NCBI GenBank assembly: GCA_004369045.1
Contig: ML213503.1
Location: 3,203,697-3,267,696, forward strand
DNA length: 64,000 bases
Reading direction: 5' to 3'
DNA from: Heliocybe sulcata
Taxonomy: Eukaryota; Basidiomycota; Agaricomycetes; Gloeophyllales; Gloeophyllaceae
Shown here: positions 1-64,000 of the stretch, one piece after another
Position numbering within the stretch: the stretch's first letter is position 1
Layout of the letters: each line of letters opens with the position of its first letter
Translations under genes and position numbers: made by a program
The notes under the pieces: model-generated
Databases searched by the model: none
Told to the model about the DNA's origin: nothing
What the model saw: only the letters and a program-made list of their open reading frames with translations

Positions 1-3
1 TAG

Positions 4-1496
4 GACCTAACAACAGGCAACCATCTAGGATATTACCCTCGACTATTGAAACTATACAAGGAATTGGGCGTTAGCTTCAAGAAATCGGATTTCTCGTACT
101 CTTTCTCATTCGCAGCCCCGACCAGAGCAGGCTGCCACACCATCGTGACGAACATGATCTACAACGGCTCCTCCGGTATGCGAGGTGTCAGTCTCCCCTC
201 TGTACTGAAAGCGCAATACCAGCAAGTCAAAGAGACTGTTCCGCGTCTGGCGCTGCAATATTCCGCGATTGCATTGTTCGTCTTGGCGACCATGCAGTTA
301 CTGTTGAATTACGTACGACTGCTTGTTATGGCTGCCCCACTGTTTAGAAGCTCTCAGGTGCCTCACATGACCTTCTGCCAATGGGCAAGGCATACAGCCC
401 CTTCCGGAAGCTTGGCGCGCTTCACCAGCGCTGATTCGGCTTGGATCGAGTTTCTGACCTCCGTCGTGCTGCCCCTATTCTCAGCAGTTTGCACTGCATC
501 GGAAGCAGACATCATGCAGCACCCTGTCGAGGAGATTCTCGGTACGTCAATTCAGTCATAGACATGTTCCATTATTAATCATGGGCTGTATTGGCAGACT
601 ACATATGGCTTACCATCTTTACCCACCACTACGTTGTCACAAACGGCGTCTGCGACGTAGTAAGGCGACTATCAGCCTCTATGGAACATGTCCATGTCTC
701 CTCGCCGATATCGGACATAATGCCTGATCCCGCAAACCCTCGACTCATATCACTGCAATGCATCGACGCCCGAGGGACTGCACATACCTACAACGGGTTC
801 TCCCATATAATCTTCGCTACCCAGGCGAACCACGCGGCCGAACTGCTCTCTTGCTATCTGTCTAACCTCCCTCCGGATTCGCCTCAGTCGCATTTCGTGC
901 GAGACCAAATCCAATGTTTGCAGTCATTCACATACCGCCCATCAATCGTCATTAACCACACCGACGAATCCCTGCTCCCGGAAGACCCACACGACAGGCG
1001 CGACCTGAACTTGGTCTGCCTGTCCGACACCGCGCGGCACACCAAAAGCCGCGATCAAAACTCTGAGGGCAGCATCTGCGTCTCGCCATCATATACAATG
1101 GCTACACACTCGCTGCGCGAACCTGGCTCCTCGCGGGTCGTATATCAGACTACCAATCCCATCGTCTCACCTCGTAAAGACAGCATCTTGTCGATAGCGA
1201 GGATGGAGCGGGCGGTCCTTACCCTCGACGCCAAGAAAGCTTTACGAGATCTCTATGTACCTCCGTCTCAATCATCAAGACAAAAGCATCAGCGAGCGGC
1301 GCTGAGTTCCGGCACGCTGGGAAGGTTACAGGGTATGCCTGAGGAGCAGCGCACCTGGCCGCAAAATAGACGACCACCGGGCATATGGTTCTGTGGCTCG
1401 TATGCGTATCAGGGCATACCGTTACTTGAGGGATGTGTGGTCAGTGCAGCCAACGTAGTTGAACAGGGCATATCAGCACAGCAGGCGGAAACGTAG
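4..1496 (+). CDS. FAD-dependent amine-oxidase-like protein (COG2907 type), 5' end outside window
   Basis: The gene enters from the left edge. The first three bases (tag) look like a splice acceptor, so the visible exons are about 4-541 and 598-1496, separated by a 56 bp GT-AG intron. About 479 residues are visible. The first visible residues (GYYPRLLKLYKELGV) fit the region where predicted NAD/FAD-binding proteins of the COG2907 group compare ligand and flavin pockets. The C-terminal WFCGSYAYQGIPLLEG is the family's flavin-contacting end. The N-terminal dinucleotide-binding glycine motif must lie upstream and is not seen. Two hydrophobic stretches lie in the first exon (about residues 80-125 of the visible part). 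By family it is probably a flavoprotein oxidoreductase of unknown substrate; in bacteria relatives sit beside cyclopropane fatty-acid synthase genes. The next gene faces it tail to tail. Confidence 0.75.
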
Positions 1497-1811
1497 CGAC
1501 TTTAGATAGTGCACTCAACTTCACATACGTGTAAACCCTAGTAGGCCTTGTCGAGAAGCGAGTATTGGCCTCGGCCTCTTCCAGGAGAAGGTAGCGACTA
1601 GAGATTACGCTGGCAGCACGGCAGCTGTGTCAAGAAAGGGTCAACCAGGGCTGCTTTTCTTGTCGGACTTTATTCTGAAGCGTTGGTGTCAGGATTGCCC
1701 TGATATCAGGCATCAGTTAACTTATTTAATACTCTGATATTATGCGCTTAGTAACAACAACGAAAAGCGACACAGAATTATACATGTCATTCCAACAATT
1801 AGAACCCCCTG
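1497..1811. other. Intergenic, tail-to-tail spacer
   Basis: About 315 bp between the converging 3' ends of the flavoprotein gene and AIM9. It contains an AT-rich stretch near 1715-1745. I see no coding sequence, repeat or RNA gene. Confidence 0.5.
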
Positions 1812-3718
1812 CTAACAACAAGACTCTGCAGTCATTGATAGTTTCCCATCTTGCAGAGGCCACGCTTTGGCAATATGGTCTCTCTCCTCTTCAGTGGAGG
1901 CGCCACTCAAGGCCGCTTGCTTTGCGTCCTCGACAGCCCGTTTCGCAGCATCGTACTCGTTGGCGCGAACAATGCCATCGCTGTCCGGCGGCACACCCAG
2001 ACGCTCTAACAAGTCATCGCACATCGTGGCGTCCTGACTGATAGACTCCCAAGCTTTCTTGACTCGATCTTCCTCCACATCGGATATCTCAATGGGGAAC
2101 GGGATAAGTGGTTGGCCGTTCTCGTCTACTCCGACGACGGCCCCCCAGAATGTACGGCATTCTATGAAGCTGCACTTGATGGACTCGAGACCCTCCGTCC
2201 TTCCACGAGTAATGGCTCCTACGGGGCTGTTAATGAGACGCTTTGCCAGACCCAGATCGCCGTACAGTTCGTTCGCAAGATCAGGATCTGCACCGCGAAC
2301 CTGAACCTCATGGAGTTTCTGGCGACAGGTGCGGCGAAACGTGACAGCGAGTCGTCGTTTCTCCTCCGGTTTCAAGTCGCGTGGGTCGAAGTCCCGGAAT
2401 TCGGGCCCTCCGTCGGCTTCTGGATCGATGAGAGGGTGCTCATCGGCACTGTACGCAGGAGGTACACTGAGTTGTAGGTAGTATGGTGCCACGGTGGCCC
2501 CTTGCCAATCGACGATGCCGTTCAACTTGCATGGTCGTTCTGCTTCCGTGACGAGAATATTGCTGTCGTGGAGATCTGGGTGCCAAAGGATTTTTGGTGC
2601 GCACGGTGGAGCAATATGAGGGACGAGCTTTTCGAAGTCAGAGATGAGGCCATGATATGCCTCACTGTCGCCACCAGGTTGAGCATCAACGAACGCACGT
2701 GCGCAAGCGGCCAAAGCGAACATGTAAGAGTGCGTATCCGGCCCTGGTGAGATGCAGCAATTAGTGGCGTTAGGCTATATGCGCTGACACTCACAAGGAC
2801 CCCTGTCAATGTCAAGCTGAGTACGACCTGCCCTCCAAAACTCCCGGTCGACAGTAGGTCCAATGCAGAATCGCGCAGAGTTTGCTGTCGGCTGGATGGT
2901 GGGCGCGTAAAGAGGGCGCTGGCGGAGCGGTTCAGGCAAGTCGTCCTGATAAAATATACTCCCGATCTGCGAGAAGTATGTATTGGCCAGGCGCGACTCG
3001 ATACGCTGTATAATCGGGAGTATATCGACGTAGGGGTCATTTTCTAGTGGCCGGGTAGTCGCATTGAACTCCTGTAGCGGCACGCCAGGGATCTTCTCAT
3101 ACATGATGTACTCCACAGCGACTGGCGTGGACTCTGCTCTGGAGCACCATGCGCGTACTTGTGGAACTGGGATCCCATGTTCAGTCAAGAGATAGTCCAA
3201 GGTCGCCACCTCACTTGCTGTACGGTAATACTTCGGGCCTGCGACGGAGAAGGGTATTTTTGCAATGAACTCGATGCCATTGTCGAATGTAAGGGAAAAG
3301 ACACGGTTCATCGTCCCTATGCCGGGAGACTCGTTAGAGACGGAGTCCAAGCTCCGATGACGGGGCTTACCATCTTGGATCTTCTCCAGAGATAAGCATT
3401 CTGTTGCCCCGGCGGACCGCACAGCTACCCCGACAAAAGCTTGAACATTAAAGGGTACGTACCGAAGGGCACGCTCTGCAGCACTGCTCAGAAGAAGTGC
3501 TGGATCGATTCACGCTACTCACGCTGGTCGTCATTGTAGAGCCAACGGGTGGTCGTCACCGAGAAGAGCTCCTGTTCCTCTGTAGAAAAGTCATGAGTTA
3601 CGGGCAACGGCCCAGCAGGATATTACTGACTGTTTGCGTCAATGTGGAACTTACGCTGCCAGGAAACGCCATTGGACGGTAAACGAGACACCAGTCGACG
3701 TAGAGAGCCCTTGAACAT
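1812..3718 (-). CDS. AIM9: AIM9/Fmp29-like mitochondrial phosphotransferase-fold protein
   Basis: The model is complement(join(1812..2743, 2795..3316, 3371..3475, 3523..3579, 3655..3718)): five exons, 1680 nt, 559 residues. Introns are 47-75 bp, GT-AG, and frame is kept across all four. The protein starts MFKGSLRRLVSRL, an Arg/Ser-rich amphipathic start that suits mitochondrial import. It continues with the family signature RYVPFNV, an N-lobe ending in FIAKIP, the catalytic loop HPDLHDSNILV (H, D and N as in aminoglycoside phosphotransferases) and IVDWQG in place of the DFG motif. This matches the fungal 'altered inheritance of mitochondria 9' (PKL/CAK/Fmp29) family, which is expanded in basidiomycetes and whose substrate is unknown. 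Key catalytic residues are present, so it may be an active kinase. The first two short exons are inferred from frame and family similarity and are the least certain part. Confidence 0.85.
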
Positions 3719-4062
3719 GAGCCGTGTCGTCAGTGTCAGAAAGTCTTTATGCTGTCCTTTTACAGCTGCATGTTAGCTAAATAGACGGACAAACACTGCG
3801 ACACTTGTGCCGTTATTCGAAGCACAGCCACCTCATTGGCTGGGAAAAGTCTCAAAGTTGGCTGCATAGCTATATAGGACTCCGTCCACATTGCCCGAAG
3901 GCAGTAAGAATTAGAGCGTATTTTCAGAGGTAAATCCAGAGGTGGAGAGGAATTTCGAAGGATCTTTAGGACATGATTGGCTTGGGCCCGCCCACGTTGT
4001 ATATTCGGGAATACCGGTTGAAACTTTCGGGGCGTTACTCACTCCCAGGCATGATATTGATA
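3719..4062. other. Intergenic, AIM9 upstream region
   Basis: No gene seen. It contains the probable AIM9 promoter (minus strand). I see no clear TATA element. Confidence 0.35.
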
Positions 4063-4336
4063 ATGATATTGAGCGGAGTTTCAATCCAGAATGGGGAAGT
4101 TCACGTGGCTTGTGGCGACACGGAAAGCATCTTGCACAGAGCTTGCAGAACGCGGACACTGTCAAAAAGACCTAAAAAACCTATAAATTAAGATATTTCA
4201 AGGGATATAATATATTCCGTGACCTTCAGCTGGTCAGCGTGTGCATACCGTGGCTGCTGTAAGAGCGACAACGTTGCTGGAGCACAGCGGATTTTGCCGG
4301 ACTGACTTGGATAGTTCGTACTCCGCTCAATATCAT
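4063..4336. repeat. Possible short inverted-repeat (MITE-like) element
   Basis: A perfect 17 bp word, ATGATATTGAGCGGAGT, lies at 4063-4079, and its exact reverse complement lies at 4320-4336, bounding a 274 bp AT-rich non-coding segment. Close variants of the same word occur at about 4484 (GATATCGAGCGGGGTT), 31510 (GATAATGAGCGGAGTT) and 33288 (GATAATGAGCGGGGTG), so the word belongs to a dispersed repeat. No target-site duplication was recognised. It could instead be two diverged copies of one repeat in opposite orientation. Confidence 0.4.
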
Positions 4337-4479
4337 AGGTGATCCATAGGACGAGTTACAACCGGTAATAAAACAAGAAAAAATCGATATAGTGTTTATA
4401 GCATCTTATGTATCTAATAGATGAAATGTTTGAGGATAAAATGTGCAGCAGAGCTTCATAGGAGGCATTGCACTTTCAG

Positions 4480-4930
4480 CCACCGTTGATATCGAGCGGG
4501 GTTCTAACCGTGGGAAGCGTCGTGTCTGCCCTCTCGCCTTCCCGCTCAGAGCACCTCGAGGAGAGTTATGGAGCGCCTTTCTAGTGATATTGAGTGCCAG
4601 AAACATACTGTTGTACTTAGGCAGCTTATTTCTCCCCTGGCTTTCCAGCCTCCGGCTTCTGTGAAGCTTGGGCACTGGTCTGTTGCCCGGTCGAAGACCG
4701 GGAGAGAAAAAAAAAAGGAAATTAGGGCCCAGAAGCAAGAATTTTGGAATGCATTGATCATTTAGATTCGGACTTCCTTATTATACCATGTTGCGAGCTT
4801 GAAGGCGAGGTACTGAACACAGCGGACTACATCCGGATATGCCACATGGCTCTTTGAGCCAATCCCCTTTTTTCTTTTTTTCTTTTTCTTTTTCTTTTTC
4901 TTTTAGTGCAGTGGTATCATTATCGTGCCA
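4480..4930 (+). repeat. Dispersed structured repeat, copy A
   Basis: It is collinear with 33288-33560. The order in both copies is: a GAGCGGGGT word followed by a B-box-like stretch (here GGTTCTAACC), a perfect hairpin followed by an A-run (CCCGGTC-GAA-GACCGGG at 4686-4702), a second hairpin (GGCTC-TTT-GAGCC at 4848-4860), a long T/C tract (about 4866-4906) and ATCGTGCCA. There is no protein-coding content. The hairpin-plus-A-run suggests a non-autonomous retroposon (SINE-like), but this is inference; boundaries are approximate. Confidence 0.45.
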
Positions 4931-5170
4931 AACTTTCAGACGACTTCGCTCGAATCGAAAGCTGCTGCTAACTGTTTCGTTCACCGCAGTGGCCGTACCC
5001 CGATCTCAGCCGGTTGTCAAGCTCAAGCTTCATCAGTCAGGACAGCCACGCCGACATCTGTCATTATTTTGCACCCGTCAAAACAGCCTACGTAGGACTC
5101 GATGTCGTTTTCATAGGTTTGTTTCCGAGACCGCCTGGTACACAAGGTGTGGCAGGAAGCGATAGTCCCG

Positions 5171-8100
5171 TTACCTCCTTGCCTCCTCCGCCAACATGTC
5201 CAAGATCGTGCCCAGTGCAATAAGACCGAAGCTCTGAATCCCGAATCCTGCAGGTTCCTTCCTGACCGCCTCCTCGGCCACGATCCACGCAGCGTACGCA
5301 CGCCTGAGCGTTTCTTCCCTACGCTCGTCCTCATCATCCTCTTCATCCGAATCCTCATCTTCAAGTTCTCCATCGCCGTTTGTCTGACCCTGAGCCTGTG
5401 TTCGACGCTCCAAATCTCCCCGAAATTCTCTTCTAATGACCTTGACGAGTTCATGGGTCTTGCAGTACAACGAACACCTTAGTATGGCAAACGTACTTCA
5501 AAGAGCGAAACAGCTTGCCTGGAAATTCATGACTGTCATGGCGTCTCTCCGTTTGTGGTGGTCATTCCAGGTATCCTGGATAGTCCCGCTGACGAGTTCT
5601 CCCTCGGATAAACCTTCTCGAGGAGAAAGAGAATTCGCATGGGCGATGGTATACAATTGATCTCTGTAAGCTTCCAGGAGGTCCTGCATCTCTCTCTTGA
5701 GATCCGGAGGGGGCCTGCTGACAGCAGGCAAAGCGGCACGGATCTTGGAGACATGAGTCGGCTCAACGTATTGTTCATCTGAAGGAGGAATATCCATGGG
5801 CACGTTTCGGAACAGTCGTCCAAGGAGCCTGGCACTGGGATAGAACTTCTTCCCTAAATTCGGATCGGTGCCTTCACGGGCCAGGAAATCAGGTCTCACG
5901 TTGGACGGCGGTATTGGGAGATCGTCAATGTTAACTGGTTTACCGGTCTTGGGGAAATCGACAGCTTGTGAGGCCAACACTGCAAGCTTGATACAATCAT
6001 TATGGCCGGCGTTCTCAAGGTCGGCTATCCTCAGATGCAAGATAGATATTTGGCCAAGTAAGTCGGACTTAATCTGTGGGCAGTCACGTAAGCTCGAGCG
6101 CACGTCATCGGAGAGACACTGACATAGTCGATGACAAAATCTGCTATATCTTCAACAGTGCAAGGTCTATCAAGTGTCTTGTCACCCAGACTTTCATAGG
6201 CACCTGGGGCCGAGACTCTTTCCGGCATCAATCCCGGCTGGAAGAGCAGACAGGGTCTCATGAGTTGTATGAGCCATAGCGCGCAACCTTTACTCACATC
6301 TAAGATCAGGTTGAAGATATCCCCATCCAGATCACCGCCTGCCAGACAGGACGCAAGGCTTCTATGGCCACTTTACGGCACAACTCAGTCGGATTGCAAC
6401 TTATTGAATGAACCGAACGCGAACACCCACCGACAGGAGAACACCACGACATTTTTCAGGTGTTCCAGCTGGGGACGTCGCACAGCAGTCACGAGCTGCA
6501 AATCGCCCGGATGAATCTGCGGACTACGAGTGATAAGAACTTGGCCTTCAATTTGCGTAAACTCCCCCGTCCTATAGTCATAAACTGTAGCAAAGATCTC
6601 TCCTTCATTGAGGCAATCCCACTCGTCGGAGACGCCAAAGAGTGTAAAGGATCCCGGAACTGGGATACGGGCGCGGTACTTGATTTCGCGCAAGATCTGT
6701 GTCGCACCATAGCACAGGCAGATGTCCAAAAGTTCGTGCCGAAGGCCATTCGGTGCCGACGTGCTATATGGTATCATATTTAGCTGAGCATGGAGACGCT
6801 TGAACAGCGCGGGTAGATGGAAGGACGATCCTAGCCCATGAGATTCGAAGTTGAACGAGGCGTGACTGAAAGACGTGAATATCTTGTGGACGTCCGCAAT
6901 GGCTGCTTCTTGGAGCCTGAAAATGTGGTCTTGACTTACTCCCTGATATTCCATGAGTACGATGAGAGGACGATTCAGAAACATGCGTATTGGGCGGAAT
7001 GATGTTCCAGTCACATCGAGGGTTCCCTCAGTAGGTGCATCAAACTTCCTTTGCGATGGCCGAAGGCAGATCATCTTGCCTTGCACCCGGTTGTCCTCGA
7101 CCACAGTACCCTTATAGCCGCCATATCGGATTTGAAGTAGTGACGGCGGCGGTCTGGGCAGTCCTGATAGCGATCCCTGAGCTCTGCGCATGAATGACCA
7201 GCTTTCCCGCAGGAGCTCGCTGGAGATGGTCCCACAGCCATCCGTGAAACAGGACCCATTTGCTGAATGTCGATCGGCGATTCTACGAATATGCGCATCC
7301 TCCAACGTGACGGAAGGGTCGGACGTTGAGAACGCTTGGGCCCATCTTGCCGCGAGGCGAGCGGGTTTGTATGATAGAATCCCACTGAAGTCGCCCTGTG
7401 TGCGGAATCAGACAGATATTCACATTACAACTGTCCACTGGAACGATCTTACTAGTCGACGGCGGATTTCCGCAGCATTCATCAGAATACCGTTATCGGC
7501 CCGGTATGGGGACACAAACCATACCGAATGCTGACGCAGGCCGCTCATAGAATAGCCAAGGAATTCATACCGGCGGCCTGCTATCTGAAAACCCTCCACA
7601 AGCAATGTACGGAACCTTTGTCTCAGAAGCTCGCTGATGTCCATATCCGGTGTAGGACGCATCTTTGACCGATCCTCATCCTCGAATGTCACTCTCAAAA
7701 ATGACTCGTGGTGCCCAAATCGGCGAAGAACACTGTTACCCTGGTCTGGTAGAGGTCCCTCCAGGATCATGGTCGAAGGGGTGACGATGAGGAAGAAAGA
7801 CCGGAGGACAGAGGATGTGGAAAGAGTCTGCAGACGATGGCGAGGTCGCTGCAATTGCTCGAGATACAACTGCTCTGCATCCGCGAGCTGCGACTCGAAT
7901 GAAGGGCGATTAGCCTCCGAGACGTCATTGCTGCCCTCCTGCGAACCCCTCGCAGGGCGACGACCGCGGCGGCGGCGGCGACCTGGAGTGAGATGTACTC
8001 TCTCTAGATTCGCAGTGAACACTCGGAAAATGTCAGCAAATTCAGCACCGTGGGCTTCGCCAAAGCGCTTTAAGACTGAATGTAGTTGGGTCACCTCGGC

Positions 8101-9081
8101 AGGCTCCAAGACGCCCCCGAAGACGGCCTTCTGAGCCTCGAAAGCGATCTCGAAGTTCAAACTTCCCAGTACCTCGTGGAGGGTGTCCAACTTCCCCCGA
8201 GAGTATATGCCCAATGGCCTGATCGTGACCGTCTGAGGCGACGGAGCCGGAAAGCGCAGCTGCAGCTGCACACACCTTTCCCAGAATGTCGACATGCTTC
8301 TTTGGTCCTTGAAGGATAAGGAGAAGTGACGGCCGACATATCTAAGTGTATCCTCTCCCACTCGCGATGGCCTGGACTGATCCCCAAACAAATCGTCGAA
8401 AATAGATGACTCTTGTTTGCGACCCATCACGGGAGGTGTTTCAGCCTCCACGACTATGTCGAGCGGGCCAGCCCTTGCAAGTGCGCCGATCTTGTGGGCA
8501 GGGAAGAACGCTTCGCTCCGCGTGCTTTGATCAAGTTGTATCTCCGAGAACAGGATATCGAGGTCTATGCTCGAAGATGCAACATTGACCAGCACAAGGC
8601 GACGCTTGACCATGTCTAGAATCACTGAACATTCCCCGGCGTAGGTGACTTCCGGGGAAAAGACATGATCCTTCCGTAGTCGTCCGAAGGCATAAGACTT
8701 CAAGGTAATGGGCGTCGAACCAGACGCCAGCACTGCCTCCCGCTCACGTAGAACATCCGGATCCTCCCATTCCACAGAGAGGATTCTTCTGAGAGTCCCA
8801 GAATTAACAGCTCTGTTGCTCCTGTTGACGGACACAGCCTGATCTCTGATGTGGATGTATCTATACAGCTGCAGCAGAGACTCTCCCACCTCCACAGTTG
8901 GCACGGTGAGATTGCCGAGCCGGTCGCGAGCTCTGCTGCGTTTCTTCAGCAACCTTACGTCGAAATTCATGAGGGGATCTTCATCATGAGCTCGAAACGG
9001 AGGCCTGTGGAGAATGCGAGCAAAGGCGCAGGTGACCTCCAGTTCAGAGGCTTGGAGGGGGATGTTCCGCAGGAATATTTC
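5171..9081 (-). CDS. RNA-dependent RNA polymerase (cellular RdRP, RNA silencing)
   Basis: The model is complement(join(5171..5458, 5519..6073, 6124..6237, 6298..6361, 6431..7395, 7453..9081)): six exons, 3615 nt, 1204 residues, a usual length for eukaryotic RdRPs. The protein starts MEIFLRNIP and continues with an RRM-like fold typical of fungal RdRPs; an in-frame ATG at 9174 would add 31 residues. The RdRP domain spans roughly residues 480-1020. The catalytic loop GGDLDGD, at about residue 873 in the exon ending at 6298, has all three metal-binding Asp residues. It is followed by HSQAVDFPKTG-type sequence (here SQAVDFPKTGKPV). The enzyme copies aberrant RNA into dsRNA for Dicer. Intron 5459-5518 appears to use a GC donor (CAG|GCAAGC), because reading on meets a stop. 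The exon joint at 6431/6361 is slightly shorter than usual and could be off by a few codons. The gene diverges from PARP. Confidence 0.92.
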
Positions 9082-9919
9082 CATCCTCGAGAGTTTGCAA
9101 CGATAGAAAGACGGTGATTGCGACTGATTTCTCTCGTTAGTGGGAACACATTGGATAGAGGCGAGGGAGTCCAACCGTACCTGGATAGGTGTCGAGGTTG
9201 GTGCTAGCGCGAGAGTTCCAGGAACGAAGGAAAGCTGGGCACTTATGACCGATCTATTATAAGCTTATCGATGGATGATTCCTGCACGAATGTGCGTTGA
9301 ACCTAACTTAAAGACTTGAGGGAATACCAGTGCTTATGTAGATGGTTGTTGAATACCAATGGGACGGTCTGCTGTCATAGCGTTCCATGGTCCGCGGTCA
9401 ACTCGCATCCTGGTGACAAAATTCGACATTACGCACGCATACGACTTTATCGACCGGATCGACTTATGAAGGGGATAGTCTGTAGATCCGCAGAGCCTGA
9501 GAGACATACTCGGGGGCCACGCCAGTGCATTGCAATCGTCGGTCAGGAGGATCGCCCAGACAATGCGGCATTGGAGGATGGCGGGTATCGATCATATTCC
9601 TGGCTGCGCCGTCGGGGGATATGACTCTTCGCCGATGGATGGTGACTCACGACGACAGATAGAAGCCCGCTGCTGCTCGTATATGGCAAGAGGGCGCCCG
9701 CTGTCATCAGCGCCGACGCGGCCGTGGGCGACGCAGTCTTAAATAGGCAAGAGGCGGGACCGACGCGCCAGAGTCGCGCGTTCACATGACTCGCACGCGC
9801 GTGTGTTTCGCGTTGTGGCGTCGAACTCATAAATAGGCGCGAGCCTCGCCACTCATCTGCCAACACTCCTTCGACCTCCACATAATATACTCTCGTTGAG
9901 ATATCTAAATAACATCCAA
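9082..9919. promoter_or_regulatory. Divergent promoter region between RdRP and PARP
   Basis: About 840 bp upstream of both genes. The PARP-proximal 250 bp is CpG-rich, with several ACGCG words (for example around 9715, 9755 and 9795) and two TAAATAGG words (about 9740 and 9829), which may be TATA-like. ACGCG is the core of the yeast MluI cell-cycle box, so S-phase control of PARP is possible, but that is inference. No other gene was seen. Confidence 0.4.
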
Positions 9920-12762
<2,843 letters not shown>

Positions 12763-13218
12763 GGCCACTGCTGGCTTTGGCTCTGCCTTTTCTGGATAGA
12801 GGCTTATGCTACCCGGATGGACGGTCACTTTATGCTTCCAAATACCTGTATGCTTTCTCATAATATGTCTGTATCTATTTGTCTTGTATACAAAAATATG
12901 CTTCGAATTCGAGCCGAAACATGAGTGAGGCAACTTACACAGCATTGTATCGCCAGACCTTTCTGACTTGCCATCAAGACGTTCGCAGGATCCTGGAGCC
13001 AATCAGCATAGGTCCGAGCTTATTTTAGACGCGCACGCAAAATACCTCCGCCTGCCAGCACCGACCGCTGCTCTACGCTCGATAGCCTTCTAGCACGAAC
13101 CTTGATACATCGATAACAGCCCAACAGCAAGCAGACCCTGTTCAAGTCCTTGCTGTGCGTTGTTGGCTCTCTTCTGCGTCGAATAATCGCGTCGCCCCAA
13201 CTCAGCGACTGATTCGCG
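12763..13218. other. Intergenic, PARP 3' end to cullin-like gene
   Basis: No gene or repeat recognised in 456 bp. It should hold the PARP 3' UTR and the promoter of the next gene. Confidence 0.4.
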
Positions 13219-14250
13219 ATGACGGACAACGCGAACGGCGCTCTCAGCTCGAATACAGGGGGCAAATCTACCGCCCTCCTTATGGCGAACCCGGCAACTG
13301 GCAGCGCGAACCCCTCCGCCTCCCTTCCCGCCCTGTGGGGGTACATGATGCCCGCGCTGAACCACATTCTCCGCTCCCCAACCAACGACCTGCACCGGGC
13401 GCCCGCAATCGACCCCGCGTACCACATGGGCATCCACACGGCGGTGTACAACTACTTTACGAACAAGTCCATGGAGGCGCAGTACCCGCCGCCGCCGTCG
13501 CCCAAGGGCAAGGGCACGCCCGCGCTGCGCGGGCTGGACCTGTATCAGCAGCTCGACGACTACCTCGGCGGCGCGGCGCGCGAGGTGCTGCTCGGAGCCC
13601 CGCACGACGACGCGACGCTCGTGCACTACCTCGTCCCATGCTTTTCGCGCTACGCCGCGGGCGCGCGGTCCGTCTCGCGCCTGCTCAACTACGTGAACCG
13701 CCACTACGTGAAGCGCGCGGTGGACGAGGACCGCGGGTGGCTGCGCCTCGGGGACGTGCTCGACGCGGTGGCCAAGACGATCGTGGAGGGGGACAGCCGC
13801 CAGCAGATCGCGCAGCGGCTGAAGGAGCGGAGGACGGAGGAGCTGAAGAAGTGGGGGTATGAAGATGGCGGGCCGGCGGAGCTTCTCGCGCAGGCAGAGG
13901 CGTATGCGGAGGCGGCGAGCGCGCCGGACAGGGTCGTGCCCCTGCTCTCGCTCGCGTACAAGCGCTTCCGGATTGACTGCATCGAGCCGCTGCTGGTTAT
14001 ACCGAAAGCGAAGAAGAAGGGTGGGAAGAACAAGCGCCCTCCTCCCTCTAACAGCGGTGGGCCCCCTGGACCGAAGGGCAGATTGGCAAGATCTGTGAAA
14101 GAGCTGCTGGAGTCCAAGGATGGGGACGAGGACGAGAAGAGGAGGCTGGCAAATGAGCTGGCTATGTGCTTGAGGATGTGCGGAGTCCGAGCTGACCATC
14201 CTCTGAGGAAGAGGTTGGATAAATTCCTCGCCTCTGATCTTTCTGCTTAG
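13219..14250 (+). CDS. Cullin N-terminal-repeat-like protein (no cullin homology domain)
   Basis: Single exon, 343 residues, very high GC. Residues about 45-200 resemble the first cullin repeats: an Ala-rich start, VYNYFTNKS followed by a Pro/Lys loop, GLDLYQQLDDYL, and RLLNYVNRHYVKR, the cullin 'YLNRHWVKRE' motif that forms part of the Skp1/adaptor-binding end. After this the protein turns into charged helix and a Lys/Pro/Gly-rich stretch (KAKKKGGKNKRPPP) and ends. The cullin homology domain, Rbx-binding region and neddylation lysine are absent, so it cannot be a complete E3 scaffold. It may compete for adaptors or be a family peculiar to basidiomycetes. The lack of introns is unusual for this window. 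The ATG chosen follows a pyrimidine-poor leader; no better start is seen. Confidence 0.6.
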   Translation: MTDNANGALSSNTGGKSTALLMANPATGSANPSASLPALWGYMMPALNHILRSPTNDLHRAPAIDPAYHMGIHTAVYNYFTNKSMEAQYPPPPSPKGKGTPALRGLDLYQQLDDYLGGAAREVLLGAPHDDATLVHYLVPCFSRYAAGARSVSRLLNYVNRHYVKRAVDEDRGWLRLGDVLDAVAKTIVEGDSRQQIAQRLKERRTEELKKWGYEDGGPAELLAQAEAYAEAASAPDRVVPLLSLAYKRFRIDCIEPLLVIPKAKKKGGKNKRPPPSNSGGPPGPKGRLARSVKELLESKDGDEDEKRRLANELAMCLRMCGVRADHPLRKRLDKFLASDLSA

Positions 14251-14502
14251 CTGGAGAGAGATGAGAACTTTGTCTCTTGTTCATTCGTTGCAAAACCAGC
14301 CTGTTTCGAGATTTTCTTGTTCTGTCACGTCTCCATACCTTTGTACCAGTGGTGGCTCTCCAGCATGTACCCGCGTTTCCTGTCATTATCCGAGACAACC
14401 TCACTTGGCTCGCGATTATAGGTGTGCAGCAACAAAGACCTGCCAGTATATCGATACAACAAGCCGTCAACACAATAGCATCAACAGATCGACATCATCT
14501 AA

Positions 14503-15804
14503 TTATTCTTTACTCTTCCAGCCAACTTCCCCTGCAATTCTCACAAATGCTTCTACACCCTCCTTCCCGAAGATGCTTGCACACCCGACGATGGACGCGC
14601 CGGCAGTCTCCATACGCTTCCAGCCAGCTCCGTCGACGACACCGCCAATGCCCACTATTTTGATGCCCCGCATCGCAGACGAGGGGTAGGTAGCGAGAAG
14701 CGACCTGAAAGTGAAGACGTTCCCGAGCGAGAGGGGGTGCAGCGGCGCGCCAGCGAGGCCTCCTGTCGACAGGGCGTACGGCGACGGTGATTGCGACGAT
14801 GCTTCTGACGATGTTTGGTTCGGTATGAAAGACGGCGCCTCCATATGCACCATCTCGTTGAACATCAAGCCCGAGCCCAGCGTGTTCGTCGACGCAAAAT
14901 ACGCGAACGGGTTCACCTCGCCAGTCGACGGGGATAGGAAGGTGAACATGTGCGTCGCGCCGATCATCGCGTCGAACTGGCCGCGGTGCACAAAGGGCGG
15001 GAGCTTGAGGCCGAGTGTGAGCGAGCGGTCGGCTTTGAAGGCGTCTGCGAGGACGGTGAGCAGGGGGAGCAGGAGGGTGGGGATGTACGAGGGCGGCGGG
15101 TGCGAGGGGCCCATGTTTGGGCAGGACGTGTTGAGCTCGATGCCGATGCGACATGTCGGGCTTGGGGACGAGGGGGAGGGGATGTCGCCCATGTCTTTGC
15201 GGAAGGTTTGGATGGATGCGACCATCTCTTTCAGTTCTCGGGGGTCGTTGGAGGTTATGCTGATTATGAATGGTTTGGAGGGGTTGCTGCGCGGTGGGGC
15301 GTTTGCGAAGAGTTCGCGTATCCACGCTAGATATTGAGAGAGCGGATGCGGGGAGTAGCCGTAGGTATTGAGCGTCGTCAGTGTGGCATTTGACATGTCT
15401 TTTCCGAAGACAACCTGGACATGGCAGAGCAGGTCAGTGAGAGTTCATCCGTGCTAACCGACGGAAAGAGTGCATGGAAATAATTGCAAAGCATAGAGGC
15501 GCAGGTATGCCTGGCACAGCCGTCCTACTTGATCACGCAGAGACTATCGGCGGCTTCCTATCTTGCAGGGAACCAGTTGCAGGGCGTATAGCGTACGGAA
15601 ACAAATGACACTCACGCCGTGTTCCTCGCCCTCCTTGAACCCGTTCCATGTAGCCGTCCTGCAAACGACCGCGCCGGTCCATTCGCACTCGTACAGCTCC
15701 GTCAAGTCGTCGAGGTCGGAGGCCCACGCGCAGGACGAGTTGATGAGCGTCGGACAGACATTCAGCGTGTGCAGCGACGCCGAGGGGAGTGTTGGGGACG
15801 ACAT
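14503..15804 (-). CDS. Class 1 dihydroorotate-dehydrogenase-like flavoenzyme
   Basis: The model is complement(join(14503..15414, 15616..15804)): 1101 nt, 366 residues; the 201 bp intron keeps phase 0. The N-terminal exon encodes the start of the FMN-binding barrel (NVCPTLINSSCAWA). The second exon has ELNTSCPN, holding the Cys that acts as the base in class 1 enzymes, and the phosphate-binding KIVGIGGVVDG. Length and absence of a membrane anchor fit the cytosolic class 1 (Ura1-like) group rather than the mitochondrial class 2 enzyme. Most filamentous fungi use class 2 for pyrimidine synthesis, so this may be a paralogue with another acceptor or substrate. The gene is tail to tail with the cullin-like gene, about 250 bp apart. 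Confidence 0.82.
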
Positions 15805-16448
15805 CGGCGAGCGACGGACGGGAGTGAGAGCGAGGGAAGGTCAGTGGCTGTTAAAGTACTAGATCCTGATCGAGAACCCTCCACGCGAAGCACTGATAAG
15901 ATAACGCTCGGGGCGGAGGTGGCGGAGGCCCTCGTCCTCTCTGCCTCCCAGGGCATTAATATTTTAGAGCTTCGGTCCTGCTGTGGCCTCAGATTCAAAC
16001 AAGTGTTTTATTTCAAGTCGCGATAATATTCGTCTTACTCGACTCTCGGCGGCGCCGCGTCATGTCGGCAGCCACTAGAAGTCCTTCTAGCTAAAGGGCT
16101 AACGAGAAGAGAAGGTCATACTGAAAACGGGAGAAGCTGTTCGGTCCAAGCCCGTCGTCCAGTTGTCCGATGCCCGTAGTCGTATGAACCACCAAGTATA
16201 TTTGGTAGCTCGGTGCAAATTTTTCTTATAAAATCCAATGCTCATTGAAACACACTCTAGGCTGATACAAATTCCAACAAGCGGAACACAATGCACATAC
16301 AGATCTATCATACGAGACGAAACACCTTTTTTCTATTTTCTACTTTAATAAAAATTTTTAGTACTTTTCTATTTTTTCCAGTCTTCGCAATGCAAAATAA
16401 AAGAGAAACGTCATCCCAGTCACGGGATAGCAAGCCGTCGTCCATAGA
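15805..16448. other. Intergenic; part of duplicated 3' flank of repeat-family copy 1
   Basis: From about 16222 to 16448 the sequence is the 3' untranslated flank of the unknown family copy 1. It matches 30252-30465 downstream of copy 2 (for example CAATGAGCATTGGATT, on the minus strand here). 15805-16221 holds no gene that I can see. Confidence 0.5.
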
Positions 16449-18811
16449 TCAGTCATAGTCACAAGAGATATCAGGAGTCGGCGGTTCCGGTAGCGCAGGC
16501 AGATACTGTTCTTGCTCCTCGAGTCGCCGAGTCTTCTCCTCAAGAGCCTGGAGTTCCTCCGCCGTCGAGGGTATCATACCCTGTCGTTCCATCGCAAGCA
16601 CGTTCCGCATGTCGCACCGCGCCGTCCGTCGCCGATTGATAGCGTCAAAATCGATCCTGAGGCGTTCCTCGAGAGAAGCCGTTGCGTCCAGGTGATCGAC
16701 CTCTTCCTCGCGTGCCGTCGGTGCTGCGTTCTTCCGTCTCTTGCGAATCCTCTTCCTGTTCTTCTTCTCCGTCTGGGTTGTCGTCGTCGTGGCCCGAAGT
16801 GTAGTGCCCGTCGAGAGTATGTCGCCCGAGTAGCCGTCGCGCCAGCGCTCAACGTGTCGTCCTGCGATCGCATGTCGGTCTACGGGGAGGGCGTCGTCCA
16901 GAGGCTGTCCGGCCAGCGGAGCCTTGCCTGCGTCGCCTTCTCTCGGGGTCCTCTTCCTCCTGCGCTCTTGCTTCTCGTCCAGCAGTTGCATGACGCGTGC
17001 ATCCAGATTCGTGTCCAGCTCCAAGCGTCTCTTCCTGTGCGCCAGCAGGTCGATACCGAAAGGAGAGCGAATCTTGTCCGGGGACGCAGAGGAGAGGGTA
17101 GTGGCGGCCAAATATGTCTTGCCCAAACCAGTCGGGTAGTCTTGCATAGCGCCTGGGGCATCCTGGGTAATCCTGGGCCTTGAAGGACGGAGTCGATCGA
17201 GTCTAGGGATGAGGTTCGAGTGTCGGAGTCTGGTATCGGAAGCTTGTGAGGTTGCTTGGAATCTGCGCTGTTCCTAGCAGACGCCATGTTACACATGCAG
17301 CTGAATGATACGCAGATACGCACTGATGGAGCCGAAATCGATAGCATACAACCTTTACGGTCGGTGGGTCGGAGACCAGGGAACGTAGTCTTAGCACCAG
17401 AGTGCTTGGTGAAGTACTGCAAGGATAATTTTAGATATGTGAAGGATATGTAAAAGCACGGCGTACCATGGAAGCCGAAGGCGGAAGAATACAATTAATA
17501 TGCCCGTTGCATTGCAGGAGACCGGGGGAGCGTAGTCTCGATCGGATTGTATGAGGAGGTGCATCCGGGCTAGGTGTGAAAGCGATGTCGGTTGAAAGGC
17601 AAAGGTTAGGAGAAGGTGCGAGGCCAGTGGACATAGTGTCCCGGGATTCCAGGCAGCCGGTCGGCACCTGATAGATGTTGCAAGATTGGTTGCAGTTCTA
17701 AAAAGGATGGTGTCAGATATTCGCAAAAGCAGACAGCAAGCCAAGCACTTACCGATAGAGCCCGAGGCTCACGTTTACATACTTCCAGGCCTTCTGAAGG
17801 TAAGAGACCGGGGAGCGTAGTCTCAGTCGGAGCATTTTGATTCAGGTATTCGGTTGCTGTGAAGGCCGTGGAAGACGCGCGGCGAAGCGCAGGGTTCATG
17901 ATGCAAGTGGTAGGCCCGTTGCGTTGCAGGAGACCGGGGGAGCGTAGTCTCGATCGGATTGTATGAGTCGTGGCATCCGGGCTAGGTGTGGGAGCGGTGT
18001 CGGTTGAAGAAGAAAGTCGAGGAGAAGGGATGAGGTCAGTGGACATAGGGTCCGGGAACTGGAGGCCGTTTGTCGGCGCATGATAGGCATTGCAAGATTG
18101 CTTGCAGTCCTACACAAACTGAGGTTGGAGACTCAGGAAAGCAGATACTAAATCAAGCACTTACCGATGCAGCCAAAGGCTCACGCGTAAATGCTTCCAG
18201 GCCTTCTGGAGGTAAGAGACCGGGGAGCGTAGTCTCGGTCGGGGTGTTGGGATTCAGGTAGTCGGGTTTTATGAAGGCCATGGAAGACGCGCGGCAAAGC
18301 GCAGGGCTCGTAGGGCCATCATGAGAGTCCCATACGAGAGGTGACTAAAGGACAGAATATTAGCCATAAACACCTCAACTGATTCCGAAGCAGGACTCAC
18401 CAATATTATATCGTCCACTTGTGTAATTGATTTATACGTCGACTCCAGAATGGCACTGAGTTCATTTGAAGCCGACGAAGAGCGCGAGGGTGTCCGTGTA
18501 GCGAAGAACCAAACCGAAAGTATACCGACTAGTACTGTGAAAGCCAGACCAAGGGTGCCGAAGAGCATCTTGTTCGCCGTGTCGCCGGGGTACCATCCAG
18601 CAGGGGAGCCGTCCAAGAGGAGCACAGGAGGAGGCGCCGAGAGCTGTGGGATTGACAAGTACCCGAAGATGAGGAAGAATAGCCGTCGCAGGGCAAGGGC
18701 CGCACGCGAGAGACTGATGACGCTGATGAAGTCAAGCACCGACTCGAGTCGATAGCTCGCGGTCGTACTAGAGACTGCAGAGAGAGTAGAGAGTGCTGAA
18801 GTCGAAGACAT
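16449..18811 (-). CDS. Unknown membrane-anchored repeat-module protein, copy 1
   Basis: The model is complement(join(16449..17273, 17324..17416, 17467..17697, 17753..18109, 18165..18344, 18401..18811)): six exons, 2097 nt, 698 residues, frame kept throughout and all introns phase 0. Exon 1 (137 residues) has a Ser/Thr-rich start, a hydrophobic stretch near 44-66 and a strong membrane segment at about 82-104. Exons 2-5 consist of copies of one Pro/Ser/Thr-rich module (words TETTLPGLL, GLEVC, APTSGLQFPDP, PSPDA, RLRSPGLLQRNGP). The last exon is charged and probably helical (long Arg/Lys/Glu runs), with DYPTGLGKT near its start. Two paralogues with the same exon order lie at 27483-30251 and 61955-64000. 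I recognise no known domain; function unknown. The C-terminus ends six residues earlier than in the paralogues. Confidence 0.6.
17374..18238 (-). repeat. Short DNA word array in repeat-family copy 1
   Basis: Five copies of the word GAGACTACGCTCCC(C) followed by GGTCTC (on the minus strand) lie near 17374, 17519, 17804, 17930 and 18217, at alternating spacing. They sit inside exons 2-5 and are read in two different frames. The copy at 17374 is the most changed. Confidence 0.75.
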
Positions 18812-18844
18812 CGTAGAAACTGGATGGAGGATATCGGAGAGATG

Positions 18845-18945
18845 GAGGGGTTCTTATACTCTTTCCTGGGGGCTGGCGATGGCTGACAGCCTCGATCTAT
18901 GCCGGCTCACCTGTCTCTTGCAGACAGGCGGCTGGCCGTATGACG
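18845..18945 (-). promoter_or_regulatory. Conserved promoter of repeat-family copy 1
   Basis: It matches 27348-27482 upstream of copy 2 almost base for base. On the minus strand it has a TATAAGAA box (18858-18851), 40 bp upstream of the ATG. Further up is an inverted repeat, CCTGTCT-5 nt-AGACAGG (18910-18928), that could bind a dimeric regulator. Conservation between copies supports function or recent duplication. Confidence 0.55.
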
Positions 18946-19627
18946 GTATGGTCAGCATTGAAATATGTCGCGGCGCAAACGTTCGCAGTCTGTTCGACGC
19001 GTACCATCAAGAGGAAGGCAGTCGTCTTTATATGCCATTACTTCGGAAGCGAGGTTTATATCGAGTGATGCAACAGCGAGACGCGGTTGAGGTGGTTCAT
19101 ACCTGGTGGAACGAGACGATCCGAAGCTGTCTGTCAAATTACTTCGACAATATGCGTCGCTTCAGACATCTTCAGCTACACAAAACGCAACGCATAGCGG
19201 CGACAGTACGCAATATCCTTCCTGCCCCTTCCTACCTCTCCTTTCCACGAGATGGGTCAATGCCCGGCTAGTTGTCCCTTGCTGACCATATGACGACGAA
19301 TTCAGAGTTCACACGGCGCATGTCCCTTGACCGTACAACCAGGAGGAAGGCAATCTGCGCTAGAGACGTCTGCAATACCAGCGCAAGACTGGTCGAGCAT
19401 CGCTAGAGTGGGCTAGGATATACTCCGGAGTCCAGACACAGTGGTAAGAAGCAAGCTGTCCGACTTGCCACAACGCGTCGCGTCGGACGGCTGCAGCCAC
19501 AGCGTCGGACAAGATCTCCGTCAACACATCTGAAAGCAAACAGAGTTTGCAAAATAGCAGCTCACTACATGTGAGCATTAGACTACACTTAATATACAGA
19601 AGTACCTCGGACGACCGTCCATGCAAC
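18946..19627. other. Intergenic between repeat-family copy 1 and MFAP1 3' end
   Basis: No complete gene. A stretch at about 19440-19510 (minus strand) resembles 27130-27190 upstream of copy 2 (shared ACGCGACGCG and TGTGGCAA words, and a partly similar open reading), so the duplicated unit may reach this far. Confidence 0.4.
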
Positions 19628-21114
19628 CTAATCCACCCTCCGCCGTTTCCCCTCCCTTCCACTCCTCTCAACCGACCTCTCTCTCGACCTTCTCCTCCGA
19701 TACTCGTACTCCCTATCGCCGTCTCTCCTGCTATCCCGCTCCCTAGACCACGACCTCTCCCTCCTCTCTCTCCTAGGCGGTGACCTTGATCTCGACCTCC
19801 GTCTATCCCTGTCCCTCCTCTCCCACCCATCCCCTCTCCTCGTATCCCTCTCATCTCGACTCCTTCTTCTCGGCGGAGGTGGCGGCATACCATCCCGATC
19901 CCTATCTTTCCACGACTTCCCCCAATCCCCCCTGTCCCTCCTGGGTCCCGTCGGCGCCGCATTCGCACCTGTAGTCGGGCCATGCGGTCCCTGCCCCGGC
20001 CTCTCAAACTCATCCTTATGCGGACAATCTAGCAAACCCAAATCAGCCCAACCCATCACCCATCTTATCACACAACTATGGCTTCCTACCTTTCTTCAAA
20101 TGCGGCCCCCCACAATTGAAGCACCCCGCCTGCGTCCCGTCCCCACTCTTCTTGGCAGGCCCACTCCCTCCAAAACCGCCATTTCCCGACGTGGTATCCT
20201 GATCCAGCAAATGCGTATACTTCGTCCGACTCCTCTTCCCAAAGTCCTTTACTTGCATCACCTTCGGCAGCATCGCGACGTCTTTATACGACTCCGTCGC
20301 CTCAGTGAAATCATGCCGCTTAAGGATCTCTTCGTCCTACACCCCACCCCCTCGGTCAGCAAGCCCATGTCTAATCTGCGGAAGCAGAGGAGGAAACGTA
20401 CCTGATGAAACGCCCCCTTATGCCAGTACTTCTGCAAAAACTTCTGGCTTCCCTTCGGCTTCTCCTCCCTCAACTTCTTCGCTCGCTCCAGATCCTCCTT
20501 CATCCTGACCTCCTCCGGCAGCGCCCTTCTCCTTTCCACTTCCTCTCGCTCAAGCTCCCGAGCCATCTCCTCCTCTTTGTCGCGCTTGATGCGAGCTAAT
20601 TCACGTAGGCGCCAGGCTTCGAACTCGCCCTCGGGGTCCAGCCCGTCGGCGTCGTCGATGTCGGGGATAATCTCTTCTTTCTCCTCTGGGGACAGTTAAG
20701 TAGGTTAGAATAGAATGAGTGGAGACGAGGAGTAGATACGAACTCTCTGCCAGTTCCCGCTTGATACTCTCAGCGACCAAGTCATGACTCTGCTTCCTTC
20801 TCTCTTCCGCCTCGCGCTCTTTCCTAGCCAACGCCTCCTCAGTGTCCTCTGCCAGTGCTTCGCGCTCTGCCACTGTAACACGTGCCCGCCTGTCAGTCAT
20901 ATAGATGAATGAGTCTGTGTCTATTAGATAAATACAGTGTGAACGCACTTGGGCACGAAGACAGGCCGGAACTGCACTTTCGGTTTCTCCTCCTCGGACT
21001 CTTCTTCTGACGAAGTTTCTTCTTCGCTGGACTTGAGTTGAGTTGGCATTGTAAATATAAGTTCTCTAAATCGAAGAGATAGAAAGAGAGCGCACCTCTT
21101 CGCCAGGCTTTACC

Positions 21115-21146
<32 letters not shown>

Positions 21147-21559
21147 AGATTCTACATGGCGATGAACACCATTCGCCTATCACATCTGTGAAATAGATGT
21201 GCCATACCTTCCATAGTAGTCCTGCCCACCTCCTCCCTCCCCGCCACAATCACCTTCCCATCCTTGCTGATATTCACATCCCGCAGAGCCACATTAATCG
21301 CTCTTGTCCCCGCCGCTCCCTTTCTCTCCCGCACTTCCAGCTCATCCTCCTCCTCCTCTCCAGCCATCTCATCAATCCTCTCATCTCCCTCTCCTTCGCC
21401 GACCTCCTCCTCCTCCTCCTGCTCTTCGTCTTCATCGGAATCTGACCGCGCTGCGTCGGGCGCGCCCTTGGGTGCTTTGCCTTTCCAGTACCGCCCGACG
21501 GGCTTAGCGGGACGGGGAGCAGTCTTGCGCGGGACGGTGGTAGCGAGAATGGTCGACAT
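19628..21559 (-). CDS. MFAP1: MFAP1-like spliceosomal protein with added zinc knuckle and RS tail
   Basis: The model is complement(join(19628..20028, 20090..20336, 20402..20685, 20744..20889, 20949..21031, 21096..21151, 21208..21559)): seven exons, 1569 nt, 522 residues. The N-terminus has [10 protein letters not shown] followed by acidic runs. The centre has [29 protein letters not shown] and [15 protein letters not shown]. Then come [20 protein letters not shown] and LDQDTT, the strongly conserved MFAP1 C-terminal core. MFAP1 is a component of the spliceosomal B complex. The animal protein ends soon after this core. Here it continues with a zinc-knuckle-like [13 protein letters not shown] (about 379-391, split by an intron) and then about 100 residues rich in RD and RS dipeptides ending RRRVD. 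That tail suggests RNA binding and SR-protein contacts. The start ATG is the first in frame with the conserved N-terminus. Confidence 0.9.
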
Positions 21560-21804
21560 GGTGTATAGTGTGGGTGGACACCGTGGTCCGGGTGAAGGTG
21601 AGTGAAGGTGAAGGTGAAATAAGGAAGTTGTGGCTAATGGAGTGACGTGACTGGTACAGTGCGTCACATCACTCAGTAACAACGACATAAGGCAGCTTCA
21701 AGTGTGCTCGCCGGGCTGAAGAGCCTCACCGACAGGTCCGTGTAACTCGTGTGCAGCAAGGCAAAGTGAGGTAGATAGGACGGCAATAATATTACAGGGT
21801 GCGA

Positions 21805-22725
21805 TTACTTCAGAGCTTCCTCCCGCTCAAGTACTGATTTTTCTACTTTAATGAGGACGACAGTCCGATTCGGGTATTGTGCTGTTGGAGTGTTGTGTGC
21901 CGTTACACGGGCAGGCTAAATGAAATGAGTGGGTACAAAACAAGAACATTCAGTGAAGAATGAATTATAATCTGGAGGTAGGGGCACGTACGAAACCTAG
22001 CCCATCCAGAACAGCTTCTACAATACCAGCTGTGAAAGACGAACAGCTTAGTGATGACAGATCTCTCGGAACGGAGATATTGCGAGTGATTGGCGGGTCG
22101 TTGTCCACAATCATATCTATCACGTACCGACCGTCAGTGGTTCTGGCAGGAAGGAGAAGGGGACCGCAAGCTTACATTCGTCATCATTCTCAACGCTCTT
22201 CTCCAGACCATCAGCCGCTTTGCCGAAACACGTCCGCCAGACCTGTGTATGGATGCTCATTAGAGCCTGGAGGAAGCGCGTCTCGCGTTTGGGCGCCTTC
22301 GAAGTAGACTCTGTACGCCATACTTGGAGTTCCAGGACGCGAGTGCCAATACGGTAGCCCAACGTGTTCAATCTATCCCTATCAGACAAGACGGAACGAT
22401 AGTTCCATGCAGCCTAAACTCACCTCCTCTCAAGATCATTGATTCCCGCGACCCTCTTCTGCGTATATTGAACAACCTCACTAAACAGAAACGCAAATGC
22501 GCTCGCTGACACCTCGGCTGTCCTCGTCTTGTTCAGAGGCCGGTCATAGATATTCGGACGTTGGCCTGGGGGCTTCGGGGTGGTGCTGCCGGGCGTGGTG
22601 TTTACTGACGGGAGGGAGAAACGTGTTGTGCTGGACGCAGTGGTGGGCGACTGCACATAGTCTGTTGATGAGAGGGACGAGGAAGAGAGAACAGAGAAGC
22701 GCGGGTGTGGCTGAGGGTAAGACAT
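21805..22725 (-). CDS. TRS31: TRAPP complex subunit 5 (Trs31)
   Basis: The model is complement(join(21805..21915, 21992..22116, 22176..22378, 22424..22725)): 741 nt, 246 residues, all GT-AG. After a Ser/Pro/Thr-rich N-terminal extension of about 65 residues comes the TRAPPC5 core: IYDRPLNKTRTAEVS, FAFLFSEVVQYTQ, LERRDRLNTLGYRIG, the loop DDEYMIVDNDPP, and SFTAGIVEAVLDGLGFPARVTAH split over the last intron. Trs31 is a core subunit of TRAPP, the guanine-nucleotide exchange factor for Ypt1/Rab1 at the ER-Golgi boundary. The start is uncertain: an upstream in-frame ATG at 22836 would add 37 residues. The gene lies head to tail with MFAP1, about 245 bp downstream of whose start it ends. Confidence 0.9.
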
Positions 22726-23565
22726 GTCTGAAATCGAGTGCTGCATTAGGCGAGACGGTCGCGTTCGCTCGCTAGTGGCGTGCGAATCAGCCGCGTGATT
22801 CTTTGTGACGGTCAGAAGCTTGGACGCGTCGCGCAAGCGGAGTTTAAACCGAGAAGTGGCTGGTTTCGAGCGCAGTAAGCTCCATTAATCTCCGCAATAG
22901 CTAAGTGAAAGTAGCAGAAAGAGATGTAAAGCATTATGTTTAAAGCGGATCTGAGCAGTAGCAGGCTCGACCCATCTGCAGTAATATTCCTGACCTTACC
23001 GGCCACAATCGTGTGCGACGTTTATCCCTATACGGCTTCACCATATCCTCTTGCGTTACTTTTTACACGCCACTTCACGTTGAAATAACGCATGCGTCTG
23101 TCTTACTTTTCTTCTCTGTTGGGTGGCCACTTACATGTAATTTAAGTATGTCACATGATTACTTCGTTCCACCTTTGTAAGCCAGAGTGTCTATTAAGTT
23201 TGCGTCGCTGCTCTCTCTCTCTGAGTCTCCTTGTCCCATTTACAAGAGATTAATGAATGGCATTAATCGGGTGAGTGTCTGTCAGCGCTTTGCCTTGGTC
23301 CAACTTAGCCTCAAGAGGAGAGAGAGAGAATCCTCGATTGTAAAAGCCTTGCTGGAACAGTCTAGGGTCAAATATCCGAGTCATCAATTGGCTTCAATCT
23401 CTGGCATAACTCTCTCAACGCCTAGATACTAATAGACAGGAGGCTTCACGGGTTCACACGGCCGTGCGTGCAGACGTGCGGGCCGAGGACTGCCCCTAAC
23501 CCCGGCTAATACGCGGCTTGGCGTGTGCCTCAAACACAGTTGATAACCCGCTTACTACTAGTCCG
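22726..23565. promoter_or_regulatory. Divergent promoter region, TRAPPC5 / BTB gene
   Basis: About 840 bp between the starts of two divergent genes. It holds no recognisable gene. A CT-rich microsatellite (ctctctctctctgag) lies near 23212 and a GA-rich run near 23320. Confidence 0.35.
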
Positions 23566-26500
23566 ATGGTTCGTCCCTCCTCCTCCCACACACTTCCCCA
23601 CACACCCTCTCGCCACCTCCATACAACCGCCTCCCTTCCCCAGCTCTACTCGCCCTCTCTTCATCACCGCCGTACCGAACCGCACATGAACTCCCCAGGT
23701 CCATCTCCAAGCGACATCCAGAACCACCTTTACCATGCCTTCCTTGAAGGTCGCACAGCCGATGTTGTACTCAGAGTCAGAGGAAGCTGGCAAGCGCTGT
23801 ATAAGTTGCATCGAGTCGTCTTGATACAATCGGTACGTCGTGTAGATCCTACTTGGGGTCGGCCGCACGGAATGGTAGAGCGCATAGATCGACAGCCTTC
23901 TCAGCGAGGTGCGGTCTGCGCGATACATCGGTCCTTCGCCCACCGGCTGCCCTGATTGGCTAGTCTCCCCTACAGTATCCGTTCCAGTCTCGTTCTAACC
24001 AGCGCTCTCTCATTTGCAGGGGTTCTTCCAGACTCTCTTTACGGGCTCTTTTCACGAGAGCCAGCACAAATTCCGCGCGAGTGGCCATAAACTCCTACCT
24101 GACGAGGTCGAACTTGTATTCGATGACCCGAATATCACCAGGCCTGGTACGTCCTCATTTCCTCAGACCGTGTCCTGTGAGGACTCACGGACCATCCTTT
24201 GAATAGCCTTCGAGTGAGTTCATACCTGACATCTTCTTCATTCATTTCCGTTTCGTCCGTTCCAATATAAGCTTCGAGCTTTCCGCAGTTTCCCCGAATC
24301 CAGACACAGTGTTCCTGCGGTCACTGATCTGCATGGGAATCTGTCCCCGATCCGTCAGGATTGGAATAGTCGGGCTGTGGAATGATTCTCAACTGTTGTT
24401 CCGTGTCTTCAAAACCATCTTACTGACGTCCCGCTGATAGAATCTGCATTGCACGATTGTATGGCGGCGGTCCTCCACTCCACATCTCGCCGTCCCTCCT
24501 CCCTTCACCATCATGTCCCCTGACTTCCTCGTTTCCATGTCCGCCGCATACCTCCTCGCCTATCCCTCCGAACCATCATTCAGCAACCCCACCTTTCCTC
24601 CTCTCCCTCCTCGCCACCGCCGTCTACCTGTCCATCCCCTCTGTCGCGTCCCAGGCTCTCTCCCTAATCCTGAACTCAGTAGGTCCATATACAGTCATGA
24701 GGTACCTTGGATTTGCTGTTGGGAAGGGCATTGGGTTGGAGGAGGGTGAGGACGATCTCAGAGACGCTGCCGTGGGCCTCGAAGGCGTCGCCGAGATAAT
24801 CAAAGAAGAAGATGAAGACGGTGACCAAGTCATGTCCCTTCCGGACTCACCGCCACCTGCACACAAGGAAGAAGACAAGACTCCAACTGCTGCTCTCGAG
24901 GACGTCTCGAAGAAGCTCGGGTTCATGGAGGTTAAGAAGGAAGATCCGATGGACGGCAGCGTCTCCAGTTCGTCGTCGTCCGAGGACTTGAGTGCGCAGA
25001 TGGACTCGGAGGCGAGCGAGCCCAGTTACTACTATGGTGCTGTGAGCGCGAAAGTTGGCGAGGCATGCGCGTGCTGGCTCGCGCGGTGGGGCAGGGACAT
25101 GTTCGAGTACGAAGAGAAGGTCGAGAAGGTTGTGGCCGAGGGCAAGGTATCCCCACCCGCGAACTTCCTCTCGGGGACGGGGCCCTCTCGTCGCCGCGCG
25201 ACTACCATCTCAACGACGCCCGAATCCCTGCACTTTACCTTCCGTGCGGGTGAATTCCATGCGAACGCCGCAGACGTGGTGGTGCCTCTCATCTGGCGCC
25301 GGGGTGGGCTGGACGCGAGCTGGGTGAAGGCGCTCGTGATGAGTGATTTCTTGTTTGTAAATGCGGAGAGGGAACGGTTTGAACTTGCTAAGGGAGTAGT
25401 GGAGATGCGGAGACGGCAGGGGCTGGATGGGAGGGAGGAGGTGGAGTGGGAGGAGATGTTCAGTACAGGAATTTATTATGCGAATATGGTGCGCAGGTGT
25501 TATTGGTTTGTGGCAGGAAGTAACTCACTGTTCTTCAGACTTTCGATGATTTAATGTCCATCTCGAAGGATGTCTCTCCGACTACGGGTCGACCGTATGT
25601 CTCCCTTCATGTTCTGCAGTCGGCCTCATGGACGCAGTCTGTTTTGCGCCATCGGATTAATTCGGGGCCTTTTGGGACGGCGTCGCCTCCTTCCACCCCT
25701 GGGTCTGGGCAGAGAGACAAGGAGCTCGGTGTCACACTGACGGCTGCTGAGATACGCCACTCTCTTTCAAACGCCGAGGCACAGGGGAAGAGCTACTACC
25801 CCATTCCCGCGGACTCGAGTGTACGCATCGGCGATACGAGCGCGCTCGAGAACGCGTCCATGGACGAGCTTTTCGCCTCCCCGACGTCCGAACCCGTGGA
25901 CCCGAAGAAGGTCTCGCGGCTGAGCACATCTGAGTCGACGTTCTTCGGCCTGCTCTCCTCCTCCTCTCAACACCGCGCCGCGTCCGCCTGCAGCGCTCCA
26001 GACGCGCGCTGGTCGACCTACCCTCCCTTCCGCTTCGGGGTCGAGTTCTGGGATGTGGACGAGCTGAAGGAGAAGAGCCGCCTGCACAGCCAGACGATCT
26101 GGTATGCTGGGAGCTTGTTCAACGTGTACGTACAGGTGGTACGGAAGAAGGGTGTGCCGGGCGTGCAGCTCGGCGTGTACTTGCATAGGCAGAGCAGCGT
26201 GGATCCGGTGCCGCCAAGGAGTGCGCCGAGTACGTTGACGCTGGGCAGTAGAGTGGTGGAGAGGGAGAGGGAGAGAGGGGCTGGTCACGATAGGAGGATA
26301 TCGGCGCCGAATGCCAGTACGGCCGTGCACCCAAGCGCGAGCCTCCCGTCGATTGGAAGCCCGCTGAGCAGGAGCACGACACCGGTGTCGACCTCCGCGT
26401 CGCTTCCTGGCTCGCCGGGGACGTCGCTCGTGACAGCGGGGGGCTCGTCCAACACTATCCCTGCGACGTCGCCGCCGGTGATGCCTCCGCAGCCGTACCG

Positions 26501-26738
26501 CGACCCGCGCAGTGCGATCTTGGCGTATTTTACAATCTCGTGCGCAAGTGCCACTGGTGCTAGTTTGACGCAGTTCACGAGCGCGCCGGATACATTTAGT
26601 GTGAGCCAGAGCTGGGGGTGGAAGAGTAGTAGCTTGAGGACGGAGGAGTATTTGGAGGTGGGTGGGGAGCAGGGGCAGAGGAGGAGTCTTGGGAAGGAGG
26701 TGAGTTTGAGGGCGACTGTTGTGCTGGGGGTTGTGTAG
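23566..26738 (+). CDS. BTB/POZ-domain protein with a 7-nt micro-exon
   Basis: The model is join(23566..23832, 24020..24146, 24207..24213, 24441..25488, 25539..26738): 2649 nt, 882 residues. A Pro/Ser/His-rich leader precedes a BTB fold (ADVVLRVRGSWQALYKLHRVVL, GFFQTLFTGSF, NITRPAFEICIARLYGGGP). The phrase RPAFEICIARLYGGGP needs CCTTCGA, a 7-nt exon, to join exons 2 and 4 in frame. The middle is acidic. The C-terminal half carries a conserved-looking region (FRFGVEFWDVDELKEKSRLHSQTIWYAG interrupted here for brevity by nothing odd in frame) and Ser/Pro-rich loops before YFTISCASATGASLTQF. Fungal proteins of this type are usually of unknown role; BTB domains dimerise and often recruit Cul3. The third intron is long (227 bp). 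Confidence 0.75.
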
Positions 26739-27347
26739 CCTGCTGGGTGGGTTTCTTGGCGTTGGTCTCCGAGTTCGGACGTTTGCTTGTGTCTCGCTCG
26801 TCTTGCTGTGCATACCCTCGTCCTTTTCCCTTTGTTTATCTCACTGGGGTGACCTTACGTGTCACAAAGCCGGTAGCGTACTTCACCCCTCCTCTTAATG
26901 GCGGATATTGGATCTGGAGTTATGCTCCCTGTTAGACTTCTGTAATTTTCTGTATCTACCTAGCGGTCTGGTCGTCCGACTCCATGTGTATCATTTATTC
27001 CATCCCATCTCCTTATTTCTCGTGCTTAGCGCTTATCAGTACATTACATGAAGGTCTAATTCACGAGATTCTGCTCTGCTCCCCACTGTAAACATGCAAT
27101 CAATCGCGGTGGCTGTAAGGAAGTACTGGTGAGTGCCCGACGCGACCGACGCGACGCGATGTGGCAAAGCAGACAACTTCTTGCCTCTTGCCGCCACTAT
27201 GTATGTCTTTATCCCGCGATTTCTCCGCTGCTACGCTCAAGAGCATGTCCATATATTTGGGACTCTCTATTCGCATTTGTGTCCCGTCATGGTAGAAGCC
27301 AGCTGGCGGCAGAGAACCGCAGACAGTATGTTTGAATCCTGACTGTC
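26739..27347. other. Intergenic upstream of repeat-family copy 2
   Basis: It contains the 3' UTR of the BTB gene and, from about 27130, sequence resembling the region upstream of copy 1 (19440-19510). No complete gene. Confidence 0.4.
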
Positions 27348-27482
27348 TCGTCATACGGCCAGCCGCCTGTCTGGAAGAGACAGGTGGGCCGGCGTAGATT
27401 GATGCTGCCAGCCATCGCCAGCCGCCAGGAAAGTGTATAAGAACCCCCTTCTCTCCCTGATATTCTCCATCCAGTTACTACG
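27348..27482 (+). promoter_or_regulatory. Conserved promoter of repeat-family copy 2
   Basis: It carries the inverted repeat CCTGTCT-GGAAG-AGACAGG (27366-27384) and a TATAAGAA box (27436-27443) 47 bp before the ATG. Both are conserved at the same spacing in copy 1. Homology between the two copies begins abruptly at CGTCATACGG. Confidence 0.55.
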
Positions 27483-30251
27483 ATGTCTTCGACTTCAGCC
27501 TTCTCTACTCTCTCTGCAATCTCTAGTACGACTGCGAGCTATAGACTCGAGTCGGTGCTTGACTTCATCAGCGTCATCAGTCTCTCGCGTGCGGCTCTTG
27601 CCCTGCGACGGCTATTCTCCCTCCTCTTCGGCTACTTGTCAATCCCCCAGCTCTCGGCGCCTCCTCCTGTGCTCCTCTTGGACGGCTCCCCTGCTGGATG
27701 GTACCCCGGCGACACGGCGAACAAGATGCTCTTCGGCACCCTTGGTCTGGCTTTCACAGTACTAGTCGGTATACTTTCGGTTTGGTTCTTCGCTACACGG
27801 ACACCCTCGCGCTCTTCGTCGGCTTCAAATGAACTCAGTGCCATTCTGGAGTCGACGTATAAATCAATTACACAAGTGGACGATATAAGATCGGCGAGTC
27901 CTGCTTCGGAATCAGTTGAGGTGTTTATGGCTAATATTCCGTCCTTCAGTCACCGCTCGTATGGGACTCTCATGATGGCCCTACGAGCCCTGCGCTTTGC
28001 CGCGCGTCTTCCATGGCCTTCACAAAACCCGACTACCTGAATCCCAATACTCCGACCGAGACTACGCTCCCCGGTCTCTTGCCTCCAGAAGGCCTGGAAG
28101 CTTGTACGCTTGATCCTTTGGCTCCATCTGTAAGTGCCTGAGTTGGGATCTGCTTTCCAGTCTCCAACCTCATTTTGTGTAGGACTGCAAGCAATCTTGC
28201 AATGCTTACCATGCGCCGACAAGCGGCCTCCAGTTTCCAGACCCTATGTCCACTGGCTTCGTCCCTTCTGAACTTTCTTCTTTAACCGACACCGCTCTCA
28301 CGCCTAGCCCGGATGCGCCTCCTCATACAATCCGATCGAGACTACGCTCCCCCGGTCTCCTGCAACGCAACGGGCCTAGCACTTACACCATGAACCCTGC
28401 GCTTCGCCACGCATCTTCCACGGCCTTCACAACACTCGAATACCTGAATCACTTGACCCCGACTGAGACTACGCTCCCCGGTCTCTTACTTTCAGAAGGC
28501 CTAGAAGCTTGTACGCTCGAACCTCCGGCTCCATCGGTAAGTGCTCAACTTGGTATTTGCTTTCCTGAGTATCTAACGTCAAACTGTTTAGAACGGCGAG
28601 CAATCTCGCCATGCCTATCATGCGCCGACAAGCCGCCTCCAGTTTCCGGACCCTATGTCTGCTGGCCTCGTCCTTTCTCCTCAACTTTCTTCTTCAACCG
28701 ACACCGCTCTCACACCTAGCCCGGATGCACCTCCTCATACAATCCGATTGAGACTACGCTCCCCCGGTCTCCTTCAACGCAACGGGCCTACCACTTACAC
28801 CATGAACTCTGCGCTTCGCCGCGCGTCTTCCACGGCCTTCACAAAAACCCGAATACCTGGATTCCAACACTCCGACTGAGGCTATGTTCCCCCGTCTCTT
28901 ACCTTCCGAAGGCCTGGAAGTTTGTACGCGTGAGCCTCTGGCTCCATTGGTAAGTGTTTGGCTTGCTGTTTGTTGTAATGAATATCTCACATCACCCCCT
29001 TTAGAACTGCAATCCATCTTGCAGCATCTATGAGGTGCCGACTGGCAGCCTGCAATCACCGGACCTTATGTCCACCGGCCTCGCTACTTCACCCTACTCC
29101 GCCTTTACATCCCGCCCGGCTGCACCGATTCATACAATCCCATCGAGACTACGCTCCCCCGGTCTCCTGCAACGCAACAGGCCCACCGCATATATTCCGC
29201 CGTCTTCGGCTTCCATGGTATGCCTTGCTTCTACATGTCCTTGCCATGTCTAATAGCACTGCTTGCAGTACTACACCAAGCATACTGGGACTGAGACTAC
29301 GCTCCCCGGCCTCCAACCCACGGGCAGTAAAGGTCGTATGCTGCCGATTTCGGCTCCATTGGTACGTATATGCGTATCATACAGCTGCATGTGTAACATG
29401 GCGTCTCCTAGAATAAGCGCAATTATCAAGCGATCTCCCAAGCTTCGGCTCCCAGACTCCGACACTCGAGCCTCCCCCCTATACTCCGTCCTTCAAGGCC
29501 CAAGATTACCCAGGATGCTCCAGGCGCCATGCAAGACTACCCAACTGGCTCAGGCAAGGCATTCCTGGCCGCTAGTACCCTCTCTTCTGCGTCCCGGGAC
29601 AAGACTCGCTCTCCCTTCGCTACCGACCTTCCAGCTATGAGGAAGAGATGCTTGGAGCAGGCCGCGAATCTGAACGCACGCCTTACGCGACTGCAGGACA
29701 AGGTGCAAGAGAGCAGAAGGAAGAGGGCCGCGAGAAAACGCGATGCAGGCAAGGCTCCACTAGCGGGACAGCCTCCAGACGATGCCCTCCTTGTAGACCG
29801 ACGTACGATGGCAGGACGACACGCTCAGCGCCGACGCGAGCGCTACTCGGGCGACATACTCTCGACGGGCACTAAGCCCTCGGCCACGACGACGACAACC
29901 CAAACGGAGAAGAATGGGAAGAGCCTTCGCACGAGACGGAAGAAGAACGCAGCACCGACGGCACGCGAGGAAGAGGTCGACCACCTGGACGCCACGGCGT
30001 CTCTCGAGGAACGCCTCAGGATCGACTTCGACGCTATCAATCGGCGACAGACGTCTCGGTGCGACATGCGGAACGTGCTTGCGATGGAACGACAGGGTAT
30101 AATACCTTCGACGGCAGAGGAACTCCAGGCTCTTGAGGAGGAGACTCGGCGACTCGAGTGCCAAGAACAGTATCTGCCGACGCTGCCGGAACCGCCGACT
30201 CCTGATATCTCCTGTGACTACGACTGCTCCATGGACGACGGCTCGCTATGA
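27483..30251 (+). pseudogene. Unknown membrane-anchored repeat-module protein, copy 2 (frame not conserved in one exon)
   Basis: Exons by alignment to copies 1 and 3: 27483..27893, 27950..28129, 28183..28536, 28592..28949, 29005..29217, 29269..29361, 29412..30251. This copy has seven exons against six in copy 1: the ~118-residue module exon is present twice (28183 and 28592). Exon 1 encodes the same membrane-spanning start as copy 1 with about 6 of 137 residues changed. The exon at 28592 is 358 nt, not a multiple of three, so the reading shifts near its end and meets a stop at about 28879. A shortened product of about 410 residues is possible. The first intron starts GC (GCGAGT) where copies 1 and 3 have GTGAGT or GTGAGC. 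The last exon (279 codons) is open and ends CSMDDGSL. Promoter and 3' flank are also duplicated. Function unknown. Confidence 0.55.
28058..29313 (+). repeat. Short DNA word array in repeat-family copy 2
   Basis: Seven copies of GAGACTACGCTCCC(C) followed by GGTCTC, at 28058, 28338, 28465, 28750, 28878 (degenerate), 29145 and 29293. Copies at 28058, 28465 and 29293 are 21 nt and read in codon position 1 (ETTLPGL). Copies at 28338, 28750 and 29145 are 22 nt and start in codon position 3 (RLRSPGL). Confidence 0.85.
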
Positions 30252-30934
30252 CTGGGACTGGGACGACTTTTCTCTTCTATCTTGCATAGCGAAAAAGACC
30301 GGGAAAAGTTACTCAAGAATGTAAAGTAGATAAAGTAGAAAGTACAAAAAACAAGTTTCGTCTTGTATGATAGGTCTGTATGCGCCCGTGTAGAATTCCC
30401 TTGTTAGAATTTGTATCAGCCCCGATGGCCTACAGTGTGTTTCAATGAGCATTGGATTTATACTGTAACACGACTTGGGTGCACTGACTTTCTCGGAACG
30501 GTTCGGTGAGCTTGTACCATCTGCATGACCCCCCTTTCATCCATGCACGTGATCTGCCACATCTTTTCGTACTCCGCTTGAACCGCGCACGCCATTGATT
30601 GACTAGGTGGGACGTTTGTAAGCGTATGTATCACGGCACTAGCTATCCAGCGCCCTGACGTCCACGTAGTATCTGACGCAGCCTTAGCTGCGACAGGACG
30701 TGATCTATGCATTCCTGGGCCTGAGCGAGCGATTCCACGACATGGCAGACGAACACATGAGTCCGAGTGCCGCGCTCCTGACAGACACGGGCTGCTCTGT
30801 TGGAGTATGTATAGTCCTAGAAAAGCAGGCAGATCAAGAAACTTTAGCTTCGAAAAGCAAGGTGAGCAATACTGCGGTCTTGCTATGTTCGGAAATCAGC
30901 TCTGGGAATATATATCAGATTGACAATGTCCAGT
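30252..30934. other. 3' flank of repeat-family copy 2 and unassigned sequence
   Basis: 30252-30465 matches the 3' flanks of copies 1 and 3, including the AGTAGAAAGTACAAAAAA-type stretch and TTTCGTCTTGTATGA. 30466-30934 has no gene that I can defend. Confidence 0.45.
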
Positions 30935-31448
30935 GGCAACCACATCAATCTTCATGAAGCTCCAAAGCAAGACCCGAACGCTCCCTCGGCGTCAGGTTTC
31001 TGCTAAAAGCTCGAGGCGTACCTACGGGCTACCTCTATAGCCCACGAAGATGTCGCCGCCTACCCTTTCCAGGGACCAAATGGCAAAGCCCCGCTCGTCG
31101 CCATGCCCAGCGGGGAGAAGGTCCCGGACTCCCTGTCCATCGTTCGGCATCTCAAAGCCACAGGCCTGTCCAAGGACCTTGACGCCGGCTTGAGGCCCGC
31201 CCAGCATGGCTGGAAGACATGCTCGAGAAAGGGTTTGGGGGTGCTTTGGACGCCAAGTTTGCGGACGGGAGAGAATACATTCGCCGGGTAGATGGGCCCA
31301 GACTGCACAGAGATGAATATTGCTGTACGCGTTCAACAGTCATCACCCAGGGTTTTAGCCAGAAGGGTAACCCGTAATTCATGTCCCTAGCACTGATGGA
31401 GAGGAAGGCGCGAGGAAGATGCTGGAGAAGTTGCGTCCGGAGTATTGA
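30935..31448 (+). pseudogene. Decayed GST/thioredoxin-fold (metaxin/FAX-like) gene remnant
   Basis: A translation from 30944 gives INLHEAPKQDP, a stop, then KLEAYLRATSIAHE, YPFQGPNGKAPLVAMPSGE, VPDSLSIVRHLKATGLSKDL and DAGLRPAQ. This is the N-terminal thioredoxin-like domain of fungal GST-fold proteins related to failed-axon-connections/metaxin. Later sequence (DGEEGARKMLEKLRPEY then stop, ending 31448) looks like the C-terminal tip of the same family. The bulk of the helical domain is missing and the frame contains a stop, so it is a partly deleted pseudogene of a host gene. No start or splice pattern can be given. Confidence 0.6.
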
Positions 31449-33287
31449 GGGATTAGTTAGACAACTAGAGCTTTCTGCGCATTGACGAGATACATACGAT
31501 GAGGTGTAGGATAATGATAATGAGCGGAGTTACGTAAGCATTTTCAGGACCCGCATGTGGCGTCTTTTGTGGCTGCAGAATAAAAAGCTCTTTATAGTCA
31601 GTTCCTGAAGCCAAGTGTCCTTAGCATAGGGCGTTCGTTAGAAGAGTAGTTACAGCACTATAGTGGTAATCAAAACTGCAAGGTAGTATGGACCGCCATA
31701 CGCGTCTAGAGTGCATCAGTATACCCGAGCACTGTATCAGCATTTTTGATGCAACAAATCATCAGCACAACTAGAGCTTGTTGCATCAAGTTCGTTTATA
31801 CTGTTAGTCTCTACTGCCAGCCTATGCCTGCTGCCAAATGGTGCTTCCAACCGGATTGTCCAAGCCTCTCCCAGTCCGATGATCCCGATGAGTGCCCCTC
31901 CTTTTGGAGGGGTTCTCCACCCTTGAATTCCGGCACACTTTTCGACCCACCATCACGGCATTTGCCGACATTGCTTGTATTTGCTTACTGTGGCGCTGCA
32001 GCACGGACTGTGGCTCTTCTTAGTACTTACAATTGCAGTCATCCTGCGCTTGTATCAGCCGAGCGCTGAGAGCGGTGTTCTAGTATCAGATCAAATGGGT
32101 AAAAGTAAGTAACTCGAACCGCCTCGGCTCCATACACCGAGTGGCAACGTTGGAGTCTACAAACTCGATTGTCGAGGTTGAATTTACCTCGAGGCCCATC
32201 GCTCGCCTCGACGGCAACGCTAGTAATCACTCACTCAACGACACAGTAGTACCAGACCCTTTCAATTTGTATATAATCTGTACAAAGGGTCTGGTTACGA
32301 GACAACAGCGGTATCGTTATCATGCCGCCTTCCGGCCCTATGTCCGGGATCCGGTGGATTCTGGCTACAATATTAAAGTGTATGCCAACCCTACCTGCTC
32401 ACAAGCACCCAGCATGGTACTTGAAATTACTTTCTGAGTGAAAGTAGAAGTATGTCTACTTTCTGTTTGCTTCTCTGCTTGAAAACTTACTTTAGCATGC
32501 AGTTTCTCGGAGAGCCTCTTAACTGGCCGTCCACTGCTATGCCCCGAGGTGAGCTTCGCTCAATTCCAATACAGGTGTATCGCTCGATGCTGCAGGGCTA
32601 GTTGTCTTAGCAGATCTTATAGTGATATTGACTGATTGACTGTCGCACCTCTCTTACGGGGACTTCCTCATACCTGGATGTCTTATTTCTTGAACCCGGT
32701 ATCCAGTGTCAGAGACATGCCCCCAATGTCCATGCAGGTGAATATCCGAGCACTGCATCGCCCAAAAAGGCCTATATACTTTCCACATGCAACTAGTTGG
32801 GAGGACATCACAGCACTGTTTTAACTCTGTACATTTACTCGGACTACGTGACACGGCCAGCAGATATCTGACGGGCTAGGGATCCTGCAGCGCACGCGAG
32901 GACGCGCGCGACGCTGCACCGGGAGATACTGGACATTAATTTATATTCAGTGGCACAATGATGATTCAGAGACACAATGCATCATGCATTCATGTCTCAC
33001 AGAGAGCATAAACAAAGGGTATGGAACTGTGCAACTCATGCTCACGATTCATGCATTAAAGGAGGGGTTAGTTACCGACGGCAGTCGGAGCTTCTCAAGT
33101 CGGAGATTGATTTTGGTACTCAACGGCAAATGCCGACCTTGTTGCAAGAGTAAAAATGCTGCCTTGCAAGAACCCTGGCTATCTTGCGCATCCAATATGC
33201 ACTCGTAAATCGTCTAAAATATAGCCAATTAAGTCTCCAAATTTTTGGGGTTAATTTATACCGGGTGTATACGTGCAGCGCTACTCT
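31449..33287. other. Gene-poor region with repeat words and one hairpin
   Basis: No gene recognised. A GATAATGAGCGGAGTT word at about 31510 belongs to the repeat family seen at 4063. A perfect 11 bp inverted repeat lies at 32252-32294. Open stretches (for example 32141-32437) are not supported by any recognisable similarity. Confidence 0.4.
32252..32294. repeat. Perfect 11-bp hairpin
   Basis: CCAGACCCTTT (32252-32262) and AAAGGGTCTGG (32284-32294) are exact reverse complements with a 21-nt AT-rich loop. It could be a small hairpin element or chance; nothing around it explains it. Confidence 0.5.
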
Positions 33288-33560
33288 CTGATAATGAGCG
33301 GGGTGCGAACCTTCCCTGATACCGGGCGGAGTTCGAATTGCGCTACTAGGTGAGTCCCCCGGCCGTAGGCCGGAAGAAAAAATCAAACAAAATACCCTAC
33401 GGTGCGCATAGCATCTTACTTGACATAGCTTACTCAGACGGTTGCTAGGTCTCGGATGGAATTGTCCACATGGCTCTTACGAGCCGACCCCGATTTTTCT
33501 TTTTCTTTTTCTTTTCTTTTCTTTTTTCACATCTTAGTCGTTATCGTGCCATACATACTG
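33288..33560 (+). repeat. Dispersed structured repeat, copy B
   Basis: It has the same order of parts as 4480-4930. These are a GATAATGAGCGGGGT word with B-box-like GGTGCGAACC, the hairpin CCGGCC-GTA-GGCCGG (33359-33373) followed by an A-run, the hairpin GGCTC-TTAC-GAGCC (33472-33485), a T/C tract (about 33494-33529) and ATCGTGCCA. The first hairpin differs from copy A by a paired change (T:A to C:G). Confidence 0.45.
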
Positions 33561-33711
33561 GTCCTCATGGAAGACGCAACGCAGCCACAGGGCCCGGAAA
33601 AGAAAGTCCACGTGGGTCGCGGCTACAGACTGCGAGATCGAGATTGAGCATGCCAAACACCGCCCAACTCCTTCCCGTCGTCGTTCAATTTGTGCCTCCC
33701 GCCATCCAAGG

Positions 33712-36160
33712 ATGGGTAACGCCATCAGCAGCTGCTGTGAATCCTGCTGTAAGTCCGTCTTAACGCGTGTGCTCGCTGTCTTGCTCGAACTTTCTCCTTT
33801 TCAGTCCGGTCGCGCAAATCACAGTCCTATGAGCCGTTACTTCTTGAGAACGAGCGGGAGGCCGTAGCCGACTTGCTCCAGTTTCTTGAGAGTACGTCGC
33901 CACATTGCTCACTCTGCTAGCCTAAACGCTAGACGACGTGCTTATAGACAGGACCACGACAAACTTCTTCCAGGGCTCTCCCCTCCAAGCCCTGACCACC
34001 CTCTCTTTCTCGGATAATGTCGACCTACAACGGAGTGCCGCGCTTGCTTTCGCCGAGATCACGGAGAAGGAGGTGCGGCCAGTGGGCAGGGATACCTTGG
34101 ACCCCATTCTCTTCCTCCTCAGCAGCCATGACACGGAGGTCCAGCGAGCAGCCAGCGCTGCACTCGGCAATTTAGCCGTAAACAGTGAGAGGCTCCTTCG
34201 CCCTTCTTTCCGCGAAACTTACGTCTGGCCTAGCCGAGAACAAGTTGCTAATTGTCAAGCTGGGCGGTCTGGAGCCCCTTATTAGGCAGATGCTCAGCCC
34301 GAATGTAGAAGTGCAATGCAATGCAGTGGGGTGCGTGACAAACCTGGCTACGCATGGTATGCATGTTGTCCATAGTGTGCTAGGGGCGTGGAGCTAATAA
34401 CTATCCCTTGATGAAGATGACAACAAGACGAAGATTGCAAAGTCGGGTGCTCTGGTTCCTCTTACGCGGTTGGCGAAGTCGAAGGACATGCGTGTGCAGC
34501 GAAATGCTACAGGAGCGCTTCTGAACATGACACACTCCGGTACGTTGTCATATCATCTTCGTCTGCTGCCAGCGTGAACTAAGCTTTCTCCAGACGAGAA
34601 CCGGCAGCAGCTTGTCAACGCTGGTGCCATCCCCGTCCTCGTGAGCCTACTCAACTCGCCCGACACCGATGTCCAGTACTATTGTACCACTGCTCTCAGT
34701 AATATCGCAGTAGACGGTACGACCATCTTTTCTATTTCTACCGATCTGATTCGATTAGCATTTGCTTTTTTTGTCCACGCCTATATTTAGGCGTCAACCG
34801 GAAGAAGCTAGCGCAGAGCGAACAGAAATTAGTTTCGAGCCTCGTGTCTCTTATGGACAGTTCCAGTTTGAAGGTGCAGTGCCAGGCTGCCCTGGCACTA
34901 CGGAATCTGGCTAGCGATGGTGCGTGACGTCGATCGATCCGTCTTGAGCTTTCGACCCTGACCTTGATTTGTGATTGCAGAGAAATACCAGCTGGAGATC
35001 GTCAAGTGCGACGGTCTAACACCTCTACTCCGGCTCCTCCAGTCGTCATACCTGCCTCTGATCCTCTCTGCTGCCGCATGCGTTCGCAATGTATCCATTC
35101 ACCCACAGAACGAGTCGCCCATCATCGAGGCTGGGTTCCTCCAGCCTCTCATCAACCTTCTTGCATTCAAGGATAACGAGGAAGTGCAGTGCCATGCTAT
35201 CTCGACATTACGGAACTTGGCAGCTTCCTCTGAGAAGAATAAGCTGGCGATTGTAAAGGCGGGCGCTGTGCATAGTATCAAGCAGCTGGTGCTCGAGGTG
35301 CCTATGAACGTGCAGAGTGAGATGACGGCTTGCGTTGCTGTGCTAGCGCTGAGTGGTGAGTAGTAGCATGATATAGTTATGCTAACTTGTCAAGCTGATG
35401 GTACGCTCAAGACGAACTGAAGGGCCAGCTGTTGGAGATGGGCATCTGCGAAGTGCTGATCCCGTTGACGAACTCGCCGAGCTCCGAGGTGCAAGGCAAC
35501 AGTGCCGCTGCTCTCGGTAACCTCTCGTCTAAGGGTGAGTATGCTCGTGCTGTGCTCTGTTATGGTTACTGAACTGGATCTCGCAGACGGTCGGACAGCG
35601 ACGGATGACTACTCTGCTTTCAATGACGTCTGGGAGAAGCCCGAGGGAGGCATGCACCGGTATCTGTACCGATTCCTGACGAGTCCCGATGCGACGTTCC
35701 AGCACATCGCTGTGTGGACTATTGTGCAACTGCTGGAGTCTGGAGGTCAGTGGTTTCATTTATTCGGCACTCCTGCTCATATTGACGTAAATAATTTGTA
35801 GACCCCCAACTCGTCAGCAATATCCGCAGCTCCGACCTTCTCATCCCCAACATCCGCCAGCTCTCACAATCCCGCGGTACCTCGCGCACATCATCCCTGG
35901 GCGGCACGCCCCGGTCGCATCGCTCGCATTCGCAGTCGTATCAGGAGACCGATACGGGCGATGGCGAGATCACGCTGCTGTCCCGGCGGATCTTGGAGTA
36001 CGTCGACGCGGACCTGGACGATGTGGTCGAGAAGGCAGGGCAGAGTATCACGCCGAACGCCGGCGGTGTGCTGTCGGGACAGAGCTACGATGGGAAGGAC
36101 CATGAGGAGCTTAGACGGAGTGTGAGGGAAGCGTTCTCCAGTGGGAGTCGCGGCCGGTGA
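33712..36160 (+). CDS. VAC8: Vacuolar armadillo-repeat protein Vac8
   Basis: Eleven exons: join(33712..33748, 33805..33891, 33948..34184, 34234..34356, 34417..34539, 34594..34716, 34791..34919, 34981..35355, 35412..35534, 35587..35745, 35802..36160), 1875 nt, 624 residues. The start [12 protein letters not shown] has Gly2 for myristoylation and neighbouring Cys residues for palmitoylation, the classic vacuole-membrane anchor. Then follow about eleven armadillo repeats (for example [45 protein letters not shown]) and a Ser-rich C-terminus. Vac8 acts in vacuole inheritance and fusion, nucleus-vacuole junctions and selective autophagy (with Atg13). All ten introns are phase 1, and four exons are exactly 123 nt, one 41-residue repeat each. 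Confidence 0.95.
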
Positions 36161-37351
36161 CCGCGATAGGTGTTGATTGCGATGAACGCTGGGACGTTTT
36201 TCCGCAGACCTGTGTTCTTGTTCGTGGGCAAGTCCGGGTAGATGCCTTCCGGTGCGGATTTGCATTCTTATTCTTGTGTATTATTGTCTATATTCCTATT
36301 CGTCTGCAAGTGGTTTGTTTGTTACGCTGTTTTAACCTATTTTTTCTGCTATTCTCTTTTTTCCCGTTATCGTCGTTCGACAGTCTTGCGTTTTGTTATG
36401 CTGCATGCACAACTGTACCTGCAGTGCGGAGGCACTAGGAGGAATGATACGCTCAATATTATGACGTGTGTGCGTGTGTGTTCCCGGTGTCGTGCTGCGA
36501 TCCTCCATCGTGAAAAACTTCGACAGCGTTGAATGGATCCTGGACCAGCGCAGTATACCTCCCTCGAAGGAGACGCCATAATCCATAGATCTGATCATGC
36601 GCCAAATATTGCAAGTGATGCTCCTGGAGAGCAGCTATTTGACTCGAGAGCTCGAAAGTTTCGGTTTTAGGCAGCACAAACCAGATTAACAGTTCAAATC
36701 GAAATCCGCCGGTCCCATCATTGATATTGAATGCTGAATATTGGGGACCGTGTGTTCGAGCTCGTGTAGATCTCATCAGCCACGAGTCATGTCGTAGCTA
36801 TGGTCCGCGTCGCGAGTTTACCGGATGATATAGCTTGCATTGATACAGCAGCACGATGGAGGAACAGAGGTGCCAACGGAGGTGCGTTGGGCAGACGGCT
36901 CGTGCCAGAGGAGTTGAGACGGAATTCGAATATTTGTACATATCCGTCATTGCAGCACAGCCACCCTGCCAATCTGTCGCTGCAATCTTGAGTTTCGGGA
37001 CCATCTGAGGGCAAAATACTCTGCTTTGTGCTTTTCTAGTCGGGCTTAGGTGCTGGCTGACGACGTTCTATGGCATTGAGGAACTATAAGCAGCGGAGAA
37101 AGGATGTGGAGACAATAATAGGCAGATAGGACAAAATTGGTTACTGCGCCAACACGAGGCTTTTGCTCCGAGCCTCCATCCAACGTTCCGCTTGCGCAAC
37201 CCCCGACCTCATTTAAGGCGTCCCCGTTACGACTCGTTCTTCTCCCTTGTACAATCCTATCCATATCCCGGCTGTGCCGTGGTACATAGACTCATCCGCC
37301 TACTTCTCCCTCCGACTCCTTTTACGAGCGCGTCTTGCGACTTCAGGCAGA
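36161..37351. other. Intergenic, VAC8 3' end to GH16 gene
   Basis: About 1.2 kb. It includes the VAC8 3' UTR (T-rich around 36340-36365) and the GH16 promoter. No gene or repeat recognised. Confidence 0.4.
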
Positions 37352-38858
37352 ATGCAGTTGCCATTCTCCTTGCTCCTTCTCTCGGTTTCTCTGTTAACGT
37401 CTCCGGAGGCCGTATCCGCCAACTTCATCAAGAGAGCCCATGAGACTGCTCTCCGCCACAGCAAAGGCCTGGCGCGGGATCTTCGGGTAGCATTGCAGGG
37501 CATCGGGCAGCCCGCGGGTGCTCTCCTGATACCCCGCGACGTGTCGCCGGCCATTGATGCTGTCGTTCAGAAGGTTTTTTGCGTTAGTCCAACCAAGGGC
37601 AGCGGTGGTGGTCTGGCTGGTTCGGGCTCCGCGTCGGGCGCTCCGTCGGCGACGGTCGGCGTACCCAATCCTAAAGCTACCCCGTCAGCGTCGTCGAACT
37701 GGAAGATGATCCAGTCCTGGGTACGTGGAATATAGTCCTGCTCGTGCAGTGTCTGACTGCCTTGCTCTTACAGCAAGGTCAAAGCTTCTTTGACGGCTGG
37801 GACTTCTGGGATACGGCAGATCCTACAAATGGAATTGTCGACTACCTGAGCCAAAGCGACGCCACGGCTAAAGGCTTGGCCTCTATATCGTCTAGTGGCA
37901 CTGCTCTTATGAAGGTTGACACTACCAACAATCTGTCCTCCAACGCGAATCGCGCCTCCATCCGTATAACCACCCAGGCATCCTGGACGTTGGGTCTCGT
38001 CATCATGGACGCAGTCCACATGCCCACCGGCTGTGGCACATGGCCAGCTTTCTGGAGTAACGGCCCGAACTGGCCTGCGGGAGGCGAGATCGACGTCGTA
38101 GAGGGCGTGAATGACTACACGAACAACCAGGCTACGATACACACAAATCCCGGCTGTTCTATCCCGTCGTTGACAACGGTGCCGGTGAACACCCCTGCGA
38201 CCAATGCCACGATCCAGCAGTCGAGCTTGGATATCACCGGGACATTGGTGGCGACGACCAACTGCGCTGCTGCCGAGACTCAGAACGCAGGATGCGGTAT
38301 CCGCGCGAACACGAATAACTCGTTTGGCACTGGGTTCAATGCGATCAGCGGTGGCGTTTATGCCAGTGCGTATTCATGGTTTCCCATGCGGATTTGTTCC
38401 GGACTAATGACTGTTTTTCTCAGTGCATTGGACGACCGAGCAGATCTCAGTCTACTTCTTCCCTCGATCATCCATCCCCTCAGACATCGCAGCTGGCAAC
38501 CCCGATCCGACCTCGTCGGCGTGGGGAACGCCGATGGCTCTCTGGCCCGCAACAGACTGCAACATGACCCAGTTCTTCTACCAACATGTCGCGATCTTTG
38601 ACACGACGCTCTGTGGGGACTGGGCCAGTGGTGTATGGAACAATGCAGGCGTTCCCGGCCAAGAGCAGAGTTGCGCCCAGCGGACTGGGTACTCGACTTG
38701 TGAAGCGTTTGTGAGGGCCGAGGGGGCTGCTTTTGAGCAAGCTTGTGCGTTTCTTTTTTCAGCGTCTTATGTGGGATGTGTCTTGCTGACTGGTGTCTGT
38801 AGACTGGGAGGTCAATTATGTGAAGGTCTACCAGGAGAAGAACCAGACGTCGTCATAA
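37352..38858 (+). CDS. Secreted glycoside hydrolase family 16 (endo-beta-1,3(4)-glucanase-like)
   Basis: The model is join(37352..37720, 37774..38365, 38424..38744, 38803..38858): 1338 nt, 445 residues. A signal peptide (MQLPFSLLLLSVSLL, cleavage near Ala23) is followed by an unusual ~100-residue region with a Gly/Ser/Ala-Pro linker, then the catalytic fold starting SFFDGWDFWDTADPTNG. The GH16 active site GGEIDVVEG is intact: E228 nucleophile, D230 and E233 acid/base. TGCGTWPAFW upstream and YWEVNYVKVYQ at the end are typical of the fungal laminarinase/MLG1-like subfamily. It probably trims beta-1,3/1,6-glucan of its own or other cell walls. The last exon is 56 nt. Potential N-glycosylation sites (NTT-like, NMT, NQT) are present. 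Confidence 0.9.
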
Positions 38859-39469
38859 GATGCTGGCTCGCTCTTGTGGAACGACCACCCTGACAAATAG
38901 TCCCTCTGCGCCTACTACCCACTAACATACGTTCACGTTCTTACGAACATTCACGACCCATGTACCACCGATCACAGTTCGTGGACACGCACTTAGATTG
39001 TAGGATTTTGGTTATCGGGCTGTCTTGCTGTAATTATTGCGGCCAAATGTAGCAATCTGCTTTGGAGTCTCTGGTTGTATCATTTTTAGCGGATACACTG
39101 TAGAAGGCAGGAGTTTATTTATGTTTACCTAGACATTCATAGATACGCTGGTCTACCCCACCATTTAGTGGAGGTACTATCAATAGCTGTATACTTTACT
39201 GTAGGGCAGATATATACATCCTCGCCCTTTTACTGGGAGATGATCTTGAACGAACATTGATGGTTTCCTCCTCCTCCTCATCCGGGGAACTTTGACATTT
39301 GCCTTTTTCGGCGGAACAGCGCAGGCACGTGACCGCGGTTATGGGAAACGCGACGCGGCTCCGAGCTTCGAACCATCTCAGTTGAACTGTCGGCTTAGCG
39401 TTTTTGACCTATTGACCTTCCGGTCTGACGTTCTCTAGCTCTAGTTGCTGTCTGGGATAGACATGCACT
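38859..39469. other. Intergenic, GH16 to SprT gene
   Basis: About 610 bp, no gene recognised. The last 100 bp before 39470 is a plausible promoter/5' UTR without a clear TATA box. Confidence 0.35.
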
Positions 39470-41830
39470 ATGGGCGAAAGATCTAGGGCAGGAGCTGCCC
39501 CTGAGGTCAGCGCAGGAGCGACACTGCGGCGGCAGTCGTCCTTGCTGGACCTCGACCTTAACGCACCTCCCAACTTACGCAATAAAACTCTCAATGGAAC
39601 GGCCATGCCAGGTGGACCTAGAGTGAGAGCGCTTGTTAGGCATGACTCGAGTAACGAGGTCATACCGGATAGTGAGGAAGAGAGGTGGGTGGCATGGTGT
39701 TTGTCAAGTTGAATGGAATGGTGAACAGAGTTGGCTTTGTCTTACGACTTAGAGTGCGTGCTAGAGAGTCTGTCACGAAGCAGGCGCGTGAGGTGATTGA
39801 GATATCTTCTGACTCTGAGGACGAGCAACCCAGGTATGTGGATCGGGTGGGATATGCAGAGAGTGGGCTCATAAATTTGTACAGACATCGAACAGATAGA
39901 TGTAACAAAGGTATCGATAGGCGGAAGGTTCATCAAATCTCCTCTTCAACAATGCCAGGTGGTTGGCCCGGAGGTTCCTCCGCAGTATCTTCGCGAGTTC
40001 GGACTCCGTTCGTAACTAACCATCACATTCAATTCGGTTTATCGCTTTACTGATGGATTTATATCCGCGCAGAAGGTTCAAGGCTGCTCCGCACGGAGCA
40101 GCATCTGTCTTGCGCAGAGACGACAGCGTAGAGAGTTTGACAACTACACATGTTTCTGATAGCCAAGAGGCGTCTTACCTGAAGCTGCCCAGGAGAGAAT
40201 CCGGGCCAGAAGTCATAGAGTTGACTGACAGCGAGCCTGACTCAGTCAAGGCAAGACCTAAGCCTAGACCGAGGCTGAAGGTCAAGACTGCTGAGCCGAA
40301 GGCTGCTGCTAAGATGCTGCCACTCTTTGCTGATGAAGAGCCATGGGAGGTGGACGATGGGTCCATACTGGTTCTGTACGCTCTCACAGGCTTGTCCAGT
40401 TTCCATGGCTGATGTTGGTACGAACCAGTGACGAGCCCAGGAAAGCTCGGACGCCTCTTCGTAAGAAGACACAGCCTAGCTCTTCAGGTGCTGCTGAACT
40501 TTCTATAAGTATTGCTGCCAAAATACCTCGGAATGCAGCGAAAACGATCAGTCGCATCACTATTGACTCTACCGCGGAGGACCCTCTCTCGATTGCTAGC
40601 CCAGTTCTTCCTCAGATTGCGATACGCACTCCTAGGACACCCAAACAGCCACGAATGACGAAGAAGGCGCAGGCCGAGGCCGAGCAGGCTAAACGGGCTG
40701 CCTATGCGGAGCAGCTCTTTGCGGAACTTAACCATACTGTATTCAAAGACGGGTTACGTGCTGATACGAAGTTGGTGTGGAACACCAGGTTGCTGACGAC
40801 GGCTGGGAAAGCCAGGTGGCATAAGTGCAGGCTGCGTCTTCTCTCTGTGATATTGTTATTGATAAAAGTGGTGCTTAGATCGAGTGATGGAACGAGGACC
40901 TCGTCCATTGAACTCGCTACGAAGATTCTGGATTGTGAAGGCAGGTTATGGCAAGAGAGCTGCCTAGCACCTGATTGACTGACATTCAAAACAGAGCGCA
41001 TCCGACATACGCTATCGCATGAGATGTGCCATCTTGCATGCTGGATCATCGATAATGACAAGGCAGAGGGACATGGTCCGGTATGGAATAAATGGTGAAT
41101 CCAGTCTTTTGGATTTGTGTGACTCTCCTGACAATGCGAGTAGGGCGTGGAAGGTCATGCGATACCGTCCAGATATTGAGATCTCTGTATGACGTCCCTA
41201 GCCCTTTCCCTTGGATGTTTACTCAGCATCTCGTAGAAGAAGCACAACTATGAGATCGTGTATAAGTATGAATGGCGTAAGTTCTTATTGCGGCTCAAAG
41301 TCAACATCTGAATTCAATTTAATCCTGATAGGCTGCGAGAAGTGTTCGAAAATGTAAGTGAACGTGACCTCCATGCAGCGATCCTCGTAACACGGCTTGT
41401 TAGATACGGTAGATTCACGAAATCTATCAAACCTGAAGAATGCGGTGAGTCATCCATTCGATTTACTGGTAAACATGATTATTTCACTGATTTAACCGTC
41501 ATAGTTTGCGGTGCTTGCCAGGAGGGGACTCTGATACCTTTGTTCACTGTCAGAACGAGGGCGCCAAGGACACCGAAGGCAAACGTTGCCAGTGCCATGG
41601 CTGCAGAAAATGGTCGAGGTACGTGCCTCCCAGACTGGCTTTTCAGTCACGCTTTATAACTCCTGTTTCCAGATTCTCCTTGCTCTGTTATTCGTGTTTA
41701 CGACAGTCCACCGGGGACGCCCACTCCGTGCAGCAGAATCAGCGACCGGGATACATTCACTTCTGAAAGCGATACAGTTGATATGGAAATGGCGGAGGTC
41801 ATCAATTCGATGGAGACTGTGGGGATATAG
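39470..41830 (+). CDS. SprT-type metalloprotease (SPRTN/GCNA-like)
   Basis: Twelve exons: join(39470..39684, 39753..39833, 40073..40375, 40429..40824, 40879..40940, 40995..41094, 41144..41186, 41237..41276, 41332..41353, 41404..41444, 41505..41618, 41673..41830), 1575 nt, 524 residues. The first half is acidic and disordered with VIEISSDSEDE- and VIELTDSEPD-type motifs that resemble SUMO-interacting motifs, as in GCNA. The SprT domain starts near AEQLFAELNHTVF and contains the zinc site HEMCH (361-365), then EWRCEKC and VCGAC, a four-Cys zinc ribbon. Such proteases remove DNA-protein crosslinks. Intron 40941-40994 needs a GC donor to keep frame. Intron 39834-40072 is long (239 bp) and may hide another exon. 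Confidence 0.88.
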
Positions 41831-42157
41831 CCGTATGCGTAATTAAAGGGAACCGCGTCCAGACGTCGAGTCCATTGAATATATGCGCTGATTGGTTCCT
41901 CCCGTATCTGATACGCTGGTGTAGGTCGGAAGCGATCCAATACCGTTCGCTGAGGGACTTCTGCTGCGTATCACAGTTTCTATGGTCCCCAGTAGTGCGG
42001 GGACGACGGCTATGGTCGTAAGGAGCCAATAAGAATGTGCCGTATACGCGTGACGTGTTGTACTCGATTAGCGCCGGATCGACCCCGCGTGTCGTTGTCT
42101 CTTCCTTCCTCTCAGAACATCCGGTTGCCCTTTGATTGGCATAAACAGCTCAGCTGC
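41831..42157. other. Intergenic, SprT gene to acetyl-CoA transporter
   Basis: 327 bp, no feature recognised beyond likely 3' UTR and promoter. Confidence 0.35.
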
Positions 42158-44713
42158 ATGTCGACCAACACTCGTTCTTCCCGAAGCCCACAGCCAAGAC
42201 ATCGTCATAAGTCAAATCCAAACAAACGCGTTCCATCGTCTCAAAGCCAGGGGATGGTAAACGCAGACCATGCAATGGCGTCGTCTATGGAAACTGTAGA
42301 AATCTTGCCGCGTACTCCTATTACTGCCCGAACAGCGCGCACCGTGCGCGACCCAGAGGACTGGCCGACCGACAGTGCAGCAGAAAACGATGAGGTGGAG
42401 ATGAGTCTGCTGGGAGACGAGGAGAGACGGAGAGCGGCTGTGGGCACCAATGGTTTGGGAGACGGGCGTGGTGTTGGAGAGAAATCCAGAGAAGGGCGGC
42501 CTCTGTCCAGCAAGGACAAAAACGCCATGGCATTGTTGATTCTGCTCTGTGAGTCTACCGCTGGTCCGACGGTATTGAGTATTGAATGCGCTATGGCGTG
42601 GTGTGCAAGATCTCATCCAGGGCGTACCTGTGAGTTACTTAAAGCTCTCCTGTACTTGGAACTATTTTGACGAATCCTCTGCAGCTGGGGCTGGCATTAG
42701 GTTCGGAGAATAATGCTACAGAGACCCAGGCTTGGTTTGACTCTTTTCCCATCCAGGATCCATGCCTTTCTTGCTTCGAGAGCATTTGTCGTACTCCCAA
42801 CTCGGCGTATTCTCATTAGCGAGCTACCCATATTCCCTGAAACTCCTGTGGTCGCCGATTGTCGACTCAATCTTCCTCCCATCAGTCGGACGGCGGAAGT
42901 CATGGATCATACCAATGCAGATTGTCATTGGATCCATCATGCTGTACATATCGTTCTTCTCGCTTGAGCTCCTTGAAAATGTACGTCATTGTTCATTTGT
43001 CAGTCTGCCTATTCAATAACCTACTTGTTAGCCAGCAGAGAACGTATACCACTTGACTGCGCTATTTCTCTCACTGGTCATTATGTCGGCTACCCAAGGT
43101 ACGTCACAAACTTGCTCTCGACAAGACTCGCTAGTACTGACTCAGATTGTAGACATTGCGGTGGATGGTTTGTTTCTTGGTTGCGGAAGACGGTCACGCC
43201 CACTGATTTCTGTTCTTTCTAGGTTGGGCCCTCACTCTTTTGTCACAAGATAATCTGTCATATGCTTCCACTTGCCAGACCATCGGCCTGAACACGGGCT
43301 TCTTTGCCTCCTTCACGGTATTCCTCGCCTTCAACAGCGAAGCATTTGCGTGAGACCCCTGATCCATATGCGTCGCGTGATGTTTGTTTCTAATGATTCG
43401 CCTAGTGAGAGATGGGGTATTCCTCGGCTCATGCTCGGTACATACCTCAGATTCTGGAGTGTAGTCTGTTACCTTGTCACGATCTGGTTGCTCTTCTTCA
43501 AGAAAGAGGCGAGTCTTTTGACTCAGACGAACTGAATGCATTCGCTGACGCGGCGTCATTTAGGACAAGGAGGACCTCCAGGAAGCGGATATGAACATCA
43601 AGTCTGTTTACAAAAATATCTGGGATATATGCAAACTCAAACGTCCGCCATTACCCTCTACTTATTCGGCCTCTGCCTGACCTGCCGCTCTTTAGATGTT
43701 CAATCTATGCTTATTATGCATCTGTTCGCCAAGATTGGATTCCAGGCAAATGAGGCAGTCACCCAATTGAAAATGGTTGAGAAAGGACTGGGCCGAGAGG
43801 ACCTAGCCATTGCTGTACTCATCGACTTCCCCTTCCAGATTGTTGGAGGATGGTTGGCGGCACGCTGGGCGACTCCTGATAAACCGTTGCGCCCTTGGCT
43901 TTACGCTTTCTGGCCACGCTTGGGGTTCGCACTGATATCGACTCTAATCGTATACTGGTTTCCCAACCCCCCAATATCCCCTGCCTTCTTCGTGTTCCTA
44001 GTGGTCCATACCGTCTTGCAGTCATTCTCTTCGTAGGTCACCTCATTGTCATCGACGGGCAGACTTACGAACTCTCTTCATCTGAATAGGACTATTCAGT
44101 TCGTCGGAATTTCTGCCTTCCATACTCGTATCTCTGATCCCCTTATCGGAGGAACGTACATGACTGTAAGTAATGGGTGATCCTCCATTATTCCCTCGCT
44201 ATTCTGACGGCTGTGACAGCTTTTGAACACGTTCACTAATCTGGGTGGCACCTGGCCTCGCTACTTTGTCCTGAAAGGTATGCCTTCTGTTGTTCACATG
44301 TTGTCCACGTCTTGACGCGGCTGTACTTGCGTAGGCGTGGATATGTTCACCGTGGCGACTTGCAGAGTCCAGGAAGCAGGCGAAGAATTAGCACTGAAAG
44401 GCACGTTCCACTTTAGTCTTCCTTCGTGTCCTGTTATTAAACCTCCAAGCAGCCGCCGAATGTGTGAGTGAACAAGGGAAAGCGCGTTGTGCGGATGTGG
44501 GTGGGGAGTGCATCACAGAGCAGGACGGATACTATTTGGTCTCTGCAATATGTATCGTTTTCGGTGTGCTCTTCTTTGTCTTCTATATTGCACCGACTGC
44601 TAGGAGATTACAAGGTAAGAGGGCTCTTCACCTCGCCTGACTATTCTGCTAGTGCTCACTGGATGACTTCTGCAGCTCTCCCGGTGGCCAGATGGAGAGT
44701 GGCACTCAGATGA
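42158..44713 (+). CDS. Acetyl-CoA transporter AT-1 (SLC33A1 family)
   Basis: Fifteen exons: join(42158..42548, 42610..42629, 42685..42700, 42757..42980, 43032..43098, 43153..43167, 43223..43349, 43406..43508, 43564..43642, 43696..44032, 44090..44165, 44220..44277, 44335..44400, 44453..44614, 44676..44713), 1779 nt, 592 residues. A Ser/Arg-rich cytosolic N-terminus (about 120 residues) precedes a 12-helix MFS-like core. Family motifs are YLIQGVP, LWSPIVDSIF, GRRKSWIIPMQ, TQDIAVDGWAL, NTGFFASFTVFLAFNS, KIGFQANEAVTQLKMVEKG, and the Cys-rich loop before the last helix. AT-1 moves acetyl-CoA into the ER lumen for protein acetylation. Exons of 15, 16 and 20 nt are needed for continuity. Two introns (43509-43563 and 44401-44452) appear to start with GC. 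Confidence 0.92.
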
Positions 44714-44993
44714 GTTCTGTTTACATGGGTTGAGCGTAAAAGATGTAGAATCGGCCGGCCAAAAGTATTTATGTCGAGTACTGAGAAAGAGACCTTTGGG
44801 ATCTCAGATCTGCGCTGCTTTTGCCGCCAAGTTTGACAGAACCGGCCCTCAAGTGAACTCGTGCCCTCTCGCTTTGTGGCTGCTATGAGAATTCTTTCCA
44901 TTTCTCGCTCCCGCTCCGCTACTCTTGCTCCCGCTTGCCACTCGCCTATACACTGTCTGCCACAGCTTACAGCGCTTTTCAAACCTATCAGAA

Positions 44994-47900
44994 ATGACTG
45001 CCGCTACTCTGCAATTTGGTCCGGAATGGATGCGCACCAAGCCACAGGCACCTCGGTCGCAAGTGGCACCATCACCGCCGCCCCAGTCCAATGCTCCTCC
45101 TACGGCTTCTTCATATTCGTCCCTCGTAACTCCTGCGCCGCACCCTTCGGAAGAAAAGCGAGACTCTTCTAAGCCGTTCAAGTACTCTAAAGAAGATATG
45201 CTGCGAATTTATAAAGAAAGCGGAGGGAGGGGAGGGCTAGGTTTAGAGGTTGAGCGGTGGGAGGGCATCGTACGCGAAGGAAACTCGGAGCCTGCTGCTC
45301 TGAGGGAATGGACCGAGGCGGAGAAGAAGGTTGTAACCCGTTGTCTCATTTACGTAGCGGACATAGTGGTTTACCCGTGGCGTACAGCTCTTTGCAGGGT
45401 CTTTGAACTCCGAAATGCGCAGACGGCAGTCCACAGATTATTTAGGAACCATATCTGCGACCTCGCTGAGTGGCGAAAGACCGCGCCTCACGCACAACGC
45501 CTCGGGGGGTGTCAGTCCTATGAGAGAACGCTTTGGTTCGCTCATGGGAAGAAGAAGAGGGGATAGCACCGGTGACTCCCATCCATATGACCCTTCTCTG
45601 CTAGGCTGATCACCGTCTCGTATAAGACCAACAGCCATCAGTCCTCCCCCGGAAGCTCTCTATGTCCGGCATACACGGGGCGTTGAACAGTCCTCGTGAT
45701 GGCGGTATGCCATCCCCTCGGACACGGGTCGGCTTCGCTCCCGGCTTCGACGGCGTGCTCAATGGTGGCGAAGGTTGGAATCTCAGAAGACGACCGTCTG
45801 AAGGGCCTCTGAGAACGGCGAACAGCTCTATTGACCACGGTTCTGCGGACTCACCATCCGACAGCCAGCACCAGATTAAGGAGGAAGAGGAATCAACTGA
45901 GGCGAATGGTCAAACTAGCACGGGTGCCCGCAATTTCATGGCGAATGCTAGCGGTGGTGGTCCATCAGTCTCCGCCGGGAACGCGTCGCAGAACCCTTCG
46001 GATACCACAACAGGCCTCGATAACGGGATTGCTGGTTTGTCCATTGGCAGCTCCACTGATCCCAATAACTCTGGTGGACTGTCTGCGGTCCCTCCATCAA
46101 ACCCTGCGCCGGGGGCTCCGCCGCCAGGATTAACCGACTTAGCCAGCATTGAATGGTCTTACCTGGACCCACAGGGTCAGGTCCAAGGTAAGTTTTTGTG
46201 TGGGTGATATGCCAGAAGGTCTCTTGACATTGAATCCCCGCTGTAGGCCCTTTCCGTGCTGATGTGATGCAGAAATGGCATAACGACGGGTATTTCACGC
46301 CGGATCTCTTAATGAAGCGGGCACATATTGATCTTGAGTGGACGAGTGTTGGAGAGTTGACTCGTCGCGCAGGCGGAGGACAGATTTTCTTGACGCCTCT
46401 GACGCAGTCTACGGCACCCCCGGGTCTGCCTCGACGGTCTGAACCTCCCACCGATCAACTCAGGTCTCCCACAGCTGTGAATCAGCCTTACCAACCTATA
46501 CCAATGCGGTCTTTGCGGACCTCAACCCTTGACTCGTACCTCAATGGCCCTTCTTCTGCTTCTGCGTCACCTTCTTCATCGTTCGGAGCTGGGAGATTCA
46601 GCAACGGCTCGCCGGATCCAGCGGCATTCGGGAACAAAATTTACTCCGCAGGTGATCCATCCATCGGTATCCGTGGCGGGGCATTCGGGACACCTCGCGA
46701 GTTGGGACCGGAAGGGCCGTCAAGAGCTGGCTTCAACGAGACGGGCTTTGACTCACCTTTGACGCACCGCTCTTCACCGTTTGATCGAGCTGCCCCAAAT
46801 CGAGCGCCATCTATGGATGGTTTCGGTTATGATGCCACGGGCGGATGGGCTAATGGGTTCAATCATAGTCAGAGCGCCGACAGCTCCTTGGTTTCTCCAG
46901 TTATGGGGAACAGTGTGAACGGTCTGGGAGGTGCACGTGGGCTAGGAGAGCCCGCACTGGGGTCTTTCAATTCCCTGGGTTCAGTCAATATACCATATGG
47001 GACTCCCAGGCAGCTTTCTGGTCTTGGAAGAGACGTGTTTGCTAGACAAACTCTTCCTGAGAGCCCGATCCCTGACAGCGGCATAAACGGTCATGGTCCT
47101 GCTAGTTTCGGTTCTCTTCCTCAATCACAGGGCTTCCCTCAGTCGCCTTCCTCTCAGCTTGGTTCGCAACCCGCCCAGTCGTTAGCTCCACTGGCTACTG
47201 CATTAGCGCAGTCATCCATTGGGTCACATTCTCCCGTTGTCCAGCAATCGCAGAGCTTCCAGCACTCAGTGCTTCCTACCCCCAGCCAAGCAATACCTGC
47301 CTCTTCCTGGAACGTACCAGAGCCATCCCCCTCTAGGCGACCTAACCCATTCGATGCGTCGGTACCGAAGACAGGTAACACTATTGCGAACCCAGGGGCA
47401 AGCGGCGCTCTTAGTACCAGCGGCTCTATTACTCCATCTCACCAGGCTCAGCCTGCGTCCACAAATCCTATCCCGCCGTCACAATCCCAGATTTTGAATG
47501 AAAAATCTCCCTGGTATGCCGCATCCAAGGGAATAGTCGAGGAGGGCTGGGGTGATGCTGGCGGTGCCAATCGACTGACCGTGAGCAATCTCATGCAACA
47601 TAACGAACAGCAGCGTCAAAAGGAGAAGACTCCCGTCGGAGGTAGTCCTGACCCCGAAGAACGAGCGGAAGCTGGCGCAGAACCCTCGCCGGTACCGCCA
47701 GTTGCACCCACGGCAGTGGACAAAGCCGTACCGAAGAAGAAATCCTCCCAGAAGAGGACTCAGAATGCCTCTGCGGAGCCCGTGGCACCTCCGTCTTCTG
47801 CTTCCACGAATCCGGCTTCACCGATTGTACCCGGCGGTGTGCCAGCACAGAAAGCCGCTTGGACCCTCGACGAGGAGAAGGCCAGACCCTCTGGCGTCGC

Positions 47901-49019
47901 CATGGGCTTCCGCGAGATCCAGGAAGCCGAAGCCAAAAGACTGGAGGCTCAGAAAGCAGCGGATAAGCAACGGGAGAAGGAGCGCTTGGCAAAGGCTGCG
48001 GCTTCTCCGTCCACCGAGGAAGCGCAGCCGTTCGTCGCTTCGTGGGGATTGCCGACCTCCCAAGCTGGCGCTGCTCGTACCAACGGTCAGACTTCCAAAG
48101 ACGCTGCGGCTGCTGCCACTCCTGGCACTCCTGTGTCGGCTCCTTGGACAAATGCCGTCAAGCCTGCCACCACCAAGAAGACCATGAAGGAGATCCAAGA
48201 AGAAGAAGAAAAGCGCAAGAAGGAAGCCGCGAAACAAAAGGAAACGGCAGCTGCCGCTGTTCGTAGGGGATATGCTGAGACTACTACCAAGGTAAGTCTA
48301 TCCTAACTACCGACTTCGACATCTTGCTCATTTCCACTGCCTACTTCAGAGCACACCGACAACACCAGCTGCAGTCAGTGGGCCCTGGTCCACGGTCGGC
48401 CCGGGGGGTAAAGTAGCTGCACCAGTCACTACTGCTGTGTCCACTAGCCGCCCACCTCTGCCGACATCCGTGTCTGCCGCGAGTATTGTGAGCTCGGCTC
48501 CCCGGACCCCGACAGCTACGAACGGTGTCACTCGAACGATAAGCAGTGCGCCTGCCCCTGCGGCAACGAAGGCAGCTCCAATGCCGAAGCTCGAGGAGGC
48601 ACCGGCTGCCCCTTCCGCGGAGCTTCTCAAGTGGTTGAGCGATAGTCTCAAGGGACTCAATAGCTCCGTCAACCGTGAGTTCCTACATAATGCAGTGCAA
48701 GGACTGTTCGCTGACGGCCTCTCTCTCAGTGGAGGAGATTGCCTCTATGCTATTGTCCTTCCCTCTGGATCCTGATCCTTCCACCCTCGAACTCATCTCC
48801 GACCTCATCTACGCCAACAGCACGACCATGGATGGCAGACGTTTTGCAGCGGATTTCGCCAACAGGCGCAAGCTTGATGCATCCTCTCGCACTAAGGCGA
48901 GCGGAGCAAAGACACCCAGTATTGCGGACGTAGTGAAGGCTCAGCCGAAGCCTGCGCAGAATGACGGGTGGGGAGGCTTCAAGGTCGTGAACAAGAAGAA
49001 GAAGGGTGGCAAGGCATAG
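44994..49019 (+). CDS. GYF-domain protein (GIGYF/Smy2-Syh1-like)
   Basis: The model is join(44994..45329, 45388..45571, 45627..46187, 46247..48291, 48350..48674, 48730..49019): 3741 nt, 1246 residues. An N-terminal region with KYSKEDMLRIYKESGG, resembling the start of GIGYF proteins, is followed by disordered sequence. The GYF domain (about 347-405) is intact: IEWSYLDPQGQVQGPF, then MQKWHNDGYF and LMKRAHIDLEW, with the aromatic residues that bind PPGF-type proline ligands. A Pro/Ser/Gln-rich centre and a long basic-acidic coiled coil (REIQEAEAKRLEAQKAADKQ) precede a C-terminal helical part (LLKWLSDSLKGL, LLSFPLDPDPSTLELISDLI) and a GGFKVVNKKKKGGKA end. Relatives act in translation repression and quality control at stalled ribosomes. 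Confidence 0.9.
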
Positions 49020-49148
49020 GTTGAATAGAGTCATACTGTATTGAATATCTTCATATTATGTATTCACTTATAATGGTTTCATCCGTGCGGAAGTCTAGCA
49101 AGAGTTGAGAATAGCACAATATCAATGTATGGGCGAAATTAACTATAC

Positions 49149-49232
49149 GCCCGCCTAGCTCAATCGGATAGAGCGTCAGACTCTTATGACTAGGCGATCT
49201 GAAGGCTGCGAGTTCGACCCTCGCGGTGGGCT
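49149..49232 (+). tRNA. tRNA-Lys(CTT) with a 10-nt intron
   Basis: Acceptor stem GCCCGCC (49149-49155) pairs with GGTGGGC (49225-49231), with one G:T pair, and T as discriminator. The D arm is GCTC...GAGC. The anticodon stem TCAGA (49176-49180) pairs with TCTGA (49198-49202), and the T arm is GCGAG-TTCGACC-CTCGC. The loop reads CTCTTA then a 10-nt intron (49187-49196) just after position 37, the canonical site; anticodon CTT is at 49183-49185. A and B boxes are good. Confidence 0.9.
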
Positions 49233-49239
49233 AGAGTCC

Positions 49240-49244
49240 TTTTT
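49240..49244 (+). terminator. Pol III terminator of tRNA-Lys
   Basis: A run of five T residues starts 8 nt after the tRNA 3' end, the usual RNA polymerase III stop signal. Confidence 0.7.
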
Positions 49245-49609
49245 CGCCGCTGCTTCGGCGTATTTCAGCAATCGCCTAGCTCGATGTATTTTCTTTTCAA
49301 ACAACGGAGCAGTCCTTTTGACCTGTCGGGCCTCTGCAGGTGTATACCATTCCATAATGTTTTTCTGATGATCGCCATTTCTTCTTCTGATATCGCACTC
49401 GCAAGCGCCACAATGCGTGACAGGCCAAAACTGTACAGTTTACATAATCATTGTCCCACAATCGTACACTTGTCCAGAGTATCAGTTCTCAGCTTAGGCA
49501 ACCAAGAAAGTCTACGGGTGAGGTACGTCGCTGCTCGGTGTCCTTGATTTGTTCTGGGCTTACTTCTGTATCTGCTGCTAGCAAGCCATCCCCCACAGCA
49601 CCCTACAAA
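49245..49609. promoter_or_regulatory. RPS29 upstream region with likely 5'-UTR intron
   Basis: GTACGT at 49523 and CTGCTAG ending at 49581 would bound a 59-bp intron in the 5' leader, ending 28 nt before the ATG. Leader introns are common in fungal ribosomal protein genes. No coding sequence upstream. Confidence 0.4.
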
Positions 49610-49889
49610 ATGACCCACGACGCCGTTTGGTTCTCTCGCCCCAGGAAGTACGGCAAGGGCAGCCGTCAATGGTGCGTTTCGCTGTCTACCCTTTGTGCTG
49701 GTAGCTGAACGGGTTCTTCGTTGTAGCCGCCTCTGCGCTCACCAAGCCGGTATCATCCGCAAGTATGGCCTTGATCTGTGCCGTCAGTGCTTCCGTGAGA
49801 AGTCCAGCCAGATCGGTTTCGAGAAGGTACGTCTTGACTTCCGCTATGTATCGTTGGACCCTCAGTAATCCCGAGCACAGAACCGGTGA
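49610..49889 (+). CDS. RPS29: Small ribosomal subunit protein S29 (uS14)
   Basis: The model is join(49610..49671, 49727..49826, 49881..49889): 171 nt, 56 residues, the exact length of eukaryotic S29. The sequence [20 protein letters not shown], then [19 protein letters not shown] and [14 protein letters not shown] matches the family. The two CxxC pairs bind zinc. The last exon is only 9 nt (Asn-Arg-stop), reached through a 54-bp GT-AG intron. Without it the C-terminal Arg would be lost. Confidence 0.96.
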
Positions 49890-50587
49890 AGCATCCTCTG
49901 GACTTCGTCTGTCTTCTCCTGTTCTCCCTCGCTTTCTGCCTCTCATGCATCCACACCTGGGCCTGTCATGTATGTCTATCTCGATATGACCGAGATACGA
50001 TTTCGCATCGCAAATACTTTGTGAAACCGATCCTTTGGCACTAGAGCACTATCACTGCTGGTGTCGGACATCGCCATTCTGCTCCGACTGCACTCTGCGG
50101 CAAGGCGTCAACTGGCGAATCTCGTGTCTGAAGCTTGAAGTCCCGCATTCCAGCATGCAAGCAACAGTCTGAGATTGCAGAATAACTACAGGATGACAAA
50201 CAAATAGCGCTGGAGATATACTATAAGACAGACGACTGAGCCACGGAGACAGTGAACAAAATACTCTGTACAAGTGAAAGTACTGTGTACAAGGCAGCAA
50301 TAATAAAATGTGAGTTCGATAGTAGGGAAAGCAAAAGCCGACCAAGTCAATGATGCGAATTCGGAATACAATGCATGTTGGTATGTTATATAGGCTGCCG
50401 GAGGGAGTCCGAGCTATGAGATGGCACAGTAAACAGACGTGAGTCGATTGGTGATATAATGTAGATGGCGAAGAATGGAACGGAGCATGAGGCCTGACTC
50501 TTGAGTTTTACATAGGGTATTTGACCTGGAGTTAAACGAGCGGATGCCCTGACGTCGTGAACTGGACGGCTGTTGGGGCGAGCTAGA
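49890..50587. other. Intergenic, tail-to-tail RPS29 / Pumilio gene
   Basis: About 700 bp holding two 3' UTRs; AT-rich around 50190-50310. No gene or repeat recognised. Confidence 0.4.
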
Positions 50588-53500
50588 TTACATGCCGTAT
50601 CCGAAAGAGGATCGCTGGTACGGGTCGTTCAGTCCGCCAGACACTCCAACGCTCGCGAAGCTGCCGCTCACGTTGGGGAACGACGAACCACCATTGAACC
50701 CGCCTCCCATAGAGTGGGAGGGCGTCAAGCCCTGCGGAGATCCACCTTGAAGAACGTAGGAGTCGATCGAATGAGGCTGAAGTCCATGCATCTGCGAGGC
50801 GTGGAGGTGGCCTTGTCCGATAGGGCTTTGACCTTGGAGGGAATACATGCCGTTCTGCGGGCTGTAGACATCAGCCAAACCATTGGTCTGATGCAGACTT
50901 TGCGACGGTATGTGGCGACCACCTAGATGGCCCCCGCCGAGTCCCTGAGTTCCCAGGCCCATACCGACCACGGACTGTTGGCTGCCATAGGTACCGAATT
51001 GCTCCATCTGCTGTTCGCGCTGCAACTTGTTTTGAATGCGCTTCCCGTAAGGCGTGTTCCGGATAAGTGGCAACACGGGCCTGATGCCCTCCACTAAGAG
51101 AGCACGCTGGGTAGGTTCCGCGTAATCCAGGGCAGTCTGATGTGCGTAATTGAGTATTCAGAGAAGTATGATAGAAGATTCTGCGGACCTGGACGCAATA
51201 ATTGCCGTAAGAATCCCTCAAAAGCTTCTCTAGCCGAGTCCGGTTAAGCATCTCTTCGATCAACAGCTTCCGCGTGCTATGCTCAGCAACCCGGATGCAC
51301 TATTAAAAGGTCAGCGCAGTCCAAGCTGAGGATCAAAGATGCATCTACCTTCTCGATGACGTTGGAACTGAATTTCTGAACGGACAAGGCGCATACATTG
51401 CCGGTGAACTGACGGATTACTGCGTCGCTGAAGCGGTTGTCGTTCAGATCTAGAATATATTGTACAACCTGGGGCAAATGATAAACAGGTGATAAGGCTA
51501 AGGTTTCGCCGTACTCACATAGTTGCCGTAAGGGTCCTGAACAAGAGTGAGCGCATTGTACGTGATCTCGTTCACCAACTGAACGCGCTGATGCTCAGAT
51601 GCGTGATCAACGCATCTCTGCAAGACGCAGCAACCGTGACGATGAGTAGCCACTTCGACACAGTTGGCCGCAACCGCGTTGTAGATGAACTGTGACGGCA
51701 AAGATGAGATCAATGCTCTCGCCATTGTTGTCAACTCCATACCTGATTATCCTCGGGCGCCAGCTTGTTCAAGCACTTTTGGATTACGTGGTTACCGTTC
51801 AGGTCCTTGATTAGCACTACAACATGAAGACTGAGGGCGACGATGATAGAATGAATCTGAGCATAGTATCTATGATCAGTCTGCGTCCGTGATCCACCCG
51901 TAAGTGTTGAAGGTGGATTGAAACTAGCGATGGAACTTGCCTGTCGTCTGGTAGACAGGAAATCAATCATCTTCTGCACCGCCCGCGTCCCGTGCATGTT
52001 GAGTGAGATATTGACCAAGTCCTGCGCCACGGACTCGCAGATCACGTTCCGCTGTTCGTCAGTCGAGTATTCCAACAGCTTCTGGCACAGATAGTTGCCG
52101 AAAGGATCTGATCACAAGTCAGGCTATAGACCCGCCGCTAACATCGCCCATGTAACGCACCCGTCATCAGATCGGCAAAGTGGCCGAACGTCTCGCGGAA
52201 GATCATGTCGCGGTGCTCTGGAACACCTTCTTCAAGCTTCTTCTGGAGGTACCTGCACCCATGCTGGTCCTTGCAGAGCCCCAGGATCTCGCCCTGCAGA
52301 TCCTCCAGACGAGTGCCTGCAAATCGGTTGACTTCATGCGGAACGTAAGTAGCGGTCGCATAGTCGAGGTAGCGAAGAACTCACACTCCCTATCTACATC
52401 ACCACGCTTATGCTTAGGACCGTGGAGCCCATTCATCTTCGCATCCGCACTATTAACCCGACCGCCCATGCCGTAGCGAGCACCTTGGTTATTGTACAAC
52501 CCCGCTGACCCAGGGGCACCATTCAAGGGAGTATTGATACGTCCACTGGGGTCGAACCCGTAGGTATTATAGTTAGTATCCAAGCCTGCATTAAGGCCAC
52601 CGCCGTACACAGAGTCGCCGCCATACGACTGAAGACGATGTGAGTAGCCGGTCATGCAACAGCATAAAAGACGACAACACACTTGGAGGGATTCGTCCAG
52701 GCCAGATTGAATAGAGTTGAACGTCAGAGGCGTCTGCGAGCCGTCGTACTGGGCGGAAGGAGCCCTGGATAGAGACGCCCTAAGATCGCCTGCAGTAAGA
52801 CCGGTGTCACCCAGCTGGCCAGATGAGGTGGCAGCGGTCAAGCGGCCATTTAGCGATTGAGGATCGGGTGACAAAGGAGTACCCGGAGTCTTCAGGAATT
52901 GAGAAGCAGCGCTGGGCAAGCCGGCCAAAGGGGTACCCGGGACGGACCTGGTGGCAATGGACAAGGAGTCGTTCATATTGAAGCCCAGAGGCGAACCCCG
53001 GCGGGAGTTGGCAAGGCTCTGCTGGAGATGCGGCGTAGCTGAGGCCGATACGGTGGACCCGATCTTGTTTGCCAGCTCAATAGCGGAACCCAAGTTCAGA
53101 GGAGGGCCAGTGGTCGTGCGCCTATCAGACCTGATGGGAAGTCCATCCTGACCACGAGTGAACTGTGGCCACTCCGAAGCTTTCTCGCGGGCCTCAAGAC
53201 CACGGCCAGTAAAGGAGGGACGAGGCGGAGTCTGAGACAATGGAGCAAGGTCTAACGCGGCCGACGACGTCGACAGCTACGATCGGTGGCATAAGAGGGG
53301 CAGACCAACAGGTAACCACAGCCCAATTGGATACTCACCTTGTTCTGATACTGATACTTGTCATCATCAGATGTAGGAAGATGTCTCATGGCGTCTACGA
53401 CAAGGGTATAAATACGCCATACAAAACGGTCGTCCGAGACAACTCACTGTGCATCTCCTGGTCCAACTGCTCGTCCAACATCATCCCAGCATTGAACCCA

Positions 53501-54302
53501 TTGCCATAACTGACGCCCTGCGCAACAGACGGAGTCCTGGACAAAGGAGAGATTGAACCATTGCCTTCACCTGCCAGAGACAAGCCCTGCAAGTGGCCGG
53601 CCAACTCCTCATCGTGCTCACTGGCCGAAGTGCGACGACTCGCGGGCATGCTCTTGGCACCGGCACGCCCGTAGACTTGGTTGGAAGATGGCGCCAAAGT
53701 CATCTCCGGCGAGTGGTTGACCGACGGCGCGTACGTGACAGATTTTCGCTTGTCAGAAGGGGCCGTACCGACTGCTTTTAGAATGCCAGAATCGACAGCA
53801 GGTTGAGCCAAGCCAGAAGCAAGACCAGGTGCAATGTCGCCGACGAGAACCGCATTAACGCGAGGTGGGGTCGTGGGCGCCGAAATCGCCACATGCTGAA
53901 GGGACGCACCAGAATTGCCGTCGTACGGGATGTTAAGGAGTTCCCGCGCCTGCTGGTGCTCAAGAGCCCGCATCTGATCCTCAAATATTTTCCTCTGAAG
54001 AAGCCGCTGGCGCTCGTGTTCCATCCGCTTGAGCTCTACTCGCTGAGCAGTTAGGTTTACTGTGAGCGCAAGAAAGGGGTCGAGAATTGTTGAGAAGGCT
54101 CACAGCAGAGATGTCAGGCATATTAGTTCCCAACCTCGCCGCCTAAAACGAAAATACTTAGGATGGTCCATAACGGGTATAAACAGGGACGTTAGCTCAC
54201 AGAATCAGCTAAATCCAAAAAGGCCGGTGGACTTTGCTTTCTTTGGTCAGAGGGAGGTCGATTATCGGTGGGTGAGGTAGAAGGTTCCAAGGTAGTGTTC
54301 AT
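50588..54302 (-). CDS. Pumilio-family (PUF) RNA-binding protein
   Basis: Thirteen exons: complement(join(50588..51136, 51189..51299, 51349..51468, 51519..51689, 51743..51856, 51941..52107, 52161..52331, 52385..52628, 52683..53276, 53339..53394, 53448..54042, 54104..54142, 54201..54302)), 3033 nt, 1010 residues. A long disordered N-terminus (1-540) includes an Arg/Gln coiled stretch and Ser/Pro-rich parts. PUF repeats span about 544-875, with NRFAGTRLEDLQGEILGLCKD shortened here to its start NRFAGTRLEDL, and helix-2 triplets in HGCRYLQKKL, GNYLCQKLLE, GTRAVQKMID, GNHVIQKCLN, HGCCVLQRCV, GNYVVQYILD, SSNVIEKCIR and GNYCVQTALD. That is eight repeats, so it should read about eight bases of a UGUA-type 3'-UTR site. 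The Gly/Ser/Gln-rich tail ends YGM. Intron 51857-51940 starts with GC (CAG|GCAAGT). Confidence 0.94.
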
Positions 54303-55856
54303 TGCAACAAGGTGAATTCGGTTCCAGGGCGGTGAGCGACAGACAAGAAACGGTGCGAAAGTAAGAAATAGAAAGCGATAAGCCTAGTTGCACAAGGGTA
54401 AATCCTGAGGTTTACGGTCATCGCTCGTTCAGGACTGTAGGCAGAAGATGCGGCATCTATAGACACACCTGCAAGCCACTTTTAAGCCCGTCTAGAAAGG
54501 ACTGTTGTTACAATTGCGGCGAAAGGGCCTGTGCATGCCACTGTCAGAGCAGGAACTGAGGCGAACAGGCGCAGCGGCAGCAGACCTTTTGTTTTACTGC
54601 AATGACCTGGAAGAAATTGCAAGGAGAGTTCGCTGTCGGCGGCTGGAGGAATTATATGGGGACTTGTAATAGGAACGAGAACTCTAAAAGATCACGGAGG
54701 TTACCAGACGTTACCCTGGTTTTTTCGGGCTCCGCCTGAGGTCCATTCCCTTTATGGGCTGCTTCCGTATCGTGTAAGCGCGGGCTTCTCTAAACTTTCT
54801 GCCATCTTCACATCCCTGGCGCGTGCTCGCTCGCAGTCCCGCCTCTGCGAATCGAATCTTCTTCCCGCCCTGCCTGCTTTTTCTGCCGTGCATACGTGGT
54901 AGAAGCTCAGCGATTCCCGCCTCTCAGGGCGCATCATGCGAACGCGGAAATAGGCATCCATGCTGCAACCCTTCGCTTATGCCACGCCTTCCCGCGAAAA
55001 CTTTCAGAAGCGTCGGTCTAGATCTCCGCCAACCGTCAACTCAAAAACCTCAATTTGCCTCCGTTTCATTTCGTTGCGTGCCACGATACCGAGTGGCTCC
55101 CCCATTGCTTCGCGAAAATCCTCGCAACTTCGCTCTCGAGAACGAATGAGGGAGCCACAGTCGACCCTGCTCGTTTTTACTTAAAGCCGTGCATATGTGG
55201 CGCCGTCGTATGTGCATATGCATGGCTGAGCTTGGACCGCGGCGTCATGTAGAGCATGTATAGCGAAACAGGACGGACGTCGATTGCGATGAATGCTCAC
55301 CGACATGACAGAAAATTATTCGCTGTCCATGACGGTACCGATAACATGATTGACATATGGTAACTGCAGTACGTACCTCGTTCCTCGGACACAAATGGCT
55401 TCCATCGGGTGTGATACGGGGCTATCATCCTTCTCAGTCGCAGAGACACAACCACGATGTCTCAGGGACCTACGGCATTTTGATCCTGTTCAATAGACGG
55501 CGCCTGAGAAGGCACGTTGATACCTTCGTCTGATACACGGAAGATAACCGGACACGCATGTTACAGTCCTTTCATTCCATCCATGCATATGCATAGCCAT
55601 GCATGCGTGAAACACTCAGGGAGGTGCATCATCGGCAAGATCTCGCCACAATCAATATTGATGTTCTGCAGCAACTTGAGACTCCGATAGAAAGTACTGC
55701 CAGCTGTCCGACGACTGGGACAGACACACAAAGCCACCGTCGGGTACTTACCATCGGGTACTTACCATCAACGTATCCAGACGAGGCACTCCATCGCTAG
55801 GGAGAATAGATGCAGACCCTACATCACTCTAATTAGAAGAAGCATAGATCCATAGA
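54303..55856. other. Long intergenic region upstream of the Pumilio gene
   Basis: About 1.55 kb between the Pumilio start and the UVRAG 3' end. Open stretches in it overlap each other on both strands and show no recognisable similarity. GCATATGCATG-like words recur around 55205-55605. A direct repeat of GGGTACTTACCATC occurs at 55740-55770. Long upstream regions are usual for regulated RNA-binding protein genes. Confidence 0.4.
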
Positions 55857-58800
55857 CTACACGATAGGCGCAACAATATTACTTGTCGGTGTGGAGACTT
55901 GTGGTCCACTGCCATCCGTCGCCTTCTCTGCCTGGGGCACCGTACCATTTCCAGAACTTCCGTTCATATACCCTTTAGTTTCATCGCCGTGCAAGGATAC
56001 CGCTCGGATAGTCCGTCGATCCTCTTCGTCGTCAACGCTCTGCTCTAAGCGTGGATTACGTGCGTCACCGTTGCCTTCTGCCTCCGCTGGCAATTCTGCA
56101 CCATTCGAGACCGATCTCGAGGACTTCGAAGGGGGTTGCTCTGAACTTGACGACCGAAGTAAACCGAAGGGGGAAAGAGCGAATCGCGACATCCTCGAGA
56201 ACGTGCTACCTTCAGCAGCACTTGCCGCTGTAGGGGTCGTGCTTCCACTAACCGGGGACGTGATAGTTGACGTAGGCAGAGAGTCTTCCGTGAAGACGGA
56301 CAGATCCTCCGAGGGAGCAGGGGATTCTGCACGGGAAGAAGGCAGCGAATCCGCCGGAGCATGAAGGCTGAATTAAATCAAGCGGTACATAATCAAGACA
56401 GTTGCTAGTGATACAGCCGACCACTCACGGTAATTGCAGGCCCTTTCCAGCGCTGAGAGTTAGCAATAAGTTGTTTAAGTTAGGAAGGGTATATCGCGTA
56501 TCCGTTGCACGGAGATCGCGTTCCGTCATTAGCTACAACCACCACAATTATCAGTAGCTCTATACCGCACATTAGACAGTGAACTTACCATCTCAATGTC
56601 CTTATTCAATAAATATACACCGTATTCAAATCGGTACGTATCAACGCCTTTTGAGTAGAGAGGGAACCTAGCAAGGATCATTGGGGGGCAAACACAATGA
56701 AGTGGCGTTAACTTACATTCTAGGTCCAACCATGGCCGAGATCCCATCCTTGACCAGGCTCCTACTCCCTACGCAGGTGACCGGATATACCAACCTCTTC
56801 CCTAGGTATGCTGCTAGTAGTTGCACGACCTGTGCTGCATAACCCAAAGCAGTAGCCACCGTGTCTTCATTTACATCCTTCCGCGAAGGAACCGACAAGG
56901 GGGGCGCAGGGTCTGTCGTACCTGTAGGTATAGGCAGTGGCACATCAAGGATAGCATAGAGCAAGTCCGGCGTAGTCGCAAGCAGTTCGATAGGGAATAT
57001 ACTCGCAAGCGTCGCGATGAGTGTTGTGCGCACGGGAGGGAAATTACTGCGCAGAGATGACAACTGTTCTCTGCGAAGGCACGCAATCCGCTGTTTTAGT
57101 GGCCGTGAGAATGGTCATGTATTGATATCGTTGCGTACCGCATGTCTTCCAGCTCTTCCTCGGTCTCATGTTCGGCGAACATATCGAGCTGAAGCTCTTC
57201 CCGAGCCTGACGGAGAGTTTCCCTTCGCTGTCGTAGATCATCGTGCCGGGCGCGTATCCGATATCTCACTGCACCATACAGCGTTACTATGGTTTGAAGC
57301 GAAACAGGGACAGAGAGGAGACTCACAATCATCCGAAGCCCGGTCAACTTCGCCCTTCTCGGCTTGCAGTCGGTGTAACCACTCTTGCCGCTCCGACACT
57401 TCGCGTTTCTTTCAGCACGAAAACTTGAGAACGCAGCACAATATACGGAATAACAGGACAAGACAGGCAAATGACAGGCACGAAACAGGGACGACATAGC
57501 CGAAATTGCGAAGCAAGGCTTACCAGATCGCTTAACCCGTCGGCGACAAGCAGATCAACGTCATGTGCTACTTGGGAAAGCGACTGTTCGGTGTCTAATA
57601 TGCATGTCTGTAACGTGACTAGCCTTGGAAGATATCCAGCGCTCGTCAAACACGTACACCTGACATATATGGTAGTATAGCTTACCTGACGAGGTCCTGC
57701 CAACTGGCTGTCTTTGCACTCTCGGGATGTCTTTTGAGCCTCGCCAATAGCGAATCATTACGTTGCGCCCGCAGGTCTAGGGTCCTAGACTTTGCGCTCT
57801 CAAGTCCAGAGGCGGACGCAGGCACGATTATGTCTCCGGCACTCCTTAAAGTAGCGATATCGGGCTGCTCCGACTTATCGCCGGCTGGCGAAGACGGCCG
57901 GGACGAAGAGTCACTCGGAGACCGTGAGGGCACATAGTATGTGTGGCCGTGAGGGCCGAGCGTTATCGTTAGCGTATTGAAAGAAAGATGAGAGGGATGT
58001 GAGGTAAGCTATCCGAGGTGTATCATTGCGGTCAGAGCGTAATGCGACTAAGTCATGAAAGACCTACGTCGCCTGAGAAGCGTCTGAGCTCGGAAAACTT
58101 CACGTCCCACTTTTGCAGGAGTTGCCAAGTTGAATGAGTTGATCCAGAGTCTCCGTCGACGGCTTTCTCCTTGCCCTTGCCCATGGCTGACCTCTCATTT
58201 CCCCAGCCGCTCCCTACCTTCCCCCACAGCTCCAATCTCATCTCTTGAGCACTGAGATTGGTCCATGCGGGGAACTCGCGCCCAGAGCCGGGATCAAGGG
58301 AGAAGAGGGGATTTGTAGACGGAGCATGTATTGGCGAAATGTAGTCAGGAACCGCGCTTGAACTGGTAAGAGTTGCTGTAGATGGAAAGAACTGGGTGGA
58401 GGAGGGACTTCTAGGAGGAGCCTTGTCGTATAGACGAGAGCTCACAGCAGACTTCGTCCGAGCATGGGCGGACTTCGGAGTGGTGTGCCTTGGAAGGGGG
58501 CTGGCAGGAGGGGAAACTGTGATTGTCGACAGACTTGATGGAGACGACAATCCCAACCCCAGACGCTGAGATGCTGCAGTGCTTGTGGACGGACTGGACT
58601 TATGTCGTGAGGCAGAAGCGGGGTCCTTCTTAGTATCAGAACTCAGGGCCGGAGAAACAGGCCTCGAATCAGGAGGAGTCGAAGTGGCGTGGCGCAGTGA
58701 AGATAGTGCACCATCCACATCAGACTCCGGGAACGTGGACGGAACGGTTATCGTGATGAATGTCTCGACGAGCCGCGAGGTTATGACCTTCTCCAGACTC

Positions 58801-59427
58801 TTCTGTGAGTTATCAGGCAGCAGCCGGGACAGCTGAGGATGAGCCATGCTAGCCACATCATCCTCAGCAATTACAGCAGAGTTCGTGCCCAAGCTGCGAT
58901 ACGAGCCCGTGGATGTTGTCCGTTGTCGATGCGGTCGGACACCTGAAGGAGACCCATACGACTGGGACAACCGCCTCCCCGCCTGGGGGCTCGAGCGTGA
59001 GGGATCAATGAAGCTCACTTTCGACATAGTCCTTCGTCTAGGCTGCATATCCCCTGGTGTCGAAGCGTCATGGGCGTCCTCGCCCTCTTGCGAGCGACTT
59101 GTCCTGAGTGTCATAACGGAACTGGACGAGGTCTTGCGCCCTCTCCTTCTCCCTATGGTTAAGTCCAGATCATCCGAAAGACGTCCATGAGTGGTAAACT
59201 GTGATTGCTCGGAAGGCTGGGTCATGGCTGTGGCAAATGAATCGCGGACAGGGAATGGGGTAAGGTTCCGTACTTGCACCGCCGTCACATTTCGTAGCCT
59301 GCGCTAGAATTCAAGCAAATAGCTGAAGGTACCAGGCTAGTCATTGCATTGTACAAATACTCACGAGCATAAGAATGTCGTCTGTGGTATTGGGCTCCAT
59401 CACTTCATCCTGAGACTTGTAGCCCAT
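55857..59427 (-). CDS. UVRAG/Vps38-like subunit of PI3-kinase complex II
   Basis: Ten exons: complement(join(55857..56367, 56429..56532, 56589..56667, 56717..57070, 57139..57268, 57327..57408, 57524..57623, 57686..58008, 58068..59303, 59365..59427)), 2982 nt, 993 residues. Start MGYKSQDEVMEPNTTDDIL; then RRLRNVTAVQVRNLTPFPVRD shortened to VQVRNLTPFPVRD, typical of fungal family members; a long Ser-rich insert; a C2-like beta region (NTLTITLGPHGHTYYVP); coiled coils (about 550-650); and the BARA-like core with LVYPVTCVGSRSLV, FPLYSKGVDTYRFEYGVYLL and NKDIEMLM. This core defines Atg14/UVRAG proteins, which bind Vps34-Vps15-Vps30 and steer PI3P synthesis to endosomes. The C-terminal ~170 residues are disordered. 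Confidence 0.88.
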
Positions 59428-59775
59428 GCTTCACCTCGCGTGCCTTCCACGATACTCTTGAGCCTGCTTTATGACGAGGCAAGCCTGACCTGACGGATTG
59501 GTCCCGATACCAGGGCCCTGCAAAGCAGTAGTTTGAAGGACTTCAGAACTTAGAGCCAGGACGAGAACAGGCCATGTAACCGGACAAGGCTGGAGTGGCG
59601 AGTATTCATTCAGCTGTATATTCAGAAGTTGGAAGTTGCCACACGGGCCGGCCTTGCAGTGCAACTCTACGCGACTCTACCACCTCTCTCTCGTTCTCGG
59701 TTTTGAGATTAACACTGCGGTTATATAATTGCTGGATTTGCTTAGCATCAGCTATCTGTAATATTCATTTTGAGC
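59428..59775. promoter_or_regulatory. Divergent promoter region, UVRAG / acidic protein gene
   Basis: 348 bp between two divergent starts. A TTATATAA word near 59719 may be a TATA element for the plus-strand gene. Confidence 0.35.
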
Positions 59776-61414
59776 ATGCCTCCGAAACCTCGTCCGCGGA
59801 ATGCATCCACGGCACCCAAAGGCTCGCCTGCACTATCGGCAGCTAAACCACCTTCAACTAAAGATGCTCCTATGCCCCCGCCCCCGAATCCGCCTACTCC
59901 ACAAGCCATCCTAGAGCCTGAGATAACAGCACTTCAAGGTTGTCTAAGGGCGAGTATGCTTGTCCATGTCGGTCGGACAGGCATCGTGACATGTACTTTC
60001 AACAGAACACTATCGTGAAGACCGGCCAGATCTATCAATTTTATAGCGATGTATCCAGGCTGTGAGTGCTGCATGTTTCTTCATTCCGCTGGTCTAGCCT
60101 GGAATGCTCACGATATACCAGCGGCGTACAGGGGCATGCGCCTCCTCCGCCAAGGTCTCTGGTAGCTTCTGTAGGGCGAGAAGTGGAGAAATATGACCAG
60201 CTTTGTGATGCTATGGAGTCGCACTTAGTGAGTACCCGACGTGGTGTATGTTCTACTCCGTAGTGATCATATGTTAGCTTCGTGCCATAGCCGTACTTGA
60301 GCGGGACATCAGCCGGGAACGTAACCGTCTCCGGGAAGACGAGTTAGCTGCAAAGGCTTCAGAGGTCCAAGCTAAAGCCGACATTCAAGAAGTCGGTCCT
60401 CCAACGGCTCCTTCGTCACCCTCGGCCCAACCACAGCAAGCCACCATGCCTGCGAGCGACGATCCCATGCAGACCCAGCCTACACTATCCATGAGTCCGC
60501 CGAGCGGTGCTCTCGCACCCGCTCACAGTGGACGTAGACCATCCGCCATCTCCCTTTCATCCCTTCACCGCCCAGCATTCCCCCACAAACTCGACCTTTC
60601 ATCAACTGCTCTGAAACTGGATGAGGCAGACATCCTCGCGCATAGCGCGCTTGCATCGCCGGTAACGTTAGCGCCCAAGTCTGCACGGCCGACCGCGTCT
60701 ACGGAGTTTCCACCAGATTTCTTGTCCGGTCTCGCAGGTGCATCTGAGGCGCCTGTTGATATGGATCTGACCACTCCTGAACTTCACGCGAGTGGCAATG
60801 TAGACGCTGCTGGTACAGGGAACTCGGCGGACAAGCCCATTGAGCTGGACCTCGACATGGACGTCGATGCCGACATATTTGGTCCTCCACCTGGCTCATC
60901 TGATACCAACACAAATAATGCTGTCGAAGATCTCATCGGTCAAGGAGGCCTCTCTCCCCCACCAGGCTTGGACGAATCTGCGCACAAGGATCAGGATGGG
61001 ATAGCCATGGAGGGCATGGAGATATTCGGCGCTCTAGATCAAGCCAATGAGGGCCATGATATCTTCGGTTCCCTACACGGACCTGAAGACGGTGGTAGTA
61101 ACCCGCCTCCGCAACAAGATCAGCCAGATGAGTCATCTTCCACGGCAGCGCCATCACCAGGGTCCATTCTGGCCAGCTTCAACACTGGTGCTTCGACTGC
61201 GGACGGGAACGCGGCACACAGCGTACCAGGGTTGCAGTCCCCTTTCGACATGGGTTCTCTCGATCTCGGCGGCATGTCCAATGACTTCAATGCTGGCTTC
61301 GACTTTGGTTCTAGTTCGGGGAATGCTGACTTCTCGGAAATGGAGGCTCTCTTCAATCTGGGAGATGAGGACGGTTCTGGGCAGCAGAAGGATGGAGACG
61401 TCTCGACCTCCTAG
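59776..61414 (+). CDS. Acidic coiled-coil protein, possibly a Mediator tail subunit
   Basis: Best model: join(59776..59961, 60006..60061, 60122..60227, 60278..61414), 1485 nt, 494 residues. The last three exons are joined with confidence by frame (phase 2 at 60061, phase 0 at 60227). The first junction is uncertain: its donor is poor and the intron would be only 44 bp. A Pro/Ala/Lys-rich start leads to a helical region (TGQIYQFYSDVSRL, REVEKYDQLCDAMESHLLRA, IAVLERDISRERNRL). A Ser/Pro-rich linker follows, then a strongly acidic, Gly/Phe-rich C-terminus with repeated Asp-Ile-Phe-Gly words (DIFG at three places). A short helical head with an acidic, hydrophobic-dotted tail recalls Mediator Med2/Med29-type subunits or activators, but I do not recognise it firmly. 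Confidence 0.55.
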
Positions 61415-61954
61415 AATCATGTCTCGCCTGGCAGCAGATTATAGGATGCTTTTGTAATATGGAGACAATGTGGCGATGGTCTTGAAGTCAAACGTACCTG
61501 TGTTTAGGTGGTGGTCGTAGAGACCTGATATTACTAGAACTGCACCCGTCCAGGCGCCACGTTCGTGGCTCGCTAGCCTTGGCCTTCATGCATGAGGTCT
61601 TCGAGAACATCAGTATATAAGCGTGGGTATGCTCAACCCTACCAGATTACTATGCGTTCCCTCGACACTGTGGCATCTTAAGTCCGACGTGCTATGAATA
61701 TGTCTTAAGCTTAGAGGACGTTTATGTCGAGAATACAGTGCTTATTGATATACACTCTGTGCCATCAGGACTGATATATATCCATACAGATTCATACGAG
61801 TCATCATAACAAGGGATTTGGGCGCATACAGATCTGTCATACAAGACGAAACTTGTTTTTTGTACTTTCTACTTTATCTACTTTACTTTCTTGAGTAACT
61901 TTTCCCGGTCTTTTCGCAATGCAAGATAGAAGAGAAACGTCGTCCCAGTCACAG
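61415..61954. other. Intergenic; 3' flank of repeat-family copy 3
   Basis: From about 61812 the sequence matches the 3' flanks of copies 1 and 2 (minus strand). The match appears to fade near 61800. 61415-61800 has no gene recognised. Confidence 0.45.
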
Positions 61955-64000
61955 TCATAGCAAGCCGTCGTCCATAGAGCAGTCGTAGTCACAAGAGATA
62001 TCAGGAGTCGGCGGTTCCGGTAGCGCCGGCAGATACTGTTCTTGGTCCTCGAGCTGCTGGGTCCTCTCCTTAAGGGCTTGGAATTCCTCCGGCGTCGAGG
62101 GCATCATACCCTGTCGTTCCATCGCAAGCAAGTTCCGCATGTCGTACCGAACCGTCTGTCGCTGATTGATGGCGTCAAAATCGATCCTGAGGCGTTCTTC
62201 GAGAGAAGCCGTTGCGTCCAGATGGTCGACCTCCTCGCCACGTGCTGTCGATGCTGCCGCCTTCCGTCTCTTGCGAAGGCTCTTCCCATTCTTCTTCTCC
62301 GTCTGGGTTGTCGTCGTGGCCGAGAGTCTAGTGCCCGTCGAGAGGATGTCGTCCGAGTAGCCGTCGCGCCGCCGCTGAGCGTGTCGTTCTGCGATCGTAT
62401 GCCGGTCTAAGGGGAGTGCGTAGTCTCGAGACTGTCCCGCCGGAGGAGCCTTGCCTGCGTCGCCTTGTCTCGCGGCCCTCTTCCTCCTGCTCTCTTGCGT
62501 CTTGTCCAGCAGTTGCGTGATGCGTGCGTCCAGATTCGCGGCCTGCTCCAAGCGTCTCTTCCTCATTGCCAGCAGGTCGCTAGCGGGGGGAGAGCGAGTC
62601 TTGCGTGGGGAGGCAGAGGAGAGGTTAGTGGTGGCTGGGTATGTCTTGCCTGAGCCAGTTGGGTAGTCTTGCATAGCGCCTGGAGCATCGTGAGTGATGA
62701 TGGGCCTTGAAGGACGGAGTATAGGGGGGAGGCTCAAGTGTCGGAGTCTGGGAGCCGAAGCTTGGGAGATCGCTTGATAATTGCGCTTATTCTAGGAGAC
62801 GCCATGTTACACATGCAGCTGAACTATACGCAGATACGCACTGTTAAAGCCGAAATCGGTAGCATACGACCTTTACGGTCGGTGAGTCGGGGACCGGGGA
62901 GCGTAGTCTCAGTCCCAGTATCCTTAGTGAAGTACTGCGAGGAGGACTGTTAGACATGAAAGGACATGAAAAAGCAGGGCATACTATGGAGGCCGGAGAC
63001 GGCGGAGTATGTGTGATGTGCCCGTTGCGTTGCAGGAGACCGGGGGAGCGTAGTCTCGATCGGATTGTATGAGTCGGGGCATCCGGGCGGGGTATCAAGG
63101 CGGAGTCATGTGAAGGGGAAAGGTTACGAGAAGGAGCGAGGCCGGTGGACATGGGGTCCGATGATTGCAGGCTGCCAGTCGGCACCTGATAGATGCTGCA
63201 AGATGGATTGCAGTTCTAAAGGGAGTGATGTCAGATATTCATTACAACAAACAGCAAGCCAAACACTTACCAATGGAGCCAGGTGCTCACGCGTACAAGC
63301 TTCCAGGCCTTCTGGAGGCAAGAGACCGGGGAGCGTAGTCAGTGTCGGAGTATTGGAATTCAGGTAGTCGAGTTTTCTGGAGGCCGTAGAAGATGCGCGG
63401 CGAAGCGCAGAGTTCATGGTGTAAGTGGTAGGCCCGTTGCGTTTCAGGAGACCGGGGGAGCGTGATCTCGATCGGATTGTATGAGGAGGTGCATCCGGGC
63501 TAGGTGTGAGAGCGGTCTCGGTTGAAGAAGAAAGTTGAGGAGAAGGAATGAGGCCAGTGGACATAGGGTCCGGAAACTGGAGGCCGCTTGTCGGCGCATG
63601 ATAAGCATTGCAAGATTGCTTGCAGTCCTACACAGAATGAGGTTGGAGACTCAGGAAGCAGATCCGAAATCAGGCACTTACAGATGGAGCCAAAGGCTCA
63701 TGCGTAAAAGCTTCCAGGCCTTCTGGAGGCAAGAGACTGGGGAGCGTAGTCTCGGTCGGAGTATTGGAATTCAGGTAGTCGGGTTTTGTGAAGGCCATGG
63801 AAGACGCGCGGCAAAGCGCAGGGCTCGTAGGGCCATCATGAGAGTCCCATACGAGCGGTGACTGAGGGACAGAATATTAGCTATAAACGCCTCAACTGAT
63901 TCCGAAGCAAGGCTCACCGATTTTATATCGCCCGTTTGTGTAATTGATTTATACGTCGACTCCAGAATGGCACTGAGTTCACTTGAAGCCGATGAAGAGT
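61955..64000 (-). CDS. Unknown membrane-anchored repeat-module protein, copy 3, 5' end outside window
   Basis: The visible model is complement(join(61955..62791, 62842..62934, 62985..63215, 63271..63627, 63682..63861, 63918..>64000)), with the same six-exon layout and the same exon lengths (93, 231, 357, 180) as copy 1; every visible complete exon is a multiple of three. The first exon is cut by the window edge: the visible part encodes ELSAILESTYKSITQ-like sequence. The C-terminal exon contains DYPTGSGKTYPATT, Arg/Lys-rich helix, TTTTQTEKKNGKSLRKR, EEVDHLDATASLEERLRIDF and ends CSMDDGLL. The conserved layout in copies 1 and 3 argues that the six-exon form is the normal one. Function unknown. 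Confidence 0.6.
62888..63753 (-). repeat. Short DNA word array in repeat-family copy 3
   Basis: Five copies of the GAGACTACGCTCCC(C)/GGTCTC word (minus strand) near 62888, 63038, 63323, 63447 and 63732, at the same alternating spacing as in copies 1 and 2; those at 63323 and 63447 carry changes within the GAGACTAC part. Confidence 0.75.

Follow-up and report, generated by a model that had tools for sequence, protein, structure and literature searches.

The three related multi-exon copies in the window (the whole 64,000-nt stretch of Heliocybe sulcata DNA analysed here) constitute one branch of a family of at least 22 promoter-bearing units, most of them clustered, in this one genome of 31.6 Mb. 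Seven further coding-type units lie on contig C28, with 37-41% identity in exon 1; ten units without a visible long frame (seven of them scanned) comprise eight at 2.85-2.90 Mb on contig C1 and two on C4; and contigs C8 and C32 hold degraded, scattered single units. The frame-less units retain the promoter, an intron-like structure and the hairpin motifs, and what the branches have in common, on comparison of their DNA, is the promoter and predicted transcript motifs more than the protein. The first-pass annotation had described a three-copy family: its view of an unclassified multi-exon family is supported by pN/pS values and by gaps in multiples of three, whereas its restriction to three copies gives way to the larger count and to the ten units lacking a visible long frame. 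We propose, with about an even chance of being right, that the units represent a family of membrane-anchored adaptors with co-expressed structured-RNA sisters, all under one common promoter.

Gene structure and predicted protein of the coding branches

The window copies are found where they had first been placed, in the orientations -, +, -, and are mutually 82-90% identical: copy 1 at 16231-18966 (minus strand), copy 2 at 27328-30459 (plus strand) and copy 3 (minus strand) from about 61.8 kb to beyond the end of the window. Their homology spans the promoter through the 3' untranslated region, in agreement with the earlier claim of a common stretch from promoter to 3' flank. Just upstream of it copy 1 drops to 44-45% identity with copies 2 and 3, and copies 2 and 3 remain 73% identical to each other. 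The features are as follows.

18850..18963, minus: copy 1 promoter, TTTCAATGCTGACC ... CCAGCCGCCTGTC..GACAGG ... GTATAAGA (alignment with other units and pattern match; reversed control, none in genome)
18401..18811, minus: first exon of copy 1, encoding 137 aa, with residues 82-100 hydrophobic (spliced model, hydropathy, C28 relatives)
18165..18344, minus: copy 1 exon 2, first partial module (spliced model)
17753..18109, minus: copy 1 exon 3, full module whose two A-like cores differ in reading frame (spliced model)
17467..17697, minus: copy 1 exon 4, module remainder (spliced model)
17324..17416, minus: copy 1 exon 5 (spliced model)
16449..17273, minus: copy 1 last exon, charged tail and stop (76% identical in copies 2 and 3)
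16231..16448, minus: copy 1 3' flank/untranslated region, as far as homology with copy 2 extends
17502..18306, minus: copy 1 412-bp tandem module array (TRF)
27331..27445, plus: copy 2 promoter (pattern match, alignment)
27483..27893, plus: copy 2 exon 1; the donor after it is GC
27950..28129, plus: copy 2 exon 2
28183..28536, plus: copy 2 exon 3, module
28592..28949, plus: copy 2 exon 4, disrupted: an additional module of 358 nt with internal stops
29005..29217, plus: copy 2 exon 5
29269..29361, plus: copy 2 exon 6
29412..30251, plus: copy 2 last exon
63918..64000, minus: copy 3 exon 1, in-window part (spliced model; the start codon ATG is at the equivalent of 64328, beyond the window)
63682..63861, minus: copy 3 exon 2 (spliced model)
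63271..63627, minus: copy 3 exon 3, module (spliced model)
62985..63215, minus: copy 3 exon 4 (spliced model)
62842..62934, minus: copy 3 exon 5 (spliced model)
61955..62791, minus: copy 3 last exon (spliced model)

The spliced models of copy 1 (exons of 411, 180, 357, 231, 93 and 825 nt; 698 aa) and copy 3 (411, 180, 357, 231, 93 and 837 nt; 702 aa) agree in five of six exon lengths; the proposal that these lengths are exactly kept is limited to those five because the last exon differs by 12 nt. The trio introns are of phase 0, as had been suggested, and 50-56 nt long, and between copies 1 and 3 they are 64-94% identical, not clearly lower than the exons. Open models were obtained for two of the three copies, although the open frame earlier noted in copies 1 and 3 is partly a matter of construction, because the models were built to be open; their equal exon lengths are not. 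Copy 2 is disrupted, its first donor being GCGAGT and its additional module exon containing stops. The 412-bp module was detected by TRF in all three copies.

The hydrophobic segment at residues 82-100 fits the membrane-spanning first exon postulated earlier, and on hydropathy exon 1 is predicted to be a membrane anchor; the AlphaFold model of this exon is poor (mean pLDDT 57.7). In keeping with the earlier failure to recognise a domain, a Pfam search with two models, that of copy 1 and one from C28, gave nothing above cut-off (the best match, YebO, had E 0.13 and 12.9 bits, the cut-off being 27), and PDB sequences yielded no match to that C28 model, the sole query. The predicted protein in both branches, the window trio and C28, would thus proceed from a conserved hydrophobic exon 1 through faster-evolving Ser/Pro-rich modules, which appear to be gained or lost as whole phase-0 exons, to a charged tail with a proline-rich and acidic end. 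If the units are transcribed and spliced and their products inserted into a membrane, such a protein may be an adaptor tethered to the membrane, with its disordered middle as the variable portion.

Exon 1 of copy 1 has six relatives on C28 (37-39% identity, E 8e-8 to 3e-6). The C28 spliced models are open in 6/7 units (535-668 aa), the seventh being left unjudged for its masked bases; one of the six, k235, is open solely through an unusual donor inside hairpin B and otherwise has an in-frame TGA within its last B hairpin. Pooled pN/pS values, which rest on small counts, are 0.50 for exon 1 and 0.40 for the last exon in C28, and 0.53 and 0.61 for the same exons between copies 1 and 3; the 0.40-0.61 range answers to the ratio below 1 previously named as a mark of a real gene family. 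On similarly small counts the modules are faster, with pN/pS of 0.88 in C28 exon 2, near 0.9, and 0.70 in trio exons 2-5. By pair, C28 exon 1 ranges from 0.22 to 1.23 (15 pairs), and the trio exon 1 changes are nearly even across codon positions. Gaps found in the compared coding exons are multiples of three. Together with the open spliced frames, in models built to be open, the gaps and the pN/pS below 1 point to a coding family under constraint.

The common promoter and two hairpin motifs

The pattern AGCCGCCYGTCN{4,10}GACAG has 11 matches in the genome, all 11 in family units, against 0 for reversed controls. Furthermore, a C28 unit used as a DNA query reaches copies 2, 3 and the C8 copy through 98-129 bp of promoter alone, at 74-75% identity. 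The promoter script gave two rows by chance (C1:2891933 and C8:832872), which do not enter the unit count. It overlooked two promoters, one at the 2891-kb unit and one at the 133-kb C28 unit, that pattern, alignment or DNA comparison revealed; the latter has an altered TATA, CATTAATA. These observations suggest that a bipartite TATA promoter is common to the units and is probably dedicated to the family. The promoter string CCAGCCGCCTGTC also occurs in the available text of one Corynebacterium study.

Two hairpin motifs are strongly enriched in family loci. Motif A has 60 genome matches against 1 in the control, 59 of them within family loci; a second pattern for A has 50 against 0 (49 within), and motif B has 39 against 1 (38 within). 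The matches outside the family lie at C13:946503 (A), C1:531297 (A, second pattern) and C12:279918 (B). A B-like match at C1:2878908, where there is no unit, was omitted from the B alignment and from the permutation and spacing analysis, in which identical copies were counted once and masked-N stretches skipped; the window trio was omitted from alignment A1. A search of viral contigs for the A motif gave 0 matches.

Inside single copies, the two halves of A match each other more closely than in any of 1000 permutations, and this also holds within families; for B the permutation test within families is borderline, with 46 of 1000 permutations reaching the observed value. Kinship among the copies weakens all of the structure tests given here. 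In structures drawn by hand after the sequences had been seen, the outer stem pairs in 68.5% of cells for A and in 74.5% for B. RNAalifold recovered the inner stem alone for B and no consensus structure for A; the A structure slid by +3 scores 0.128 against 0.141, and its covarying-pair and pair-type counts do not exceed those of shuffles (81 and 106 of 500). One pair of B varies among GC (29), AU (9), GU (8) and other (1). The end of B precedes a 5' splice-like site by 7 nt in 34/47 cases and by 8 nt in 10/47, that is, by 7-8 nt in 44/47.

In C28 the B hairpins sit in coding exons and encode PQDVRG, so that protein constraint may account for part of B. By model R1 the trio is without B. Its A-like cores have a perfect 5-bp stem in 11/17 cases and are read in two frames; thus one peptide does not explain the core. 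In C28 and in the frame-less units arrays of hairpin A occupy the 3' end of the predicted transcripts, and in C28 the array is placed downstream of the stop codon. Visual inspection of the 2.85-2.90 Mb cluster suggested a long-range pairing, CCCUUACG with CGUAAGGG, between the 3' arm of A and B, which the C28 copies read did not show; it was dropped as unproven.

Frame-less units and the proposed RNA system

A spliced-frame scan found no long 5'-anchored consistent frame in seven of seven scanned units, five of the eight C1 units among them. Throughout the eight 2.85-2.90 Mb units (8/8) the exons are 91.1% and 84.8% identical and the introns 85.6, 82.2 and 76.3%, with no third-position rise and with gaps that are not multiples of three, phases being taken by alignment columns. 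A coding interpretation of these units, in which B locally reads PQDVRG, was overturned by the frame scan of five of the eight and by the missing codon periodicity. Judged from these sequence features, the ten frame-less units probably act as RNA.

Xist and PTENP1 offer comparisons among pseudogene-derived lncRNAs. Like members of that group, the frame-less units are related to a coding family, through the common promoter and motifs, and have lost the frame (7/7 scanned). In the accessible part of one account (PMC7603346), where the Oct4 pseudogene 4 lncRNA is an example, such noncoding relatives may act on their family, as they may here; relative to what is described there, the present family differs in its common promoter and repeated hairpins and in having about ten predicted noncoding units in two places.

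In the predicted transcripts hairpin B stands shortly before 5' splice-like sites. We infer that a trans-acting RNA-binding factor most likely recognises the near-invariant loops and most likely controls splicing, stability or localisation. That the noncoding sisters compete for this factor seems to us unlikely. A broader interpretation, which we advance only tentatively and consider doubtful, is that the units represent an undescribed class of fungal spliced transcripts, in which two RNA hairpins and a private promoter carry membrane proteins and pure RNAs as interchangeable cargo of one co-regulated system; the class would be defined by a hairpin at exon ends, 7-8 nt short of 5' splice sites, and by a 3' array whose 12-nt loop hardly varies. 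If so, coding and noncoding genes would be built on the same promoter and hairpin chassis in one genome, and both the crossover of a gene family between protein and RNA function and the guidance of splicing by exon-terminal hairpins would become testable, with the A and B motifs as exact tags by which other fungi could be searched for the family.

Rfam families include hairpin motifs alike in having some paired changes, but the A/B units match no family in the sources searched: with Rfam release 15, the sole family to reach gathering score in six sources was a tRNA in the window, and a single stretch with two frame-less units had no match with E of 1 or less. A tRNA scan of six loci found nothing relevant. 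The A strings and the B string were not found in the literature searched, that library search being the sole basis for regarding them as unpublished there.

Alternative origins

It is quite possible, at rather less than an even chance, that this is an ordinary, fast-evolving lineage-specific orphan family that arose through duplication, both local and of exons, and through gene conversion, with decaying pseudogenes for frame-less units and remnants of coding repeats for hairpins. The degraded copies on C8 and C32 would fit, as would the patchy identity among copies 1-3, where one 100-bp stretch identical in copies 1 and 2 suggests conversion. The peptide coded by B in C28, which locally reads HRNGPQDVRGPGRK in one frame-less unit, is also as expected for such remnants; against this, the trio copies carry the A core in two frames, and the C28 A array follows the stop codon, yet its halves beat every permutation. 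Simple decay would likewise accommodate the first intron of the frame-less units, conserved as well as one exon, but not readily their first full exon, which exceeds all three introns in identity without codon periodicity, nor the retention of promoter, donor sites and hairpins at two distant places.

The proposed adaptor family with RNA sisters must also be weighed against selfish killer genes. The wtf genes of fission yeast show clustering and gene conversion and are marked by two transcript forms and by spore killing, and Pfam includes a wtf model. We consider it improbable that the units are a poison-antidote family working like these drivers, in which variable modules set self-recognition and noncoding sisters regulate: the two models scanned match no Pfam family above cut-off, and the protein has a single strong hydrophobic segment rather than many. 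The anatomy is alike, since the Schizosaccharomyces family as described in the available part of PMC9562144 is also multi-exon, with variable repeat number and both intact and broken members. According to the same part of that source, verified S. pombe drivers have the FLEX motif GTAAACAAACA in their intron 1, and many wtf candidates in other species are without that motif; here it is absent at up to 2 mismatches from the start codon to just past the start of exon 2 in 9/9 models, an absence that does not exclude every wtf. Whole-exon phase-0 modules, common hairpin motifs and apparently noncoding sister units further distinguish the present family from the one described there.

A non-autonomous mobile element or satellite with internal repeats that mimic a gene is highly improbable: the similarity of copy 1 to copies 2 and 3 does end right at the promoter, and C8 and C32 do hold scattered single units, but the about 22 units in 31.6 Mb are mostly clustered, the two models scanned contain no element domain in Pfam, and copy 1, the sole copy tested, lacks terminal inverted repeats at its unit ends (three inverted pairs of at least 14 nt occur in 16100-19100, none at the ends). 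Similarity can also run past the unit: about 520 bp before the start codon are common to copy 1 and the C8 copy. Intron-like structure is retained in the trio, C28 and the 2.85-2.90 Mb units, which are thus not retrocopies, and coding constraint is seen in two branches.

Extent of the family

All comparisons were made inside one genome assembly (31.6 Mb, 51 contigs), in which the window corresponds to positions 3203697-3267696 of contig C1. Intron lengths near 50-57 nt, together with how the genes are built, make a basidiomycete the likely source. A genome DNA search with the interval singled out by the first-pass annotation, which had claimed an undescribed gene family of three copies, recovered the three window copies and a fourth on contig C8 that is degraded and has a broken reading frame. 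The three-copy observation is sound: the copies are 82-90% identical in self-comparison and a 412-bp module is present in 3/3 of them (TRF). The gene family is also real; its size (at least 22 units, the three window copies included) and its nature are not apparent within the window alone.

Copies and other features of the window and its edge
6388-9264, minus strand: two ORFs, RNA-dependent RNA polymerase PF05183 (E 3e-78 and 3e-27)
16231-18966, minus strand: copy 1
27328-30459, plus strand: copy 2
30.9 kb, just downstream of copy 2, plus strand: GST-like gene (by eye)
46234-48303, plus strand: 690-aa ORF, GYF domain (E 9e-8)
49149-49232, plus strand: tRNA gene (Rfam RF00005)
from about 61.8 kb to beyond the window edge, minus strand: copy 3
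fetched locus L008, about 4780-4024, just upstream of copy 3, minus strand: GST-like gene (PDB match to a GST named StyI, E 3e-8)

The PF05183 ORFs mark a gene of RNAi type, some 7 kb away from copy 1.

A genome-wide search with the copy 1 exon-1 protein, of the kind suggested in the first-pass annotation, returned six relatives on contig C28 (37-39% identity, E 8e-8 to 3e-6), and the reverse search gave 38-41% identity. When an entire C28 unit served as DNA query, copies 2, 3 and the C8 copy were reached through the promoter only (74-75% over 98-129 bp); the promoter is therefore the sole inter-branch stretch found by DNA similarity. The promoter pattern AGCCGCCYGTCN{4,10}GACAG has 11 matches in the genome (reversed control 0), 11/11 of them in family units. 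A more permissive scan of the retrieved loci gave 22 rows, namely 20 units and two chance matches; together with a unit at 2891 kb and a C28 unit at 133 kb this makes 22 units, a lower bound.

Units with the promoter, by location
Window trio: 3
C28: 7
C1:2.85-2.90 Mb: 8
C4: 2
C32: 1
C8: 1

The C8 locus (L007) has the promoter region twice in tandem, a diverged version being located about 330 bp upstream of the degraded copy's own (72% over 99 bp).

The two coding branches

For copies 1 and 3 the spliced models comprise 698 and 702 aa, stop not counted, each in six phase-0 exons separated by introns of 50-56 nt. The earlier claim that both keep an open frame and exact exon lengths thus holds for the frame, in models built to be open, and for 5/6 exons, and fails for the length of one. 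Copy 2 carries one module more; the exon of that module is out of frame and contains stops, and the first donor of this copy is GC. Identity along the units is patchy, with a 100-bp identical stretch between copies 1 and 2 and 99% identity over 91 aligned bases between copies 2 and 3, a pattern such as gene conversion would leave.

C28 carries seven units within about 110 kb, and at 199.6 kb there is also a 3' remnant. Six of the seven (the other, with masked bases, was left out) yield models of 535-668 aa in which all exon lengths are multiples of three and which are distinguished by entire exons, for instance an additional pair of 135+186 nt. One unit, k235, has an in-frame TGA inside its last B hairpin (one of two family hairpin motifs, A and B) and GTAAAT where the donor usually stands; its model stays open solely through the use of a donor within the hairpin. 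A separate module, about 420 bp long and containing two introns, is present in C28; modules have therefore been amplified in both coding branches, possibly independently. The branches end similarly, in PPIPTPDCSMTEDEDDD and near variants in C28 and PEPPTPDISCDYDCSMDDG in copies 2 and 3. A tandem array of about 86-bp units lies downstream of one C28 unit (L010 8735-9141), and downstream of both C28 units read (L010, L013) is an opposite-strand gene that we take to be an aldo-keto reductase.

By the Nei-Gojobori method, pN/pS pooled over 15 C28 pairs is 0.50 in exon 1, 0.40 in the last exon and 0.88 in exon 2, with single pairs ranging from 0.22 to 1.23 in exon 1. Between copies 1 and 3, for which the first-pass annotation had looked to a ratio below 1, it is indeed 0.53 in exon 1, 0.61 in the last exon and 0.70 in exons 2-5. 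Gap lengths are divisible by three in 18/18 pairwise gaps of the C28 last exon and 3/3 of the trio last exon, counted over pairs that are not independent; the remaining exon sets compared contained zero gaps. Fitting coding constraint less well are the 64-94% identity of trio introns (copy 1 vs 3) and the near-even spread of trio exon-1 changes over codon positions (0.058, 0.066, 0.073). As a third such result, the synonymous difference in C28 exon 1 (pS 0.090) is below the divergence of its intron 1 (65-92% identity), a sign of conversion or of constraint at the nucleotide level.

The predicted protein has a single strongly hydrophobic segment, at residues 82-100 for the trio and 85-103 for C28; its middle is rich in Ser and Pro, and its tail is charged. 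No family match came from Pfam with two models, from PDB with one, or from Rfam with selected sources.

Hairpin motifs A and B

The genome pattern for B (CCGGnnnnGCCCTCAAGACGTAAGGGGCnCCGG) has 39 matches vs 1 in the control, 38/39 of them in family units. A GT[AG]NG donor, which was not part of the B search, starts 7 nt (34) or 8 nt (10) past the hairpin in 44/47 distinct B copies, with GC, GTAAA or GTTAG in its place in the remaining three. One stem pair is GC in 29 copies, AU in 9, GU in 8 and other in 1, and the outer stem as drawn is paired in 74.5% of cells. The covariation score of B is 0.167 vs 0.109 shuffled (0/500) and at most 0.076 when slid; that of A (77 sequences) is 0.141 vs 0.098 shuffled (0/500), yet 0.128 when slid by +3. 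For A, 2/5 measures are no better than shuffles (81 and 106 of 500), and RNAalifold alone gives no consensus structure. When the 5' half of one copy was joined to the 3' half of another and folded, folding weakened: A went from -11.56 (real) to -10.77 kcal/mol (swapped), the real value being reached by 0/1000 permutations, within families too; B went from -14.15 to -13.44, its real value being reached by 7/1000 permutations and by 46/1000 within families. The relatedness of motif copies weakens all these tests. As a folded element A has fairly good support and B moderate support, the latter only so because B also encodes PQDVRG in C28.

The A array of C28 is placed after the stop codon, and in the trio A-like cores lie within module exons, in two reading frames (TTLPGL, LRSPGL) in one module; the GAGAC/GTCTC stem is kept in 11/17 of these cores. 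In the window, R1 (the model of B) has no match with an E of 0.1 or less; R2 (the model of A) matches only over 19-nt cores (E 0.058). Among the branches, therefore, the trio has diverged most in these motifs. Beyond exon 1, many exon ends of the trio (e.g. 18165, 17753, 17467, 28536, 29217) carry, by eye, a short palindrome and then CTCCATNG variants directly before the donor, a candidate for a further exon-terminal hairpin, unlike B in sequence.

The frame-less branch and a possible role

The A motif TACGCTCCCCCGG, present in trio modules, has 60 genome matches vs 1 in the reversed control, 59 in family loci and one on C13. Following it and B located eight units in the C1:2.85-2.90 Mb region and another two on C4. 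Splice-aware scans covered seven of the ten and turned up no long, consistent frame; the best one per unit is 121-235 aa long, with start sites that differ and often fall within introns or the A array. Across the C1 cluster (8/8 units), pairwise identity is 91.1% and 84.8% in two exons, 89.0% in the leader and 85.6%, 82.2% and 76.3% in introns (the last figure from six units), and falls to 41-68% in flanks 50-400 bp upstream. Comparison of all 8/8 revealed no third-position rise in substitutions but did show gaps 1, 2, 4 and 10 nt long. Judged from such sequence patterns, the frame-less unit appears to be a transcript that is under constraint yet encodes no protein, a reading tempered by the first intron being as conserved as one exon.

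We propose that the protein would be an adaptor, tethered to the membrane, whose disordered middle varies, and that a common RNA-binding factor might read both the adaptor transcripts and their RNA sisters. In other organisms, coding families are known to have noncoding sisters, one such sister being the Oct4 pseudogene 4 lncRNA (PMC7603346). The unusual part here is the promoter and hairpin chassis common to coding and frame-less units.

An 18-codon hydrophobic and basic short frame starts in 8/8 units of the C1 cluster (e.g. L018, about 6840, minus strand), beginning MYVVIICG in seven and sharing the same TGA stop in five. About 40 bp upstream of the promoters in this cluster, TAGCC..GTGGTGGTTCTGGTAAGAGTTCAATACC variants occur that we take to resemble tRNA A and B boxes; a tRNA scan of L015, L016 and L018 found no tRNA. 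Both C4 units (L020 4.3-8.8 kb) flank, in opposite orientations, one gene, presumably that for delta-aminolevulinate dehydratase.
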